A DNA stretch of 64,000 nt from Pyrococcus kukulkanii (GTDB lineage Archaea > Methanobacteriota_B > Thermococci > Thermococcales > Thermococcaceae), in contig NZ_CP010835.1 in the NCBI RefSeq assembly GCF_001577775.1, positions 372,001 to 436,000 on the forward strand. Reading direction: 5' to 3'. Below are positions 1 to 64,000 of this stretch, one piece after another; the first letter of the stretch is position 1, and each line of letters begins with the position of its first letter. The notes under the pieces were generated by a model. That model was given only the letters and a program-made list of their open reading frames with translations, did not search any database and had not been told where the DNA came from. Both the position numbers and the translations under genes were made by a program.

Positions 1-436
1 TAAGGAGATCCCCATAGTTTAGGGACAGCCTCGCGTTGGAGATTAGGTAAAGGCCCAAAATTGCAAGGATCAACGCTACTGAATCTTCAACCTTTATGAT
101 CTTTCTTAGGATTAAATAAGCGACGAAAGGAGTAAAGACCACGTAGAGGGATGTTATAAAGGCCGAATTTGATGCTGTGGTGTACTTTAATCCGACAATC
201 TGAAACCCATGCCCCAGGAACAGGGTAACTCCCAGAATTAGCCCAGGGATTATTTGATCTCCCCTCAACTCCTTTTTGAGTAAGAAAAGCATTAGCAGGG
301 AAGCTACCGTGAATCTAATGGCTATGAATGTTATTGGGGGAAAATCCTTGACTGCAACCTTCATTACGGGAAACGTTGAGCCCCAAATCACAGAGATTCC
401 AAGGAGCACAAGTGATGCCTTTGCTTTTTCCTTCAT
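1..436 (-). CDS. EamA/DMT-superfamily transporter, N-terminal part (runs off window)
   Basis: The reverse strand reads from an ATG at 434-436 through about 145 codons without a stop to the window edge, so the 3' end is missing. The product opens with a hydrophobic helix containing WGSTFPVMK, the usual first-helix signature of drug/metabolite EamA transporters, and several more hydrophobic segments follow. Members are ten-helix inner membrane permeases for metabolites; the substrate cannot be inferred. The start lies one base after the TGA of the upstream TPR gene, so the two are probably co-transcribed and translationally coupled. Confidence 0.75.
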   Translation of the reverse strand, partial: MKEKAKASLVLLGISVIWGSTFPVMKVAVKDFPPITFIAIRFTVASLLMLFLLKKELRGDQIIPGLILGVTLFLGHGFQIVGLKYTTASNSAFITSLYVVFTPFVAYLILRKIIKVEDSVALILAILGLYLISNARLSLNYGDLL

Positions 437-437
437 G

Positions 438-1466
438 TCATAACTTTGATAGCAGTTCTTTCTTAACTTCTTCGCTCTCGATCTTTGGGATTATTTCCCT
501 GAGTGCCTCCACCTCTCCTAACTCTATGAGCCTCTCCCCTATAATTGCTAATGCCTCATCCCTTATTTTTCCGTTCTTTATACTCTCCGCGAACTCCATT
601 GCCCGTTGAAATTCTTCTAAGTCGACCAAGACCTCTACCGCTCTTTTGATTTCTTCATCATTGAGCTTTAACGGGTCTATCTCCCTAAGTGCCATATCAA
701 GTAACTCTATTCTCTCGGGCATGTTGTTCTCCTTCGCCCAAAGTGCTATCTCTAACATGGCAAGGCCTCTCTTTCCCTTTCCGAACTTCTCGTGTACCTT
801 GTATACAGCCTGTTTGAACCTCCCCTCGTACGTTAACCTCCTTATCTCAGGATCTTTTGTGAAAGAGAGAACCTTCGATAGTCTTATCTTCTTCTCAAGC
901 ATTCCAGCTCTGTGGCCAACCTTCAGCTTGTCAAATATGTCGTAAGCCCTCTCATAGAACTTGAGCGCTATATCCGAGGCTAATTCGTCTCCCGTTTTCT
1001 CTATTACGTCAGCTAAGCTCAATATTAGATCCGTTTTCTTAGATATTTCAATGTCGAGGTCGATTATCATGTCAAAGGAATACTCAAAGGTGTCAAACGC
1101 TGAATCATAAAAGCCTGCCCTTGCTAGTCTCGTTCCAAGGAACATCGCGGAAACCGCTGCATTGTACTTATCAAGTTTGTTGAGGAGAGAAATTGCCTTG
1201 TTAAAATATTCAGTAGATTCTTCGTAGTACCCAATTTTAGCGAGAGCAAAGGCTATCTCGGAATATCCGATGATCCTGTCTTCCACTCTTTTGATGTATT
1301 TCTCTAAGATGTAAATGGCCTCCTCTATAAACTCGAGATTCCTTGTGACTACGGTGGCTTCCGATAGGACTATCACCTTATCGATATCCTCAAGTCCCTC
1401 AAGGTACCGTAGGGCCTCGTCTATGAGGCCCCTTCTAACCAGCTCAATTATCTCTTTAATTTCCAT
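438..1466 (-). CDS. TPR/helical-repeat protein
   Basis: The 342-residue product is almost wholly helical. Repeated units of about 35-40 residues fit tetratricopeptide-type helix pairs, for example one around residues 60-90 containing ALAKIGYYEESTEYFNKA. There is no signal peptide, membrane segment or catalytic motif, so it is probably a cytosolic scaffold. It starts at an ATG 73 bases from the divergent DUF531 gene and ends one base before the transporter ATG. Such proteins are common and poorly characterised in Pyrococcus. No function can be assigned beyond protein-protein interaction. Confidence 0.6.
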   Translation of the reverse strand: MEIKEIIELVRRGLIDEALRYLEGLEDIDKVIVLSEATVVTRNLEFIEEAIYILEKYIKRVEDRIIGYSEIAFALAKIGYYEESTEYFNKAISLLNKLDKYNAAVSAMFLGTRLARAGFYDSAFDTFEYSFDMIIDLDIEISKKTDLILSLADVIEKTGDELASDIALKFYERAYDIFDKLKVGHRAGMLEKKIRLSKVLSFTKDPEIRRLTYEGRFKQAVYKVHEKFGKGKRGLAMLEIALWAKENNMPERIELLDMALREIDPLKLNDEEIKRAVEVLVDLEEFQRAMEFAESIKNGKIRDEALAIIGERLIELGEVEALREIIPKIESEEVKKELLSKL

Positions 1467-1542
1467 GATTCTCAGTTCGTTGCTCTAAGTATTAAACGCT
1501 TCGCTGTGCAAACTTTTAAGTCCCAAATTGAAATTTTGAATG

Positions 1543-2098
1543 ATGCTCACGATAGCCCTCTACAACACTTACGATGTAAAAAAAGTTGCATGAAGCTCAC
1601 ATAAGGGCAATAGCAAGGGCGGCCCCAGTTGCCTACGCTTTCGGTTTCCACTTGGCCTTGGTGGGATTTCCCTTTGAAAAAGATGATCCAAAAGTAGTTG
1701 CGGAGGAGGTAGCTTCAACCACAACGATAGGGGAGGGAGGCAAATACTTGCTGGAGCTCTCGAACGCCAATAAGTTCCACCTAATGGACTTCCCCAGGAA
1801 AGGATTTCCTCCCCAGTTCGGGATCCCAATAGCCACCACATCTAAGCCATCCCGGGAAAAATTCATAACCACAGAAGAAGCAGCTAGGATGGCGCTTGAG
1901 GGAAGAAGCTTGCTACTGATTATAGGGCTTGGTAGGCATGGGCTTCCAAAAGACGTTTTAAAGATATCAAAGTACCACCTCGATATAACGGACGGTATGG
2001 GGGTAAGCTTGGAAACCTGTACGGCGATAGGTATAATTCCAGTTAAATTGAGAACGTTGATGGAGGCGCTGAAATGGAAAAGGCGGTTAAAGAAGTAA
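1543..2098 (+). CDS. DUF531 family protein, frameshifted near the N-terminus
   Basis: The open frame from TTG 1586 gives 170 residues, but the family normally begins with a strand like MLTIALYNTYD. That segment is present just upstream from ATG 1543, in a different frame. The frames meet at a run of seven A at 1578-1584; six A would join them as ..YDVKKLHEAHIRA.. with no gap. As written, the upstream frame stops at 1591-1593. DUF531 is a conserved archaeal protein of unknown function, possibly RNA-linked. The gene overlaps the following signal peptidase ORF by 25 bases. The A7 could be a sequence error, a real lesion, or a slippage site. Confidence 0.65.
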
Positions 2099-2538
2099 TT
2101 TCAACTCTCTTAGTAATTATCTTAACCCTGGCCTTCTATCAGGGGCTTAAGCTTGCCCTCCATACTGATACACCCTTAGTAGTCGTTGTCAGTGGCTCCA
2201 TGGAGCCCGTTTTCTATAGGGGAGACGTCGTCGTGCTTAAGGGCGTTAAGCCCGATGAGATTAAGGTTGGAGACGTGGTGGTTTATAGAAGCCTCGTGGC
2301 AAAGTATCCGATAATACACAGGGTTAGGGAAATTAAAATGGAGGAGATAAATGGAAGGCCAGAACTGTGTTTCGTAACTTGGGGAGACCATAACGTTGTC
2401 CCCGACCTTTATTTTACCCCCAACGGGGTTCTCGATTGCGTTCCCCAGGAAGCGATAGAGGCGAAAGCCCTCTTAGTAATTCCAAAGGTTGGCATAATCT
2501 CAATAAAGCTAAGGGAACTCTTTGGATTCGGTGGATGA
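2074..2538 (+). CDS. Signal peptidase I, archaeal/SipW type
   Basis: A 154-residue protein with an N-terminal membrane helix (residues about 8-27), then SGSMEPVFYRGD carrying the catalytic Ser, and later IIHRV, in which His replaces the Lys of bacterial enzymes. This is the ER/archaeal S26B type. A hydrophobic C-terminal stretch may form a second membrane contact. It removes Sec signal peptides at the outer face of the membrane. ATG 2074 lies inside the end of the DUF531 gene. The TGA stop (2536-2538) falls in the C box of the downstream sRNA candidate. Confidence 0.88.
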   Translation: MEKAVKEVISTLLVIILTLAFYQGLKLALHTDTPLVVVVSGSMEPVFYRGDVVVLKGVKPDEIKVGDVVVYRSLVAKYPIIHRVREIKMEEINGRPELCFVTWGDHNVVPDLYFTPNGVLDCVPQEAIEAKALLVIPKVGIISIKLRELFGFGG

Positions 2539-2588
2539 GGAGAGGGTAGGTAGCTGAGCTGTGATGACCTAATCGGCCCCCGACACCG
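2529..2588 (+). ncRNA. Box C/D sRNA candidate
   Basis: Elements in order: terminal stem CGGTG (2529-2533), a variant C box GGATGA (2533-2538), box D' CTGA (2554-2557), a three-base spacer, a perfect C' box GTGATGA (2561-2567), a 12-base guide (2568-2579), a variant D box CCGA (2580-2583), and CACCG (2584-2588) closing the stem. The D'-spacer-C' spacing is typical of archaeal methylation guides, but the outer C and D boxes deviate from consensus. It overlaps the stop codon of the signal peptidase gene. The rRNA or tRNA target was not identified. Confidence 0.5.
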
Positions 2589-2596
2589 AGCAAAAG

Positions 2597-2605
2597 TTTA
2601 AATTT
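2597..2605 (+). promoter_or_regulatory. TATA element of the ADP-glucokinase gene
   Basis: TTTAAATTT lies 32 bases before ATG 2637 and is flanked by A-rich sequence, fitting an archaeal TATA box with a short leader. A GGTGA ribosome binding site is at 2626-2630. Confidence 0.5.
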
Positions 2606-2630
2606 TTTGCAACTTTATCCCTCAAGGTGA

Positions 2631-4004
<1,374 letters not shown>

Positions 4005-4005
4005 C

Positions 4006-4332
4006 TTATTTTATTCGAAAACTTTTTAAATCGGTTTTAGGGGAGATGCTAATGGGCTGCCCCGGTGGTGTAGCCCGGTCAAACATGCGGGCCTTTCGAG
4101 CCCGCGCCCCGGGTTCAAATCCCGGCCGGGGCACCAGAATTCTCTCACACGATTTTTCTATAAGGAGCTTAACTGTTACAGAAGGTTCCTCCTCAAAAAG
4201 AGCCCACCTCAAAAGGCTGTTTATAAAATGAGACCTTATGACATCCAAACGCCTTAACTCTTGAACGACGTCTTGGTCAAGAATAATGTGCACATCCGTC
4301 TTTTTATGAATCCTACCTCCATGTTTATCCAT
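4006..4332 (-). pseudogene. Probable SSV-type integrase N-terminal fragment, int(N), overlapping tRNA-Glu
   Basis: A 108-residue ORF starts at ATG 4332. Its first ~65 residues look like a real, ribbon-helix-helix-like domain (DVHIILDQDVVQELRRLDV). After about residue 67 it continues as the antisense of the tRNA-Glu gene (LVPRPGFEPGARAR..). An integrase reading frame that runs antisense into a tRNA gene is the arrangement left by SSV-type elements, which carry their attachment site inside the integrase gene and split it on integration. No tyrosine recombinase catalytic part and no second copy of the tRNA 3' half was found in the window. The alternative is a small RHH regulator with a fortuitous readthrough C-terminus. 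Confidence 0.5.
4059..4136 (+). tRNA. tRNA-Glu (anticodon UUC)
   Basis: Full cloverleaf. The acceptor strands GCCCCGG (4059-4065) and CCGGGGC (4126-4132) pair perfectly, followed by discriminator A and an encoded CCA (4134-4136). The anticodon stem CGGGC/GCCCG encloses the loop CTTTCGA, giving anticodon UUC. The T arm has GGTTCAAATCC. A T-rich run follows at 4152-4156. The 3' half is also read antisense by the integrase-fragment ORF. Confidence 0.97.
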
Positions 4333-4501
4333 AGAGACCCACCAATTTTGACTGGTGCCTTAAACTCCTAATTTGTTTTAAAACGTTTTTAAACGTCTAA
4401 CATCAATTGCACCCTCATGCACTTCTTTTATCTCTCTTGCCTGTAATTTTTCCGTTCGTAAGGTATTTAAGAGTTGTATTGATATTGTCCTTGAGGGTTC
4501 C

Positions 4502-4831
4502 ATGGATTTCATGAGGTTCATTAATCTGCTAAGGTCCAGTAGCATTGCTGAGATTGTATTTACGGATCATGTGAAGCAGCGTTTGGAAAAAAGGAATATC
4601 AGTGATAAGCTTGTTGAAAGTCTCTTGCGAAGACGTCAGAAGGATTTGAGGGGTGTTGAACAACAGGGGAAAAATAGATTCAAGTTAACGTACGTTCATC
4701 CTGAGAAGGAGGATACGGATTTGGTAATTGTCGTTGAGGTGAGGGAGAGGAAAAGTAAGATGAAATTGGTAATAGTAACGGTGTTTCCTCAACCCTCAAG
4801 TCGGAGGATTCGGGTGGTGGATAATGAGTGA
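4502..4831 (+). CDS. DUF4258-like protein, putative toxin of a pair
   Basis: A 109-residue protein with the DUF4258 pattern: an N-terminal helix, then FTDHVKQRLEKRNIS, and C-terminal strands rich in Val and Lys (LVIVVEVRERKSKMKLVIVTVF). The family is RelE/BrnT-like and is often paired with DUF2283 proteins, as here: the next gene starts inside its stop region (8-base overlap). RNase activity is plausible by analogy only. It lies in the accessory island next to tRNA-Glu. Confidence 0.6.
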   Translation: MDFMRFINLLRSSSIAEIVFTDHVKQRLEKRNISDKLVESLLRRRQKDLRGVEQQGKNRFKLTYVHPEKEDTDLVIVVEVRERKSKMKLVIVTVFPQPSSRRIRVVDNE

Positions 4832-5213
4832 GAATAGTGCATTCAAGAAGTTTCGACCTGTGGATTATGATCCCCTTGTGGATTCGTTATTTGTGAGTAT
4901 TCCGAATCGGAGGTATGAGTACTCAATTATGGTTGGAAATGACCTTATTTTAGACTTTGGGAAACTTCCAGGCAGGGAGGAGATCAGCATTGTCGGATTT
5001 GAATTGCTGGACGCTTCTAAGAAGTTTGGAATAGATAAGCATTTGCTTAAGAACATTAAACGGCTTCATGCTGAAATTACTATTACCGAGAAGTTAATCA
5101 AATTGGTAATTTCACTTGTCATTGTCCAGCATCGCAAAGAGAAAGAACGCTCAAAAGTCCTCGAAGCCGCCAATTTGGGCCTTCCACCCCTCGTATCCTC
5201 AATAAGTGTTTAA
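4824..5213 (+). CDS. DUF2283-like protein, putative partner/antitoxin
   Basis: A 129-residue protein. Its first ~75 residues fit DUF2283 (YDPLVDSLFVSIPNRRYEYSI, then a segment ending EISIVGFELLDASKKFG). It overlaps the DUF4258 gene by 8 bases, so the two are a translationally coupled pair. The C-terminus (HRKEKERSKVLEAANLG..) is less typical and sits just before the IS605-like end, so the tail may have been altered by that insertion. Confidence 0.55.
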   Translation: MSENSAFKKFRPVDYDPLVDSLFVSIPNRRYEYSIMVGNDLILDFGKLPGREEISIVGFELLDASKKFGIDKHLLKNIKRLHAEITITEKLIKLVISLVIVQHRKEKERSKVLEAANLGLPPLVSSISV

Positions 5214-5236
5214 ATTTAGATTTTACATTTTCTCTT

Positions 5237-5270
5237 GAAAGCCTCGCCCTTTAGGGCGGGGGAGGTCAGC
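5237..5270 (+). mobile_element. IS200/IS605-like right-end hairpin, remnant
   Basis: The stretch contains GCCTCGCCCTTTAGGGCGGG followed by GGAGGTCAGC. A CG-rich hairpin with a TTTAG-type loop followed by GGAGG-TCA is the shape of IS200/IS605 right ends and the 3' end of TnpB guide RNAs. No tnpA or tnpB gene remains beside it, so I read it as a scar. An ordinary hairpin is possible. Confidence 0.5.
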
Positions 5271-5297
5271 TCTATTCATGCTCTTTGGCATATTGAG

Positions 5298-5358
5298 GGC
5301 GTCCCGAGAGGATGCGGGCGATGAGCGACCGTGCCCGATGAAGATGAAAAGGGACGCC
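5298..5358 (+). ncRNA. Candidate structured RNA (H/ACA-like hairpin)
   Basis: A perfect 8-bp stem, GGCGTCCC (5298-5305) with GGGACGCC (5351-5358), encloses an internal loop and an inner 5-bp stem, CGGGC (5315-5319) with GCCCG (5333-5337). The top loop carries GATGAGCGACC, which could form a kink-loop. Lower stem, internal pocket, upper stem and kink-loop is the architecture of archaeal H/ACA guides, but the 3' box would have to be a variant (ATA at 5362-5364 rather than ACA). No protein frame explains the stem. Confidence 0.4.
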
Positions 5359-5359
5359 A

Positions 5360-5903
5360 TTATAACTCCCTTCTCAGAAGTTCCAAGAATTCAAAGTCCT
5401 TTTCAAGGTAGGCAATTCTTGCAAAGTATGCAATATTATCAGCGAGGAGCATTAAATGCTTGTACTGGCGGACAGTTGTTTTGCTCTCCTTCTCCTCTAT
5501 GATCCCCAGATTCGGAAAGCGTTCTTTGAAAACTGAAATAACGTCCTTATCCCCCAACACGAACTTGCAATCGGGATATAGTTTTTCGAAGTCCTCATAC
5601 TGGTAGGTCTTCTTCGCGGATCTTTCCAGTTACAGGGATCCTGTATATCCTGAGGAAGTGGATATGGTCTATTAACCTCGTGCACTCCCCTTTGAGTGCT
5701 GCTTTTAGCATATCCATTTTGGCCTTTTTTGCACTTCCGTATTTCTTGGCATGTTTAAGGTTAAGTCCCTTGAATATTGTCCGGTTAAGGGGCCCTATAT
5801 CCGAGTCCCAAACCCCAACCAAAGCAAGTACTGTAAAACCTTTCCTACTTTCATACTCTGTGCTCCTATCTATTATGACAACGAGATTCCTAAAGCGCTT
5901 CAT
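5360..5903 (-). pseudogene. Unknown protein gene, disrupted by one frameshift
   Basis: From ATG 5903 the frame gives KRFRNLVVIIDRSTEYES.. and ends at 5595. A second frame continues smoothly as KKTYQYEDFEKLYPDCKFVLGDKDVISVFKERF.. to a stop at 5360. Removing one C near 5617-5619 joins them into about 180 residues. The opening strand with an Asp (VVIIDRS) resembles RNase H-like or DUF3800-like starts, but this is not a firm match. The ATG overlaps the TGA of the upstream small gene (ATGA), so the two form an operon. Either a real lesion or a sequence error. Confidence 0.5.
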
Positions 5904-6130
5904 CCCACCACCAGCCACTTTGGCCTTTTCTCCTCTGGAATTAGGCTTAGTATCTCCTGAAGTTCTTCTGGAGTTAGGATGTAAACTTCCTCTCCAACCT
6001 TGGCTTTTGAGGGGATGTAGATTATCCTCTGCTCGACGTTGTAAATCTTGCCCTTCTTCCTCTGCCTCTTGATATGCTTGTGAACCTTCACCCTCAACAC
6101 TAACACCACCATCATACCGCAGAACTTCAT
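5900..6130 (-). CDS. Small basic protein, first gene of a two-gene operon
   Basis: A 76-residue product with a Lys/Arg-rich segment (VKVHKHIKRQRKKGKIYNV) followed by a predicted beta hairpin (RIIYIPSKAKVGEEVYIL) and a short helix. The IYIPSKAKVGEEVYIL portion recalls AbrB/SpoVT-like swapped-hairpin DNA-binding proteins, which would suit an antitoxin-like partner for the disrupted gene that overlaps its stop codon. The assignment is tentative and the exact start is uncertain. Confidence 0.5.
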   Translation of the reverse strand: MKFCGMMVVLVLRVKVHKHIKRQRKKGKIYNVEQRIIYIPSKAKVGEEVYILTPEELQEILSLIPEEKRPKWLVVG

Positions 6131-6248
6131 CCTCTATAAACTTTTCTACTGTAGAACTGCAATATTGGCAAGGATAAAATAACGTAAGTTGTCAGATAAA
6201 GTTTTTATTTCGCCCCGTTAATTACTTTTCAGGAGAAATCTTGGCAAC

Positions 6249-6258
6249 GGGGGGGGGG
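6249..6258 (+). repeat. Poly-G tract (G10) at a translation start
   Basis: Ten consecutive G, the longest G run I noticed in the window, lie between an AGGAG/TTG initiation region and the body of the small LSm-like gene. Length changes would alter the reading frame. Confidence 0.9.
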
Positions 6259-6449
6259 TGACAGAAAAAGAGTTCACTCTAGATAACATTGTTGGGATTA
6301 TTAAAATTTTGTCCGGTGAAGTTATTGTTGGGAGGATCAAGTGCCTCGATGGGAATTTTCTCTTGGTTCTCACTAAAGATGGGAAAGTATTCATCATAAA
6401 CAAGAAGGCAATTGCCTATATCGAGGTTCAACAAGGGAATCCGGTTTAG
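6258..6449 (+). CDS. Small Sm/SH3-like beta protein behind a G10 tract
   Basis: A 63-residue protein (DNIVGIIKILSGEVIVGRIKCLDG then LVLTKDGKVFIINKKAIAYIEV) with the alternating strands of LSm-like or other small SH3-like barrels. The GTG at 6258 is the last base of a run of ten G plus TG. A better ribosome binding site (AGGAG, 6231-6235) serves TTG 6241, but from there the ten G shift the frame into TGA at 6259-6261; eleven or eight G would fuse TTG to this frame. Expression may therefore depend on tract length. A TATA-like GTTTTTATTT lies at 6201-6210. Confidence 0.5.
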   Translation: MTEKEFTLDNIVGIIKILSGEVIVGRIKCLDGNFLLVLTKDGKVFIINKKAIAYIEVQQGNPV

Positions 6450-6452
6450 TTA

Positions 6453-7565
6453 TCAGACAAGCATCCTCAGTATCATAGGGCTTATCCTTATAAGCTTGGC
6501 AAGAAGTCTTGGACTTTTTAGGATGGCCTTTACAGTTTGAACGTGATCGTCAAAGTTCGCGCTCCTCTCTATTATCTCCTTCGCTTCCTCGCTTGCTAGA
6601 ACTTCGAACACCTCCTCGATGTTCCCCTGGGACATTCTCTTGAACAGTTTTCTCACCCTTAACCCAAAGCTAATTTGATTTCTAACCCAAGAGCACTCCC
6701 TCTCGTACCTTGAGATGTTCCCGTTCAGTATACCCTTCGCCAAAACCCTCGCACAGTAAGCTCCAAAGACTATCCCACCAGCGGTCGTTGGCTTTATCTG
6801 AAGGGCAGCATCCCCTAAGAGGGCGACATTTCCCTTGACCCATGGCCTCCTCCATCCTAAGATCACGGCCCCCGTCTTGAATTCAACTATCTTTCCTCCA
6901 TCCAACCTTCTCAGCTTGAGGAACTTTGCCAAAGAATCCACGGGGCCAAAAGTTCCTACCCTTGCCTCCTCCTCGTTTATAGGGGCAACCCAGAAGAAGA
7001 ACTCCGGATTAAGATCTTTATTCACCCATACTTCAACCCTGTCTCTCCTAAAGTTCCCCAGGATCTCCAGCTCCCATCCCTTTAATGTTTCTCCTTCGGT
7101 TCTCGCCCCAATTTCTCTCGCTACGGTGCTGTTCACTCCATCCGCTCCAACGTAAAACTTTGCCTCTATCTCAAACTTAGAGTCAAGGTGTTGAACTACA
7201 GCCCTTCCATTTTTAAACCGTAGAAAACCTGTTGCCATGTAGTACTCTGCCCCTCTCTTCATGGCCCTTTTCGCGAGTTCTCTCTCTAGAACCTTTCTAT
7301 CAACCAAATATGCTTGTGGAGTTTTCCTACTTATCTCAAACACGGTCTTTTTTGAGATAAAGAAAGCACCATTAAACGCATTTAAAATCGCCCTTTCGGG
7401 TAGCCCTAAGCTTTCGTACATCTCGGCTCCAATTATGCCTGTACAAGCCTTGCCCCCGAAGTGCCCTTTCCTCTCAACAACGGCTACGTCCATTTTGCCC
7501 GCTAACAATGTTGCCAAGTAGTTCCCCACTGGCCCTCCACCAATTATGAGCACGTCATACTTCAT
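6453..7565 (-). CDS. Geranylgeranyl reductase family FAD-dependent oxidoreductase
   Basis: The 370-residue protein begins with a Rossmann FAD motif (DVLIIGGGPVGNYLA) and has the second FAD motif GNVALLGDAALQIKPTTAGG at residues about 260-280. Between them is EFFFWVAPINEEEARVG, a variant of the substrate-binding PxxYxWxFP signature of geranylgeranyl reductases. Family members saturate isoprenoid chains of archaeal ether lipids at the membrane face. Whether this paralogue acts on lipids, quinones or dolichol is not visible. It converges on the small LSm-like gene (3-base gap). Confidence 0.8.
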   Translation of the reverse strand: MKYDVLIIGGGPVGNYLATLLAGKMDVAVVERKGHFGGKACTGIIGAEMYESLGLPERAILNAFNGAFFISKKTVFEISRKTPQAYLVDRKVLERELAKRAMKRGAEYYMATGFLRFKNGRAVVQHLDSKFEIEAKFYVGADGVNSTVAREIGARTEGETLKGWELEILGNFRRDRVEVWVNKDLNPEFFFWVAPINEEEARVGTFGPVDSLAKFLKLRRLDGGKIVEFKTGAVILGWRRPWVKGNVALLGDAALQIKPTTAGGIVFGAYCARVLAKGILNGNISRYERECSWVRNQISFGLRVRKLFKRMSQGNIEEVFEVLASEEAKEIIERSANFDDHVQTVKAILKSPRLLAKLIRISPMILRMLV

Positions 7566-7632
7566 TCGCCTCGCCCCTTGGCATAAACTATTTTAGCTTC
7601 CATTCTTCAGAGATTAGTTTGGAGGGAAAGTA

Positions 7633-9198
7633 ATGAGGAAGGCCCTATTCATACTTGTCCTCCTCATTTTAATGCCTTTCGTAAACGCCCAAGTCGGCCA
7701 GTTTGAAAGTGAAGGTAAGGTGATTGGTCTAGTTAATTCCGTGACATCGGGAGAGTTTTACCTGATAAACCCGCTCAAGATTAAGTTCGCTCACGTATCA
7801 ATCAAGAGTGTAAAATTTTTCGATGAAGAGGGAAATGAAGTTGAGGACTTCAACATTGAATTCCAGGATAGTATCTTTAGATTTTGGGATCCTGGGGAGA
7901 AGAAACTTGTTAAATATTCCCTTTACGCTAAAAACATCACGCCTGGGGAATACGTCTTGTACATATTTATGTGGGGCTTTACGGAGACTAATCAGCTGTA
8001 TCTCCTCTCCGTTTACGTTCCCGTTGAGGTGAAGGATAAACCCTTGATATTTCAGGATGCCGTGTCTTTCGTAAAAGACAAGCCCAACGCGAAAGTTGCG
8101 TTGAGTGGAGATATAATAGTTGTCTACTCCCACGTTACTAACCTTGCTAGCGTTCCCATAAACGTCACCGCTAGGGCTGAAATAGTTTCGCAATCGGGTA
8201 AAGTTGTCACGTGGAGGGAATTTAATCAGAGCATGAATCCTGGGGATAACTTAATTAGGTTTGAGTTGAAATTACCTGATCCGCTCAGGCCGGGAGTTTA
8301 TGAATTAAGGTATAGGATATCCTATGAGAGAGGGGTTTACGAGTACTCAAGGGAATATTGGGTCGATATAGGGATTTCCTTTGTTGATATGTCGATAGAG
8401 GGTACAAACGTCTTGCAGGGTGAAGATAACTTTGCGTACATAGTAGTATCTTCGGATAGATCCGCGCTTATTAATGTTAACCTAACTGTTTACGCTCCCG
8501 ATTATTCCCTCGAAAACTCCACTAAGTTTAGGATAATTCCAGGTTCAAACATCATCAAGCTCAAACTGCCAACTGAGAAACCAGGGAGACATGAAGTTGG
8601 TGTTAAGGTTTTCTACAAGGGATTCGAGGTCGGAGAATCTACCGGGGATTACCTTGTGATCGGATTTCCAACTTTGAATTCATCGGTTAAGGGTGATAGC
8701 ATAGTTGTTATGATTAACAATCCAAACGCAATTTCAATTACGGCCACGGTTGATTACAGGATCACCTGGGACGATGGTTCCTTGGTTAGGGAAGCTAAGG
8801 AGCTCTTATTACCCCCAGGTAACTACACGTTCTCTATAGCACTACAAAGAAAGGGAGCTTTTAAGTACGAGATTTCACTTAGGGCCTTTGGAAAGGAGTT
8901 CGAAGTTAGGGGTGCGGGCGTTATAAAGCCTCCTTCACCAACCTCAACCACTACAAGCTTTCCTCACTCAACGACCACGTCCTCGTCAACAATCACGACT
9001 TCATCGGAGAGCACAACCTCTTCAGTGACCCCCGCGGCTCCATCCCCTAAGAAGGGCAGTAATTGGGCATTCCTCCTGCTACTCTTGGTGCTAGTTGGAA
9101 TTGTGGGGATAAGTGGATATTATTGGTTCAATGACCCGAAGAGGAAAAGAAGGAAGAGGAAAAAACCCAAGAGGAAGTCGCCCCTTGGGAGGAAGTGA
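7633..9198 (+). CDS. Secreted, membrane-anchored surface protein with Ig-like repeats
   Basis: The 521-residue product has an N-terminal signal peptide ending VNAQ, a long extracellular region of beta-sandwich-like units (residues about 20-435), a Ser/Thr-rich linker (about 436-475) suited to O-glycosylation, one transmembrane helix (about 478-498) and a strongly basic tail (KRKRRKRKKPKRK), giving an outside-out topology. The function is unknown; it could bind or shape the cell surface. The following UPF0216 gene starts three bases after its stop, suggesting an operon of three genes. Confidence 0.7.
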   Translation: MRKALFILVLLILMPFVNAQVGQFESEGKVIGLVNSVTSGEFYLINPLKIKFAHVSIKSVKFFDEEGNEVEDFNIEFQDSIFRFWDPGEKKLVKYSLYAKNITPGEYVLYIFMWGFTETNQLYLLSVYVPVEVKDKPLIFQDAVSFVKDKPNAKVALSGDIIVVYSHVTNLASVPINVTARAEIVSQSGKVVTWREFNQSMNPGDNLIRFELKLPDPLRPGVYELRYRISYERGVYEYSREYWVDIGISFVDMSIEGTNVLQGEDNFAYIVVSSDRSALINVNLTVYAPDYSLENSTKFRIIPGSNIIKLKLPTEKPGRHEVGVKVFYKGFEVGESTGDYLVIGFPTLNSSVKGDSIVVMINNPNAISITATVDYRITWDDGSLVREAKELLLPPGNYTFSIALQRKGAFKYEISLRAFGKEFEVRGAGVIKPPSPTSTTTSFPHSTTTSSSTITTSSESTTSSVTPAAPSPKKGSNWAFLLLLLVLVGIVGISGYYWFNDPKRKRRKRKKPKRKSPLGRK

Positions 9199-9201
9199 GG
9201 G

Positions 9202-9612
9202 ATGGAGAGGGTTGAGAGGATAATTGAATTTGAGATAGCAAGGATAAACTCCCACCTTCCCAGGAGGAGGGAAAGTCTATCAAGGCTACTCTTAATGGAC
9301 GACCCTAAGATACAGTTAAGGGACGGTAGTTATCACTACTTTAAGCGGGAAGAGCTACTGCTCCTAAGGTCGCTCCTTGAAGAGGAAGATGCCGAGAAAC
9401 TTAAGCTCCCGATAGTTCTTGAGATAAGCACGGTGGATAGGGGAAACTTCATGGTTAGGGGCAAAGTCGAGGTTAAGGTTATAAAGAAGATCCTGGGAAT
9501 TGAGGAAGGTTACGAAGAGGAAATGACACTGAGGCTTCCAAGGTATTATCTTCCGAGGATAAGGAGAAAACTCCCCACTACAACGGTTCACGCTTTCATA
9601 GTGGAGTGGTAG
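9202..9612 (+). CDS. UPF0216 (DUF61) family protein
   Basis: The 136-residue protein matches the archaeal UPF0216 family in length and features: N-terminal helix with INSHLPRRRESLSRLL, central LRDGSYHYFKREELLLL, and C-terminal beta strands ending HAFIVEW. The role is unknown; conservation in archaea suggests a basic function. It follows the surface protein gene at 3 bases and overlaps the next membrane protein frame. Confidence 0.85.
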   Translation: MERVERIIEFEIARINSHLPRRRESLSRLLLMDDPKIQLRDGSYHYFKREELLLLRSLLEEEDAEKLKLPIVLEISTVDRGNFMVRGKVEVKVIKKILGIEEGYEEEMTLRLPRYYLPRIRRKLPTTTVHAFIVEW

Positions 9613-9614
9613 CC

Positions 9615-9887
9615 ATGGACAGGACTTTACTTAGGTATTACGCGTTTACGATTCCACACGTGACGATATTTGCTGGGGCAGTGTTTGGGATTCTCCTCTT
9701 AATGAGGGTCAACCTTAAGTTGGCCCTTGGGATATTCTCAACCTTATACGGATTAATGCTCACCATAGTGGCCCTGATAGTTAGGGAGCACTTTTGGGAT
9801 TCCCGAATATACAAGCTGAGCCTACTCGCCTACATCTCCCTCTTTTTGGCTGGAATTTTCATCATATATTCGTCAATATTTGGATAA
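9615..9887 (+). CDS. Small membrane protein, three predicted helices
   Basis: From ATG 9615 the product is 90 residues with three hydrophobic segments (about 10-30, 35-55, 68-88). A GTG at 9606 in the same frame is possible but lies inside the previous gene. No family recognised. Position suggests it is the last gene of the 7633 operon. Confidence 0.6.
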   Translation: MDRTLLRYYAFTIPHVTIFAGAVFGILLLMRVNLKLALGIFSTLYGLMLTIVALIVREHFWDSRIYKLSLLAYISLFLAGIFIIYSSIFG

Positions 9888-9957
9888 TGAACAGCTAATT
9901 TTGGACATATTTTTGTATAGTGCAACTCCAACGTGCACATTTTGTCTATTGTTTAAT

Positions 9958-9996
9958 GTTCACGACTAAAACCTTATATTGTATAAACGTTCACCG
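9958..9996 (+). promoter_or_regulatory. glnA promoter with flanking GTTCAC repeats
   Basis: A TATA element (TTATATT, 9974-9980) lies between two direct copies of GTTCAC (9958-9963 and 9989-9994), 31 bases apart or about three helical turns. One copy flanks the TATA upstream and the other sits before the expected transcription start. This suits a regulator binding both sides of the promoter, as for a nitrogen-responsive repressor; this is inferred from position only. Confidence 0.4.
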
Positions 9997-10041
9997 AATG
10001 CAGGTAAGAATTAGATAGATTTCCATGGGAGGGTGAAATAA

Positions 10042-11361
10042 ATGAACATTAGTGTTACTATGAACAAGTTTGATAGGAAGCCCAAGTTTGTACAGCTAAT
10101 ATTCGTCGACATAAACGGCGTGCCAAAGGGAATGGAAATTCCCGCGAGTAGGCTTGAAGAGGCTGTGGATACTGGAATACCCTTCGATGGTTCTTCAATC
10201 CCAGGATTTCAAGGAATTGAGGATAGCGACCTTATATTTAAGGCAGATCCAGACACGTACGTTGAGGTTCCATGGGACAGCGTTGCGAGGGTCTATGGTT
10301 ACATATACAAGGACGATAGGCCCTACCCGATTGACCCGAGGGGAGTCCTGAAGAACGTCCTTGATGGATTAGCTAAGGAAGGCTTCAAGGCCTACATAGG
10401 GCCCGAACCCGAGTTCTATCTCTTCAAGAAGAACGGCACTTGGGAGCTTGAAATTCCGGACGTTGGGGGGTACTTCGACATACTGACTCTAGATAGGACG
10501 AAGGAGGTAAGGAGAGAGATTGCTGAGTATATGCCCGCCTTTGGATTAATCCCGGAAGTTCTCCACCACGAGGTCGGAAAGGCCCAGCACGAGATTGACT
10601 TTAAGTATGATGAGGCTTTAAAGACAGCTGACAACATAATAAGCTTTAAGTACATCGTCAAGGCCGTCGCAGAGATGCATGGATTGTACGCTACGTTCAT
10701 GCCGAAGCCGATCTATGGAATGCCCGGCAACGGAATGCACCTCCACATAAGCCTCTGGAAGGATGGGGAGAATGTATTCAAGGGCGATGAAGGGTTAAGC
10801 GAAACCGCTCTTCACTTCATCGGTGGAATATTGAGGCATGCCAAGGCACTAACCGCTGTCACGAACCCAACCGTGAATAGTTACAAGAGGCTTGTCCCAG
10901 GTTATGAAGCTCCAGTATACATAAGCTGGGGCTACAGGAACAGGAGTGCTCTCATCAGGGTTCCAGCATTCTGGGGCAACGGAGTGAGGATTGAATACCG
11001 CTGTCCAGATCCAAGTGCCAACCCCTACTTTGCATTCGCTGCAATTCTGAAAGCTGGACTTGACGGAATTAAGAAGAAGATCGATCCATTCGCCTACGTT
11101 GAAGAGAACGTTTACGAGATGGATGAGGAGAGAAGGGTTCAGCTTGGAATTGACACCCTTCCAAGCAGTCTAGGGGAGGCCCTTGAGGAGCTTAAGAAGG
11201 ACAAGGTCGTCAAGGAGGCTCTGGGAGGAGCTTACAAGAACTTCATCGAGTACAAGAAGGCCGAGTGGGAGTCATATCTTGAGTACCTTGAGAGCAAGCA
11301 CCTGCCAAGGGACACCAAGAGAGTTACCGAGTGGGAGCTTGAGAGGTACTTCTTCATCTGA
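10042..11361 (+). CDS. glnA: Glutamine synthetase type I
   Basis: The 439-residue protein carries the GS-I marks in order: the beta-grasp domain with IPFDGSSIPGF, the metal-binding EPEFYLF, the HHEVGKAQHEID segment, the ATP-site GNGMHLHISLW, the NRSALIRVP segment, and EYRCPDPSANPY. It makes glutamine from glutamate, ammonia and ATP as a dodecamer in the cytosol. GAGGGTGA upstream supports ATG 10042, although ATG 10060 (MNKFDRK..) is also plausible. It has its own promoter after a 155-base gap. Confidence 0.96.
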   Translation: MNISVTMNKFDRKPKFVQLIFVDINGVPKGMEIPASRLEEAVDTGIPFDGSSIPGFQGIEDSDLIFKADPDTYVEVPWDSVARVYGYIYKDDRPYPIDPRGVLKNVLDGLAKEGFKAYIGPEPEFYLFKKNGTWELEIPDVGGYFDILTLDRTKEVRREIAEYMPAFGLIPEVLHHEVGKAQHEIDFKYDEALKTADNIISFKYIVKAVAEMHGLYATFMPKPIYGMPGNGMHLHISLWKDGENVFKGDEGLSETALHFIGGILRHAKALTAVTNPTVNSYKRLVPGYEAPVYISWGYRNRSALIRVPAFWGNGVRIEYRCPDPSANPYFAFAAILKAGLDGIKKKIDPFAYVEENVYEMDEERRVQLGIDTLPSSLGEALEELKKDKVVKEALGGAYKNFIEYKKAEWESYLEYLESKHLPRDTKRVTEWELERYFFI

Positions 11362-11397
11362 GGAAAGTTCTTATTCTCGTACTCTAATACCATTTTG

Positions 11398-12150
11398 ATG
11401 GATCTTGGGAAGCACTTCTTAAGGCAGGCAATCGAGACGTTTAAGGCGATAAAAGAAGGAGATGTTAGTGAATACTCTCTCCTCTTACTTCAGTCCAACG
11501 TTATAAAGAGTCTGGCCGATGCCTCCTTAATTTTCTTCTCCAGGGAAGAAGATGAAAAAGTTGAGAAGACCTATGAGGAGTTTTTGGGTGTTATGGAGTT
11601 TTTAAAGGATAGAGATCTCTTCCTGGGAACTGGCCTTTTGCAGTTGAACCTCCTTAAGAATTTAAATCCTTCAAGGGGATTTTCTCTAGATAGAAGATTC
11701 GGTAGACCAAGGGAAATACTTGTTTGGAGTAACAGGATAGTCAAGCCCCACCTTTTCTTAACAACTAAATCTCCGAGGTACGAAGAGTTTAAGGATCCGC
11801 TCTTTAATTTAGGTGCAGATATAAGTCCCCAGGACAGGCTTTTCCCCTATCTTGTATCTTCAGCTAGGAGAATCCTTGAGAAGACAGGGGCACCGTGGAG
11901 GGTAGTTGGAGAGCTTATGAAGTGGGAGCTTTTCTTGGGCTACTTAAAGGGGCCACTCCCATGTAAAGACGGCTACGTTAAGATCATAGACTCCCTCCCC
12001 AGGATCCTTGAGGGGGCTCTCTCCTATTCCCTCTCTGATGATGTTGAGGTTTACGAGCTTGGGCCTAGATCAGGTCCCTTCGTTGAGGTTGAAAAGATCG
12101 TCTGTTTCTCGAAAAAGTTAAACAAGGGCTTCATAGTTAGGAGGTGGTAG
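11398..12150 (+). CDS. Conserved hypothetical helical protein
   Basis: A 250-residue product starting at ATG 11398 (a TTG one codon upstream is less likely). The N-terminal ~80 residues are helical (HFLRQAIETFKAIKEGD..). The rest is mixed, with conserved-looking stretches SSARRILEKTGAPWRVVGELMKWELFLG and a C-terminal strand pair. No catalytic motif recognised. It follows glnA by 36 bases and abuts trmO (one base), so it is transcribed with one or both. Confidence 0.6.
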   Translation: MDLGKHFLRQAIETFKAIKEGDVSEYSLLLLQSNVIKSLADASLIFFSREEDEKVEKTYEEFLGVMEFLKDRDLFLGTGLLQLNLLKNLNPSRGFSLDRRFGRPREILVWSNRIVKPHLFLTTKSPRYEEFKDPLFNLGADISPQDRLFPYLVSSARRILEKTGAPWRVVGELMKWELFLGYLKGPLPCKDGYVKIIDSLPRILEGALSYSLSDDVEVYELGPRSGPFVEVEKIVCFSKKLNKGFIVRRW

Positions 12151-12151
12151 C

Positions 12152-12778
12152 TTGTTTACAGTCTATCCAATAGGGTACATTAGAAAGGAAAGTGAGGTGT
12201 TCATAGAAGTTCTACCCGAGTTCTTGGAGGCGGTAGATGGATTAAGGGAGGGGGACTGGATAAAGGTAGTAGCGTGGCTTCACGAAAGCGACACTCCGGA
12301 GAGGAGGAAAGTGCTGAAGGTTCATCCGTATGGTAACCCGAAGAATCCCTTAACCGGGGTCTTTGCTACCCGTTCCCCATTAAGGCCGAACCCCTTTGCA
12401 CTATACACGGTTAGAATAGAGAGGATTGAAGGGAACAGGCTATACATTTCCTGGGTCGATGCGTACGATGGAACCCCCGTCCTTGATATAAGGATATTCG
12501 TCGAGAGGCTCGACTGCCCGAGTGAGGTCGAGGAGAGAGAAGTAGATACAAGCAGGGGCCTTCAGATAGGTGAGATAAACTTGATCCCCAGGAAGTCCGA
12601 GCATCTTGACGAGCTTGAAGAGGTATCACCTGAGGAGTTTGAGGCCTTAATAATTGAACTTGGTCCGAAAACCACAGTTCTATCAGCCGAAGAGCTCTGC
12701 AGGTTAATTAGGGCCCTTCAGGATATTTATGAAGAATTGCCAGTTGAGATTAAGGACAAGGTGAGGTGCCTGGAGTGA
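12152..12778 (+). CDS. trmO: tRNA m6t6A37 methyltransferase TrmO (TsaA/YaeB, UPF0066)
   Basis: The 208-residue protein begins YPIGYIRKESEVFIEVLPEF and has the family signature GVFATRSPLRPNPFALY (residues about 70-86), then the DAYDGTPVLDIR segment. TrmO adds a methyl group from SAM to t6A at position 37 of tRNA-Thr. A C-terminal extension of about 70 residues (from about 140) is longer than the minimal domain. The start is a TTG at 12152, one base after the previous stop. A t6A-pathway gene, sua5, is nearby at 13758, and bud32 is at 25207. Confidence 0.85.
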   Translation: MFTVYPIGYIRKESEVFIEVLPEFLEAVDGLREGDWIKVVAWLHESDTPERRKVLKVHPYGNPKNPLTGVFATRSPLRPNPFALYTVRIERIEGNRLYISWVDAYDGTPVLDIRIFVERLDCPSEVEEREVDTSRGLQIGEINLIPRKSEHLDELEEVSPEEFEALIIELGPKTTVLSAEELCRLIRALQDIYEELPVEIKDKVRCLE

Positions 12779-13761
12779 GAATTCTAATGGTAGGCCACTA
12801 TCCTCCTCACAAGGGGGGAGTTGCAAGGCACGTTAAAGAGTTAGTTGAGTGCCTTAGGGAGAGACATGAGGTTCACGTTCTAACCTATGGGACGGTTAAG
12901 GTCGAGGAGGAAGGTGTTTACTCGGTCAAAGTCCCTAACATCTTCGGGCTTAGGGGGGTATCCTTTGTTTTGCTGGCCTCGAAGGTTATAAGGAGGCTAC
13001 ATGAAAAGAATGCCTACGACGTAATCCATGCGCACTATGTGGGAACCACGAGCTACTCCTCTATTCTCTCTGGCGTCAGGCCGGTGGTGATTACGGCCCA
13101 TGGGAGCGACCTTGAGTTCATGTCCAAGCTTCCATTGGGTAGGTACTTCGTCAAGGAATCCCTGATTAAGGCAGATAAAGTGATAGCCGTCAGCCACTAC
13201 TTGGCCAAGAAGGCCTTGGCCCTAGGCGCGAGGGAAGTTAAGGTTATCCCCAACTGGACGGCCCTTAGCGGAAGATCCGAGAGAAAGGCGATCGTGTTCC
13301 TGGGCAGGATTGCTAAGTATAAAGGTGTCGATGACTTCATAAAGCTCGCGGAGCACTTTCCCAATGAAGAGTTCATAATTGCCGGCGAGGGGCCCAGGAT
13401 TAAGGCCCCGGAGAATGTGAGGTTCCTGGGGTACGTCAGGGCTGAGGAAGTTTTGAGCAGGGCGAAGATCTTGGTTCTCCCCTCAAGAAGGGAGGGCTTT
13501 GGCCTCGTAATTCTCGAGGCAAACTCCTTTGGTGTTCCCGTTCTTGGGAGGGCTATCGGTGGGATAAGGGAGTTGATAAGGCACGGTAAAAACGGTTACC
13601 TCTTTAGTACCCTAGAGGAGGCAATTGAGTTTTTAAGTCATCTACTTGAGGGGAAAGAGGGAGTTAAAAGGGGCACGATTGGAAAGAGGATTTCCACCTT
13701 TTATTCACTTGAGAGGGCGTGTAGAGAGATCGAGAAGGTTTACGAGGAGGTGGTGAGGTGA
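12775..13761 (+). CDS. Glycosyltransferase family 4
   Basis: From GTG 12775, overlapping the trmO stop, the product is 328 residues with two Rossmann domains (GT-B). Visible marks are GHYPPHKGGVARHV at the N-terminus, TAHGSD, and the donor-site EGFGLVILEANSFGVPV near residue 245-260. It transfers a sugar from a nucleotide-sugar donor, probably to a lipid or surface glycan at the cytoplasmic membrane face; donor and acceptor are unknown. It overlaps sua5 by 4 bases. Confidence 0.85.
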   Translation: MRILMVGHYPPHKGGVARHVKELVECLRERHEVHVLTYGTVKVEEEGVYSVKVPNIFGLRGVSFVLLASKVIRRLHEKNAYDVIHAHYVGTTSYSSILSGVRPVVITAHGSDLEFMSKLPLGRYFVKESLIKADKVIAVSHYLAKKALALGAREVKVIPNWTALSGRSERKAIVFLGRIAKYKGVDDFIKLAEHFPNEEFIIAGEGPRIKAPENVRFLGYVRAEEVLSRAKILVLPSRREGFGLVILEANSFGVPVLGRAIGGIRELIRHGKNGYLFSTLEEAIEFLSHLLEGKEGVKRGTIGKRISTFYSLERACREIEKVYEEVVR

Positions 13762-14780
13762 CGATCATCATAAATATGAGGGATAAAATCAACGAGAGAA
13801 AGCTTAAGGTAGCTGCAAGACTAATAAGGGAGGGGAAGCTCGTAGCCTTTCCCACTGAGACAGTCTATGGGCTTGGTGCTGATGCCCTAAACGAGAGGGC
13901 GGTGAAGAGGATATTCGAAGCCAAGGGGAGGCCTGCCGATAATCCCCTGATAGTTCACATAGCGGACTTCTCCCAGGTGTACGAGTTAGCTAGAGAGGTT
14001 CCCGAAGAGGCTGAGATGCTTGCAAGGAAGTTCTGGCCAGGCCCCCTAACGATTGTCCTTCCCAAGAAAGATGTAGTCCCAAAAGTGACGACTGGTGGTC
14101 TTGATACCGTGGCCATAAGGATGCCTGCCCACGAGATAGCCCTAAGGCTCATAGAGCTAAGTGAAAGGCCGATAGCCGCTCCTTCGGCGAACATAAGCGG
14201 TAAGCCAAGTCCCACTTCCGCTGAGCACGTTATAGATGACTTTTACGGGAAGATAGAGTGCATTATAGATGGTGGTGAGACAAAGATTGGTGTTGAGTCG
14301 ACGGTCATAGATCTAACCGAATGGCCCCCCGTGCTTCTCAGGCCCGGGGGTTTACCGCTGGAGGAAATTGAGAAGGTCATTGGGGAGGTAAGGATCCACC
14401 CGGCCGTTTACGGGAAGAGGGTAGACTTAGCAAAGGCCCCAGGAATGAAGTACAGGCACTACGCTCCAAATGCTGAGGTGATAGTGGTTGAAGGATCCAG
14501 AGAAAAAGTCGAGGAGAAGATAAGGGAGCTAATAGGGGAGTTCAAGAGGAAAGGTAAGAGGGTTGGGGTTATTGGCTCTGGGAGGTATAATGCGGACGAG
14601 TTTTTCTTCCTAGGGAACACCGTTGAGGATGTAGCTAGAAACCTCTTCAAGGCTTTGAGGCATATGGACAGGGCCGGGGTTGATGTCGTCTTGGCTGAAG
14701 GGGTAGAGGAGAAGGGATTAGGGTTGGCCGTTATGAACAGGTTGAGAAAGGCGGCTGGCTATAGAATTATTCGGGTTTAA
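13758..14780 (+). CDS. sua5: Threonylcarbamoyl-AMP synthase Sua5
   Basis: The 340-residue protein has a YrdC domain (residues about 10-205: FPTETVYGLGADAL, KGRPADNPLIVH, SANISGKPSPTS) followed by the C-terminal Sua5 domain (about 220-340). It forms threonylcarbamoyl-AMP from Thr, bicarbonate and ATP for t6A37 of tRNAs reading ANN codons; Kae1/Bud32 finish the reaction. ATG 13758 overlaps the previous gene by 4 bases. MRDKINERK (ATG 13776) is an alternative start. Confidence 0.92.
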   Translation: MTIIINMRDKINERKLKVAARLIREGKLVAFPTETVYGLGADALNERAVKRIFEAKGRPADNPLIVHIADFSQVYELAREVPEEAEMLARKFWPGPLTIVLPKKDVVPKVTTGGLDTVAIRMPAHEIALRLIELSERPIAAPSANISGKPSPTSAEHVIDDFYGKIECIIDGGETKIGVESTVIDLTEWPPVLLRPGGLPLEEIEKVIGEVRIHPAVYGKRVDLAKAPGMKYRHYAPNAEVIVVEGSREKVEEKIRELIGEFKRKGKRVGVIGSGRYNADEFFFLGNTVEDVARNLFKALRHMDRAGVDVVLAEGVEEKGLGLAVMNRLRKAAGYRIIRV

Positions 14781-14879
14781 TTGACTCAGCTCCCTGAGGC
14801 TCCTAAATCTTTCTCCTCTTGTAGATGCCCCCGTACTTGCTTGGCTCTCTTCTTTCTCTTCATTCTTTTCATCTGCAGC

Positions 14880-15185
14880 TCACACGGGCTTAAGCTTAAC
14901 CTTCAGGACATCTTTATACCACTCAAATCCTTCATTATCAACTATGTGGAATTCGAAGGGATGATCCTCTGGCAACCCTGCCCTCCCCTCTATCTCCACC
15001 TTCCGCTTAGCCCTCTCCATTAAACTCTTGGGGACGCTTTTCACAACGACTAAAATGTCAACGTCGCTCTCGGCAGTAAACTTTCCCTCGACAACACTCC
15101 CGAAAACGTAAACTTCACACTCACCAAAGACCTCCCTACATGCCTCCTTTATCTGAGGAAGAAACTTGTGGTAATTCTTTATCAT
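14880..15185 (-). CDS. MNT-type nucleotidyltransferase, antitoxin of a HEPN/MNT pair
   Basis: From ATG 15185 the product is 101 residues. It contains the minimal nucleotidyltransferase signature VYVFGSVVEGKFTAESDVDILVVV (GS..G...SDVD), with Asp residues for metal binding. In HEPN/MNT systems the MNT partner silences the HEPN RNase, in some cases by AMPylation. ATG 15185 is preferred because GAGGT precedes it by 5 bases; the frame is open to ATG 15236, deep inside the HEPN gene. It overlaps the HEPN 3' end by 50 bases. Confidence 0.75.
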   Translation of the reverse strand: MIKNYHKFLPQIKEACREVFGECEVYVFGSVVEGKFTAESDVDILVVVKSVPKSLMERAKRKVEIEGRAGLPEDHPFEFHIVDNEGFEWYKDVLKVKLKPV

Positions 15186-15604
15186 CTGATACCTCTTTCT
15201 CATCTTCCTGATTAGCCACCTTTGAATGTTCCCCATTTTTCCTCACAAATTCTTCCACGAAGTCAAGTATTAACTTTGCGGATTTCCTTATTGCCTCCGC
15301 ATCGTAGTCCTTATACACGACTGCTTCGTACCTAGTTTCAACGTAGGCATCTTCTAACGCCTCTATGTCATTCCTGTGTTCCCTTATGAACTTTCTGACC
15401 TCCTCTCTCCTGCCTAAGGCCTCCCCCAATGGCATCAAGCAATGTTCTGATGGAGTGCGTTTTAAGAACATCACCCGTGAACTCAAGTAGAATTGCGTTC
15501 AGCCTCAGCTGAACTGCTTGTTCAAAGTTGAAAGCAGCGATGTCATAGTATCCCTGCTTCATCATGTATTCTCCTGCACTCCAAAATACCTCCGCTCTCT
15601 TCAT
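15136..15604 (-). pseudogene. HEPN-domain protein, frameshifted
   Basis: From ATG 15604 the frame gives a typical HEPN start (RAEVFWSAGEYMMKQGYYDIAAFNFEQAVQ..KTHSIRTLLDAIGG), then shifts out of frame at five C (plus strand 15423-15427). A second frame continues as GEALGRREEVRKFI..YVETRYEAV to 15136. Four instead of five bases would give one protein of about 156 residues. The conserved RxxxxH lies within LKTHSIRTL or ETRYEAV-type regions. HEPN proteins are RNases or toxins controlled by the MNT partner downstream. Loss of a toxin by frameshift would be tolerated; a sequence error is the alternative. Confidence 0.65.
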
Positions 15605-15722
15605 TAAAGACTTCAACTCTCCTATAGTGCATATCCACTCCTCGCACTCCCAAGATTTAAATGTTGATGTCGAATCCGCAACCGTTTTAAGGGTGTTATT
15701 GACTTAGGGTTGGGTAAGAACC

Positions 15723-16742
15723 ATGCCAAGCATGATAGTTGTTGGTGGCCAATGGGGAGATGAGGGTAAGGGTTCAATAATAGCCTACCTCGCCTTGCAT
15801 GACGAGCCTGAGATCATAGCGAGGGGCGGTGTTGGAACGAACGCTGGACATAGCGTTTTTATAAACGGAAAGAAATACGCCGTAAGGCAACTCCCCACGG
15901 GGTTTATGCAAAGAAAGGCGAGACTTTTGGTTGGTGCCGGAGTTTTAGTCGATCCCGAAGTTTTCTTCCAGGAGCTTGAGCACCTTAAGGACTTCAATGT
16001 CAAGGAGAGGGTTGGTATTGACTATCGCTGTGCAATAATCGAGCCGAAGCATAAGGAACTTGACAGAACTAATGGCTACCTCCACGGGAAGATAGGAACC
16101 ACCGGCTCGGGTTGCGGCCCCGCAAATGCCGACAGGGTTATGAGGAAGGCGAAGCTTGCCAAGGACATCAAGGAGCTTGAGCCCTACCTAACGGATGTTG
16201 CCGCTGAGGTGAACGATGCCCTAGACGAGGGGGCCTTGGTTTTAGTGGAAGGAACCCAGGGATTTGGCCTGAGCCTATACTACGGAACCTATCCGTACGT
16301 AACGTCCAAGGATGTTTCTGCCTCTTCAATAGCTGCAGATGTAGGAATAGGGCCGACGAGGGTTGATGAAGTTATAGTAGTGTTCAAGAGCTTCCCTACT
16401 AGGGTTGGCGCTGGCCCCTTCCCAACGGAGATGCCCATGGAGGAAGCCGATAGGCTTGGCTTGGTTGAGTACGGAACAGTTACTGGAAGGAGAAGAAGGG
16501 TGGGTTGGTTCGACTTTGAGATGGCCCGCTACTCCGCGAGGATCAATGGTGCAACGATGCTCGCGGTTACCATGCTCGACAAGTACGATAAGGAGGCATT
16601 TGGTGTTACGGACTACGACAAACTCCCAAGGAAGGCTAAAGAGTTCATTGATGAGATAGAGGAGAAGGTCGGTGTTCCAGTTGGATTGATAAAGACGGGC
16701 CCGGAGCTTGAGCACATAATAGACAGGAGAGACACTATCTGA
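15723..16742 (+). CDS. purA: Adenylosuccinate synthetase
   Basis: The 339-residue protein is the short archaeal form. It begins with the GTP-binding [13 protein letters not shown], has [11 protein letters not shown] for IMP binding, and [14 protein letters not shown]. It condenses IMP and aspartate with GTP in AMP synthesis. The start ATG 15723 follows an AT-rich gap of about 100 bases. Its 3' end overlaps the convergent ATPase gene by 8 bases. Confidence 0.96.
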
Positions 16743-17730
16743 GGGCCTCCCTTATCGCCAAAAGTTCGAGTCTTCCTTGGGGCCTTATTATTCCTTTTAG
16801 CGGATCCAAGAACAGGATATTTGCTTGGATCAGCTCTCTAATTTCCTCTTCAATGTAACCTTCAAACGGAATCTCCTTATCTTCTATGAACTTTTTTAAG
16901 ACTTCTCTGTATTCCTCTTTCTCTCTTAGTAGGGCCTTAACTCTGTACGTTGAGAGCCTTAGCATAGTCTCTAGCCATTCTTTTAGTTTTCTCCTATTAT
17001 TTACCGCTTCGACGAGCAAGGCAGGCTTTCCTCCGATGTAGCTCCAGACGAGCTCGCTTTCCTCCTTCGTGAATCCATTTTCCCTAAGAAACTCTATCGC
17101 CGTTTCCTTATCAAAGTCGTCAACTAAGAAGTACCTGGATCTCCCCTGGAGCATCGTCTCATTATAGACTTTTTCGATAAAGAGGCTGTCCGATGTTACC
17201 ACGAAAACGTGGGAGAGATGAACCTCTTTAGTAAGGTGGATGAAGAAATTGAAGAGCTCGTATATCAGAGGCCCGTTGACCTTTAGATCTTTTATTACCT
17301 GCAGTTCGTCGAGAATCAAAATTGATATCTTCCCTTTTCTTTTTACACCCTCTAGAACCCTGGCGACGTACTCAAATGCATTTCTTGGCTTTTTGTCTCT
17401 CCTTATCCTCTCTAAGATCTCTCCCGGAATGGGTATTCCGAACAATTCCCCCGTCATTGAAATGGCCAGGGAAGCTATGTCCTCCGTCTTAATTCTGTCA
17501 TCAAAGTCTATGGAGAATAAAATTTCAAGGAAGTCATCGTAGCTTGCAACTGGGGATCTTCTGAGGTTTATGTAGAAGGGAACATGTTCTTCTTTTACCC
17601 TCTTCGTGAATTCTAGCATTAGAGATGTTTTTCCAGAGTTTATTGGGCCATAGACGAAGGTTATCAAGTTTGGTTCACTCTTAATTAACCTCCCAAGCTC
17701 TTCTAACTCCTTCTCCCTGTTAAAAAACAT
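16735..17730 (-). CDS. Archaeal AAA/STAND-type ATPase
   Basis: From ATG 17730 the product is 331 residues: [16 protein letters not shown]-loop [11 protein letters not shown] (about 27-37), Walker [11 protein letters not shown] (about 140-150), a sensor TSDS segment, then a winged-helix-like C-terminus. This is the archaeal ATPase family expanded in Pyrococcus and of unknown role. A second, broken member is at 54354-54519. It is preceded by GAGGTG and follows the zinc ribbon gene. Confidence 0.8.
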
Positions 17731-17740
17731 AGAAAACACC

Positions 17741-17929
17741 TCAGTCAAAGTCCCATATAGTTCTTCCCTTGTAGAATAGCATCACGTAGCCACAGTTTTC
17801 GCATATAACGATCTTCACCTTATGAGCCGTAAATCCCCACTTGCTGTCGAGCTTTCCTTCCTCGACCCTAAAGCTAGTTCCTCCGCAGAGGGGACATTTT
17901 AGATGTCTTCTTTCTTCCACTATAACCAC
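17741..17929 (-). CDS. Small zinc-ribbon protein
   Basis: A 62-residue product with two Cys pairs, CPLCGG (about residue 12-17) and CENCGY (about 43-48), which would bind one zinc in a ribbon fold. No other domain. It is immediately upstream of the AAA ATPase gene, 10 bases before its ATG, so the two are probably co-expressed. Confidence 0.75.
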   Translation of the reverse strand: MVIVEERRHLKCPLCGGTSFRVEEGKLDSKWGFTAHKVKIVICENCGYVMLFYKGRTIWDFD

Positions 17930-17972
17930 CTCTTTAAGTTTCCCATGGATAGTATAAATAATTTAGCTTAAG

Positions 17973-18764
17973 TTATGTTAAAAATTCCATGATCTTCTCT
18001 TTTATCATGTTCTTCTCTAGTCTTGCTATTTCCGTCAGCTCATACTGGCGTTCAAGCCATACAATAAACTTGTATCCCAAATAATAACCCAGGAACTGCT
18101 TTCCAAATAATTGGTACCATGAGCCAAAGAATGGATTCAGTGGTTCTTTCTTCTTTATCCTTCTTAAAAACTCTTTCTTGAGAAGCTTCTCATGTTCTTC
18201 GCACCACTCGAACCATCTTTCTTTCTCAAAGTGCCAAGGTCTGCCAGTAATTAAATCTTCAATCCTCTGAGCAAATCCCTCGGTATAAAGCCATATTATC
18301 TGTTCATCTTCGAGCTTTTCTATGTCCTCTCCTCGTAAAAGCCAGTGGACTAAGTGTCCAAACTCATGAGCAATCAGCCCTTCAAGCTTTTCATACCATT
18401 TAAGTTCTGCTATAGCCTCAAGGCCGAAAAGAATTGAAGGTCTTCCCATGAATTCGGTTACCCATCCGGCACCGTTCTCAAGACCAACATAGATTACAAT
18501 GTTGTAGTCTTTGACGTCAAAGAGTGTCTTAATTTTTCTCTCTACCTCTGGGAGAACTTTCAGCAGATTCTCATATGCAAGCTTAAGCTCTTCGGTATTT
18601 CTCTTGGTGAGGAGCTTTAAATATTCCCTCCAGTCCATCTTGTACCGCTCATAGTCCCACTTAATCTTCTCAAAGAGCTCTGGGTACTCTTGAATGTACC
18701 GCAACCAGCTTTCTTCAGTGCCGTTCCAATGCTTAAGGAAAGTTGGAAAGGTGTCAAAGAGCAT
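17973..18764 (-). CDS. HExxH zinc metallopeptidase-like protein
   Basis: From ATG 18764 the product is 263 residues. The motif IAHEFGHLVHW near residue 125-135 is a classic HExxH zinc site, and the downstream EGFAQRIEDL could supply the third ligand (Glu) as in gluzincin-type peptidases. There is no signal peptide. The ATG overlaps the TAA of the membrane protein gene upstream by one base. The substrate is unknown. Confidence 0.7.
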   Translation of the reverse strand: MLFDTFPTFLKHWNGTEESWLRYIQEYPELFEKIKWDYERYKMDWREYLKLLTKRNTEELKLAYENLLKVLPEVERKIKTLFDVKDYNIVIYVGLENGAGWVTEFMGRPSILFGLEAIAELKWYEKLEGLIAHEFGHLVHWLLRGEDIEKLEDEQIIWLYTEGFAQRIEDLITGRPWHFEKERWFEWCEEHEKLLKKEFLRRIKKKEPLNPFFGSWYQLFGKQFLGYYLGYKFIVWLERQYELTEIARLEKNMIKEKIMEFLT

Positions 18765-19699
18765 TAGAATCCCCACTCATCTTTCTCTTTTAGTGTAACT
18801 GTGAAGTTCATGATTTCAGAAACATCCCTCCTGAACGGCAAATCCAGTGTACCCTTCAGAATGAACTCCCCGTGACCCATAACCACATACTGTTTACCTA
18901 ACTTTCTTTTGATGGCTCTTGGATCAATGACTTCGTACCCTCCAGCAATAATTATTTTCTCTTCTGGAAGCATCCTGTAAGAGAACTCAAAGTTATCTCC
19001 CTCTGCAACGGGAATTTCGTAAGCACTCTCTGGAGCAGAAATTGCAATTTTGACTTTCCTTGCTTTGTTGAGTGTAGAATACACCCTGCCGGTTATGTTT
19101 TCCTCAACACCTTTAACTATTACTTGAGCGGAGTCATTGTCTGTTGATAAAACTAAGGTTCCATTTGCATCCACTTTTCCTTTCTCAGTTAAGAACAGGA
19201 AGACAACATCCTTGTAAGGCTCGCTGAGTATTCTTACAGCTGGAGCACTTACGAATCCTGAACCCTCATACTCTATCAGCATCTTAAATTCGGCATTTAT
19301 AAAGGGAATATTTGAAGCCCTTGCAGTCCCAGCTGGAATAAACTCTCTCGATACATGATAGCTTCTGCTTTTTCCACTGCTACTCCACCATGCTTTCATG
19401 TTTAAGGTTCCATATTCAAATTCAAGTTCTTCCGGGAATGAAATACCACTTTCTGAGATGCTCACTATGGAGAGTAGGCTTTCCGCTTTTTTTGCTTGTT
19501 TTAGAATGGTATGCTGAAAATAAAATCCTGCTACAAATATCAAAGCGACGAATCCTAAGAATATAAGCAAAAATTTTCTGCTTTCTGGTGAAGCGTGAGT
19601 GTATATAAATAGAATGGGTAGTAGGAAACATATTGAGAACACTACAAAAAGCACAAATGCAAATTTTCCTCCTTTATACCCAGCAATAATTGTTTTCAT
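18764..19699 (-). CDS. Membrane protein with large exposed domain
   Basis: From ATG 19699 (MKTIIAGYKGGKF) the 311-residue product has two hydrophobic helices close together (residues about 14-32 and 45-65), then a mainly beta domain with NGT and NIT sequons that may lie outside the cell. A start at 19765 is open but would overlap the upstream gene. No family recognised. It is coupled to the downstream metallopeptidase gene, suggesting a joint function at the envelope. Confidence 0.6.
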   Translation of the reverse strand: MKTIIAGYKGGKFAFVLFVVFSICFLLPILFIYTHASPESRKFLLIFLGFVALIFVAGFYFQHTILKQAKKAESLLSIVSISESGISFPEELEFEYGTLNMKAWWSSSGKSRSYHVSREFIPAGTARASNIPFINAEFKMLIEYEGSGFVSAPAVRILSEPYKDVVFLFLTEKGKVDANGTLVLSTDNDSAQVIVKGVEENITGRVYSTLNKARKVKIAISAPESAYEIPVAEGDNFEFSYRMLPEEKIIIAGGYEVIDPRAIKRKLGKQYVVMGHGEFILKGTLDLPFRRDVSEIMNFTVTLKEKDEWGF

Positions 19700-19743
19700 T
19701 TCGATTCCCAGATTAATTAGCATCACAAGTATATTTCCTTTTC

Positions 19744-20514
19744 TTAAGAGTGTTTTCTCAACCATTCAATTATTGTCCTATGGAACTCATCTCCCCACTC
19801 AGGGTCTTCGAAAATCTCATGATACACCCCTTTAAACTCTTTGAGTGTTTTATCTTCAACTGTCAACTTTTCAAACAGCTTTCTCGCTCCTTCTGGAGGC
19901 GTTATGATGTCTTCAGTACCTATTAGGATTAGTATGGGAACTTTGATTTTCTCAGCCTCTTTGTGTGCTTTTTCCATATTTTCAAACAGACTCTTCCCCA
20001 AAGCCGCTGAAATTTTGTCATGCACGAGTTCATCTTCAACGTATTTTCTAACAGCCTCTTTGTTTCGAGACAATAGATTTGGATCAATTCCATTGCTCAG
20101 AGTTAAGCTTTGTGCAATTGTTCCTAAAATTTTTGCTAAAGCCACCATAAAGATAGGTGTTTTTGGACTTCTTGCTAAGGCTGGTGAAGATGCTATAACT
20201 CCTCTAATCTTATCTGGTCGTGTTTGTGCATATCTGATGACCGTTAATCCACCTAAGCTGTGTCCAAAGAGAAATGGTTTCTCCCCAATTTCCTCAATAA
20301 TCTTGTCAATTATTTCCATAGTTTGCTCAATTGTTGCGTGTCCCCTTTTCCCTCCGCTTTTCCCATGTCCAGGCCAGTCGAAGGTGTAGACCGCAAAGCC
20401 CCTATCAACTAGCATCTCAACGAGCTTTGCGTACCTTCCACTGTGCTCTCCTAGGCCATGCACTATTACTACCCATCCTTTTTTGGGCTCCCCAAACTTG
20501 GCCTTGAATATCAT
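19744..20514 (-). CDS. Alpha/beta hydrolase, lysophospholipase/monoglyceride lipase type
   Basis: The 256-residue protein has the serine hydrolase set: oxyanion-loop VHGLGEHSGRY (about 19-29), nucleophile elbow FGHSLGG (about 92-98), the Asp in LIGTEDIITPPEG, and the His in GVYHEIFEDPEW. These are hallmarks of the lysophospholipase/MGL family, which releases fatty acids from monoacylglycerol-like esters. In an archaeon with ether lipids it probably acts on exogenous esters. It is first in a three-gene run. Confidence 0.85.
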   Translation of the reverse strand: MIFKAKFGEPKKGWVVIVHGLGEHSGRYAKLVEMLVDRGFAVYTFDWPGHGKSGGKRGHATIEQTMEIIDKIIEEIGEKPFLFGHSLGGLTVIRYAQTRPDKIRGVIASSPALARSPKTPIFMVALAKILGTIAQSLTLSNGIDPNLLSRNKEAVRKYVEDELVHDKISAALGKSLFENMEKAHKEAEKIKVPILILIGTEDIITPPEGARKLFEKLTVEDKTLKEFKGVYHEIFEDPEWGDEFHRTIIEWLRKHS

Positions 20515-20571
20515 AGGTTTAGATTCCTCAAAGGATTATAAAGCCCTTACCTAAGATAGGATGGTGGTGCT

Positions 20572-21330
20572 ATGATAGCTGAGGTTCTCACGATAGGTGA
20601 TGAGCTTTTAACGGGGAATACCGTCGATAGCAACTCCGCTTATATTGCTCAAAAGCTGACCGAGAGGGGTTACTGGGTTAGGAGGATAACTACTGTTGGC
20701 GATGATGTTGAGGAAATAATGAATGTTATAAGGGAGATACTTGATAGGAAGCCTTCGGTTCTCGTGATCTCTGGGGGTTTGGGACCAACTCACGATGACG
20801 TAACTATGCTCGCCGTTGCAAAGGCCTTGGGTAAGAAGCTCGTATTGTGCGAGGATTGCTTGGAGAGGGTAAGGCAGTTCTATGAGGAACTTTACAGGAA
20901 GGGCTTGATTGATGACCCAACACTTAACGAGGCGAGAAAGAAGATGGCCTACCTCCCAGAAGGTGCAACTCCCCTAGAGAATACGGAAGGAGCTGCTCCT
21001 GGGGCTTACATGGAATATGGGGGAGTTAAAATTTTCGTTCTCCCCGGGATGCCTAGGGAAATGAAGGCCATGCTCGAGAGGGAAGTCCTCCCCAGGATAG
21101 GGGAGAGGAAGTTCGTCCAGAAGAAGTTCCTGGCAGAGATAACCGATGAGAGCAAGCTTGCTCCCATACTGAATGAGGCCATTGAGATGTTTAAGGTCAA
21201 GATTCACTCCTCCCCAAAGGGTTTCGGCAAGTTCATTGGGATAATAATATTCGCCGAGGACGAGGCTAAGGTTAAAGAAGTGGTTGAGTTCATGGAGGGC
21301 AAGGGAATAAGGTTCATGGAAGGCTGGTAG
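20572..21330 (+). CDS. CinA/MoaB-like molybdopterin-binding domain protein (COG1058)
   Basis: The 252-residue protein starts AEVLTIGDELLTGNTVDSNSAYIAQKL and has VISGGLGPTHDDVT, the standard N-terminal CinA fold related to MoaB/MogA. The C-terminal nicotinamide-nucleotide deamidase domain of bacterial CinA is absent. Homologues hydrolyse ADP-ribose or related nucleotides; the archaeal substrate is not settled. It is followed after 2 bases by the eIF2B-like gene, and a preceding TTATAAAG may be its promoter. Confidence 0.85.
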   Translation: MIAEVLTIGDELLTGNTVDSNSAYIAQKLTERGYWVRRITTVGDDVEEIMNVIREILDRKPSVLVISGGLGPTHDDVTMLAVAKALGKKLVLCEDCLERVRQFYEELYRKGLIDDPTLNEARKKMAYLPEGATPLENTEGAAPGAYMEYGGVKIFVLPGMPREMKAMLEREVLPRIGERKFVQKKFLAEITDESKLAPILNEAIEMFKVKIHSSPKGFGKFIGIIIFAEDEAKVKEVVEFMEGKGIRFMEGW

Positions 21331-21332
21331 CC

Positions 21333-22163
21333 ATGCTTCCGGACAGCGTTCTCTCAATACTCAGGGAGATGAGGGAGGAGAGAATAAGGGGAGCAAGCTG
21401 GTTAGCAAAGAGAGGTGCTGAAGCCTTTCTAGTTCTCGCGAGGGAAATGGATGAATCGCTCCTGGAGGATGCAATCAGGGAACTTAAGGAGGAGATCGTG
21501 AGGGTAAACCCAAGCATGGCTTCCCTCCATAATCTCGTCAGGTTTTTTCCGGTAACTAATGATAGGGAGAAGATAATTGCAAGGGCTGAGGAGTTCCTCA
21601 GGAGGATAGAGGAAGCAAAGAGGGAGCTCGCTTCTATAGGAGCCCAGCTCATCGATCCTGGGGATGTGATAATAACTCACTCACTGTCTTCGGCAGTCCT
21701 CGAGATATTCAAGCTGGCAAAAACCCGTGGAAAGGAGTTTAAGGTAATTCTTACCGAGAGCGCTCCTGATTATGAAGGACTGAAGCTCGCTGAGGAGTTA
21801 GAATCCTTGGGTATAGATTTCGAGATAATAACGGACTCCCAAATGGGTTTGTTCTGCAAGAAGGCTACGCTCGCGTTGGTTGGAGCGGATATGGTGACCA
21901 AAGATGGCTACGTTGTTAACAAAGTCGGCACTTATCTCTTGGCACTAGCTTGCCACGAAAATAACGTTCCCTTCTACGTCGCCGCCGAAACTTACAAGTT
22001 CCACCCAACTCAGAAAGCTGAAGATGTAGAACTGGTAGAGAGGCCCCTTAAGAGGGGTAAATTCGAAGTTAGGAACGTTCTCTTTGATATAACCCCTTGG
22101 AGGTTCATAAGGGGGATAATAACCGAGCTCGGGATTATAGTTCCGCCGAGGGACTTGCAATGA
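21333..22163 (+). CDS. eIF2B alpha/beta/delta-like protein, possible sugar-phosphate isomerase
   Basis: The 276-residue protein belongs to the aIF2B/MTNA/ribose-1,5-bisphosphate isomerase superfamily: a helical N-terminal third, then VIITHSLSSAVLEIFKLA, ILTESAPDYEGLKLAEEL and VGADMVTKDGYVVNKVGTYLLALA. It is shorter than the characterised ribose-1,5-bisphosphate isomerase of Thermococcus (about 320 residues), so it may be a paralogue with another role. The start codon is ATG 21333; its stop overlaps the MutS-like ATG (ATGA). Confidence 0.8.
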   Translation: MLPDSVLSILREMREERIRGASWLAKRGAEAFLVLAREMDESLLEDAIRELKEEIVRVNPSMASLHNLVRFFPVTNDREKIIARAEEFLRRIEEAKRELASIGAQLIDPGDVIITHSLSSAVLEIFKLAKTRGKEFKVILTESAPDYEGLKLAEELESLGIDFEIITDSQMGLFCKKATLALVGADMVTKDGYVVNKVGTYLLALACHENNVPFYVAAETYKFHPTQKAEDVELVERPLKRGKFEVRNVLFDITPWRFIRGIITELGIIVPPRDLQ

Positions 22164-23848
22164 AGCTCAGGGGAGATGCAAGGGAAATCTACAAGGCGAT
22201 AAGGAAAATAATCCTTGAGAAAATCCGGCATGAAGAGGCAAAAAAGCTTCTCGATGACTTTACTCCAACCTCTGATAGGAAAGAAATCCTGCGAAGGCAG
22301 GAGTACTTGAGGAAAGGAATTGAAAAGGTCAGCGAAGATGTTAGGGAGTACATAGAGAAGATAAGGCCGATAAGGTTTAGGAGGGACTACCTGCACGATA
22401 GGTTACTCATAGTCAGCGAGGAGGAAGTTGAGGAAGCCGAAAAGCTGGGCCTCTGCATGGTCTCTACGGAGCCAGTTGAAGGATACGACTTAGTCTTAAG
22501 TACAACTGGTTACGGCATTGAGGTGGAGTTAAAGCCCTATGACGTTGCCCCTGAACTTTACATAATGCCCTTGTGGGAGAACCGAGATGTCCTCGAGGCT
22601 TTGGCCAGGCTTTTCCCTGGGGGCGCAGCTGGGAAGATACTCAAGGCATTACAACCGCTCGAGGAAGTCATGAGAAAGAAGGAGGCAATTGAAAGGATCG
22701 AGGAGGTAATAGCGGAGGAAGAGAGAAGATTAAATGAGGTCATAGAGGAGAAACTCGAGAGGTTCAAGCTAACGCTGAGCGGTAGGGATCTCGTTGAATT
22801 TTTAAAGGCTTTAAAGTCTGGAGACGTTGACTTTCTCCTCTCGAAGTTCTCAAGCCTAAACGATGAGATACTTGAAGAAATTAGGAAAGCTGAGGAGAGG
22901 ATAAGTGAGAAGTTGGGAGTTTACGTCGAGGTCTTCCCCAGGGAGTACCCCATAGAGGTTAGCCCTGATGTCATGGAGGGAATAAGGAGGGAGCTTGAGA
23001 AGGAAGTGAAAGTTGAGCTGTACCTCAAGTCTAGAGAGATAGTTGAGGAAATTCTTCCCCTTCTCCCAAAGTTAAAAGGGGAAATCAAGAGAGCTTATGA
23101 GCTCGAGTTTTTCCTCGCTGTAAAGGAGTTTTCCCGGGGCTTTGTTTTCCCCAGGATAGAGGGAGGTGGAATAGGGTTCGTTGAGGGGAAAAACTTGTTC
23201 ATAGAGAACCCACAGCCGGTGAGCTATTTTATAGGCAGGGCCAAAGGGCCCTTTAAGGGAATTCAGGAGGCAAATATCGTGGTTTTAACCGGGGCAAATA
23301 GTGGTGGTAAAACATCTCTACTTGAGCTTACCCTTCAGGTAGTTATACTTTCCCACATGGGCTTTCCCGTTCCAGCCAAAGAGGCTTGGATTGAGCCCTT
23401 GGATGAGGTCTTCTTTTTCAAAAGGAAGAGGGCAGTTTATGGGGCTGGAGCCTTTGAGAACTCGCTTAAGGCCTTGGTTAGATCACTAAAGGGTAGGGGG
23501 AAGAAGTTGATACTAATAGATGAGTTCGAAGCTATAACCGAGCCTGGTGCAGCGGTTAAAATCTTGGCCGAGATGCTGAGGATAGCACATGAAAAGGACT
23601 TCTACGTGGTAATAGTTTCTCATTTGGGGGAAGACCTCAAGAAAGAGCTCTCCTTTGCTAGGGTTGATGGAATAGAGGCAAGTGGCCTTGATGAAAACTT
23701 AAATTTGATAGTGGATAGGCAACCAAAGTTTGGGGTAATTGGAAAGAGCACCCCTGAGCTTATCGTTGAGAGGTTGGCTAAGAAAGGTAAGGGGGAAGAG
23801 AAGGAGATATTACTAAGGGTGCTAGGTAAGTTCAGGAACGAAACCTAA
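22160..23848 (+). CDS. MutS-related DNA mismatch/branched-DNA ATPase
   Basis: From ATG 22160 the product is 562 residues. A long helical coiled region (about 170-300) precedes a MutS ABC-type ATPase: Walker A LTGANSGGKTSLLE (about 377-390), LILIDEFEAITEPG as Walker B, and VVIVSHLGEDL. It lacks the N-terminal mismatch-recognition domain and has no Smr domain, so it resembles archaeal MutS5-like proteins rather than a full MutS1. The role in repair or recombination is uncertain. It overlaps the preceding gene by 4 bases. Confidence 0.85.
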   Translation: MKLRGDAREIYKAIRKIILEKIRHEEAKKLLDDFTPTSDRKEILRRQEYLRKGIEKVSEDVREYIEKIRPIRFRRDYLHDRLLIVSEEEVEEAEKLGLCMVSTEPVEGYDLVLSTTGYGIEVELKPYDVAPELYIMPLWENRDVLEALARLFPGGAAGKILKALQPLEEVMRKKEAIERIEEVIAEEERRLNEVIEEKLERFKLTLSGRDLVEFLKALKSGDVDFLLSKFSSLNDEILEEIRKAEERISEKLGVYVEVFPREYPIEVSPDVMEGIRRELEKEVKVELYLKSREIVEEILPLLPKLKGEIKRAYELEFFLAVKEFSRGFVFPRIEGGGIGFVEGKNLFIENPQPVSYFIGRAKGPFKGIQEANIVVLTGANSGGKTSLLELTLQVVILSHMGFPVPAKEAWIEPLDEVFFFKRKRAVYGAGAFENSLKALVRSLKGRGKKLILIDEFEAITEPGAAVKILAEMLRIAHEKDFYVVIVSHLGEDLKKELSFARVDGIEASGLDENLNLIVDRQPKFGVIGKSTPELIVERLAKKGKGEEKEILLRVLGKFRNET

Positions 23849-23921
23849 TTAAGGCATACATAGGTACCTACACAAAACTTACTAATATTTCCGGAGGGTT
23901 TTTAAAATTAGGGGTGAGAGC

Positions 23922-25214
23922 ATGGTTAGGGTGTCCCTTGTTTCTCCAGTCATTCCTTTCATACTAACGATAGCCCCAGCGGCAATGGGTAATCTAGTAG
24001 GAGCAGCCGTTGGGGGAATAATCGGAACTGGAATAGCGATATATTTGAACAAAAAGGAAGTGACAGCGCCCGTGGTATCAGAAAGCGTCGAGGAATTGAG
24101 GAAGAATATTGAAAAAAGAATCGATGAAGTTGTTGAGATCCTTGAGAGAATTGCCCAGGGAGATCTCAGTGTAAAGGACACGGCAATCAGCGGTGAATTA
24201 GCTAGGGTTAGAGAGGCGATAGAAAAGCTAAGAACTTCATTAAGTGAACTTGTTCTAAACGTAAAGAACGCTGCCATAGACGTCAAGAACCACACCAAAG
24301 TTATCAGGGAGAACATTGAGCAGATCGCGGATGCAATTAACCAGGTAGCTGAAGCAATAAACCAGGTTAGCATTGAGGCACAGAGGGAGCAGGAGAACAT
24401 AAACAAGATGACCGACACGATGAGGTACATAGATGAGATCGGTAAGGAGACCGCGTCTACAATGGAGGAATTCGAGGCCTCAATGAGAGAGATGGCCAGC
24501 TTAGCCAAGGAAGGTGGAGAGAAGGGTAGGGAGGCAGTGACCCAGATAGAGGAGATAAGGAACATGATGGCCAAGATAGAGGAGACTGTAAGGGGAGTTG
24601 CAGAGATGGGCAAGAGCATAGAGAACATAACCAACGTCATAAGCAACATTGCGGAGCAAACCAACCTTCTCGCTCTAAACGCAGCAATTGAGGCTGCAAG
24701 GGCTGGAGAGGCTGGAAAGGGGTTCGCAGTAGTTGCAGATGAAATCAGGAAACTTGCAGAGGAAAGCAAGAAGGCTGCTGAAGACATTAGGGACTTGATC
24801 AAGCAGATCGTCGACAAGATCGGGGAGAGCGTTGAGGTAACTCAGCAGGGTGCTGAGGTCGTAGGGACTTCAACTGAAGTCATTAGGGAGAGTGTTGCCT
24901 ACCTAACCCAGATAGCAGACATGATGGAAGAGATGGAGGCTAAGGCTGCGGAGCTTAAGGAGAAGGTGATTCAAGAAGGAGAAAAGATTGATGAAGGCCT
25001 AAAGTTCCTTGAGAACCTTGCGGCAAGTGCTGAAGAAACCACTGCTGCGGCTGAGCAAGTCAGCGCTGCAGCTGAGGAACAGACCGCAGCGCTTAATGAG
25101 GTTAGAGAGAGCGTTAAGGAGTTTGAGAAGCTCGTTAATATTCTCATGGAGCACATCGGCAAGTTCAAGTTAAGTCGAGAGCATGAAGAGCAGGTAAAAG
25201 AAATAGCTACGTGA
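23922..25214 (+). CDS. Methyl-accepting chemotaxis protein without a ligand-binding domain
   Basis: The 430-residue protein has one short hydrophobic N-terminal stretch (residues about 5-45, possibly a hairpin), then a HAMP-like segment and a long coiled coil. The signalling tip is [38 protein letters not shown], the conserved hairpin that contacts CheA/CheW. Gln/Glu pairs along the coil could be methylation sites. There is no external sensor domain, so it may sense membrane or internal state or work with partner proteins. No che genes are adjacent. It overlaps the convergent bud32 by 8 bases. Confidence 0.9.
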
Positions 25215-25866
25215 GCCAGCTCCTCTCCCTGTACCTTCCTCTGAGTTCTATTTCCCTGATCTTTTCCTCTATTTCTCTCCTCTTCTCCTCTCCTCTGACC
25301 TCGGCGTACCCTTCTAGAACGGCCTTAAACCCATCCTCAAACCACCTGTAGTGTGTACTTTCCATGGCCCTCCTGAGAAGGTGCAAATCGACTCCCTGGG
25401 CTTCCAGAGTATCATCGAATTCAGCGAGGCCAAAGTCTATGAGATAAATTTTTCCTTCCCTCATTATCATATTTGAAGTAGTGAGGTCGCCGTGAACTAT
25501 TCCAGCTTCATGCAGTTTTCCTACCTGCCTTCCAATTTCCCTGCATATTTCAAGCTTTTCATCGAGTGAAATCCTCTCCAAAAGCTCCTTCAGCCTTTCC
25601 CCTTCGATGTACTCCATAACTATTACCATATTTTTTGTGTCCACCTCAAAAACATAGGGAACGTTGACGCCGAACTCCTTGGCCCTATGGAGTATTCTTG
25701 CTTCCCTTATAGTCCTCTCCTTCCTAAGTTTGGTGTCTATCTCCTCTATTCTATACCTTTTCTTGATCCTCTCCTTCACAATAACCTTAATTGGATAATC
25801 GAAATAAAGCTCAGAAAACTCTGCGAGGTAAATCTTAGCCTCGGCACCCTGCTTTATGAGTATCAT
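25207..25866 (-). CDS. bud32: KEOPS-associated kinase Bud32
   Basis: From ATG 25866 the product is 219 residues: a glycine-poor nucleotide loop ([14 protein letters not shown]), the Lys in [13 protein letters not shown], catalytic loop [13 protein letters not shown], and metal-binding [12 protein letters not shown]. This is the compact atypical kinase/ATPase of KEOPS that partners Kae1 in t6A synthesis, encoded here alone rather than fused to Kae1. The 10 residues in front of MILIKQG in the open frame are unlikely to be used. Confidence 0.92.
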
Positions 25867-25919
25867 CTCGATCTCCAAAACCCTTATATTTAACATTGGC
25901 TAATAAAGTTTGAGGGGTT

Positions 25920-26084
25920 ATGAGGATCGCTCAAACCGCCATAGAGTACCTTTTGATGCTTGCTGCAACACTGATTCTTGTGGCTATTGTGTATAAGGTA
26001 GTTGTGGATAGCATGAGAACTCTAAGCAATTCAGTGGATGAGTACGTAAAGGTCATGCGCAAAAAGTTACTTGAGAACCTATAA
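25920..26084 (+). CDS. Class III signal peptide (pilin-like) protein
   Basis: A 54-codon frame beginning at ATG 25920 gives MRIAQTAIEYLLMLAATLIL, then a short soluble tail. The Q-[ST]-A-I-E-Y-L sequence before a hydrophobic stretch is the archaeal class III signal peptide (DUF361): cleavage comes before the Gln and the hydrophobic part forms the pilus core. The matching peptidase gene is directly downstream (26102), 17 bases after the stop, which supports the reading. It may be a minor pilin or an assembly initiator. Confidence 0.75.
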   Translation: MRIAQTAIEYLLMLAATLILVAIVYKVVVDSMRTLSNSVDEYVKVMRKKLLENL

Positions 26085-26101
26085 TCAGTGGAGGTGAAGT
26101 A

Positions 26102-27292
26102 ATGCTCCCCCTAATCCTGGGCATATTAGTTGGAATAATCACTTCTTACACGGACATAAAAACGAGCTATATTTACGAAGAGCACTTCTTTCCCACGGTC
26201 TCCTTGCTATCAAAGTGGTGGTGTTCAAAGAAGGGCTGTAACTATGAGATCAAGGGGCCTCTCATCCCCATAGTTGAAGTTGGGATACTATACTACCTAA
26301 TCCTCGGACTAAAGAATGGAAGCTTTCTTCAGGCTTTTTCAGGTGTAATAGGTCTTTTTGTTGGAGCTCTCCTAGGGATGTTGCTCTATTATACGGGAGG
26401 TTGGGCCAGCGGCGATGTAATAATTCTAGCTGCATTTTCTGGACTTCTGCCCTTTGCTCCCTCCTCAGCAAGATATCCAGCTCCATACTCAACCATACTT
26501 CCCTTAAATGGCCTGACTATCCTATTCAATTCCCTCCTCTTGATCTTCCCACTATTGTTCGTTTACGCGCTCTTTGGCTTGGTAATTAAGGGGAAGGTTA
26601 AGCATTTGATCCTATTGTTCAGGGAAGGCCTAAGGACCGTTGTAGAGGTTACCCTTTGGATAATATTCTCAATCGTGATCTTTGCGTTTATCCAGGTAAA
26701 CCTTGGCATCACGATAAATCCGGTAATAAGGTGGGTACTAACGTTTCTTCTCCTAGCCATCTTCGCCAAGGTGAGGATTGTGGGGGATGTTCTTGGCTTG
26801 GGCGCTATAGCCTATGGCCTCTATCTCCTGGGTACCTCTTTCCTTTATCCCCTTGCGAAGCTTTTCTTAACGTTATATGCATTTAAGCTTCTCTTTTCCG
26901 CGGTTAAGCTCTTAAGAAAGGAAGTTCTCGTTGATGTAAAGAGGGTTGAGGAGCTCAGAGAAGGAGATGTGTTGGGGGAGAGGATAGTTAAAGTTGGTGA
27001 TAAGATCGTTAGGGACAGGCAGGACTTCTTCGAGAAGCTCTCAAGGTTGCTTAAAGAGGGCAAGTACGAGAGCATTGAGGGTGAGGAAATAGCTGGATTC
27101 AGTGTTGAGGGCCTAACAAGGGAACAGATAGAGATGTTAAAAGCACTGGTTAGCGAAGGTAAGCTTAAGAACGAATTCCTGGTTAGAAAGGCCATGCCAT
27201 TCGCTCCAGCCCTATTCTTGGGCTTTCTCACAAGCTACTTCTTTGGGGACATTCTTTGGTGGTTGATCCTGAAGGTCTCAGGCTTAGCATAG
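26102..27292 (+). CDS. Prepilin peptidase, A24 family (EppA/FlaK-like)
   Basis: The 396-residue protein has repeated hydrophobic helices. Two Asp-containing motifs are visible, [10 protein letters not shown] (residues about 15-24) and GGWASGDVI (about 99-107, the GxGD site), which define A24 aspartic peptidases. A soluble C-terminal insertion (about 270-360) precedes a last helix. It cleaves class III or type IV signal peptides at the cytoplasmic membrane face. The pilin-like gene immediately upstream is its likely substrate. Confidence 0.85.
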
Positions 27293-27324
27293 CATTTTTA
27301 ACTTTACTTGAGAAGTTTAGCGCG

Positions 27325-27666
27325 ATGAGAGTTTACCGCCTCTACCTTAGGGATGAATACCTGGAGATGATCAAGTCTGGAAAGAAAAAGATTGAAGTTA
27401 GAGTTGCCTACCCTCAGCTCAAGGGCATGAAGAAGGGGGATAAAATTATATTCAATGATACTATTCCAGCTGAGGTCTTAGAGGTCAAGCACTATGAAAC
27501 ATTTCGCCAAGTCCTTAGAGAGGAACCAATAGACAAGATTTTTCCCGACGAGCCAAGCTTTGAACGGGCCTTGAGGAGGTTCCACAATCTCTATCCTAAG
27601 TGGAAGGAGTACCGCTATGGAGTTCTCGCGATAAAGTTCAGGATCCTGGGGAGGGATAAGAAGTGA
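27325..27666 (+). CDS. ASCH-domain protein
   Basis: From ATG 27325 the product is 113 residues: [27 protein letters not shown] is the typical ASCH opening (a PUA-like beta barrel with a K-[KT]-x-E-x-R motif), followed by [14 protein letters not shown] proteins bind RNA or act as nucleic-acid or nucleoside enzymes. The next gene, in a 4-base overlap, encodes another ASCH protein, so the two may work together or arose by duplication. Confidence 0.8.
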
Positions 27667-28235
27667 AGAACCTGAAGTTCGACGGAAGGTACAAGGATGA
27701 CATACTCTCGGGAAGGAAGAAGGCCACGATAAGGCTGGGCAAGAAGATAAACCTCAGACCGGGAGAAGAGGTTTTGGTTCACGCTGGAGGCTACGTCCTG
27801 GGAAAGGCCAAGGTTACTAGGGTTGAAACCAAGACCGTAGCTGAGCTAACGGATGAAGATGCAAGAAAAGACGGCTTCAGGAATAGGGAAGAATTAATTG
27901 AGGCCTTAAGACAGCACTACAAGTTCGTTAAGCCTAACTCACCTGCAACGATAGTTGAGTTTGAGATGGTTAAAGTACTTGACAAGCCAATTCTCTCGGC
28001 GGACTATCCCTATGAGGGCAACAATCCGATTGAAATTGCCGAACTCGCGTTAAAGCACTTGGATAACCTGAGCTTCGAGGAAGTTGCCCTGTTGAAGCTG
28101 TTCTTGAAGGAGGGCAGCCTTAGGAAGGCAGCGATGAAGCTGGGTGGGCTCAATAAGAGGTACAAAATAAGGGAAGTTCTCAGGAAGGCCTATGAGGAGC
28201 TGAAGAAGAGGGGCATTATGGAGCCTAAGATTTGA
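27663..28235 (+). CDS. ASCH-domain protein with C-terminal helical/HTH region
   Basis: The 190-residue protein starts at GTG 27663 within the previous stop. Residues 1-105 form an ASCH domain ([40 protein letters not shown]). Residues about 115-190 are helical with [13 protein letters not shown].. [20 protein letters not shown], resembling a small DNA- or RNA-binding HTH. Function unknown; RNA-related regulation is an inference from the domains. It converges on Bax1 with an 11-base overlap. Confidence 0.8.
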
Positions 28236-29358
28236 GGTATTCCTTTATCCTCATGATGACCTCCTTGTAGGGAATCTTACCCTTTCTCATGAGGATTACT
28301 TCCTTACCGATCTTGGAGAGCTTCTCAGCTAATAGCTCGTCGTTCGCTATTATTATCAAAGGCTCATCTAAAGCCTTGAGCTTCTCCAGCTTTCTTCTTA
28401 TGTACTCCCTCGTCCAGAAGCCGGCTATCTCGATGTACACTTTCCTCCCATTCTTCTCGACCAAGAAATCCGGAATGTAAACGTAATCTCCAGCCTTAAG
28501 TATCCCAGGTTCATAAATTACGTTGGCCCCCAGGATCCTCTTAATCTTCCCGGCGAACTCCCTCTCGAGGGAGGAGTCATACTCCACATCAACTTCCATC
28601 CTGGGCAGTAAAACTTCATCCTCGCTTGAGAGCTCGAACCTATAAACTCTTTTATCCTCGAGCACCTCCGCAAATATCCACCATTCCTCAGCCTTTACTA
28701 TCCCTGGGATAAGCTTTGCAAGTGAAGTTCCGTACTTCCTCGTGAGCTTTAGGAGGGAGGCTGGTCCAGTTACCTCTATCTTATCTCCGTAAATCTCGTA
28801 CATCAGTCCGAGCCTCTTTATGGCCCTAAAGACCTCCTTAAAGTTCGAGGAAATCTTAAAGGTCATCCTTAGGGCGTTGAACATAAGCGTTTGCAATAAG
28901 GAGAGGTTGTACCTCCTTACGAGCTCTTCCGGCGAGATATCGGGAACCTCCGCTAGTATCTTCTCCTCATCAAGGTCAGCAAACATTGCCCTTTCAACGT
29001 CCTCAACTTTAACTCCAAGACTTTTGGCAACCTCATGGAGAGCCTTGGCCCTCTCAAGCTCGCTTGTGACGTAACCCCTACCCCAAAGCAGCTTCCTAAC
29101 CTTTACGGGGTCGAGAGGCGTTGGCCTTTCAAACCTGCACTCCCTCTCTATAATCTTTGCGAATCCCCTGACCTTTCTATAGTTTTCGGCCCTTTCCATA
29201 TGACTTAACTTCTCCTGTAACTCTCCATAGCTTTGACCAACACTTGATTTGAAGGCAACTATAACTGCTTTAGCTAGTTTTAGATGATCCTGGGTTGCGA
29301 AGTTTAGGTAAATCCTACCTCCCCTTCTCCTCGCATCTAGGAGATCCTTTGGAAGCAT
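28225..29358 (-). CDS. bax1: Bax1 (DUF790), XPB-associated nuclease
   Basis: From ATG 29358 (MLPKDLLDARRRGGRIYLNF, the usual family start) the product is 377 residues. The C-terminal part carries a PD-(D/E)XK-like nuclease core (GDYVYIPDFLVEKNGRKVYIEIAGFW). Bax1 binds archaeal XPB and cuts bubble DNA during excision repair. The XPB gene starts divergently 38 bases away, so the pair shares a very short promoter region. An upstream ATG at 29379 is possible but less typical. Confidence 0.88.
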   Translation of the reverse strand: MLPKDLLDARRRGGRIYLNFATQDHLKLAKAVIVAFKSSVGQSYGELQEKLSHMERAENYRKVRGFAKIIERECRFERPTPLDPVKVRKLLWGRGYVTSELERAKALHEVAKSLGVKVEDVERAMFADLDEEKILAEVPDISPEELVRRYNLSLLQTLMFNALRMTFKISSNFKEVFRAIKRLGLMYEIYGDKIEVTGPASLLKLTRKYGTSLAKLIPGIVKAEEWWIFAEVLEDKRVYRFELSSEDEVLLPRMEVDVEYDSSLEREFAGKIKRILGANVIYEPGILKAGDYVYIPDFLVEKNGRKVYIEIAGFWTREYIRRKLEKLKALDEPLIIIANDELLAEKLSKIGKEVILMRKGKIPYKEVIMRIKEYLKS

Positions 29359-29396
29359 GCTAAAAGTTAAATTTGCCATAGTTAAAGGTTGTGAGG

Positions 29397-30740
29397 ATGA
29401 AGCTCTACTATGAGAAGGGGACAATAAGGATAGAAGGGCAAGTTTATGTGCCTCACGCTAAGTGGGATCCTAGGTGTAAGTGCTACAGGGCCCTAGCTTA
29501 CAGGTACAGGGACATAGTCGAGTTTCTAACCCAGGAAAACATTGAATTCGAGGATCATGTCTTCGATAACGCAATTCCTTCTCCCGTTTATGATGACGTT
29601 GAGTTCGAGCTCAGGGATTACCAAGTTGAAGCCGTCGAGAGGTGGATGAAAGGTAAGAAGGGAATAATAGTCCTGCCAACGGGCTCTGGAAAGACGATAA
29701 TTGCCATGGAGATCATAAGGAGATTGTCTCTCTCCACGCTAGTAGTTGTTCCGACCCTCGCCCTCCTAGAGCAGTGGAAGGAGAGGCTCAGCATTTTCGG
29801 TGAGGTTGGAGAATTCTCGGGAAAGAAGAAGGAATTGAAACCTATAACGGTCACGACTTATGACTCAGCCTACATAAACGCTGAAACCCTGGGGGATAAG
29901 TTCTTCCTCATGGTGTTTGACGAATGCCACCACCTTCCCTCAGAGGCCTACAGGAATATAGCCCAGATGAGTGCTGCCCCCTATAGGTTAGGCTTAACGG
30001 CATTCCCCGAGAGGGCAGATAACCTTCACACCTTACTACCCGATCTCATAGGGCCCGTCGTCTACATGAGGAGGACGAGCGAGCTTAAGGAGTATTTGGC
30101 CCCCTACGAGGTCGTCAGGATAAGGGTTCCCCTAACCAAGGAAGAGAGAGAAGAGTACAGGAAACAGTACGGCATTTACAAGAAGTACGTTGAGGAGAGT
30201 GGAATTAAAATTAGGGACGTTGAAGACTTTCAAAGAATCATCATGAAGACTGGGGTCGATAATAAGGCGTTCAAAGCCTTAAGGGCGCTAGAAAGGGCTA
30301 GACAGATAGCCATGGGATCAAGAAGAAAGATTGAGAAGCTCAGGGAGATACTTGAGAGGCACAGGGGTGAGAAGATAATAATATTCACGAGGTACAACTC
30401 CCTCGTTTATGAGATCTCAAGAAGGTTCCTCATCCCTGCTATAACCCACAAGACGGACAAGAAGGAAAGGGAGGAGATACTTAGGAAGTTCAGGAAGGGG
30501 GAGTACAAGGCTATAGTGAGTAGCCAAGTTCTAGATGAGGGGATAGATGTTCCTGATGCAAGCGTTGGAGTTATAATAAGTGGCACCGGTTCCCCTAGGG
30601 AGCTCGTCCAGAGGTTGGGCAGAATATTAAGGCCGGCCCCAGGGAAGGAGAAAGCAACTCTCTACGAGCTCATAACCCCAGGAACTTCGGAGGTTCACAT
30701 AGCCAAGAGGAGAGGGAAGGGGCTTGAGCTTATGGGCTAG
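29397..30740 (+). CDS. xpb: DNA repair helicase XPB
   Basis: From ATG 29397 the product is 447 residues. It has a short DNA-recognition N-terminus, helicase domain 1 with PTGSGKT and VFDECHH (DExH), [11 protein letters not shown], then domain 2 with [21 protein letters not shown] and QRLGRILRP (motifs V and VI). It is a 3'-5' SF2 translocase working with Bax1 in nucleotide excision repair. The TATA-like AAAGTTAAAT just upstream leaves almost no leader. Confidence 0.93.
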
Positions 30741-31123
30741 TCAACTACTTCAATCTCAACCTCTTCTCCCTCGGTGTTATATGCCTTAATGCTCTCGTAC
30801 GTGAAGGGGAAGGCTATTATCAGGTGAATTCCACCGAACTTCGAGAAGAAGTGCAGGTCTCCCTTGGACGGGAAGGGAAAGGGAGAGGGATGGGAGTGGA
30901 CTGTCCCTTTAATGCTCTCATCGTGAGGAAGCAAGGTTAAGTCGAAGTACACGGACTTACTCCCAAAGTACCCCTTGGGAACTATTAAGACTTCCTCAAA
31001 AACTCCATCTTTCTCTCTCAGCAATCCGGCGAACTCATTCGGGTAAAATGACCTCGCAAGCTCGAGGAGGTAGTCAAGGAGCTCTCTCCTTATTTTCACT
31101 TTCACTTCAACCACTGCTCTCAA
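30737..31123 (-). CDS. JAMM/MPN metalloprotease
   Basis: A 128-residue single-domain protein with the JAMM zinc motif [14 protein letters not shown] (residues about 77-90) and the upstream Glu in [10 protein letters not shown]. Archaeal JAMM proteins remove small ubiquitin-like modifiers (SAMPs) from targets. It overlaps the convergent XPB 3' end by 4 bases and starts divergently from lon across 43 bases. Confidence 0.85.
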
Positions 31124-31166
31124 ACTTTATAAGACTAGGTTAAAAAGGTTAAGTGGCGAGAGTGAG

Positions 31167-34100
31167 ATGAGCGAGGAGAGAATGGATCTTGGAATTGAGT
31201 TTGAGACTACTGAGGAGATTCCCGTTCCTGAAAGGTTAATTGATCAGGTGATAGGTCAAGATCATGCCGTCGAAGTTATAAAAACTGCCGCGAAGCAGAG
31301 AAGGCATGTCCTCTTAATTGGAGAGCCTGGAACGGGTAAGTCAATGCTTGGCCAGGCAATGGCCGAGCTATTACCTACGGAGAACCTTGAGGACATTCTC
31401 GTTTTTCCGAATCCGGAAGATGAAAACATGCCCAAGATAAAGACGGTTCCCGCCTGTCAGGGGAGAAAGATAGTTGAGGAGTACAGGAAGAAGGCGAAGG
31501 AGCAGGAGAGCATTAAATCTTACCTGCTGTTCTTCGTGTTCTTCATAGTCGCAATGGCAATATTCGTGAGCAGGGGTGATCCAAACACAATCCTGCTGGG
31601 AGTTTTTGTTATTCTCGTAGCTTTGATGGCCGTAGCGAACATGAGGTTCAAGACCCAAGCTCTGGTTCCCAAGTTATTGGTTGACAACTGTGGAAGAAAG
31701 AAAGCGCCCTTTGTCGACGCTACAGGAGCTCATGCGGGCGCTCTCCTTGGCGACGTGCGTCATGATCCGTTTCAGTGTTTTAGCGGTTATGAGACCGTAT
31801 TTTTGAGAATAAATGGAGAAGAAAAGAGAATTGAGGTAAAGGAATTCGTTGAAGAGGTTTTAAGATCACCATCTGGTGAGGGATTTGACGGAAGTATAAA
31901 GATAACCTATAAAGACTTCCAGAATGACAACGTTGAGATACTTACCGATAAGGGTTACGTTAAGTTGCTCTACGCGAACAAGAGAGAGGGAGAGCAGGAG
32001 ATACTGAAAATAACGAACCTGGAAAAGGACTACTGGCTTTCTGTAACCCCAGATCACAAGGTCTACACTAGGGAGGGAATTAAGGAAGCTCAAGACCTGA
32101 CCGAGAACGATGAAATAGTAAGGAAACCTGTAGTGATTCTTGACGAAGTCGACATTGCTAGGACTTATGGTGAGGAAGAAAAGCTTAAGGACTACAGAAG
32201 GTGGGAGGAGTTTAAGGCTGAAAATCCTGGGGTTGGATATAAGAGAGCGGCGAAGGCTCTCAACATAAAAGAGAGCACCGTGAGATGGTGGAACTCTGGC
32301 TCGAAGCCCCAATCAGTTAAGCTTGTTGAGGAACTTAAGGCCCTCAACTTGCTACCTCTCAAAGATGACGATCCCAGGCTTCAAAAGATAGCCCTCATCC
32401 TAGGTGCCCTCTTCAGCGATGGAAGCATTGACAAGAACTTGAACACCCTAAGCTTCATCTCCAGTGAGAGGGAGGCAATAGACAGGTTTGTTTCAATATT
32501 GAAGGAGCTGTTTGGAGAGTTTGAGTTCGAGATTAAGGAGAATAGAGACTCCTACGGGAAGAGCATGCTCTTTAGAACGTGGGACAGGAGAATAATAAGG
32601 TTCTTTGTAGCCTTGGGTGCCCCAGTCGGAAACAAGACTAAGATTAAGTTGACCCTACCATGGTGGGTTACACTAAGGCCTTCACTTTTCATATCATTCC
32701 TTGACGGTTTATACAGTGGTGACGGCTCAGTTCCAAAGTTTGCTAAGTACCCTGATGGCATAAGGTTCCATGGAACAATGGAGGTAGCTCAAATAGCAGA
32801 GAATCCGAGGGATAAGGAGGAGTTCTTCGAGGAGATAGCTTGGTACCTTAGGTACTTTGACGTTGATGCGAGGGTGAGGGTCGATGCCCTCAACGACGGT
32901 AGGTACAAGGTCAGGTTGCTGCTTTCGCACTCCCTTGAGAACGTGATGAAATTTGCTGAGCTTATTCCTCTAACACTTTCTCCCTCGAAGAGAGAGAGAC
33001 TCCTTAAAGAAATTGAAAAGTACCTTAGCGAGATAGGAGGCTCAAAGTACTCCGAAAGAGAGGTCGAACTGCAAAAGTGGTTCGAGAGGATAAAGAACGG
33101 CGAAAAGAAGAAGTTTATCGTCCTAAAATCAATGACTCCTGTTACATACAATGTAACAACAGAGACCGGCAACCTCCTAGCTAATGGTTTGCTAGTTAAG
33201 AACTCCGGAGGTTTGGGAACCCCAGCCCACGAGAGGGTTGAGCCGGGAATGATACACAGGGCCCATAAGGGAGTCCTCTTCATAGACGAGATCGCAACCT
33301 TGAGCCTGAAGATGCAGCAAAGCCTACTTACTGCAATGCAGGAGAAGAAATTCCCAATAACTGGGCAGAGCGAACTCTCAAGCGGAGCAATGGTTAGAAC
33401 TGAGCCAGTCCCCTGTGACTTCATCCTCGTCGCGGCAGGTAACCTCGATACGATAGAGAAGATGCACCCGGCTCTGCGCTCAAGGATAAGGGGTTACGGT
33501 TATGAAGTTTATATGAGGACTACGATGCCCGACACCCCTGAGAACAGAAGAAAGCTAGTCCAGTTCGTAGCCCAGGAAGTCAAGAAGGACGGAAGGATTC
33601 CGCACTTCACGAGGGATGCCGTGGAGGAGATAATCAGGGAGGCCCAGAAGAGGGCCGGAAGGAAGGGCCACCTCACCTTGAGGCTCAGAGACCTCGGCGG
33701 TGTTGTTAGGGCAGCAGGTGACATAGCGGTGAGGAAGGGCAAGAAGTACGTAACTAGGGAGGACGTTCTCGAGGCTCTCAAGCTCGCTAAACCACTCGAG
33801 AAGCAGCTCGCGGACTGGTACATAGAGAGGAAGAAGGAGTACCAGGTAATCAGGGTTAAGGGCGGTGAGGTAGGTAGGGTCAATGGCTTAGCTGTAATTG
33901 GAGAGATGAGTGGTATCGTTCTTCCGATAGAAGCAATAGTCGCTCCAGCTGCGAGCAAGGAGGAGGGCAAGATAATAGTCACAGGAAAGCTTGGCGAGAT
34001 CGCTAGAGAGGCAGTTCAAAATGTTTCAGCTATAATAAAGAGGTATAAGGGTGAGGACATAAGCCGTTACGATATTCACGTACAATTCCTGCAGACGTAC

Positions 34101-34541
34101 GAGGGCGTTGAGGGTGACTCAGCAAGCATAAGCGTTGCCACCGCGGTGATCTCTGCATTGGAGGAAATTCCTGTGAGGCAGGACGTTGCGATGACGGGTT
34201 CCTTGAGTGTGAGGGGCGAAGTCTTGCCAGTTGGTGGTGTAACTCCAAAAATTGAGGCAGCAATAGAGGCCGGGATAAAGGAGGTAATAATACCCAAGGC
34301 CAACGAGAAGGACGTCTTCCTAAGTCCGGACAAGAGGGCAAGGATTAAGATAATCCCGGTTGAGAGGATTGATGAAGTGCTTGAGATAGCCCTTGTGGAG
34401 AGCAAGAAAAAGAGGGAGCTGATTGAGAAGATAAGGAAGAGCCTTCCCATGGGGGTTGCCGAAAATGCTGGTGGCGAAGCCGTGCACGAGCATGGGGGGA
34501 GTTCTGGTTCAGCTGTACCTCTGGAAGGAGATAAAGCTTGA
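31167..34541 (+). CDS. lonB: LonB membrane ATP-dependent protease, intein-containing
   Basis: A 1124-residue precursor. Extein parts: AAA+ domain with Walker A GEPGTGKS (52-59), two membrane helices (about 117-157) inserted in the ATPase as in archaeal LonB, then after the intein [11 protein letters not shown] (Walker B) and a C-terminal Ser-Lys protease domain with EGDSASIS and [11 protein letters not shown]. Splicing would leave 648 residues. It degrades unfolded proteins at the membrane. The intein splits the ATPase at DPFQ/SGGLG between the Walker motifs, so splicing is required for activity. TATA-like CTTTATAAG is at 31124-31132. Confidence 0.95.
31776..33203 (+). mobile_element. Lon intein with LAGLIDADG-type homing endonuclease
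   Basis: Residues 204-679 of the Lon precursor (476 residues) begin with Cys ([10 protein letters not shown]) and end LLVKN before Ser680 (SGGLGTP). Endonuclease motifs [10 protein letters not shown] and [11 protein letters not shown] mark the two DOD blocks. The penultimate residue is Lys instead of the usual His, a known but uncommon variant. The reading frame is intact, so both splicing and endonuclease may be active. Lon inteins are established in Pyrococcus. Confidence 0.93.
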
Positions 34542-34752
34542 CATATCAAAGCTCGCAAACGAAATGAAGGCTAAGGGGTACAAGGTGAAGACCTTAATCC
34601 CTGGAATAATGGTCGTTGCGGAATTTGAAGGTTATGAGGTCAGCGTTTATCCAAGTGGCAAGATAATAATCAAGGAGCTTAGGGACGAGAAGAAGGCTGA
34701 GGAGATAGCGAGGAAGATATATGAGATGGCGGGGGTAAGTGTTGAGGATTGA
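34492..34752 (+). CDS. Small protein resembling one half-repeat of TATA-binding protein
   Basis: From ATG 34492 the product is 86 residues with strand-helix-strand order: [52 protein letters not shown], then an amphipathic C-terminal helix. TBP repeats share the pattern IPGL..., then SSGK.. followed by a helix of the same length. A single TBP-like repeat suggests a dimerising nucleic-acid binder, as in other standalone TBP-like domains, but the resemblance is by eye. It overlaps lon by 50 bases and the next gene by 14. Confidence 0.55.
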
Positions 34753-35797
34753 GCTTCTCCTCCTTATGATAGTTTTTATATGGGATGGCTACTTCTTCCT
34801 CCGCTATATCCTGGGTTTACTTAAGGGCTACAAAACGATGAAGTGGAATCCTACGGTTTCCGTAGTGATTCCGGCTTATAATGAAGAGGAGAACATAGAG
34901 AGGGCTATAAGGGCCGTTCTTGAGCAGGACTATCTCGTTAAGGAGGTTATAGTCGTTGACGATGGAAGCGAAGATAGAACGTACGAGAAAGCTAGATCAG
35001 TTAGGGATCCCAGGGTTAAGGTGATCAGGGTTGAGCACGGGGGGAAGGCCTGGGCCCTCAACCATGGCATCAAGCTCGCAACTGGGGAAGTGATAGTTAC
35101 TACCGATGCCGACTCTTTCATGGCAAAGGATGCCGTAAGAAGGTTGATTGAGAGGTTTTATTCTTCGGATGTTCTGGCAGTTGGAGGTCAGATAAGGGTC
35201 GTCGTTGAGTCATTCCTTACGTTAGTTCAGGACATAGAGCACCTGAGGATCGCGATGTACAGGAGGGCGAGGGAGCTCGATGACTTAACTTTAGCCCCAG
35301 GACCTCTCTCTGCCTATAGGAGGGATGCCCTCCTGAAGATAGGCGGAATCGTGGATAGTCAAGTCGAAGACTACGCAACAACAAAAGCTTTGAAGAAGTT
35401 TGGAAAGGTGGTTTACGCTCCAAAGGCCAAGCTTTTCACGAGAATGCCGATAACTCTCAGGGAGCTGTGGGAGCAGAGGAAGAGGTGGTTTCTTGGGGAT
35501 CTTGCCCACCTCGAGGTTAAGGACTATGCCATGTTACTCTTTGGGGACTTCATTGCACTTCTTGATGTTCTCCTTCCGATAATTTTCTTAACAAAAGGTG
35601 AATTTATATTCCTATTAGCTTTTATAGCATTTGAAGTCTTTACAATGCTTCTTCCGATTATATTTGAGGGCGGAAAAGTCATTGAAGTTCTTCTTTTCCC
35701 GATAGTTCTCTGGTTCTTGGCCCTCTTTTACTTTACGCTGCACATGTATGGCTATTTGGCAAAGTTGAGCACAAAAACTTTTAAACAGTTTTGTTAA
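34739..35797 (+). CDS. Membrane glycosyltransferase family 2
   Basis: A 352-residue protein with an N-terminal membrane helix (about 5-25), a GT-A domain (VSVVIPAYNEEENIERAI, VVDDGSEDRTYEKA, TTDADSFMAKDAV as the metal-binding DxD-like site, and the QRKRW motif near residue 250), and three to four C-terminal membrane helices. This order is seen in processive or lipid-linked GT2 enzymes. The product glycan is unknown. The start is GTG 34739, with TTG 34742 as an alternative. Confidence 0.85.
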   Translation: MLRIELLLLMIVFIWDGYFFLRYILGLLKGYKTMKWNPTVSVVIPAYNEEENIERAIRAVLEQDYLVKEVIVVDDGSEDRTYEKARSVRDPRVKVIRVEHGGKAWALNHGIKLATGEVIVTTDADSFMAKDAVRRLIERFYSSDVLAVGGQIRVVVESFLTLVQDIEHLRIAMYRRARELDDLTLAPGPLSAYRRDALLKIGGIVDSQVEDYATTKALKKFGKVVYAPKAKLFTRMPITLRELWEQRKRWFLGDLAHLEVKDYAMLLFGDFIALLDVLLPIIFLTKGEFIFLLAFIAFEVFTMLLPIIFEGGKVIEVLLFPIVLWFLALFYFTLHMYGYLAKLSTKTFKQFC

Positions 35798-35837
35798 AAT
35801 CACGTCACTGGGAGTGGTATAATCGGAGGGATGTCCC

Positions 35838-37799
35838 ATGAAGTTCTCAGTTCTGAAGCTCGATGTGGAGAAGAAGGAAGTAGAGTTCAAGGAGTTCGAG
35901 AAGGATGATGTCTATGGTATAATTGACTACGGACTACACGTTCACAATGAACTCAAGACTTATGAAGTGGATCCTTACGATCCTAGGAACGTTGTCATCT
36001 TTGGTAAAGGTCCTTTTGCAGGTTCGGCCCTTCCTGGGGCTCATAGATTGATGTTCTTCTTTAGGTCACCCCTTTACGGTACCTTGTTCCCTTCCGCTAT
36101 GGGTGGCGCAGCATATCAATTCCAGCATGTTGGCGTTGACTTCGTTGAAATCCATGGCAAGGCGGAGAAGCCGGTAGTTATAATACTCAAGAACGACGGT
36201 GAAAATCTGAGTGTTGATTTCTACGAGATGGAGCTTGGGAAGGTCATGGAGATATGGAGGGACTATAAGGGTGAGGAGGGTGTCTATGCCTTAACCCAGT
36301 ACCTCCTAGATAGCTTCGCCGAGCAGTTTAAGGGAATGGAGTTCAGGATCGCCGTAGTCGGCCCAGCCGCCCTGAACAGTAACTATGGGGCTATATTCTC
36401 CCAAGCCCTGAGGAACGGAAAGAGGATGGTCGGTAGCGAGGACTGGGCGGCGAGGGGAGGTTCGGGTAGCGTTCTCTTGAGGGCCCACAACGTTGTTGCA
36501 ATAATTTTCGGTGGAAAGAAGAGGAAAAAGGAGTTTCCGAATGAGGATATAGGCAACTTCAAGACCGCGAAAGAGATAGTGGAGGGAGTTCATAAGAAGC
36601 CCTACAATGAGGTCATCACAAATGCAACCGTCAAGTACAGGTTCAATCCTAAACTCAACACTGGCGGTACATTCGGTGGGAACTATCCGGCCGAAGGTGA
36701 TCTGGTGCCCATTCTCAACTGGCAGATGCCCTACATTCCCAAGGAGGACAGGATAAAGATCCACGAGCTCATAATGAAGCACTACTGGGAGCCCTTCAAC
36801 GAGGAATCAATAAAGCCCAAGAATTGGACGATGTGTGGAGAACCCTGTCCTGTTGTCTGTAAGAAGCACAGGAAAGGCCACCATGTCGAGTATGAGCCCT
36901 ATGAAGCCAACGGTCCCCTCAGTGGTAGTATTGTTCTACACGCTAGTGACATAAGCGTTCACGCTGTCGATGCTATGGGCTTTGATGCGATAGAGTTTGG
37001 AGGAACAGCCGCATGGGTTCTTGAGCTTGTCTATAGGGGATTGCTCAAGCCCGAGGAAGTTGGAATTAGCGCTAAGCCTGAATTCACTAAAGACGCATTA
37101 ATTCAGAACCCTGTGGAAACAAGTGAGCTTAACGCTAAGCTTGTAGCTGAGTTGGCTCATGCGGTTGCCTTCGCGAAGACCGAAATAGCAAAGATCATTG
37201 GCCTCGGCAAGAGGAAGGCGAGTGCAATCCTTGATGAGAAGTTCAAGGACAGGCTTAACTATGGCGAGTCATTCAAGGACTACGCTGTCTTCACGCCGCT
37301 TGGCGAGGATGGAGAGATCAACCCAACGATGTACTGGGCAATTGGAAACTACATTCCATTACCAATACAGGGAAGGTACTGGACGTTCTATGAGTTCGGC
37401 GTCTTCCTTGAGCCCGAAGAGTTGGCAAGCAAGATAATCTCCTCAGCCCTCTGGGAGTTCTGGTACGACAACATTGGCTGGTGTAGGTTCCACAGAAGAT
37501 GGATGAAGCCCGTTCTTAAGGCCCTATTCATGGAGGCCTATGGCGTTAATGTTGACATGGAGGAGCACGCCAAGAAGCAGCTCAGGAGGCTAATAGATTA
37601 CGCCAAGAGGGCCGGATACACTCCAGTCTTCTGGGACAGCATGAGGGTTATCGACCTCGTGGCCGCAGGTAGCAAAGAGTTCGGCAACGAGAAGTGGGCC
37701 AGGAAGTTTGAGAAGGATAAGATAGGAACTGCAAGGGAGTACCTAAAGAAGGTTCTTGATGCTTACAGCCAGATACTTGGCGTTGATTGGAGCATTTGA
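35838..37799 (+). CDS. gor: Glyceraldehyde-3-phosphate:ferredoxin oxidoreductase (tungsten, GAPOR)
   Basis: The 653-residue length and sequence match the Pyrococcus GAPOR group of the AOR family. N-terminal tungstopterin-binding segments include SEDWAARGGSGS, the [4Fe-4S]-type cysteines lie in CGEPCPVVCKKH (about 334-345) and a later GWCRFH, and the family DAMGFDAIEFGG is present. It oxidises glyceraldehyde-3-phosphate to 3-phosphoglycerate and reduces ferredoxin, replacing GAPDH and phosphoglycerate kinase in glycolysis. The TATA (CTTTTAAAC) lies within the end of the GT2 gene. ATG 35838 follows GGAGGG. Confidence 0.93.
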   Translation: MKFSVLKLDVEKKEVEFKEFEKDDVYGIIDYGLHVHNELKTYEVDPYDPRNVVIFGKGPFAGSALPGAHRLMFFFRSPLYGTLFPSAMGGAAYQFQHVGVDFVEIHGKAEKPVVIILKNDGENLSVDFYEMELGKVMEIWRDYKGEEGVYALTQYLLDSFAEQFKGMEFRIAVVGPAALNSNYGAIFSQALRNGKRMVGSEDWAARGGSGSVLLRAHNVVAIIFGGKKRKKEFPNEDIGNFKTAKEIVEGVHKKPYNEVITNATVKYRFNPKLNTGGTFGGNYPAEGDLVPILNWQMPYIPKEDRIKIHELIMKHYWEPFNEESIKPKNWTMCGEPCPVVCKKHRKGHHVEYEPYEANGPLSGSIVLHASDISVHAVDAMGFDAIEFGGTAAWVLELVYRGLLKPEEVGISAKPEFTKDALIQNPVETSELNAKLVAELAHAVAFAKTEIAKIIGLGKRKASAILDEKFKDRLNYGESFKDYAVFTPLGEDGEINPTMYWAIGNYIPLPIQGRYWTFYEFGVFLEPEELASKIISSALWEFWYDNIGWCRFHRRWMKPVLKALFMEAYGVNVDMEEHAKKQLRRLIDYAKRAGYTPVFWDSMRVIDLVAAGSKEFGNEKWARKFEKDKIGTAREYLKKVLDAYSQILGVDWSI

Positions 37800-37837
37800 T
37801 TTAAATATCCTCCTTCTTTATCATTTCTGGTGATGCT

Positions 37838-38539
37838 ATGATCAAGGCCGTGTTCTTTGACTTCGTTGGGACTTTACTAAGTAATGAAGCTGAAGCTGAG
37901 ACCCACCTCAAGATAATGGAGGAAGTCGTAAAGGGAACCAATGTAGACCCAAAGGAACTCCTTGAGAAGTATGAAAAGCTAACGAGGGAAGCCTTCTCAA
38001 GCTACGCAGGAAAGCCTTTCAAGCCGATAAGGGTTATAGAAGAGGAAATTATGAAGAAGCTTTCCCAGGAGTATGGAATAAAGTTCCCTGAGAACTTCTG
38101 GGAGATCCACTTGAAGATGCACCAAACTTATGGTAAGCTTTACCCTGAGGTTGTTGAGGTTCTTAAGGAGCTTAAGGCAAGGGGTTATCACGTCGGCCTA
38201 ATAACGGACTCTGACAATGATTACCTTAGGGCTCACCTTGAGGCTCTGGGAATCCTTGACTTGTTCGACTCAATAACTACAAGCGAGGAAGCGGGCTTCT
38301 TCAAGCCTCATCCCAGGGTCTTTGAAGTTGCGTTAAAGAAGGCTGGAGTCAAGGGTGAGGAAGCTATATACATTGGAGACAACCCAGTTAAGGATTGCGG
38401 AGGGGCTAGGCAGCTGGATATGCTCTCAGTTCTTGTGGATAGAACTGGGGAAAAGAAAGAGCTTTGGAAGGAGTGCGAGTTTGTGGTTTCTGACTTAAGG
38501 GAGGTCATAAAGATAATAGAAGAGCTTGGCGGTCAGTAA
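37838..38539 (+). CDS. HAD-superfamily hydrolase, atypical motif I
   Basis: A 233-residue HAD protein with cap domain (residues about 16-95), a threonine motif (LITDSDN), Lys in GFFKPHPRVFEVAL and motif IV YIGDNPVKDCGGA. Motif I is FFDFVGTLLS: the nucleophile Asp is present but the usual second Asp (DxD) is Val, so classical phosphatase chemistry is doubtful. TTTAAATAT at 37800-37808 is its TATA element. The stop is next to the D box of the minus-strand sRNA. Confidence 0.85.
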   Translation: MIKAVFFDFVGTLLSNEAEAETHLKIMEEVVKGTNVDPKELLEKYEKLTREAFSSYAGKPFKPIRVIEEEIMKKLSQEYGIKFPENFWEIHLKMHQTYGKLYPEVVEVLKELKARGYHVGLITDSDNDYLRAHLEALGILDLFDSITTSEEAGFFKPHPRVFEVALKKAGVKGEEAIYIGDNPVKDCGGARQLDMLSVLVDRTGEKKELWKECEFVVSDLREVIKIIEELGGQ

Positions 38540-38586
38540 CGGCAGGGCTCATCACATTTCAGGGGTAGCAAATTTCATCATTCCAG
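38530..38586 (-). ncRNA. Box C/D sRNA
   Basis: On the minus strand in order: C box ATGATGA (38581-38575), 12-base guide, D' box CTGA, three-base spacer, C' box GTGATGA, 12-base guide ending GCCGTTA, and D box CTGA (38536-38533). All four boxes match consensus and both guides have the usual archaeal length. By the N+5 rule the D guide would direct methylation of G in a UAACGG target, and the D' guide of A in GGGUAG; the targets themselves were not identified. It fills the gap between two convergent genes and overlaps both ends. Confidence 0.85.
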
Positions 38587-39138
38587 CCTTTTCTTTGCTT
38601 CAATTACCCTCTGTATAAACGTTATCCATGCGAGTACTGCGACTAAGTATACTCCCACCCATACAATGTTTAGTATTGCTGTCACCATTATGATTATCAG
38701 TCTCTCTCCCCTCTCAGCTATTCCTACAGCAAGGGTTCCAGAGCCGGCGAGCTCTGCCCTACACCTTGTGTAACTGACCATGTACGATCCAATAAGGGCT
38801 AGAAAAGCCATCCTCCAGTCAACTAATTCTCCAAGGGCTATTCCAAATAGAACTGCCGCATCGCTTATCCTGTCGAGGGTCGAGTCTAGGAATCCTCCGA
38901 ACCTTGTAACCCTACCGGTAAGTCTTGCTAGGGAACCGTCGAGGGCATCTATAAATGATCCGAAGATCAATATTAAACCTGCGATGATCTGGTTGCCAAG
39001 GTAAAATTCATAAGCAGAAGCAAAAGTTATTAGAAGTCCTATAACGGTTAGCTGGTTTGGTGTTATTCCAGCTTTGGCTAGAGGGCTGGCTATTCTCTCT
39101 AGGTATTTCTTAGTTATTGGCCTTAGCTTGCTCAGCAT
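38578..39138 (-). CDS. CDP-alcohol phosphatidyltransferase, archaetidylinositol-phosphate synthase type
   Basis: A 186-residue membrane protein with six hydrophobic stretches and the catalytic motif [20 protein letters not shown] followed by LDSTLD (D..DG..AR..G...D...D). Such enzymes join CDP-archaeol to inositol-phosphate or similar alcohols in archaeal lipid synthesis. The stop TGA and the next TGA lie in the C box of the sRNA. It overlaps aTrm56 by 29 bases. Confidence 0.85.
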
Positions 39139-39670
39139 CCCCTTTAACCTCCACGACTTTCTTGCCCCTCGCCTGTGGGATTATCTTCAGCTTTGCGTTT
39201 TTAAACTCCTTTCTGAGCCCTTGCCCCTCTAAGAGCCTATCGAGGAAGACGGCTAAAGCTGCAACCTCGCTGTGGGGCTGATTTCCTATGGCAACGTTAT
39301 AGTCAGCCAACTCGTAAACTTCTCTTGGGACTTTTTCGGCTCCAACTATGACCATGAAGTCCTGGCCTTCCTTCAGCTTATCTTTAAGCTCGTCAATAAC
39401 GTCATCTATGTGTAGGCCGTACATGGTCAAATGTACTTTAACACCTTTAAACTCCCTAATCCTGTGCTTCCAGCTTCTATCAAATTCTATGAAGAATGGT
39501 CCTCCCCATCTCCTGACTACATCCTCAACGCTCTCTTTTACTTTCTCGTCCTCCTCTTCACTTATTATAACTACCCCATCGGCCCCAAAAGCCCTAGCAG
39601 TTAGAGCTACGTGGGTCGTTATCCTTTTGTCCCTCTCCGGCCTATGGCCAAGCCTCAGAACCACTATCAT
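39110..39670 (-). CDS. trm56: tRNA (cytidine56-2'-O)-methyltransferase aTrm56
   Basis: The 186-residue SPOUT-class protein has [34 protein letters not shown] at the start, [41 protein letters not shown] as the knotted SAM site, and a short C-terminal strand. It methylates ribose of C56 in the T loop of archaeal tRNAs. A GGTGA site precedes ATG 39670. It is co-directional with the lipid enzyme. Confidence 0.9.
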
Positions 39671-39676
39671 TGGTGA

Positions 39677-41272
39677 TCACCTGTATGTCATAAGGAGCTT
39701 CTCCCAGTAAACTCTAAAATCTTCCTCCCATTTTATGTCATAGTAGAATTCATAAAATGCCTTGATTGTTCCGCTAAGCTTCTCTACGTTGACGGTGTTT
39801 AATAGATTTTCAACCTCATCAGGGTTTCCTGAGCTGAATAGGAATAGTGCGAATATTCTTTCATTCTCAGAGTCAAGAAGTGCTAGTAGCTCCTTTATCT
39901 TCATGTAGGTTCTCTTGTCCAGCCTGTTGTAAAGGGCGTTTAGTAAGCTTTCCTTGGTTATACCCAAATACAACTGTGATAAGTCTTCGTGATTGTGTGG
40001 GTCTCCTCCGGGTTTTACAGCAACAAGCTTGTTGTTGAATATCTCTATCTCTTGGTAAATAGCGGGGAACCATCTACTCGAGATGAACTCCTCTCTTGTT
40101 CCAAAGAACATGTGGTTGAAGTCTATCACGTACCATTTTCCGGAGATATAGGCTTCAACAAACGGGAATTCCGTGCAGTCTACGCCATTGTACACGCTAA
40201 CTATCCTTGCTGGCACGTTTATTGATCTTAGGTAGGCCACCATTAGGAGGTTTGCTTCTATAGGCGAGAGAGTTGTCGAATTTTGAAGCACTTGGGGATT
40301 GAGCGTTGAAATCCCCTTATCTTCAAACGTGAAGTGGGTGAAAATGTAATTAAAGATTGCTTTTGTTGCCTCTATGTCGGATTTTGAATCGTTTACCAAA
40401 GGCAGTATGCCCTCCCTGAGGGTTTTCCTATTAATTATCGATGTTGATCCGTAAACGTTCTCCCAGTATCTGTCCACGATAGAGTCCCCGAATATCCATT
40501 TTGATGTATTTCCGTATGCCTCCCTTATTTCTTCTTCAGACAGCATCCAAGGTTGCCATAGAACGGTTATCTCTTTCTCTGAAACCTTCTTTCCTATTCC
40601 CCCTGGGGAACTGTATTCAAGTATAACGAATATCCTTGCCCTTTCAAATTCCGGAGGTGTTTTAACCTTCAGCGGGAATGTATGGGTAGAATTCGGTAGT
40701 ATTGTCATTGGCCCTTTTGGAGCCTCAATTACCTTCAGGTCTCCCAAGTTTACATCTAAGTTGACCACTCTGATTTCGTACTGAAGATTGTTTGTGACCA
40801 CTATTGGAACTGTTATTATCTTTCCCCCGTATGTCTGATTTGGGGCGAGTATCTTTACATCAACCTTGGAATTCTGATGTATCTTGCTCACGACCTTTAT
40901 CGTTGTCTCGTATATGTTTCCTCTCCAGATCCTATGAAGCTCGTCGATTATATCAAGGTACGCTTTAAGCGTGTAAGTTCCTGGGATCACAGGCCCCTTG
41001 ATAGTCCATATCAACTTTGTTGACTCCCCAACCTTAAGGGGAGAGGTAAGTTCGGGGGACTGGACTACTATGAAATCATCTCCCTCTATCTGAAGGTTTG
41101 CTCCCAAGATACCAACCTTCCCAGTGTTGTTGATCGTGACTATTAGATGGAAAGTGCCCTCTGGCTCTATAACGTTCGTATCAAGCTCAAACTTAACTTC
41201 CGCTGGGGGCCTTATTAAGCATCCAAGTGAGAGTGATATTATTATTACCACAATGAGCTTTAAATGTTTCAT
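39677..41272 (-). CDS. Lipoprotein with transglutaminase-like fold, catalytic residues not seen
   Basis: A 531-residue protein with a lipobox-type signal (SLSLGC, Cys about 18). Residues about 30-245 look like two or three Ig-like/CARDB domains, then a transglutaminase-like domain (about 300-400: NLLMVAYLRSINVPARIVSVYNG and VEAYISGKWYVIDF). The nucleophile Cys normally before the LLRALGIPAR helix is absent, and the His of HAWVE is Phe (PFVEAY), leaving only the Asp. It is therefore probably a non-catalytic binding protein on the outer face of the membrane. It precedes trm56 by 6 bases. Confidence 0.7.
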   Translation of the reverse strand: MKHLKLIVVIIISLSLGCLIRPPAEVKFELDTNVIEPEGTFHLIVTINNTGKVGILGANLQIEGDDFIVVQSPELTSPLKVGESTKLIWTIKGPVIPGTYTLKAYLDIIDELHRIWRGNIYETTIKVVSKIHQNSKVDVKILAPNQTYGGKIITVPIVVTNNLQYEIRVVNLDVNLGDLKVIEAPKGPMTILPNSTHTFPLKVKTPPEFERARIFVILEYSSPGGIGKKVSEKEITVLWQPWMLSEEEIREAYGNTSKWIFGDSIVDRYWENVYGSTSIINRKTLREGILPLVNDSKSDIEATKAIFNYIFTHFTFEDKGISTLNPQVLQNSTTLSPIEANLLMVAYLRSINVPARIVSVYNGVDCTEFPFVEAYISGKWYVIDFNHMFFGTREEFISSRWFPAIYQEIEIFNNKLVAVKPGGDPHNHEDLSQLYLGITKESLLNALYNRLDKRTYMKIKELLALLDSENERIFALFLFSSGNPDEVENLLNTVNVEKLSGTIKAFYEFYYDIKWEEDFRVYWEKLLMTYR

Positions 41273-41274
41273 AA

Positions 41275-42117
<843 letters not shown>

Positions 42118-42121
42118 GAAA

Positions 42122-42679
42122 ATGAGGGGTTTATTCGTTGGAAGGTTTCAACCCGTCCACAATGGCCACATAAAGGCTTTGGAATTCGTTTTTTCTCAAG
42201 TGGATGAAGTTATAATTGGAATAGGAAGTGCCCAAGCAAGCCACACCCTTAAGAACCCCTTTACGACGGGAGAGAGAATGGAGATGCTGATCAGGGCCTT
42301 AGATGAGGCAGGCTTTAAGAAGAGGTACTACCTAGTACCTTTACCGGACATAAACTTCAACTCCATATGGGTTCCGTACGTTGAAGCAATGGTTCCAAAG
42401 TTTGAAGTTGTATTCACAGGAAATTCACTGGTTGCGGAGCTCTTCAGAGAGAGGGGATACAGGGTCATAGTGCAACCAATGTTTAGGAAGGATATACTCT
42501 CCGCAACTGAAATAAGGAGGAGGATGATCGAGGGAGAGCCCTGGGAGGATCTAGTCCCCAAGAGTGTGGCCGAATACATAAAGGAGATTAGGGGTGTTGA
42601 GAGGATTAGAATGCTTGCAACTAACTTGGAGTCCTCGGAGAAGGAGCTTCAGGCTCCAATAAGGATCCCTGAGTATTAG
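42122..42679 (+). CDS. Nicotinamide-nucleotide adenylyltransferase, archaeal type
   Basis: From ATG 42122 (4 bases after the previous stop) the product is 185 residues with GRFQPVHNGHIKAL (the HxGH nucleotidyl-transfer motif), GIGSAQASHTLKNPFTTGERMEM, and ILSATEIRRRM (the ISSTxxR-type motif). It makes NAD from NMN and ATP. Confidence 0.93.
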   Translation: MRGLFVGRFQPVHNGHIKALEFVFSQVDEVIIGIGSAQASHTLKNPFTTGERMEMLIRALDEAGFKKRYYLVPLPDINFNSIWVPYVEAMVPKFEVVFTGNSLVAELFRERGYRVIVQPMFRKDILSATEIRRRMIEGEPWEDLVPKSVAEYIKEIRGVERIRMLATNLESSEKELQAPIRIPEY

Positions 42680-42688
42680 GTGGTTGAG

Positions 42689-42877
42689 ATGGATGAGGTG
42701 TATAAAAGATTGAAGGAGATGTTAAGGGTTGATATAATTGACTTAGAGTTTGATGGGGAGAAGATAATAGTTTACGTCCCCAGAGATCAAGTTAGGATTG
42801 CAGTCGGGACTGGGGGTGCTGCAGTTAAGGCTGCCGAGCTAGTTCTTGGCAGGAAAATCGAGGTGCGAGCGAGATGA
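42689..42877 (+). CDS. Single KH-domain protein
   Basis: From ATG 42689 the product is 62 residues: a short helix then YVPRDQVRIAVGTGGAAVKAAELVLGRKIEVRAR, the GxxG loop and flanking helices of a KH (NusA-like) RNA-binding domain. Such standalone KH proteins occur in archaea; the RNA bound is unknown. It overlaps the following membrane protease gene by 4 bases. Confidence 0.75.
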   Translation: MDEVYKRLKEMLRVDIIDLEFDGEKIIVYVPRDQVRIAVGTGGAAVKAAELVLGRKIEVRAR

Positions 42878-43443
42878 GAAAGAGAGAACTTGAGGATTTG
42901 GCTATATCTTTCATCGTTTTATTGCTCATATTCTCAGATTTTAGGCCCAGGTTAATGCTATTCGTAGCTCCGGCCCTCTTCACGGCATTTGTCCTTCACG
43001 AACTTGCCCATAGACAGGTAGCGAGACACTATGGGTACGTAGCATATTACAAGAGGTGGGACTTTGGAATAGCGGTGGCACTCGTTCTGGGGATGCTTTC
43101 CAAGCTCTTAACGGGATCTTCCTGGGTTTTCGCAGCCGTAGGTGCCGTGTACATCTACGCTCCCTATCAGTACTGGCAGGACAGAAGGAGCGAGGGCATG
43201 ATAGCCCTGGCAGGTCCGTTAACTAACATCTTAGTCGCAATCACTGCTATAGCAATCCTTAAGGTAGTCTCAATGAATCCCTATGCTTGGCTACTCTTAT
43301 CGTACATGGCCCACGTTAACGCTTGGTTAGCCTTCTTCAACCTCCTACCCTTTCCACCACTTGATGGGTTTAAGGTGTTCAAGTGGAACCCTGGTTACTG
43401 GGCGGTTCTTGAAGGCCTATCATTCATGCTTTACCATGTTTAA
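42874..43443 (+). CDS. Site-2 protease-like M50 membrane metallopeptidase
   Basis: A 189-residue integral membrane protein. The zinc motif HELAH sits in a hydrophobic helix near residue 47, and the distal NLLPFPPLDGFKVF (residues about 153-166) supplies the third ligand Asp. These two sites define the S2P/M50 fold. It would cleave within membrane segments; the substrate is unknown. Three-base or smaller spacing to the KH gene suggests an operon with NMNAT and DUF62. Confidence 0.88.
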   Translation: MRKRELEDLAISFIVLLLIFSDFRPRLMLFVAPALFTAFVLHELAHRQVARHYGYVAYYKRWDFGIAVALVLGMLSKLLTGSSWVFAAVGAVYIYAPYQYWQDRRSEGMIALAGPLTNILVAITAIAILKVVSMNPYAWLLLSYMAHVNAWLAFFNLLPFPPLDGFKVFKWNPGYWAVLEGLSFMLYHV

Positions 43444-44261
43444 ATGCTCCAACCTCCCAATCTTTCTAAAACCTTTTTAGCCATTTTAAGTCCAATGTTA
43501 ACGCTTTCCTCTATTCTTTTCCCTTTAACCAAACCAGCCAAGAATCCACCCGCGAACGCATCTCCAGCCCCCGTTGGATCTACAACCTTAGCGGGTAACG
43601 CTGGAAACTCTTGAAATTCTCCATCATATACTAAAACACCTTTATCTCCCCTGGTTATCACAATAATCTCCGCACCCCAGGAGTGAAGTTCTTCTGCGGC
43701 CTTCTTAACCTCCTTATGTCCCGTAAGGATCTTAGCTTCGACTTCATTTGGGAATATTACATAGCTTTTCGATATTATCTCCTTAACGAGCTCCTTCTCT
43801 TTCCTGTAGTCTTCGTAGTAAGTTGGGCTGAAATCCAGGCTTATCTTCCTCTCACTTAGTCTATTCACGAGTTTTAATTGTTCCTTTAGAGGAGTTGGGG
43901 CTATGTGGAAGATCTTTGCCATTAGGTAATCCTGGGGAATTGAAACTTCTCCCATCCTCTCTGCCACTCCCACCTCAACTGGAGCTTCAACGCTTCCATC
44001 TTCCCTATAGATCATCCAAACGTGGAGCGTTTTACCAGGTAAAATCTGGACTCCTCTAACGTCCACATGCTTGGAGAGCTTTTCCAGCCATTCCCTTGGA
44101 AAATCCGTTCCTATCTTCGTTACCAATCCAACTTTCGCGCCCGCTAGGGAGGCTGAAGTTGCTACGTTGGCTCCGGCTCCTCCTGGGATCTCGATCTTCC
44201 TCCCATTCGGTAGAATTATCGTGTCTATTGACAAATGCCCTATAACGACAAGCTCTACCAT
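43440..44261 (-). CDS. PfkB-family carbohydrate/nucleoside kinase
   Basis: A 273-residue ribokinase-fold protein with GGAGANVATSASLAGA near residue 28 and the second signature VVDPTGAGDAFAGGFLAGL near residue 225 (anion hole and catalytic Asp). It phosphorylates a sugar or nucleoside with a nucleotide donor; the substrate is not fixed by the sequence. It overlaps the convergent M50 gene by 4 bases. Confidence 0.85.
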   Translation of the reverse strand: MVELVVIGHLSIDTIILPNGRKIEIPGGAGANVATSASLAGAKVGLVTKIGTDFPREWLEKLSKHVDVRGVQILPGKTLHVWMIYREDGSVEAPVEVGVAERMGEVSIPQDYLMAKIFHIAPTPLKEQLKLVNRLSERKISLDFSPTYYEDYRKEKELVKEIISKSYVIFPNEVEAKILTGHKEVKKAAEELHSWGAEIIVITRGDKGVLVYDGEFQEFPALPAKVVDPTGAGDAFAGGFLAGLVKGKRIEESVNIGLKMAKKVLERLGGWSI

Positions 44262-44338
44262 TTTCCTTCCCCGTAGAACGTTTAGATTAACATTGAAAAG
44301 ATTTTAAAGAGAGACATTAAGAGTGTTTTGGTGGTTCC

Positions 44339-45832
44339 ATGGAAGAAGTCTTCCAGAATGAAATAATTAAGGAAATCTTAGCTAAATACAGGAGAATTTG
44401 GGCTATAGGTCATGCGCAGAGCGTTCTCGGCTGGGATCTTGAGGTTAATATGCCCAAAGAGGGAATCATGGAGAGGTCTATAGCCCAGGGAGAGCTCTCA
44501 GTCCTCTCCCAGGAACTCCTATTAAGGCCAGACTTCGTTGAGCTGGTTGAGAAGGCCAAGGGTCAGGAGCTTAATGAGTACGAAAGGGGAGTTGTCAGGG
44601 TTCTCGATAGGTCTATTAGAATAACCAAGTCATTCCCACCCGAGTTCTTAAGGGAGGTAAGCGAAGTTACAGCCCAAGCCACAAAGGCCTGGGAGGAAGC
44701 TAAGGCCAAGGATGATTTCTCAAAGTTTGAGCCTTGGCTCGACAAGATAATTGACTTAGCAAAGAGGGCTGCTGAATACTTAGGTTACGAGGAGGAACCA
44801 TACGACGCCTTACTTGACCTGTATGAGGAGGGTCTAAGGACTAAGGACGTAATTAGGATGTTCGATAAGCTTGAGAAGGATCTCAAACCTTTACTCGACA
44901 AGATATTAGAGGAGGGCAAAGTTCCCAGGGAGCATCCCCTAGAGAAGGAGAAGTACGAGAAGGAGTGGATGGAGAAGGTTAACCTCTGGATCCTCGAGAA
45001 GTTCGGCTTCCCGCTTGGCACAAGGGCTAGGATAGACGTTTCAGCCCACCCATTCACTACGGAGTTTGGAATCAAGGATGTAAGAATCACCACGAGATAT
45101 GAAGGCTTTGACTTCAGGAGGACTGTCCTCAGCACGATCCACGAGTTTGGACATGCTCTTTACGAGCTCCAGCAGGACGAAAGGTTCATGTTCACCCCCA
45201 TCGCGGGAGGCGTTAGCCTGGGAATACACGAGAGCCAAAGCAGGTTCTGGGAGAACGTAATTGGAAGGAGCAAAGAGTTCGTCGAGCTACTCTATCCAGT
45301 GCTTAAGGAGAATCTCCCGTTCATTGAGGAGTACACGCCCGAGGATGTCTACCTGTACTTCAATATGGTGAGGCCTGACTTCATAAGGACCGAGGCCGAT
45401 GTAGTTACGTACAATTTCCACATAATCCTGAGGTTCAAGCTCGAGAGGATGATGCTGAACGAGGGAGTTAAGGCCAAGGATCTCCCTGAGCTCTGGAACG
45501 AAGAGATGGAGAGGTTGCTTGGAATAAGGCCGAAGACGTACGTGGAGGGAATACTTCAGGACATACACTGGGCCCACGGTAGCATAGGCTACTTCCCCAC
45601 TTACAGCATAGGGACAATACTCGCGGCACAGCTCTACTACCACATGAAGAAGGATTTGGACGTTGAGGCAAAAGTTGCTGAGGGAGACTTCGAGCCGATA
45701 AAAGCTTGGCTCAGGGAGAAGATACACCGCTGGGGCTCAATTTATCCGCCGAAGGAGCTACTTAAGAGGGCCATCGGAGAAGAAATGGATGCAGAGTACT
45801 TTATCAGGTGGGTTAGGGAGAGGTACCTCTAA
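44339..45832 (+). CDS. Thermostable carboxypeptidase, M32 family
   Basis: A 497-residue protein matching the P. furiosus carboxypeptidase length. It contains HEFGHALYELQQ (zinc HExxH, about 268-279), IHESQSRFWENVIGRSKEF (about 297-315, third ligand Glu), and the downstream HWAHGSIGYFPTYSIG (family signature). It removes C-terminal residues from peptides during peptide catabolism. It starts at ATG 44339, 77 bases from the divergent PfkB gene. Confidence 0.94.
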   Translation: MEEVFQNEIIKEILAKYRRIWAIGHAQSVLGWDLEVNMPKEGIMERSIAQGELSVLSQELLLRPDFVELVEKAKGQELNEYERGVVRVLDRSIRITKSFPPEFLREVSEVTAQATKAWEEAKAKDDFSKFEPWLDKIIDLAKRAAEYLGYEEEPYDALLDLYEEGLRTKDVIRMFDKLEKDLKPLLDKILEEGKVPREHPLEKEKYEKEWMEKVNLWILEKFGFPLGTRARIDVSAHPFTTEFGIKDVRITTRYEGFDFRRTVLSTIHEFGHALYELQQDERFMFTPIAGGVSLGIHESQSRFWENVIGRSKEFVELLYPVLKENLPFIEEYTPEDVYLYFNMVRPDFIRTEADVVTYNFHIILRFKLERMMLNEGVKAKDLPELWNEEMERLLGIRPKTYVEGILQDIHWAHGSIGYFPTYSIGTILAAQLYYHMKKDLDVEAKVAEGDFEPIKAWLREKIHRWGSIYPPKELLKRAIGEEMDAEYFIRWVRERYL

Positions 45833-45863
45833 CCTTTATTTCTCTTTTTGGAGGGTGTGGACA

Positions 45864-46054
45864 GTGAATGAGAATTTTACAGATGTTACAGTAGAGTGGG
45901 CTCGAAAGTACATTGAGCGTTATCCCGAAAAGAGAGATAAAGTCATTGAGGGGCTTTGAACTACGCGAGGGGATATTATAAGGTTCTCACCGGAAAAGAA
46001 TTGCCTCAAGACCTTGTGTTGGTTGTAGAAGAGAGGCTTAGGAAAGAATTTTAA
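45864..46054 (+). pseudogene. Small antitoxin-like gene, frameshifted
   Basis: GTG 45864, preceded by GGAGGG, opens NENFTDVTVEWARKYIERYPEKRDKVIEGL then TGA at 45957-45959. In the -1 frame the text continues naturally as NYARGYYKVLTGKELPQDLVLVVEERLRKEF to 46054. One extra G in the run at 45950-45953 would restore about 63 residues. The composition resembles small archaeal antitoxin-like proteins. It lies directly before a VapBC pair. Confidence 0.55.
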
Positions 46055-46129
46055 TTTTATGTGATTAATTAATGCTAGGTAATGCTTAAATATGATGCAT
46101 GTGTTCAGTGTACTGGGTGCAGTAAAGTG

Positions 46130-46363
46130 GTGAAAACTATAACAATATCCGACGATGTGTATGAAGAGCTGGTTAGGATAAAGGGGAATAGATCATTTAG
46201 TGAATTACTTAGGGATCTTCTCAGAGAAAGGAAGGGAAATATAGACATTTTGAAGCATATTTGCGGTATCTTCAGTGAGGAGGAGTATGAGGAAACAAAG
46301 AAGAAGCTTAAAGAGATTGAGGAGGAGTTTGAGAAATGGGGGCAGTCCTTGATACGAACATAA
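46130..46363 (+). CDS. VapB-type antitoxin (DUF217/UPF0330)
   Basis: From GTG 46130 the product is 77 residues: VKTITISDDVYEELVRIKGNRSFSELLRDLL is the AbrB-independent, RHH-like N-terminus of UPF0330 antitoxins, with a helical tail that neutralises the toxin. The TATA-like GCTTAAATATG at 46083-46093 would place transcription near 46115, leaving the longer frame from 46082 untranslatable. It overlaps vapC by 28 bases. Confidence 0.8.
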   Translation: MKTITISDDVYEELVRIKGNRSFSELLRDLLRERKGNIDILKHICGIFSEEEYEETKKKLKEIEEEFEKWGQSLIRT

Positions 46364-46716
46364 TACTCGAGCTTGGTAGAAAAGGTCGAGGAAGTGATAT
46401 TTTCGAGAAAATCTCATCTATTGACAATACCTTTTACATAACTTCTATAACGAAATTTGAAGTTCTTGTAGGGTTCCCCAGAAAGGAGGAACTAATGTGG
46501 TTGAAGTTACTTCCTGAGCTTCCTTTTGATGGCAAATGTGCCGAAGTAGCCTCCTATATACATAGAAAGTTACGAGAGAGGGGAACGCCTTTATCTTTCC
46601 GAGATCTGTTTATAGCATCCATAGCAATCGCCAATAATTTGGCGTTAATAACAATGGACGAAGACTTCACCGTCTTGAGGGACATGGGGTTTGAGATCCA
46701 TCTTATAAAGGGGTAA
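46336..46716 (+). CDS. VapC-type PIN-domain ribonuclease toxin
   Basis: The 126-residue PIN protein has AVLDTNIILEL at the N-terminus, a Glu in TKFEVLVG and the C-terminal acidic pair SFRDLFIASIAIANNLALITMDEDF. These four acidic positions bind the metal. It cleaves RNA unless held by the upstream antitoxin. Confidence 0.88.
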   Translation: MGAVLDTNIILELGRKGRGSDIFEKISSIDNTFYITSITKFEVLVGFPRKEELMWLKLLPELPFDGKCAEVASYIHRKLRERGTPLSFRDLFIASIAIANNLALITMDEDFTVLRDMGFEIHLIKG

Positions 46717-46721
46717 TTTTA

Positions 46722-47303
46722 ATGAAGTTCAGCCACTTCATAAAATCCTTTAAGGAGCCAATGATAGCCCTAAGCAACGCCCCCTACAGGGGAGGGCTAA
46801 CCAAGGCTAACGGCTTCTTCTTCATGATGGTTCACAAGAACTACTCGGGAAACTACAGAGAGGACTGTAGAAGGTTCGAAGAGGAGCACAACCTCAAGAA
46901 CTTCGTTGGCTTCATGACTGCAGCTGATGTGGAAAAGGTACTCGCGGTGGCAAAGAAGGGTAGTGTCACAGCTTACGTTACGGCTGGAATAACTAATCCA
47001 GCAATAGCTGGTGAAGAACCCCCTCCTTGGAGCCCAGGGACTATAAATATTGCCTTGGTAATAGAGGAAGGACTAACAGTTGGAGCCCTCGTGAACGCGG
47101 TGATGACAGCTACAGAGGCAAAAACCTACACCCTTTTGACGATGGGCTATAAGGCCACTGGGACGACGAGCGATGGAATCGGGGTTTTCGCGTTTGAAGG
47201 GGATATTGAGTGGGCCGGAACTGCAACTAGGCTTGGGATAAACATTGGAAAAGCAGTAAGGAAAGCTTTGGAGGAAAGCATAAAGAAGTGGAGCGAACTC
47301 TAA
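46722..47303 (+). CDS. cbiZ: Adenosylcobinamide amidohydrolase CbiZ
   Basis: A 193-residue protein with the CbiZ features [32 protein letters not shown] and the Gly-rich [15 protein letters not shown]. CbiZ hydrolyses the amide of scavenged (adenosyl)cobinamide to cobyric acid so that salvaged corrinoids can be rebuilt. It is the first gene of the corrinoid cluster and overlaps convergent cobT by 4 bases. Confidence 0.9.
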
Positions 47304-48304
47304 CCCTTCATCCTCATAAGCCTCTCGTACAGCTCTTCAACCTTTCTTGAGGCGTCCGCAGGTGAAAATCCTGCCTTTACCGCTAACCAAGTTGCTCCTC
47401 CTGCTCCAACACCCTCCTTTACGTAGCCCCTCTCGTAATCCTGTAACCCTTTGAACTTGCTATTCGAGAAGTCTAAGTCGGCCGAGTAAGTTATTATCCC
47501 TATCTCCCTAGCGGTCTCAACAAAGGTAGCACTTTTATCTTGCACTATCCACTTGGTAGTGGCTATCATGAACCTGTTCATGTCCTCCCCTAGAGCCTTT
47601 AGTACGGCAGCAACAGCCAGCATCTGGGTTCCTCCGGCGAGCACAACGTTCTTCCTGAATCCTAGCGATAATCCAACAACTGTGGCCATCATTGGATCTC
47701 CGAACTGCCTTATCGCTTCTATTGGCTTATCCTTTAGGCTCCCTTTTTCCACGCCTGCCCTCTTGAATCCCTCCTCTATTACCTTCTTCTTTAGTTCTTG
47801 GGGATTTGATGGCGAGGCTGAGGATGTTTTTGCTTCGTAACCCAGGGCCCATAGGACGGCCTGAGCGGTTGTTGTCCCTCCTGGGGTTGACTCCCCTATC
47901 ACCAGCTCCTCTATGTTTGTCTTGTTCAGCTCTTCCCCCAGCAATTTGGCCCTCTCAATTATTTCCCCAACTTCTGGGAGTGCGGGCTCCTTCCTGAAGT
48001 CCCTCCCAACCTTGTCGCTGATGTGAACGTGGGGGAGCATCGGGGGTAGGTAAGTTCCTCCCCTAACCACGAGAATCGGAAACTTGGCAAGTTCCTTTGC
48101 TGCCTTGGTTATTATGGCTGGCGTCGGATGCCCCTCGGGGGTTACGGGTATCGCATCTATAATCCTGGGCTTTTCATAGAAGAGATACTCAGCATCTGCC
48201 GGGGGAGTTAGCTTTGTCAGCTCGGGGGTTGCTCCTGCAACGCTTATCCCAGGAATTAGGCTTATCTCAGTGTTTCCTAAGACGAGAATGAAAAGGCTCT
48301 TCAT
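47300..48304 (-). CDS. cobT: CobT-like nicotinate-nucleotide phosphoribosyltransferase, archaeal type
   Basis: From ATG 48304, preceded by GGTGG, the product is 334 residues: [63 protein letters not shown] and [15 protein letters not shown]. This is the archaeal CobT-related family (TIGR00303), thought to activate the lower-ligand base for cobamide assembly. It lies between cbiZ and cobQ, in the opposite direction to both. Confidence 0.85.
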
Positions 48305-48372
48305 GCAACCACCATTGGAGAAATTATCCAAGGGTTTATATCCATTTCTTATAACTCATTTTGGGATGGAGA

Positions 48373-49824
48373 ATGGGTAATGCTTTAATGATCCTGGGGA
48401 CTTCATCTGGAGCAGGAAAATCCCTTTTGGTCACTGCTTTATGCAGGATTTTCTCGAATATGGGCTATGATGTTGTTCCCTTCAAGAGCCAGAACATGAG
48501 CCTCAACTCCGCGCCAACGATAGAGGGTGGGGAGATAAGCAGGGCCCAGTATTTACAAGCGATAGCGTGCCATAAGAAACCGAGCGTGAAGTTCAATCCT
48601 ATCCTTCTCAAGCCTGAGGGGAACATGAGGAGTCAGGTAGTCTTCATGGGGAAGCCAATTGGGAGCGTTTCCGCTCGTGAGTATATGCTCTCAAAGAAGG
48701 AAGAACTCTTTAGGAAGGCTATGGCGGTTTTAGATGAGCTTAGGGAGAAGCACGACCTCGTGATAATTGAAGGGGCCGGAAGTCCCGTCGAGATAAACCT
48801 CAGGGACTACGACATAGCGAACACCAGAGTCATGCTCCACGCCAGGGCAAAAGGAGTCCTAGTTACGGACATAGATCGGGGAGGCAGTTTTGCGTCAATA
48901 GTTGGCACGATGGAGCTTCTAAAACCGGAGGAGAGGGAGGCGATAATAGGCTTCGTCTTCAACAAGTTCCGCGGAGATCCCTCACTCCTCGAGCCGGGCT
49001 TTGAGTACCTAGAGAAACGCTATGGAAAGCCAACCCTGGGAGTTATCCCCTACGTCGAGCACCGCCTTCCCGAGGAAGATTCTCTCGCTGAGTTTCCAAA
49101 GGTTAAGGGCGAGCTCCACATTCAGATTATAAAGCTCCCCCACATGAGCAACTTCACAGATTTTGAACCACTGCATTGGGCCAATGGAGTTGACTACGTA
49201 ACTAGGCCTGAGGAAATCAGGGGCGATCTGATAATAATCCCAGGGAGTAAGAATACTGTTGAGGATCTGCTCTGGTTGAGGCAGGAGGGTTTTGGGGATG
49301 CTATACTAGAGGCCCACCGCGAGGGTTCGTTCGTGGTTGGAATCTGCGGTGGCTTTCAAATGCTTGGGGAGAAGATAGTTGACAACGTTGAGTCCAAGCG
49401 CGGGATTGTTAAGGGCATTGGTCTTTTGCCAGCAAAAACAGTATTCTCGAAGGTAAAGAGGACGAACCACCTTAAGGCTGAAATCCTGTGGGGGCCTGCT
49501 AAGGGTATGAGTGTGGAGGGCTACGAGATAAGGTTTGGTAGGAGCACCTCCAAGAGGCCTTTCTCCATAATAACTGCCGTAAACGGGGCAAAGGCTTTGG
49601 AACTCGAGGGTGCCATTAGCGATAGGGCTTTCGGGACGTACCTCCACGGAATCTTCCACAACTTCGCCTTTACTGAGTGTTTCCTGAACTTTCTAAGGAG
49701 GGAGAAAGGTTTGGAGCCGATATCAATTAAGGAGTGGAGTATAGAGGAGGAAATTGAGAGGTTCGCTCGGATCGTTAAGGAGAACCTTGACGTGAGGAGG
49801 ATTTTGGAGGAGCTGGGGCTTTAA
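48373..49824 (+). CDS. cobQ: Cobyric acid synthase CobQ/CbiP
   Basis: From ATG 48373, preceded by GGATGGAG, the product is 483 residues. An N-terminal P-loop ([11 protein letters not shown], residues about 7-17), a glutamine amidotransferase domain with [13 protein letters not shown] (nucleophile Cys) and YLHGIFHN (His) make up the class. It amidates cobyrinic acid a,c-diamide at four positions to cobyric acid. Confidence 0.93.
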
Positions 49825-49829
49825 AATTC

Positions 49830-50366
49830 TCATCTCCCTACCAGCCTCACTATTCTATCCGCGAGCTCTAGCTCCTCCAGTGTGTTGACGTTAAGCGCTA
49901 AGAGTGGGTTTCTCAGCTCGGAAAACCCCTCTCCTCCGGTTCCCACGGCGTTTAAGCCAACGATTGCATAGCTCATATATGTTCCAGGGCTTAACTCTCT
50001 TGGAACTAACTCTAAAGGGAGAACGCCGGTAAGGCTAATTTTTCCGTTGAAAACCTTTTTCACTGCCATGATGTCCCTGCAGTAACGAAAGGCAGGTCGA
50101 AGGAAACACTGATGAACGGCCCGAACTCGCGGAAGAGATACCTCACGTCTTCAACGTAGCCCTTTCTGGGAGTATCAACGAAAGGAATCCCCTCGCGGAG
50201 GCAGAGCTCCCTCGTCTTCGGGGTGTTCCGTGAGAGGGCCAAGACCGTCTCGCCGGCTTTTTGGCTTCATAATAAACCCGCAGGAGTATCGGCACTCCAC
50301 CAACCCTCAGGACGGGCTTTTCCTGCCTATTCTAGTCGACCTTCCGTCGGCCATGACGATTATCAT
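49830..50366 (-). pseudogene. cobY: Adenosylcobinamide-phosphate guanylyltransferase CobY, three frameshifts
   Basis: From ATG 50366 (MIIVMADGRSTRIGRK) the frame breaks three times. One base is missing in an A run (TTTT on plus, 50318-50321), one near 50255-50261, and one in a G run (CCC on plus, 50075-50077). Each lost base, if restored, rejoins sensible text (KKPVLRVGGVPILL; KKAGETVLALSRN; FVTAGDIMAVKK), giving about 179 residues with the nucleotidyltransferase fold. CobY links GTP to cobinamide-phosphate. The open pieces are 49830-50069 and 50060-50242. Base composition is GC-richer than neighbours. Confidence 0.75.
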
Positions 50367-50415
50367 ACTTCTACCTTCGAACAAGAGTTAAAAGACATTG
50401 CGCCCAAAGTTATCC

Positions 50416-51474
50416 ATGCGATACTTGCCAATCATAATCCTGCTCGTCTTTGCATCGGCCTGCATTTCTCAGGGTGACAACGTCCAAACGCTCTCCTCGA
50501 CTTCCGCCGTAACCCAAAATGTCACCCCGAGCACCCACTCCCCAACCTCAGCTCTGGGAGTGACCCCATCAACTCAGACTCCCTCAGGCCCACACCTAAG
50601 CGATAACAGGAGCTCTAAAGGGTCGTCCCTCTCATCCGTGAGGAGCTGGGCCTGCTGGCTTCAGAATGCGAGTCCTGCTGTGATAGCCGAGAGCGGCTTT
50701 GACCTAATCGTCATGGACTACTCCAGGGACGGGAGTGACGCAACCGCTTACACGCGCGAGGAAATAGAGGAGATTAAAGGGGCTGACGTAATCCCGATTG
50801 CTTACATCAGCATCGGCGAGGCCGAAGATTATCGCTTCTACTGGAACGAGAGCTGGAAAGATAATCCACCCGGGTGGCTCGGCCCGGAGAACCCTAACTG
50901 GGAAGGCGACTACGCCGTCAAGTACTGGGATGAGGGATGGAAGAAAATCGTCTTCCAATACCTCGACAAAATTATCGCCCAGGGCTTCATGGGCGTCTAC
51001 CTCGACAAGGTTGACGAATACTGGTTCTGGGCTGAAAATGGCTACAACGAGAGCTGGACGGCGAAGCGGATGATCGAGTTCATACTGGAGATAGCGAACT
51101 ACACGCGTTCCAAAGCCGGGCAGGATTTCATAATAATCCCCCAGAACGGCGAGTATCTGCTTGAATACGACAACGGAACTCTCTTGGCTACCGTCTCGGG
51201 CTGGGCGAGCGAGGACGTCTTCTATGACGGCCTTGAACCGAGCCCTTGGATCGCCGAGAAAGTTCCCCTTCTTAAGAAAGTTGTTGAGGTCGGAAAGCCC
51301 GTCTTTGTCGTTGACTATGTTGACGACGGCACGAGGAGTGAGGAGAACCTGTCCAGAATTCTGGACTTCATAGAGAAGGCAAGAAAGGAGGGCTTTATCC
51401 CATACGCGACCTTTGAGGACAGAAAACTGGACAGGCTCGACGTGATCCCCGGAATTCAGCCCCCCTTAAATTAA
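50416..51474 (+). CDS. Lipoprotein with TM1410/GH114-like glycosidase domain
   Basis: From ATG 50416 the product is 352 residues with a lipobox-type signal (FASACIS), a Ser/Thr/Pro-rich linker (about 25-75), and a TIM-barrel-like domain with [55 protein letters not shown] and FVVDYVD. This is the MJ1477/TM1410-type family related to endo-alpha-1,4-polygalactosaminidase (GH114). Codons are G/C-rich at third positions, unlike most of the window. It sits between cobY and cobS and looks inserted. Confidence 0.75.
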
Positions 51475-52161
51475 CTGGTAAACCACTGCCATTCCTAAAA
51501 GCGCCCCGGCCCGCGTTATCTCCGCCACCGCACCAATGCAGTCTCCGTTCAGCCCGCCAAACTCTCTGAGCGAAAGACTAATGACGTAAGCACCGGCTAG
51601 GAGGCCAGCGAGTGAAGAGATAGAGAGTGGTTCAAACCAGGCCAGAGGCAGAAGCAAAGCTAAGTAAAGAACCGTTCCAAGGATAAGCTGTTTTCTATCG
51701 AGGATTTCCATGAAGTATGCCCCGAGACCCTGGCCGAGGGGCCTTTTCGTTGCCAGGGCGAGGAGCATTGCAAACTTGGAATTCAGCTCCGCCAAGAACA
51801 ACGCGTAGAACGGGAGAAGTGGTAAAGAGTAGACCTGCAGGAGAAGAACCATTACGACGGCAAAAAGCCCTGCTATTCCGGTGTTGAGGTCTTTCATTGC
51901 CTTTATCTTCCTCTCCCTATCTCCCTTGACCATTATCCCGTCGGCCCAATCCGCAAGGCCGTCAAGGTGAAGCAGGCCAATAGTAAAGTAGAGGGCCAAA
52001 ACCGCAAGCAAATTCCCCATCGGCAGTTTGAGGTATAAGATCAGGGTCGGCAGAAGGGAGGTTATAACGGCAACGAGCGGAAAGGCCCAAACTTCCTCCC
52101 TTGCCTTTTCAAAGTCACCTTTGATTGGAATCCTCGTCAGGAATGGAGTCAGGTTTCGCAT
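51466..52161 (-). CDS. cobS: Cobalamin synthase CobS (adenosylcobinamide-GDP ribazoletransferase)
   Basis: From ATG 52161 the product is 231 residues with six to seven hydrophobic helices and the motif [29 protein letters not shown], the acidic cluster of CobS. It joins alpha-ribazole to GDP-cobinamide in the membrane. It overlaps the convergent lipoprotein gene by 9 bases and the upstream DUF3368 gene closely, and shares the GC-rich block. Confidence 0.9.
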
Positions 52162-52163
52162 AG

Positions 52164-52619
52164 TCACTCAACCTCTTCCCCATCGGACTTCATAATGCGC
52201 CTGATTATTGCATCAGAAATCCAGAATCTTTTCTCTCTCAGTTCCTTTAGAACAGGAAATGCCCGTTTAATAATTCCTCTCTTTTTTGCCAATAATATCA
52301 CACCTGCAGTTCCAATGATATTGAGGCCAAGATCCTCTGCAAACTTCTTGGCCTTTAAGTCATCAAGAATGATAATATCAGCATTCAGCTCGAGGGCTAG
52401 TGCAATGGCTTCTGCTTCTCCTTTTCCAAGTGAGTAAGAGAGTACTTTCACGAATTTTTCGTCTGAAACTGGTCTTACAATAACCCAGTTTGGGAGTTTT
52501 TCTCCGAATTCTTCGGCTACAGCGGGCGGTATTATCTCCTCGAAGAGTTTCTGCAAAATGTCAAGATGTCTTATATTTGATAGTCCAATAAGCGCGCTTG
52601 TATTGGAAACAACGATCAT
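52164..52619 (-). CDS. DUF3368 PIN-like protein, putative toxin
   Basis: A 151-residue protein with [12 protein letters not shown] (the PIN-like N-terminus where Asn takes the first Asp), [27 protein letters not shown] (acidic cluster) and a short C-terminus. DUF3368 proteins pair with UPF0175 antitoxins, encoded just upstream. RNase activity is inferred. Its TGA overlaps the cobS start region. Confidence 0.8.
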
Positions 52620-52638
52620 ACAAGACCCTCGACAGTTT

Positions 52639-52851
52639 TTATGTCTTTTCTGCCTCTTCTTCAGTGTAGTTAATTGGAATCTTTCTCTTTCTTAATTCAT
52701 ATAGGAATTCCCTAACAGTGAGACCAGCAAATTCAGCAGCTTTTCCTAGACTAAGCTTTCCTTCCCTATATAGTTCAATTGCGGCAAGCAACATTATTTC
52801 TTTCTCAGGCTTGGGTCTCAGCAGTCCTTTAATGTCCTTTGATATTTCCAT
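52639..52851 (-). CDS. UPF0175 antitoxin-like HTH protein
   Basis: From ATG 52851, preceded by GGTGA, the product is 70 residues: KLSLGKAAEFAGLTVREFLYELRKRKIP is the typical small HTH of UPF0175 antitoxins, with an N-terminal helix and a short acidic tail. It precedes the DUF3368 gene by 19 bases. Confidence 0.85.
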   Translation of the reverse strand: MEISKDIKGLLRPKPEKEIMLLAAIELYREGKLSLGKAAEFAGLTVREFLYELRKRKIPINYTEEEAEKT

Positions 52852-52888
52852 ATTGTTCACCTAATCTTTGTTGTGACGTGTAATTTTA

Positions 52889-53299
52889 TCAGCTTTTATC
52901 TTCAAAGAGCTTAGTCATGCACCCAGCTATTAAACCTCCTATCGCATCGTCGAGGAACGGTGGGAGCTCCTTTAATATACCCGGTTTTCTTGTATCGTAG
53001 TAGAAGAAGTTGAAGAGGGCGAACTTTCCCCCGATGTACTCGGCTATGTTTATCCCTATCAGTTCGTCCGCAATGAGATTAACGGGGTCCCCCTCAACTT
53101 TGAAGTTCTCCTCAAGGAGGATCGCAGAAAGCAGGAGGGCTTGAACGTTTGTATCTTCAAGGTACCTGAGGAGTAGGGAGTGTAGCTTTTCCTTGATTTT
53201 ATCTTTGTCCTCCCCTATGTAGAGCTCTAGGGCAGTGTCTATGATTGCTTGTAGGGTTATTCCCCTCTCTCCAAGTCTCTTCAGGATTTCCTCCTTCAT
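52889..53299 (-). CDS. cobZ: CobZ-like alpha-ribazole phosphatase (PgpA/YutG family)
   Basis: The 136-residue protein has ADELIGINIAEYIGG near residue 75-90 and a C-terminal PPFLDDAIGGLIAGCM, hallmarks of the PgpA/YutG-like family to which archaeal CobZ belongs. CobZ removes phosphate from alpha-ribazole-phosphate or adenosylcobalamin-phosphate. Placement between cobS and cbiB supports the role; a phosphatidylglycerophosphatase-like role is the alternative. Confidence 0.75.
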   Translation of the reverse strand: MKEEILKRLGERGITLQAIIDTALELYIGEDKDKIKEKLHSLLLRYLEDTNVQALLLSAILLEENFKVEGDPVNLIADELIGINIAEYIGGKFALFNFFYYDTRKPGILKELPPFLDDAIGGLIAGCMTKLFEDKS

Positions 53300-53444
53300 C
53301 TTGGATCACTCCATAGTATCTTGCCACAGCCTTCGCTATCTCCCTCTTAAGGGCTTCAGCTTCTTCTTCGTTTACTATTTTGATGTTCTTTATTATCCTC
53401 TCAAACTCCATTGTCTCCTTTATGCGCTTCTCCAACTCGTTCAT
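53199..53444 (-). CDS. Small helical protein of unknown function, doubtful 3' end
   Basis: From ATG 53444 ([21 protein letters not shown]) about 45 residues look real ([25 protein letters not shown]), but the rest reads through the start of cobZ as low-quality text ([15 protein letters not shown]). An overlap of 101 bases is unusual, so a lost stop codon or frameshift near 53300 is possible. No family recognised. It starts divergently from cbiB across 43 bases. Confidence 0.4.
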
Positions 53445-53487
53445 CACTATCACCTTAATTTATAACTTGTGGGATATATCCTCCATC

Positions 53488-54372
53488 ATGGACATTTTAA
53501 TCTTCGCACTACTCTGGGATCTGGTCTTGGGGGAGCCTCCCACCAAACTTCACCCGGTCGTGTGGTTCGGCTACATAATTAGTGCACTTGATAGAAGATG
53601 GAAGCGCAGAAGGCCTATCCTTGACTTCTTTGCCGGATGTTTAGTTGCATTAGCTATTATCGCTTTTGCTTTTGCTCTCTCGCTCCTTCCTGAGCATCTT
53701 CCGTTTCCCCTGAACTACCTTCTCGCGATTTACCTCCTTAAGTCCTCATTCGCCATGAGGAGCCTGCACGAGCACGTGGCGAGGACGATTACCGAGGATG
53801 TAGGGGAGATGAGAAAGGCAGTGTCCATGATCGTGAGTAGAAATGTTAAATCACTTGATAGGCCCCACTTAATCTCGGCCTCAATCGAAAGCCTTGCAGA
53901 GAACTTAAACGATTCCGTAGTCGCTCCCCTATTCTACTACCTCCTGTTTGGCCTTCCTGGGGCCCTAATCTACAGGGCGGTGAATACTTTAGATGCAATG
54001 ATTGGTTATAGGAACGAGAGGTACGAGTACTTCGGCAAATTCTCTGCGAGGCTTGATGATATCCTAAACTTCATTCCTGCGAGGATTACGGTTTTGCTCC
54101 TCCTTCCCTTTGGTCCCAGGAAGGTTATAAGGTACTACAAGCTCGCTAAGTACAAGATAAACTCGGACAAGCCGATAGCTGCGATGTCAGCTATCCTTGG
54201 GGTGTGGCTCGAGAAGCCCGGCTACTACAGGTTCCCTGGGAGGGGGCCCCAGCTTAAAGACGTAAAGAGGGCCCTAAGGATTTACTGGTTAGTTGTAGCT
54301 GAGTGGCTACTCATTGTCTTGCTTTTAAAGAGGTTGGTAGTTGAATTACCAAATCATATTAGGTTTATGTAG
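53488..54372 (+). CDS. cbiB: Adenosylcobinamide-phosphate synthase CbiB/CobD
   Basis: From ATG 53488 the product is 294 residues: [21 protein letters not shown] at the N-terminus, then several membrane helices, [47 protein letters not shown] (the core signature). It attaches aminopropanol (phosphate) to cobyric acid. The ORF extends upstream to 53380 but the homologous start is here. Its 3' end runs into the ATPase remnant. Confidence 0.9.
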
Positions 54373-54519
54373 AATACAGGATTCTCCCTTTTAGCGAGCT
54401 CCATCATCACGGTTGTTTTTACCTGAGTTTATTGAGCCATAGACAAACATCATTGAATTCGGTCCATACCCAACGAACCCCATCAGCTCTTTGAGCTCCT
54501 TTTCTCTATCGAAGAACAT
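54354..54519 (-). pseudogene. Remnant of an archaeal AAA ATPase gene
   Basis: The reverse strand from ATG 54519 reads FFDREKELKELMGFVG, then MMFVYGSINSGK, the start of the same ATPase family as 16735-17730 ([23 protein letters not shown]). One extra base in the A run at 54414-54418 (T on plus) breaks the frame; corrected it reads [19 protein letters not shown] and then stops inside cbiB at 54354. Only about 55 of some 330 residues remain, so it is a dead fragment. Confidence 0.7.
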
Positions 54520-54570
54520 CACTCAAAGAAAATCCAAAACTTTATGAATTTCCCCCAGGAGAGACCTCTG

Positions 54571-56543
54571 ATGAACCTGATAAGCTTCATAAACAGGCTC
54601 AAAGAGCTCGTTGAAATCGAAAGGGAAGCTGAAATAGAGGCCATGAGGTTAGAGATGAGAAGGTTAAGTGGAGCTGAGAGGGAGAAAGTTGGGAGGGCAA
54701 TCCTCAACCTGAACGGGAAGATCATTGGTGAGGAACTCGGCTACTTTCTCGTCAAGTACGGGAGGAGCAGGGAGATAAAGACCGAGATAAGCGTTGGCGA
54801 TTTAGTCGTTATAAGCAAGAGGGACCCCTTAAAGAGCGACCTCGTTGGCACTGTAGTAGAGAAGGGAAAGAGGTTCATTGTCGTTGCCTTAGAAACGGTT
54901 CCAGAATGGGCCCTAAGGGATGTGAGGCTTGATCTGTACGCCAACGACATAACTTTCAAAAGGTGGCTTGAAAACCTTGACAGGATAAAGAAGGCCGGCA
55001 AAAAAGCACTAGAGTTCTACCTAGGTTTAGATGAGCCCTCAAAGAGTGAGGAAGTGAAATTTGAGCCCTTTGATAGGAGCCTCAATCCTGCCCAAAGAAA
55101 GGCCATATCAAAAGCCCTGGGGAGTGAGGACTTCTTCTTAATTCACGGCCCCTTCGGGACTGGAAAGACCAGGGCATTGGTCGAGCTGATAAGGCAGGAG
55201 GTTAAGAGGGGAAACAAGGTTCTCGCAACAGCCGAAAGCAACGTTGCAGTTGACAATCTAGTAGAGAGGCTTGCAAGAGAGGGAGTTAAGATAGTTAGGG
55301 TCGGCCACCCGAGCAGGGTCTCGAGGGAGCTTCACGAGACGACCTTAGCTTACCTGATAACCCAGCACGAGCTGTACGGAGAGCTTAGAGAACTAAGGAT
55401 CATAGGACAGAGTCTAGCCGAAAAGAGGGATACTTACACCAAACCAACCCCAAAGTTCAGGAGGGGTTTGAGCGATTCGGAAATCCTAAAGCTCGCCGAG
55501 AGGAAGAGGGGGGCGAGGGGATTATCGGCGAGGCTCATCAGGGAGATGGCGGAGTGGATAAAGCTGAACAGGCAGGTTCAGAAGGCTTTTGAAGACGCTA
55601 GGAAGCTTGAGGAGAGGATAGCGAGGGACATAATCAGGGAAGCGGATGTAGTGCTGACGACTAACTCATCGGCGGCACTGGAATTTGTTGACTACGATAG
55701 TTATGATGTCGCAATAATAGACGAGGCAACCCAGGCAACGATCCCCAGCATCTTGATCCCACTGAATAAGGTCGAGAGGTTCATCTTAGCTGGAGATCAT
55801 AAACAACTACCGCCAACGATACTTAGCTTAGAGGCCCAGGAACTATCTAAAACTTTGTTTGAGGGATTAATTGAGAGGTACCCCTGGAAGAGCGAGATGC
55901 TTACGGTTCAGTACAGGATGAACGAGAGGATAATGGAGTTCCCGAGCAGGGAGTTCTATCAGGCAAAATCGTTGCCGATGAGAGGGTTAAAGGAATTACG
56001 CTGAGAGATCTTGGGGTTGATGCTAAGCTGAAAGATCCCTGGACTGAGGTTATAAAGCCGGAGAACGTTGTGGTGTTCATTGATACTTCAAAGATCGAGA
56101 ACAGGTGGGAGAGACAGAGGAGGGGAAGTGAAAGCAGGGAAAATCCTTTGGAGGCCAAGATAGTTACTGAAGTCGCGAAGAAACTTTTGGAGGCAGGAGT
56201 TAAGCCTGAATGGATCGGAGTTATAACTCCATATGATGATCAGAGGGATCTAATAAGCATGAGCGTTCCCGAGGATATAGAGGTTAAGACTGTAGATGGC
56301 TATCAGGGAAGGGAGAAAGAAGTAATAATCCTATCATTTGTCAGGTCAAATAAAGCTGGAGAGATAGGATTTCTTAAGGACTTGAGAAGGTTAAATGTCT
56401 CGCTGACGAGGGCCAAGAGGAAGCTGATAATGATTGGAGACTCAAGCACCCTAAGCAGTCATGAGACTTACAAAAGGCTGATAGAGCATGTAAGGGAAAA
56501 GGAGAAATTGATTGATGCAAGGGAATTAACTTGGCTTTTCTGA
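54571..56543 (+). pseudogene. UPF1-like superfamily 1B DNA/RNA helicase, one frameshift
   Basis: From ATG 54571 a frame gives FINRLKELVEIEREAEIEAM.., then Walker A GPFGTGKTRALVE, IIDEATQATIPS (DEAx) and AGDHKQLPPTI, ending prematurely at 56004. At the run of four A (55966-55969), five would join text ..FYQAKIVADERVKGITLRDLG.. into the second frame (GVITPYDDQRDLI, KTVDGYQGREKEVIILS, NVSLTRAKRKLIMIGD) to 56543, about 657 residues. It is the IGHMBP2/Upf1 helicase family. The lesion separates motif III from motifs IV-VI, so as written it would be inactive. Confidence 0.8.
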
Positions 56544-56666
56544 TATCTAGAGGAAGGTCAGCCTAATAAGTCCTAATTGAACAATAATTATGTGTTTTAA
56601 GTTAGTTTAAGTTAGTGTTGATCCAAAATATTTTAATTACTTAGGCTCGATAATCTATTGGTGCCC

Positions 56667-56879
56667 ATGGTGAAGACAATAACAATAATGATCCCAGATG
56701 ATATTGATGAAGAAACATTCAAGAGAATAGTTGAGGGGATAGCGAGAAGACTTATAATATCCAAGAGAAGATTAGAAGAACTTAATAAAATCCTTAAGAA
56801 TTCAGAGTTGACAGATGAGGATGCAATTGAACTTGGTAGGCTGGTCAAGAAAAGGGCGAGGGAAAAAGGTTGGTACTGA
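56667..56879 (+). CDS. VapB-like antitoxin
   Basis: From ATG 56667, with GGTG before it, the product is 70 residues: a strand (VKTITIMIPDDI) then helices to a basic C-terminus (GRLVKKRAREKGWY). The pattern fits small VapB-like antitoxins. It overlaps the following PIN gene by 10 bases. The 123 bases before it are AT-rich with repeated AAGTTAG; nothing else is visible there. Confidence 0.7.
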   Translation: MVKTITIMIPDDIDEETFKRIVEGIARRLIISKRRLEELNKILKNSELTDEDAIELGRLVKKRAREKGWY

Positions 56880-57298
56880 GGCTTGTAGTTGACACCAATG
56901 TTCTATTTTCGATCTTTAAAAGAGATAGTGGAACTCGTAAGATTATATATGAAAACATCTTCTACATTGAACTACATTCGCCAATTTTTGCAATTTGGGA
57001 AATGAAAGAGATAAAAGATGAGATAATTAAAAAGGCTAAGATAACTGAGGAAGAGTTTTATAAGATTTTAGAAGAGATCAGCGAAATAGTTTCGTTGTGG
57101 CCAATAGAGAAATATATCGATTTTCTTTCCATTGCTGAAGAGATAACCCCAGATCCAGATGATATCCCTTTCGTTGCCCTTGCTCTAAAGCTTAACGCCT
57201 ACCTATGGACCAATGATAAGCGTTTAAAGGAAATAAAAGAAATCAAAGTCATAACAACTCCAGAGCTCGTCAGGCTTCTTAATACAGTTACCTTTTAG
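56870..57298 (+). CDS. PIN-domain nuclease, VapC-like
   Basis: A 142-residue protein with LRLVVDTNVLFSIF (first Asp), a Glu in AIWEMKEIKDEI, and DPDDIPFVALALKLNAYLWTNDKRL (last acidic pair). It pairs with the overlapping antitoxin gene. The start is uncertain (TTG 56870 is the only one near the front of the domain). It converges on the four-gene cassette, overlapping its last gene by 11 bases. Confidence 0.8.
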   Translation: MVLRLVVDTNVLFSIFKRDSGTRKIIYENIFYIELHSPIFAIWEMKEIKDEIIKKAKITEEEFYKILEEISEIVSLWPIEKYIDFLSIAEEITPDPDDIPFVALALKLNAYLWTNDKRLKEIKEIKVITTPELVRLLNTVTF

Positions 57299-58955
57299 AT
57301 CTATCAACCCCCGACTTGCCGACTATGGAAATTAGCTCTTTCCTGTCTATGTCAATTGTGAAAACCTTAACTCTATCTCCGTATCGTTTTTTCACATATT
57401 TTGCAAATTCAACTAGCTCTTTCCTTAATAACATCGCTGGGGATGGAGGAATAACTATCCATAAGTTGAGCCCATATTCGAGCCTTGTTTCGATGTCATG
57501 TCTCAACTTTAATAGGGGCACTGGTTCCCCATATAGAGTCTCGACTTCTATTGCGAGGTTTTGGGAACTAACGTAGACATCAAGTCTAATATTCCCCAGG
57601 GAGAATTCTGTCTCTATGCTCCTTTTTCCCTTTTCCAAGTCCTTAAATGGTATCTCGAGTTTGTTGTGCAAGTATTCAACCACAAATGCCTTCAGCGCGT
57701 AGTGAGTTATGCTCTCTCCCTCACTGCCCTCAACGTACAGTGGAGTAGGTATAAGCTTGTCCCCTATCTTTATCGTTCTCGTGTAATGGGCTATGAACTC
57801 TCTGAATCTGTCCTCGAGAAAGACTGCCAGCTTATCTATTGAGGTATCTGGTAAATCATAACTGAAACTTCCCCAAAATCTACTCAATAATTCAGAAAGT
57901 TGATCATGATTTTCCTGTGTGGGTTTAATTTCAATTGGCTTTTGTGTGATGTACATCCGTTTATGTTCCTCCAAATGCAACTCGGTTTCTAAAATCTCCG
58001 TTCTTACGAAATTTAAAAAATCTTCCTTTCCATAAAACACGAGAAAGCCAAATTCCTGGGAAAACAGCTCTCTAAGTTTTTCTTTTAGGATAGCCACCTC
58101 ATTATTCTTAAGTTCATTGTCTTTCCCAGTACCCTCAATTACTGTTATTGACCCTCCAGCTCTTACCATCTTGAGCCTTCTTTCTTTATCTGGTAACATA
58201 ATATGGTAGGCCTCTGGAAGCCCACCTACACGAATCCTGTAGAGCTCCCTAAGAACACGCTTCAGGAATTCTATATAGCTTAACTTCCTATTTTCCGGCT
58301 TCTTGGCGAATATGATGACTGGTCCTTCTGATGTAAACGAGAAACTCGTTCCAAAGGCCTCCTCAAAGAAGTCTTTCTCTGGAATTATCTCAGGAGGTTT
58401 ACCCTCTGGGTGAGCGACAGAAACAAGAGGTAGATGTGGGGATATTACAAATTCACGTGCTTGAACCTCCCCAGGAGTTAAGAAGACAGGCTGAGCTGGT
58501 AAGAGGAGGGACATGAAATCAGCTTTGTATTTCGGAAGGACGATGTCTTTCACTACAAGCGCTTCAATCTCATCAACGTCCTCAAACGTTATCTTGGGTT
58601 CTCTGCTCGCTATAATACCCAAAAGCTTAGAGGCTATCGGAGCCTTAATTTCCCTCTCAATGTCTAAAATCTTGATTTCGGACATTTCAAGGAATGTTGG
58701 TTTAGCTGGAACCACGTAGCTTGTATGAGCTCTCTGTCTGACTTTTTGAATTCCCGTTATTATCTGGCTTTCAATTTTATCGGGAGAAAGGAAGTCTGGC
58801 AAAAGGAGAAGGACTTCAATGACCTTTTTCTTCTTCCCGCTCTTTGATGGCTTCTTGACTGATATAGTTGGAATTTTTCCAGCTCTCTTTGTTGCTATTA
58901 TGAGCTCATCATCTTCAATAACTGCTTCAAGCTTACTTTTCAACCTCTCTCCCAT
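57288..58955 (-). CDS. Cassette gene D: large protein with PD-(D/E)XK-like C-terminal domain
   Basis: A 555-residue protein, not recognised in its first ~440 residues, which are Lys/Glu-rich and beta-helical mixed. Residues about 443-555 look like a restriction-endonuclease-like core: a helix with Glu448, strand RLDVYV (Asp459), strand LAIEVET (Glu470, Glu472), then a helix with basic residues (LRHDIETRLEYG) and strand LWIVIPPS. The typical Lys of ExK is Glu here, so activity is uncertain. The ATG overlaps gene C by 16 bases. Confidence 0.6.
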   Translation of the reverse strand: MGERLKSKLEAVIEDDELIIATKRAGKIPTISVKKPSKSGKKKKVIEVLLLLPDFLSPDKIESQIITGIQKVRQRAHTSYVVPAKPTFLEMSEIKILDIEREIKAPIASKLLGIIASREPKITFEDVDEIEALVVKDIVLPKYKADFMSLLLPAQPVFLTPGEVQAREFVISPHLPLVSVAHPEGKPPEIIPEKDFFEEAFGTSFSFTSEGPVIIFAKKPENRKLSYIEFLKRVLRELYRIRVGGLPEAYHIMLPDKERRLKMVRAGGSITVIEGTGKDNELKNNEVAILKEKLRELFSQEFGFLVFYGKEDFLNFVRTEILETELHLEEHKRMYITQKPIEIKPTQENHDQLSELLSRFWGSFSYDLPDTSIDKLAVFLEDRFREFIAHYTRTIKIGDKLIPTPLYVEGSEGESITHYALKAFVVEYLHNKLEIPFKDLEKGKRSIETEFSLGNIRLDVYVSSQNLAIEVETLYGEPVPLLKLRHDIETRLEYGLNLWIVIPPSPAMLLRKELVEFAKYVKKRYGDRVKVFTIDIDRKELISIVGKSGVDRSKR

Positions 58956-60079
58956 CCCAGGATCACCTGATATCCAAACTCTTTTTCCGACTTTGGCTCA
59001 ATGTACGCGAACCCGAAAAATGTCAGTGGGGCTATAAAGGCTATGAACTCGGTGTATCCAACAGTTTCATAGTACAACTTAATGTCCCCGCCTTCAATTT
59101 TTGCACTGTCATATTTTGAGACTTTAAAGGGCTCCTCAACTTTTAGGCCCAGGAAGTCCTTCTCTGAAGCCCAACCTAACCTGTTAAGGACTTCCTCGAA
59201 GTACTCAAGTGCAATGCTTCCTTTTATAGTCTCGGAGTAGTGCTGAAGATACTTGTTGAATTCATCATCCACTGCAAAGAACTTCCTAAGGCCCTGAATT
59301 TGGAACAGCTTGTAGCAGTTGAGGACTATGTTTCTTATAAGCCACCCTGGGGAGATCCTATCTAAACCGACTATTGACCTCCTCTCTCTTTCTCCTGGGT
59401 GTGGGAGATCGGGAAATATCAGGTTGCTAATTCTTACTCCATATTTTCCGAGGATTCTCTTCGTTTCCTCTTCAAACAACTTTTCATATTGCTTCTCAAG
59501 GTAAAACCTTGGCGTTGATTGAATGGAAAGTACGAAGAAAGATAAAGGATTGTAGAGAGGTAAAAGCTTTTTGGCAGATTTTAGTAACTCCCTGACTTTC
59601 TCAACGGCATCCGTGGACTTAGTGATTTCAACTTTGTTAATATCTGGTAGGCTCTTACCTACTTGAGGAGAGAGAAGTTGTATGTCTTTTCTAATTTTTC
59701 CCAGGAGGCTTATAAACTCGGTTTCTTCTCTTCTAACCTTGATGTCTGAGCTTGCAACATCTAAGGATAGCCCTTCCTTGAGCCGAGAAGTTACCTTCTT
59801 TGTATCTTCCTCACTAAGCCCAAATCCTAGGATTTCACGATAAAATCTTGCAAGGGCATTTTCTGGAAAGCTACCATCTTCCCTAAGACCCCCAAAGAGT
59901 ACCTCCTCCCAGATTTTGCTTTCTTGTATTAATTCCCCTACAAATTTGTCTCCAGCTTTCTCAAAAAGACTTTTTCGTAGCTTTAAGACTTCTTCTATCC
60001 GAACAAAAAGGTTAATTATTTGGTTGTAGTATTCTTCCCAAGATTTTTCGTCATAATACTTAATCATTTCCTCCAGCAT
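58940..60079 (-). CDS. Cassette gene C: helical protein of unknown family
   Basis: From ATG 60079 (MLEEMIKYYDEKSW) the product is 379 residues, mostly predicted helix with many charged residues. The C-terminal 60 residues look beta-rich (IEGGDIKLYYETVGYTEFIAFIAPLTFFGFAYIEPKS). No known motif. It overlaps gene B by 20 bases and gene D by 16, so the four genes are translated as one operon. Confidence 0.65.
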   Translation of the reverse strand: MLEEMIKYYDEKSWEEYYNQIINLFVRIEEVLKLRKSLFEKAGDKFVGELIQESKIWEEVLFGGLREDGSFPENALARFYREILGFGLSEEDTKKVTSRLKEGLSLDVASSDIKVRREETEFISLLGKIRKDIQLLSPQVGKSLPDINKVEITKSTDAVEKVRELLKSAKKLLPLYNPLSFFVLSIQSTPRFYLEKQYEKLFEEETKRILGKYGVRISNLIFPDLPHPGERERRSIVGLDRISPGWLIRNIVLNCYKLFQIQGLRKFFAVDDEFNKYLQHYSETIKGSIALEYFEEVLNRLGWASEKDFLGLKVEEPFKVSKYDSAKIEGGDIKLYYETVGYTEFIAFIAPLTFFGFAYIEPKSEKEFGYQVILGWERG

Positions 60080-60995
60080 TTTCCTCCCTCCACGAAAGGA
60101 TCGTTCTAACACGTTTAACGAGCTCTGGAGGAATATCCTTTATTATCTCAGGATTATAAGGGGCGGTTCTCCATATTTCTAATGCGAATGGTGGAATCAC
60201 ATACTTATACCACGAATGCTTTCTACTACTTCCCCATCCCTCAGCCAGTAATCCTGCAGCTATTAATTCATCAGCCGAAAATCCAAGAGAAACATCGAAA
60301 GTCTGTAGTATTATATTGACTACAGGAGAGTAATACCCAGATAATGCTTGGTCAAATATCTTAAGTGTCCTACTTTTGATAAATTTATAGTCCATGGAAA
60401 TAACCAACAATGCAAATTTTCCATTAAGAGATAGATAATTCAAAGACTGGTTTACTTTCTTCTCAAAGTATTCTCTAACTTCTCTAATATTCCTTAAAAG
60501 GTCATCAGTGGCTCTTCCCATAGCAGATTTAGCAATTTCTTCAATATTATAGGATAAACTGCCATTCTTAGCATTTTTAATATCTTGCTCGAGCTCTTTT
60601 AATAACTTCTGTAAGGAAGCCTCTATATACTGTTTTTCTATTATATTCTTTGGTTTGACGTTCCTCATTACATAATCATAGGCATGACTAAGAACTTTGC
60701 CTTCTGGAACTCTTTGGAGATAGTTATTAATAACTCCCTTAAAATATCCTTCCTTAATTATTTCATTCCTAAACTCCAGCTCATAACATTTGCCTTCTCG
60801 GTAGCATGTTAGTTCAAATATCTTCATGATGTCATATCCAATGCCAATGTTAGTAAAGAGCCACAAACCTAAGAGTTCCTTGTATTTTCTCTGTTCTACA
60901 AACTCTTTGATAAGAAATTCCCTGTAGCTGTCGGCTAAACTTTCTCTAACAGCCTCTCGAAATTTATTCTTAACAATTCTTTCAACATCACTCAT
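60060..60995 (-). CDS. Cassette gene B: helical protein of unknown family
   Basis: A 311-residue product with predominantly helical content and several Cys (FELTCYREGKCYEL near residue 60). There is no signal peptide or clear membrane helix. The ATG overlaps the TGA of gene A (ATGA). It is the most AT-rich of the four genes. I recognise no family; a role as structural or regulatory subunit for A or D is only an inference from the coupling. Confidence 0.6.
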   Translation of the reverse strand: MSDVERIVKNKFREAVRESLADSYREFLIKEFVEQRKYKELLGLWLFTNIGIGYDIMKIFELTCYREGKCYELEFRNEIIKEGYFKGVINNYLQRVPEGKVLSHAYDYVMRNVKPKNIIEKQYIEASLQKLLKELEQDIKNAKNGSLSYNIEEIAKSAMGRATDDLLRNIREVREYFEKKVNQSLNYLSLNGKFALLVISMDYKFIKSRTLKIFDQALSGYYSPVVNIILQTFDVSLGFSADELIAAGLLAEGWGSSRKHSWYKYVIPPFALEIWRTAPYNPEIIKDIPPELVKRVRTILSWREENAGGND

Positions 60996-61798
60996 TTCTC
61001 TTCCACCTCCCTTTTGAGCATCTCGATAAGTCCTTCCTCAACCCTATCCTCTCCAACAACGTCGCAAAGAAACATTAGCTCTCTAATCAGCTCTTTTCTC
61101 TTCCTCACCTGTTCTTTAAACTCTTTGAGGGCCTCTTCCTTTATTGGCCCAAGGGCCACCTTCCCATCTTCAACCCTCATCAGCCAGCTTTCCCCAACGA
61201 ATGGCCCAACCGCAGGATCAACTTCACTAACCATGTCTATTATAAAGGTAGACAGTAAGCCCCAGTTCTGCTCGCTGTCTGGAGAGTATCCCAGGAGCCT
61301 AAGCAGGAGCATGCCCCCAGTTATTGAACCAGAACCAATTATGGCAAACCCTGGGGTATCGTGAACAGGTTCAGCTAATCCTCTACTGTCGAAATGATAT
61401 ATCGAGGCCTTACCTTCGGGATCAACACTTGCCAGTATCATGTTGAAATTGATGTCAATCCCCATGCTCCTGAGCTCTCTAAATCTCGAAATTAGTTGGT
61501 TCTCAACTTCTCTCACAATATAAGAGAATTCTCTTTGGCTTGGTGTTTCATCTTTGTTTTTCATGAACTCTTCTACAACTGCATCAACAACAGAGTAACC
61601 GTATTTAACAAGGGCGGCATCCCCAGACCCGCCGGCGATGCCCACGGGTATGTCCTTTTCTTTAACCCCTACTGGATGAATTTTCTTTGCTTCATAGGTT
61701 ATTGGCCCATATGTGACCCTTGAATCGGAAGCCATAAGCACGGCTTCCTGCTCCCTCTCTCTATTCCATAACCACTTTAGTGCAAGAACGAGAGTCAC
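60992..61798 (-). CDS. Cassette gene A: proteasome-beta-like Ntn hydrolase
   Basis: From GTG 61798 the product is 268 residues and begins M-T-L-V-L-A-L-K-W. Removal of Met would expose Thr1, as in 20S beta subunits. Further proteasome-like marks, numbered from that Thr: Asp24 in LMASDSRVTYG (equivalent of Asp17), Lys37 or 38 in YEAKKI (equivalent of Lys33), GIAGGSGDAALV, and GSGSITGGML (Ser129 region). The last DxxSG is DPAVG, with Val for Ser. GGTGAT four bases ahead supports this start; TTG 61810 is open but lacks a site. It is not a standard archaeal psmA or psmB. Confidence 0.7.
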   Translation of the reverse strand: MTLVLALKWLWNREREQEAVLMASDSRVTYGPITYEAKKIHPVGVKEKDIPVGIAGGSGDAALVKYGYSVVDAVVEEFMKNKDETPSQREFSYIVREVENQLISRFRELRSMGIDINFNMILASVDPEGKASIYHFDSRGLAEPVHDTPGFAIIGSGSITGGMLLLRLLGYSPDSEQNWGLLSTFIIDMVSEVDPAVGPFVGESWLMRVEDGKVALGPIKEEALKEFKEQVRKRKELIRELMFLCDVVGEDRVEEGLIEMLKREVEEK

Positions 61799-61830
61799 AT
61801 ATATCACCAAGTAACAATTTAAGGTTAAGG

Positions 61831-61843
61831 AGTTTTAAAGTTT
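61831..61843 (-). promoter_or_regulatory. TATA element of the four-gene cassette
   Basis: The reverse strand reads AAACTTTAAAACT here, about 35 bases before GTG 61798. TTTAAA is a good archaeal TATA core and would give a leader of about 10 bases. Located between pmm and gene A, it lets the cassette be expressed on its own. Confidence 0.5.
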
Positions 61844-61871
61844 ACACTTAAAACATAAATAAGAAGGAGGA

Positions 61872-63239
61872 TTACTTTATGGCATTCTCAAGCAAACTCA
61901 ATCCCAATTCTAGATACTCCTTAGCTTTTTCTTCGCTCTTTGCCTCGCTGAATATCCTTATTATCGGCTCTGTTCCGCTAGCCCTAACCAGAACCCATCC
62001 ATCCTCAAAGATTATCTTAGCTCCATCCGTTGTATCCACTGTATAACCTTTTCCCCTCGCCATCTCAGCAACCTTATTGACTATCTCATATCTATCCCCT
62101 TCAACGTGCCTCTTGGTCTTTATCTGGTAATACTTGGGGAGCTCATCTATGAGCTCGCTGAACTTCTTTCCGCTCTTTGCGAATATCTCGACTATCTTAG
62201 CTACCGTCATTGCACCGTCCCTTCCTAGGACGTGGTCAGGGAATATCACTCCTCCGTTCTCCTCCCCGCCTATCGTTCCGTTGTTCTCTAGGAGTGCTCT
62301 AGCAACTACCAGATCACCAACCTTCGTCCTCATTACCCTGGCATTGTTCCTCTTAGCTATGTCATCCAAGAGGTTTGACGTTGCAACCGTTGTAACCAAC
62401 AACCCACCACCGTTCTCCCTGAGCACTGCATCAGCTACGAGGGCGAAAGTCTTGTCACCCTGAATGAACCTGCCATTCTCATCTATGAACACCGCCCTAT
62501 CGGCGTCACCATCCTGGGCCACTCCAAAGTCCGCTCCTAAGGCTTTAACTATCTCCATGAAGTCCTTCAGGTTCTCCTCATTTGGCTCTGGATTTCTCGC
62601 GGGGAAGTGGCCGTCGGGATGGGCGTTAACTGAAACCACCTTACAGCCCAGCTCCCTCAGGAGGTACGGTAAAGTTAGGGAGCCAGCGCCGTTTGAAGTG
62701 TCAACAACTACGAAGGGCCTCCTCTTCTTTATCGCCTCAACGTCAACCTTGCTCTTTATCGCCTCAATGTAGTCCTTGATTATGTCCTCCCTCCTTACCT
62801 CACCTATCTCCCACCACTTTGCCCTATCGAATTCTTCCTTAAAGAAGAGCTCCTCAACTACTGCCTCTCTCTCCTTCTTTAGGCCCATCCCATTCGGCTC
62901 AAGGAGCTTTATGCCATTGTACTCAGGGGGATTGTGGGAGGCAGTAATTACCGCCCCTCCATCGGCGTTGAAGTGCTTGGTCGCCCACTGAACCGCTGGG
63001 GTTGGCGCGATTCCAACGTCTATAACATCGCAACCAACGCTTAGGAGACCGCTTATCAACGCATTCTTGAGCATCTCTCCGCTTACCCTCGTGTCCCTGC
63101 CAACGACAACTAATGGTTTTTTCCTGCCCTCCCTCTTCAGCATCGTCCCAAAGGCCATCCCTATCTTCAGGGCGAACTCTGGGGTTATCTTCTCGTTGGC
63201 GATGCCCCTAACTCCGAACGTTCCAAAGAGCTTCCCCAT
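61872..63239 (-). CDS. Phosphomannomutase/phosphoglucosamine mutase
   Basis: A 455-residue alpha-D-phosphohexomutase: catalytic Ser in VITASHNPPEYNGIK (about 92-105), metal-binding DGDADRAVF (about 240-248), the sugar-binding GGEENGGV (about 325-332) and phosphate-binding RASGTEPIIRI (about 420-430). It interconverts 1- and 6-phosphates of mannose, glucose or glucosamine for sugar nucleotides. It is 39 bases from the manC gene, in the same direction; the two work together to make GDP-mannose. Confidence 0.92.
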   Translation of the reverse strand: MGKLFGTFGVRGIANEKITPEFALKIGMAFGTMLKREGRKKPLVVVGRDTRVSGEMLKNALISGLLSVGCDVIDVGIAPTPAVQWATKHFNADGGAVITASHNPPEYNGIKLLEPNGMGLKKEREAVVEELFFKEEFDRAKWWEIGEVRREDIIKDYIEAIKSKVDVEAIKKRRPFVVVDTSNGAGSLTLPYLLRELGCKVVSVNAHPDGHFPARNPEPNEENLKDFMEIVKALGADFGVAQDGDADRAVFIDENGRFIQGDKTFALVADAVLRENGGGLLVTTVATSNLLDDIAKRNNARVMRTKVGDLVVARALLENNGTIGGEENGGVIFPDHVLGRDGAMTVAKIVEIFAKSGKKFSELIDELPKYYQIKTKRHVEGDRYEIVNKVAEMARGKGYTVDTTDGAKIIFEDGWVLVRASGTEPIIRIFSEAKSEEKAKEYLELGLSLLENAIK

Positions 63240-63278
63240 TTTATCACCTCCAGTGAATAATAAAGAAAAGTTAAAAGG

Positions 63279-64000
63279 TTATTCCCTCCCGTAATCGTCT
63301 TGTAGCCTGACTATGTCGTCCTCTTCTAAGTACTCTCCGATCTGAGTTTCTATGACCTCCAGAATTACCTTTCCTGGGTTCTCGAGCCTGTGAACTACAC
63401 CTGCAGGGATGAAGGTGCTCTCCCCTGGCCTCAAGATGAACTCCTTGTCCCCGACCCGAACCTTAGCGGTTCCCCTGACAACTACCCAGTGCTCGCTCCT
63501 GTGGTAGTGCATCTGCAGTGATAGCTTCTTCCCTGGGAGAACCGTTATCCTCTTTATCTTGTACCTCTCCCCCTCCTCTAGAACTGTGTAGCTACCCCAG
63601 GGCCTATAGGCAGTTCTATGAACTACCGCCCTCTCGTCCTTCTGCTCTTTAAGCCTCTTGTATACTTCCTTCACCTTCTGGGTCTCTCCCTTCTTTGCAA
63701 CGAGCAGGGCGTCTCCAGTATCTATTATTACTAGGTCTTCAACTCCAACAGTAGCGGTAAGCCTCTCCGTGAGGATTAGATTGTTCCTTGAATCAACGTT
63801 TATGTACTTGGCCTTGAAGCCCCTGACCTTTACCGCGTTCCCGCTTTCATCCTTTTCTAAAGCTTCATAGACCGCATCGAAGCTTCCAAGGTCGTTCCAG
63901 TAGGTGTTCAGTGGAACTACAGCTGCTTTGTCAGTCTTCTCCATTACTCCGTAGTCAACGCTTATCTCTGGGGTGAGCTCATATATTTCCTCTATGTTCT
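63279..64000 (-). CDS. manC: Mannose-1-phosphate guanylyltransferase/mannose-6-phosphate isomerase, C-terminal part
   Basis: Reading continues past the apparent ATG 63944 to the window end (NIEEIYELTPEISVDYGVMEKTDKAAVVPLNTYWNDLGSFDAVYEAL), so the 5' half is outside. A nucleotidyltransferase end, then a cupin isomerase domain with KKLSLQMHYHRSEHWVVVRGTAKV and LRPGESTFIPAGVVHRLENPG is visible. This is the bifunctional ManC-type enzyme of GDP-mannose synthesis. Confidence 0.92.
   Translation of the reverse strand, partial: NIEEIYELTPEISVDYGVMEKTDKAAVVPLNTYWNDLGSFDAVYEALEKDESGNAVKVRGFKAKYINVDSRNNLILTERLTATVGVEDLVIIDTGDALLVAKKGETQKVKEVYKRLKEQKDERAVVHRTAYRPWGSYTVLEEGERYKIKRITVLPGKKLSLQMHYHRSEHWVVVRGTAKVRVGDKEFILRPGESTFIPAGVVHRLENPGKVILEVIETQIGEYLEEDDIVRLQDDYGRE

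Follow-up and report, generated by a model that had tools for sequence, protein, structure and literature searches.

The A-B-C-D operon of Pyrococcus kukulkanii, located in the window (the whole stretch of 64,000 nucleotides that was analyzed), is read here, tentatively, as C-D, a nuclease-like two-gene module widespread in archaea, in a version coupled to a protease and with a plausible role in defence. Judging from the sequences, the four genes probably form an undescribed, perhaps antiviral, nuclease system that is switched by a protease. A literature search found no paper describing the A-D operon or the C-D pair.

Organization of the operon

The host is a heat-loving archaeon. Genes A to D occupy positions 57288-61798 on the minus strand and overlap by 4 (A/B), 20 (B/C) and 16 (C/D) bases; on recheck, the coordinates, strand and overlaps given in a preliminary description of this DNA were exact. 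The features are as follows.

61833..61839, minus strand: TATA-like box TTTAAAA preceding the GTG start of A, with a similar box upstream of five orthologues
61803..61808, minus strand: ribosome-binding site GGTGAT of A, read from the sequence
60992..61798, minus strand: gene A, 268 aa with GTG start and first residues M-T-L, proteasome-like Ntn hydrolase
60060..60995, minus strand: gene B, 311 aa, without known family
58940..60079, minus strand: gene C, constant partner of D, 379 aa, no match for its predicted fold
57288..58955, minus strand: gene D, 555 aa, tail followed by P-loop-like and PD-(D/E)XK-like domains
56658..57298, plus strand: VapBC-type pair convergent with D, with the PIN toxin at 56870-57298

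Each of the five orthologues compared also has a TTAAA-type box upstream, at a similar distance, in agreement with the earlier claim that the operon has its own TATA element. The adjoining toxin-antitoxin pair was confirmed for the PIN toxin, which matched PF10130 (4.8e-21) in a profile search; its antitoxin is plausible, being assigned by position only. The pair is probably a neighbour outside the A-D module.

Protein A is a proteasome-family hydrolase

A matched PF00227 with 28.6 bits in the Pfam search (curated cut-off, 22.4) and with 28.8 bits in the genome search. Residues T2, D25, K39 and G57, equated by motif position with Thr1, Asp17, Lys33 and Gly47, were invariant in 11 homologues, and all Thermococcales orthologues begin with M-T-L. 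A resembles the archaeal 20S proteasome beta subunit (psmB) in fold family and catalytic residues; however, it scored only 17.4 bits against the core beta subunit equivalog NCBIfam TIGR03634 (cut-off, 224), and three ordinary proteasome genes are present elsewhere in the genome. As previously proposed, A is predicted to be a non-core Ntn hydrolase of the proteasome family, in which the catalytic residues are preserved.

Homologues of A were present in Thermococcia and Thermoproteota, and a genome-wide scan, sensitive to close relatives only, returned archaea alone. A weak match in one further genome (G035) was a chance match in another reading frame, with no A-D gene at that place. For the twenty-two proteasome homologue families published in 2021, the authors reported no genomic surroundings that hint at a function (PMC8665760). 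One of them, ACC, a coiled-coil proteasome homologue of archaea (Fuchs, Alva and Lupas 2021, PMC8665760), is restricted to Archaea, with a narrow distribution in Euryarchaeota and Crenarchaeota, and has a proteasome fold with Thr1, Asp and Lys and without a propeptide (PMC8665760). Set against that description, A is a likely ACC candidate. Its distribution appears similar, and its C-terminus looks helical, with charged, helix-like residues after about residue 218 as read from the alignment alone. The C-D genomic context differs from ACC as published and is new here.

Protein D carries a nuclease-like domain

D had no family match in Pfam, NCBIfam or PADLOC. Structure prediction, earlier proposed for all four proteins, was run on C and D, and the model of D revealed the following parts.

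58377..58955, minus strand: residues 1-193, disordered tail with pLDDT under 50
57756..58358, minus strand: residues 200-400, P-loop/AAA-like domain without visible Walker A motif
57321..57746, minus strand: residues 404-545, PD-(D/E)XK-like domain of alpha-beta3-alpha-beta topology
57540..57581, minus strand: motif D459...E470-x-E472, invariant in 15 homologues

The elements H416-431, E447-453, E456-462, E467-471, H480-492 and E497-501, mostly of high model confidence, follow the alpha-beta-beta-beta-alpha-beta core of PD-(D/E)XK nucleases. Topology and motif together support a PD-(D/E)XK-like, restriction-endonuclease-like assignment for the C-terminal domain of the modelled protein, as the preliminary description had suggested. 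In a fold search with the whole of D, AAA domains dominated and there was no restriction-endonuclease match among the matches listed; Foldseek matched the P-loop-like region to AAA proteins with probabilities up to 0.97 and low TM-scores. In the tails of the D family, the hPxh motif occurred 142 times against 71 expected from shuffles, about a twofold excess. A Halorussus plasmid carries the gene for a protein of 1403 aa with a D-like domain at its end.

D agrees with the PD-(D/E)XK superfamily in core topology and motif positions, and departs from it in the ExE variant and in the fused P-loop-like domain and disordered tail. Most D proteins have E instead of K as the third motif residue, which would suit a structural or DNA-binding scaffold rather than a nuclease, with A-D as a proteolytic complex whose substrates are chosen by B, C and D. 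A P-loop-like domain lacking Walker A and a long, multivalent-looking tail fit the same idea. However, the motif D, both E and the downstream K (K483, in the helix after the motif) are invariant among proteins that otherwise share only 15-40% identity, and one homologue (G221) has a canonical D...DVK (DxK) at the motif place; we regard a scaffold role as distinctly improbable.

Proteins B and C

Neither B nor C matched a family in Pfam or NCBIfam, consistent with the earlier statement that they belong to no known family. The structure model of C was confident and had no fold match in the PDB or among viral models. B was seen only in Thermococcales, was absent from G031, and showed 28-37% identity across four orthologues; it is perhaps an optional, fast-evolving accessory acting as a sensor or adaptor. 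The possibility that B is a diverged C was ruled out by profile comparison (probability 0.3%), and a match of B to the PADLOC model Old (5.9e-4, 16.7 bits, 98 residues) was discarded as short and low-scoring.

The C-D pair and its linkage to A

In both Thermococcales and Thermoproteota, C-D forms a two-gene module by itself, in most cases lacking A, and roughly one in ten of the Thermoproteota sampled carries the pair. Sequence comparison indicates that the core unit is this pair, inherited together, a point missed in the preliminary description. Its suggested check, whether A to D stay together elsewhere, gave a positive answer for A and D: among 115 Thermococcia genomes examined, A lay beside D in all six that carry A. 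The answer was negative for the whole operon, as C-D usually occurs without A and B. Four Thermococcus-type genomes share the A-B-C-D order and another genome of the window's genus has A-C-D; in four Thermoproteota genomes, A-D linkage recurred with the genes arranged differently.

G249: ATPase-C'-C-D-A
G313: C'-D-A
G221: A-x-x-D
G116: broken A and a D fragment

An ATPase (L059) considered as a constant partner was given no weight; ATPase_2-type genes lie near several C-D loci but are abundant in archaea.

Because these orders are kept and the linkage recurs in Thermoproteota, the clustering of A to D is a real functional unit, beyond chance. The view that A and C-D are unrelated accessory genes sharing insertion sites draws on the accessory nature of both and on A proteins with no D nearby in some Thermoproteota (G318, G158). 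However, six genomes keep the overlapping genes of one operon, a second phylum has them rebuilt in different orders, and separate D clades are joined to close relatives of A, so that mere neighbourhood appears extremely improbable. A single clade of A-linked D proteins was rejected (p-AU 7e-9), and the A proteins of those operons are close relatives; A therefore joins different C-D lineages. Between such genomes, identity was 28-50% for B, C and D, compared with 76% for A and 72-83% for ordinary orthologues; B, C and D diverge far faster than A and the ordinary orthologues.

One Thermoproteota C-D lineage has an HExxH-type protease-like gene in place of A. In G479 and G370 this gene carries an HExxH...E metalloprotease-like signature and shares a 4-base overlap with C; G202 has a diverged copy near its C-D. 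This partner represents one gene lineage without a Pfam match.

The module is sporadic in distribution; two sister genomes retain D remnants at the corresponding locus, and G041 has a broken D next to an intact C. In bacteria, Lon turns over antitoxins. A comparable addiction system, with D as toxin, C as antitoxin and A as the protease turning over C, would act on the cell itself for self-maintenance or stress dormancy rather than as a dedicated antiviral device. The compact, sporadic C-D pair with its remnants, the recurrence of a protease as its partner and the adjoining VapBC pair are consistent with this. We nevertheless consider it unlikely, given that C and D are large for toxin-antitoxin proteins (380 and 555 aa) and that most C-D pairs have no linked protease.

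Genomic site and defence context

The operon locus is variable. It is empty in G029, and in the sister species G027 the Pyrococcus site holds cas3 and cas7. The module of G221 adjoins cas7 and a CRISPR array, and A of G377 adjoins RAMP genes. In Thermococcus-type genomes, the operon lies stably between aldo/keto-reductase-like and aldehyde-ferredoxin-oxidoreductase-like genes. The earlier argument for a defence island from the toxin-antitoxin pair was therefore weak. The variable site with cas genes, which that argument missed, is better evidence of defence than VapBC. On proximity to defence genes, another of the checks suggested earlier, such genes were seen at the site in G027, next to the module in G221 and next to A in G377 but not in Thermococcus, and the defence-island argument as a whole is mixed.

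In two phyla, ttuA is a neighbour of C-D or of D alone. This neighbour and the metabolic surroundings in Thermococcus-type genomes would agree with housekeeping quality control, in which C-D is a tRNA- or translation-linked complex whose PD-(D/E)XK-like domain binds or processes nucleic acid and whose products A clears. Sporadic distribution, losses, the fast divergence of B to D and the CRISPR neighbours of some members argue against such a role, which we judge quite unlikely.

Viral contigs yielded no relatives of A, C or D, and phage records yielded none of D; a phage or plasmid origin was rejected on these grounds. Compared with the PADLOC 2023 system models, A to D and their homologues gave weak partial matches only and were assigned to no system.

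Proposed mechanism

Proteasome-type proteases act on unfolded or exposed segments. C and D would form a complex in which the D nuclease is held inactive; upon a trigger, A would cut the disordered tail of D or degrade C, and the released nuclease would act on invading DNA or on the cell's own DNA. The tail cannot exist solely as a substrate of A, because most C-D pairs have no A and yet keep long tails.

Bacterial immune systems have repeatedly taken up protease-activated pro-nucleases (Tuck et al. 2025, PMC12799240); the bacterial Hachiman, AVAST and canu loci combine a trypsin-like or caspase protease with an MBL-fold nuclease (PMC12799240). In A-D, too, protease-like and nuclease-like genes are recurrently joined, and different protease families occur with related nuclease-like proteins. 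Unlike those pairs, A-D is archaeal, with a proteasome-like Ntn hydrolase (or HExxH protein), a PD-(D/E)XK-like D and a partner C. A-D may work in a similar way but falls outside their membership, since A belongs to PF00227 and D is PD-(D/E)XK-like.

The most economical reading is that a protease controls a nuclease, and this part of the protease-controlled defence or stress module first proposed survives, without its toxin-antitoxin argument for defence. The role of A-D would most likely be defence or abortive infection. For the protease-coupled C-D reading we counted the A-D linkage, the D clades, the HExxH gene, motif and fold, fast divergence, sporadic distribution with D remnants and a broken D, cas/CRISPR neighbours and the bacterial precedent; against it, the long tails of C-D pairs that have no A, E in place of K, the stable metabolic site, the viral and phage negatives, A without D in G318 and G158, and the single lineage of the HExxH gene. 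A bolder version, somewhat unlikely in our view, makes C-D an archaeal system of immunity or conflict not described before, in which C has a new fold and D, with its P-loop-like domain, is a new PD-(D/E)XK branch, and which swaps its controlling protease from lineage to lineage (proteasome-like Ntn hydrolase or HExxH metallopeptidase). If that were true, A would be the first proteasome homologue known with a dedicated nuclease effector.

The C-D pair is an unannotated gene family, and A is an archaeal proteasome homologue whose conserved partner, the nuclease-like C-D module, is shared by two archaeal phyla. Should A control D, the range of protease-gated nucleases would widen to include archaea as well as bacteria, and the proteasome fold as well as trypsin and caspase proteases, and orphan proteasome homologues would gain a first functional handle.

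Layout of the operon and properties of A

The preliminary description had placed a four-gene operon at 57288-61798, and the gene coordinates proved exact, on the minus strand, with the overlaps of 4, 20, and 16 bases confirmed.

Features of the operon
61833-61839, minus strand: TTTAAAA box upstream of the A start
just upstream of the GTG start of A, minus strand: ribosome site GGTGAT
60992-61798, minus strand: A, proteasome-like Ntn hydrolase, start codon GTG at 61798
60060-60995, minus strand: B, no known family
58940-60079, minus strand: C, partner of D
57288-58955, minus strand: D, PD-(D/E)XK-like protein

A TTAAA-type box was present upstream of the A orthologues in all five compared. The N-terminus of A in the Thermococcales orthologues was M-T-L. 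The proteasome mechanism requires an exposed Thr, and the Thr of A would become exposed once Met is removed. A scored above the cut-off of the Pfam proteasome subunit profile (28.6 vs. 22.4 bits) and far below that of the psmB equivalog (17.4 vs. 224 bits); three ordinary proteasome genes were located elsewhere in the genome. Residues T2, D25, K39, G57, G59, and D188 were invariant in 11 homologues from two phyla, and the first four probably correspond, by motif position, to Thr1, Asp17, Lys33, and Gly47, respectively. By its distribution, A is a candidate member of the ACC group (Fuchs et al. 2021, PMC8665760).

Predicted structures of C and D and a possible mechanism

C, D, and the homologues tested had no Pfam or NCBIfam match, and PADLOC returned weak partial matches only. 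In the AlphaFold model of D, the first 193 residues were disordered, a P-loop/AAA-like domain spanned approximately 200-400, and residues 404-545 formed a domain of alpha-beta-beta-beta-alpha-beta topology; AAA proteins made up most Foldseek matches of whole D. Residues D459, E470, E472, and K483 were invariant across otherwise highly divergent D members, and the homologue in genome G221 carried D...DxK at the corresponding motif place. C was predicted with high confidence (pLDDT 90, pTM 0.90), and its model matched neither the PDB (best E 0.88) nor viral models (best E 0.17). A Halorussus pelagicus plasmid (NZ_CP035121.1, L117 4812-9023) encoded a 1403-aa protein with a D-like domain at its end; its gene follows one that had a PLD/NgoFVII-type match, and an HNH endonuclease gene lies nearby.

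The analysis yields a gene partnership, domains, and conserved residues. We tentatively read the operon as a protease-controlled nuclease, with somewhat less than even confidence. C would hold and presumably inhibit D and, on a trigger, A would process the C-D complex; we infer the cleavage by A as well as the trigger and target of the module. The closest precedent with proof comes from bacterial immunity, where a nuclease is activated by trypsin or caspase (PMC12799240); that system may work comparably, although it has no family in common with the A-D operon. The main doubts are the ExE motif in D and the many C-D pairs without an adjoining protease gene.

A gene of approximately 294 codons in which HE(L/V)CHH...DEGLC is conserved accompanied C-D in G479 and G370, where it overlapped the C start by 4 bases, and more loosely in G202. 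The HExxH...E signature suggests a zinc metallopeptidase type; no Pfam model matched the family. The G479 and G370 copies were nearly identical, so that the three copies amount to at most two independent sequences.

Members of the HExxH...E family (approximately 294 aa)
L108 2550-3437
L113 4000-4884
L099 14776-15651

Distribution and linkage of A and D

The full A-B-C-D order was kept in four sister-genus genomes, D being broken in one, and one other genome from the window's genus carried A-C-D. In G041 (L012 5824-7486), D was split into three ORFs, with A, B, and C still open. A was present in 6 of 115 Thermococcia genomes; further Thermococcia and many Thermoproteota carried C-D without A. 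The Thermoproteota search detected D in 38 of 397 sampled genomes, and some relatives (L110-L112) had D without C. Absences of these genes are soft because many sampled genomes are drafts.

A occurred in 11 of 398 Thermoproteota genomes, several copies being fragmentary. Full-length A adjoined D in G249 (ATPase-C'-C-D-A), G313 (C'-D-A), and G221 (A-x-x-D) and lacked an adjoining D in G318 and G158; the G115 contig was too short to judge. In G116, A was broken and a fragment of D came after it. We estimated chance linkage at approximately 0.6% per genome (10-kb neighbourhood, 1.8-Mb genome), and accidental linkage in three of six is therefore very unlikely. Since the Thermoproteota gene order was unlike that of Thermococcales, this is not a single inherited block.

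ttuA (tRNA 2-thiouridine synthetase) lay beside C-D or D alone in Thermococcia (L034, L037, L044) and Thermoproteota (L110-L112), which is either chance or a functional hint. A winged-helix-type protein (approximately 280-340 aa) was repeatedly encoded near Thermoproteota C-D (L099, L100, L103, L107, L113). In G277 (L104 6831-11538), the gene directly after C-D encoded a GHKL-type ATPase of 958 aa that contains a NOV_C domain, and in G031 (L036 9276-10837) C-D was convergent with a DUF4411 gene that forms a TA-like pair with an HTH-M78 metallopeptidase gene. G038 (L035 8720-12064) carried a second C-D pair within a cluster syntenic to 46.7-54.4 kb of the window, where C-D was absent.

Genomic context

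In the window's genus, the site adjacent to the phosphoglucomutase-like gene (pgm) is a variable hotspot.

Content of the interval from pgm to the helicase gene
G029: empty
G025: single ATPase gene
G027 (L135 2929-9354): cas3, cas7, ATPase gene
G026, G031: D remnant and ATPase gene
window: A-D operon and VapBC

The remnants, of the D C-terminal domain, were 93% (L041 8968-9405, G026) and 86% (L139 13431-13745, G031:C2) identical to the window's D; their position between pgm and the ATPase gene indicates that sister genomes formerly carried the operon here and later lost it. In the window, a frameshift near 55990 divided a helicase-like gene (54544-56543) into one ORF of 486 codons and another of 157; the gene was unbroken in sister genomes (approximately 655-663 codons).

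The preliminary description had pointed to a toxin-antitoxin pair at the 3' end of the operon as typical of defence islands. Some members lay near cas, CRISPR, or RAMP genes: in G221, A-D was a few kb from cas7 and from a CRISPR array whose repeats are 24 bases long, and A of G377 was near RAMP genes. In Thermococcus-type genomes, aldo/keto-reductase-like and aldehyde-ferredoxin-oxidoreductase-like genes (names read from sequence) flanked the operon, which therefore does not lie in a defence island there. These mixed neighbourhoods indicate that the defence association is real in some members and absent in others.

Evolution of the operon

Between the window and sister-genus orthologues, A was approximately 76% identical, comparable to ordinary genes (72-83% against one such genome), while identities were 28-37% for B, 46-50% for C, and 39-43% for D. 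Rapid change in all but the protease would fit a conflict role without proving one.

A-linked members fell into separate clades of the D tree, and the C tree had a similar split. Constraining seven A-linked D proteins together was rejected by the AU test (p-AU 7e-9), in which six long-branched rows, including the D of G221, were omitted and the group was set by linkage to A after the C and D trees had been viewed. The A proteins from operons with separate D clades were close relatives of each other. A was either transferred between C-D lineages or repeatedly lost, and either history implies that A works with C-D.
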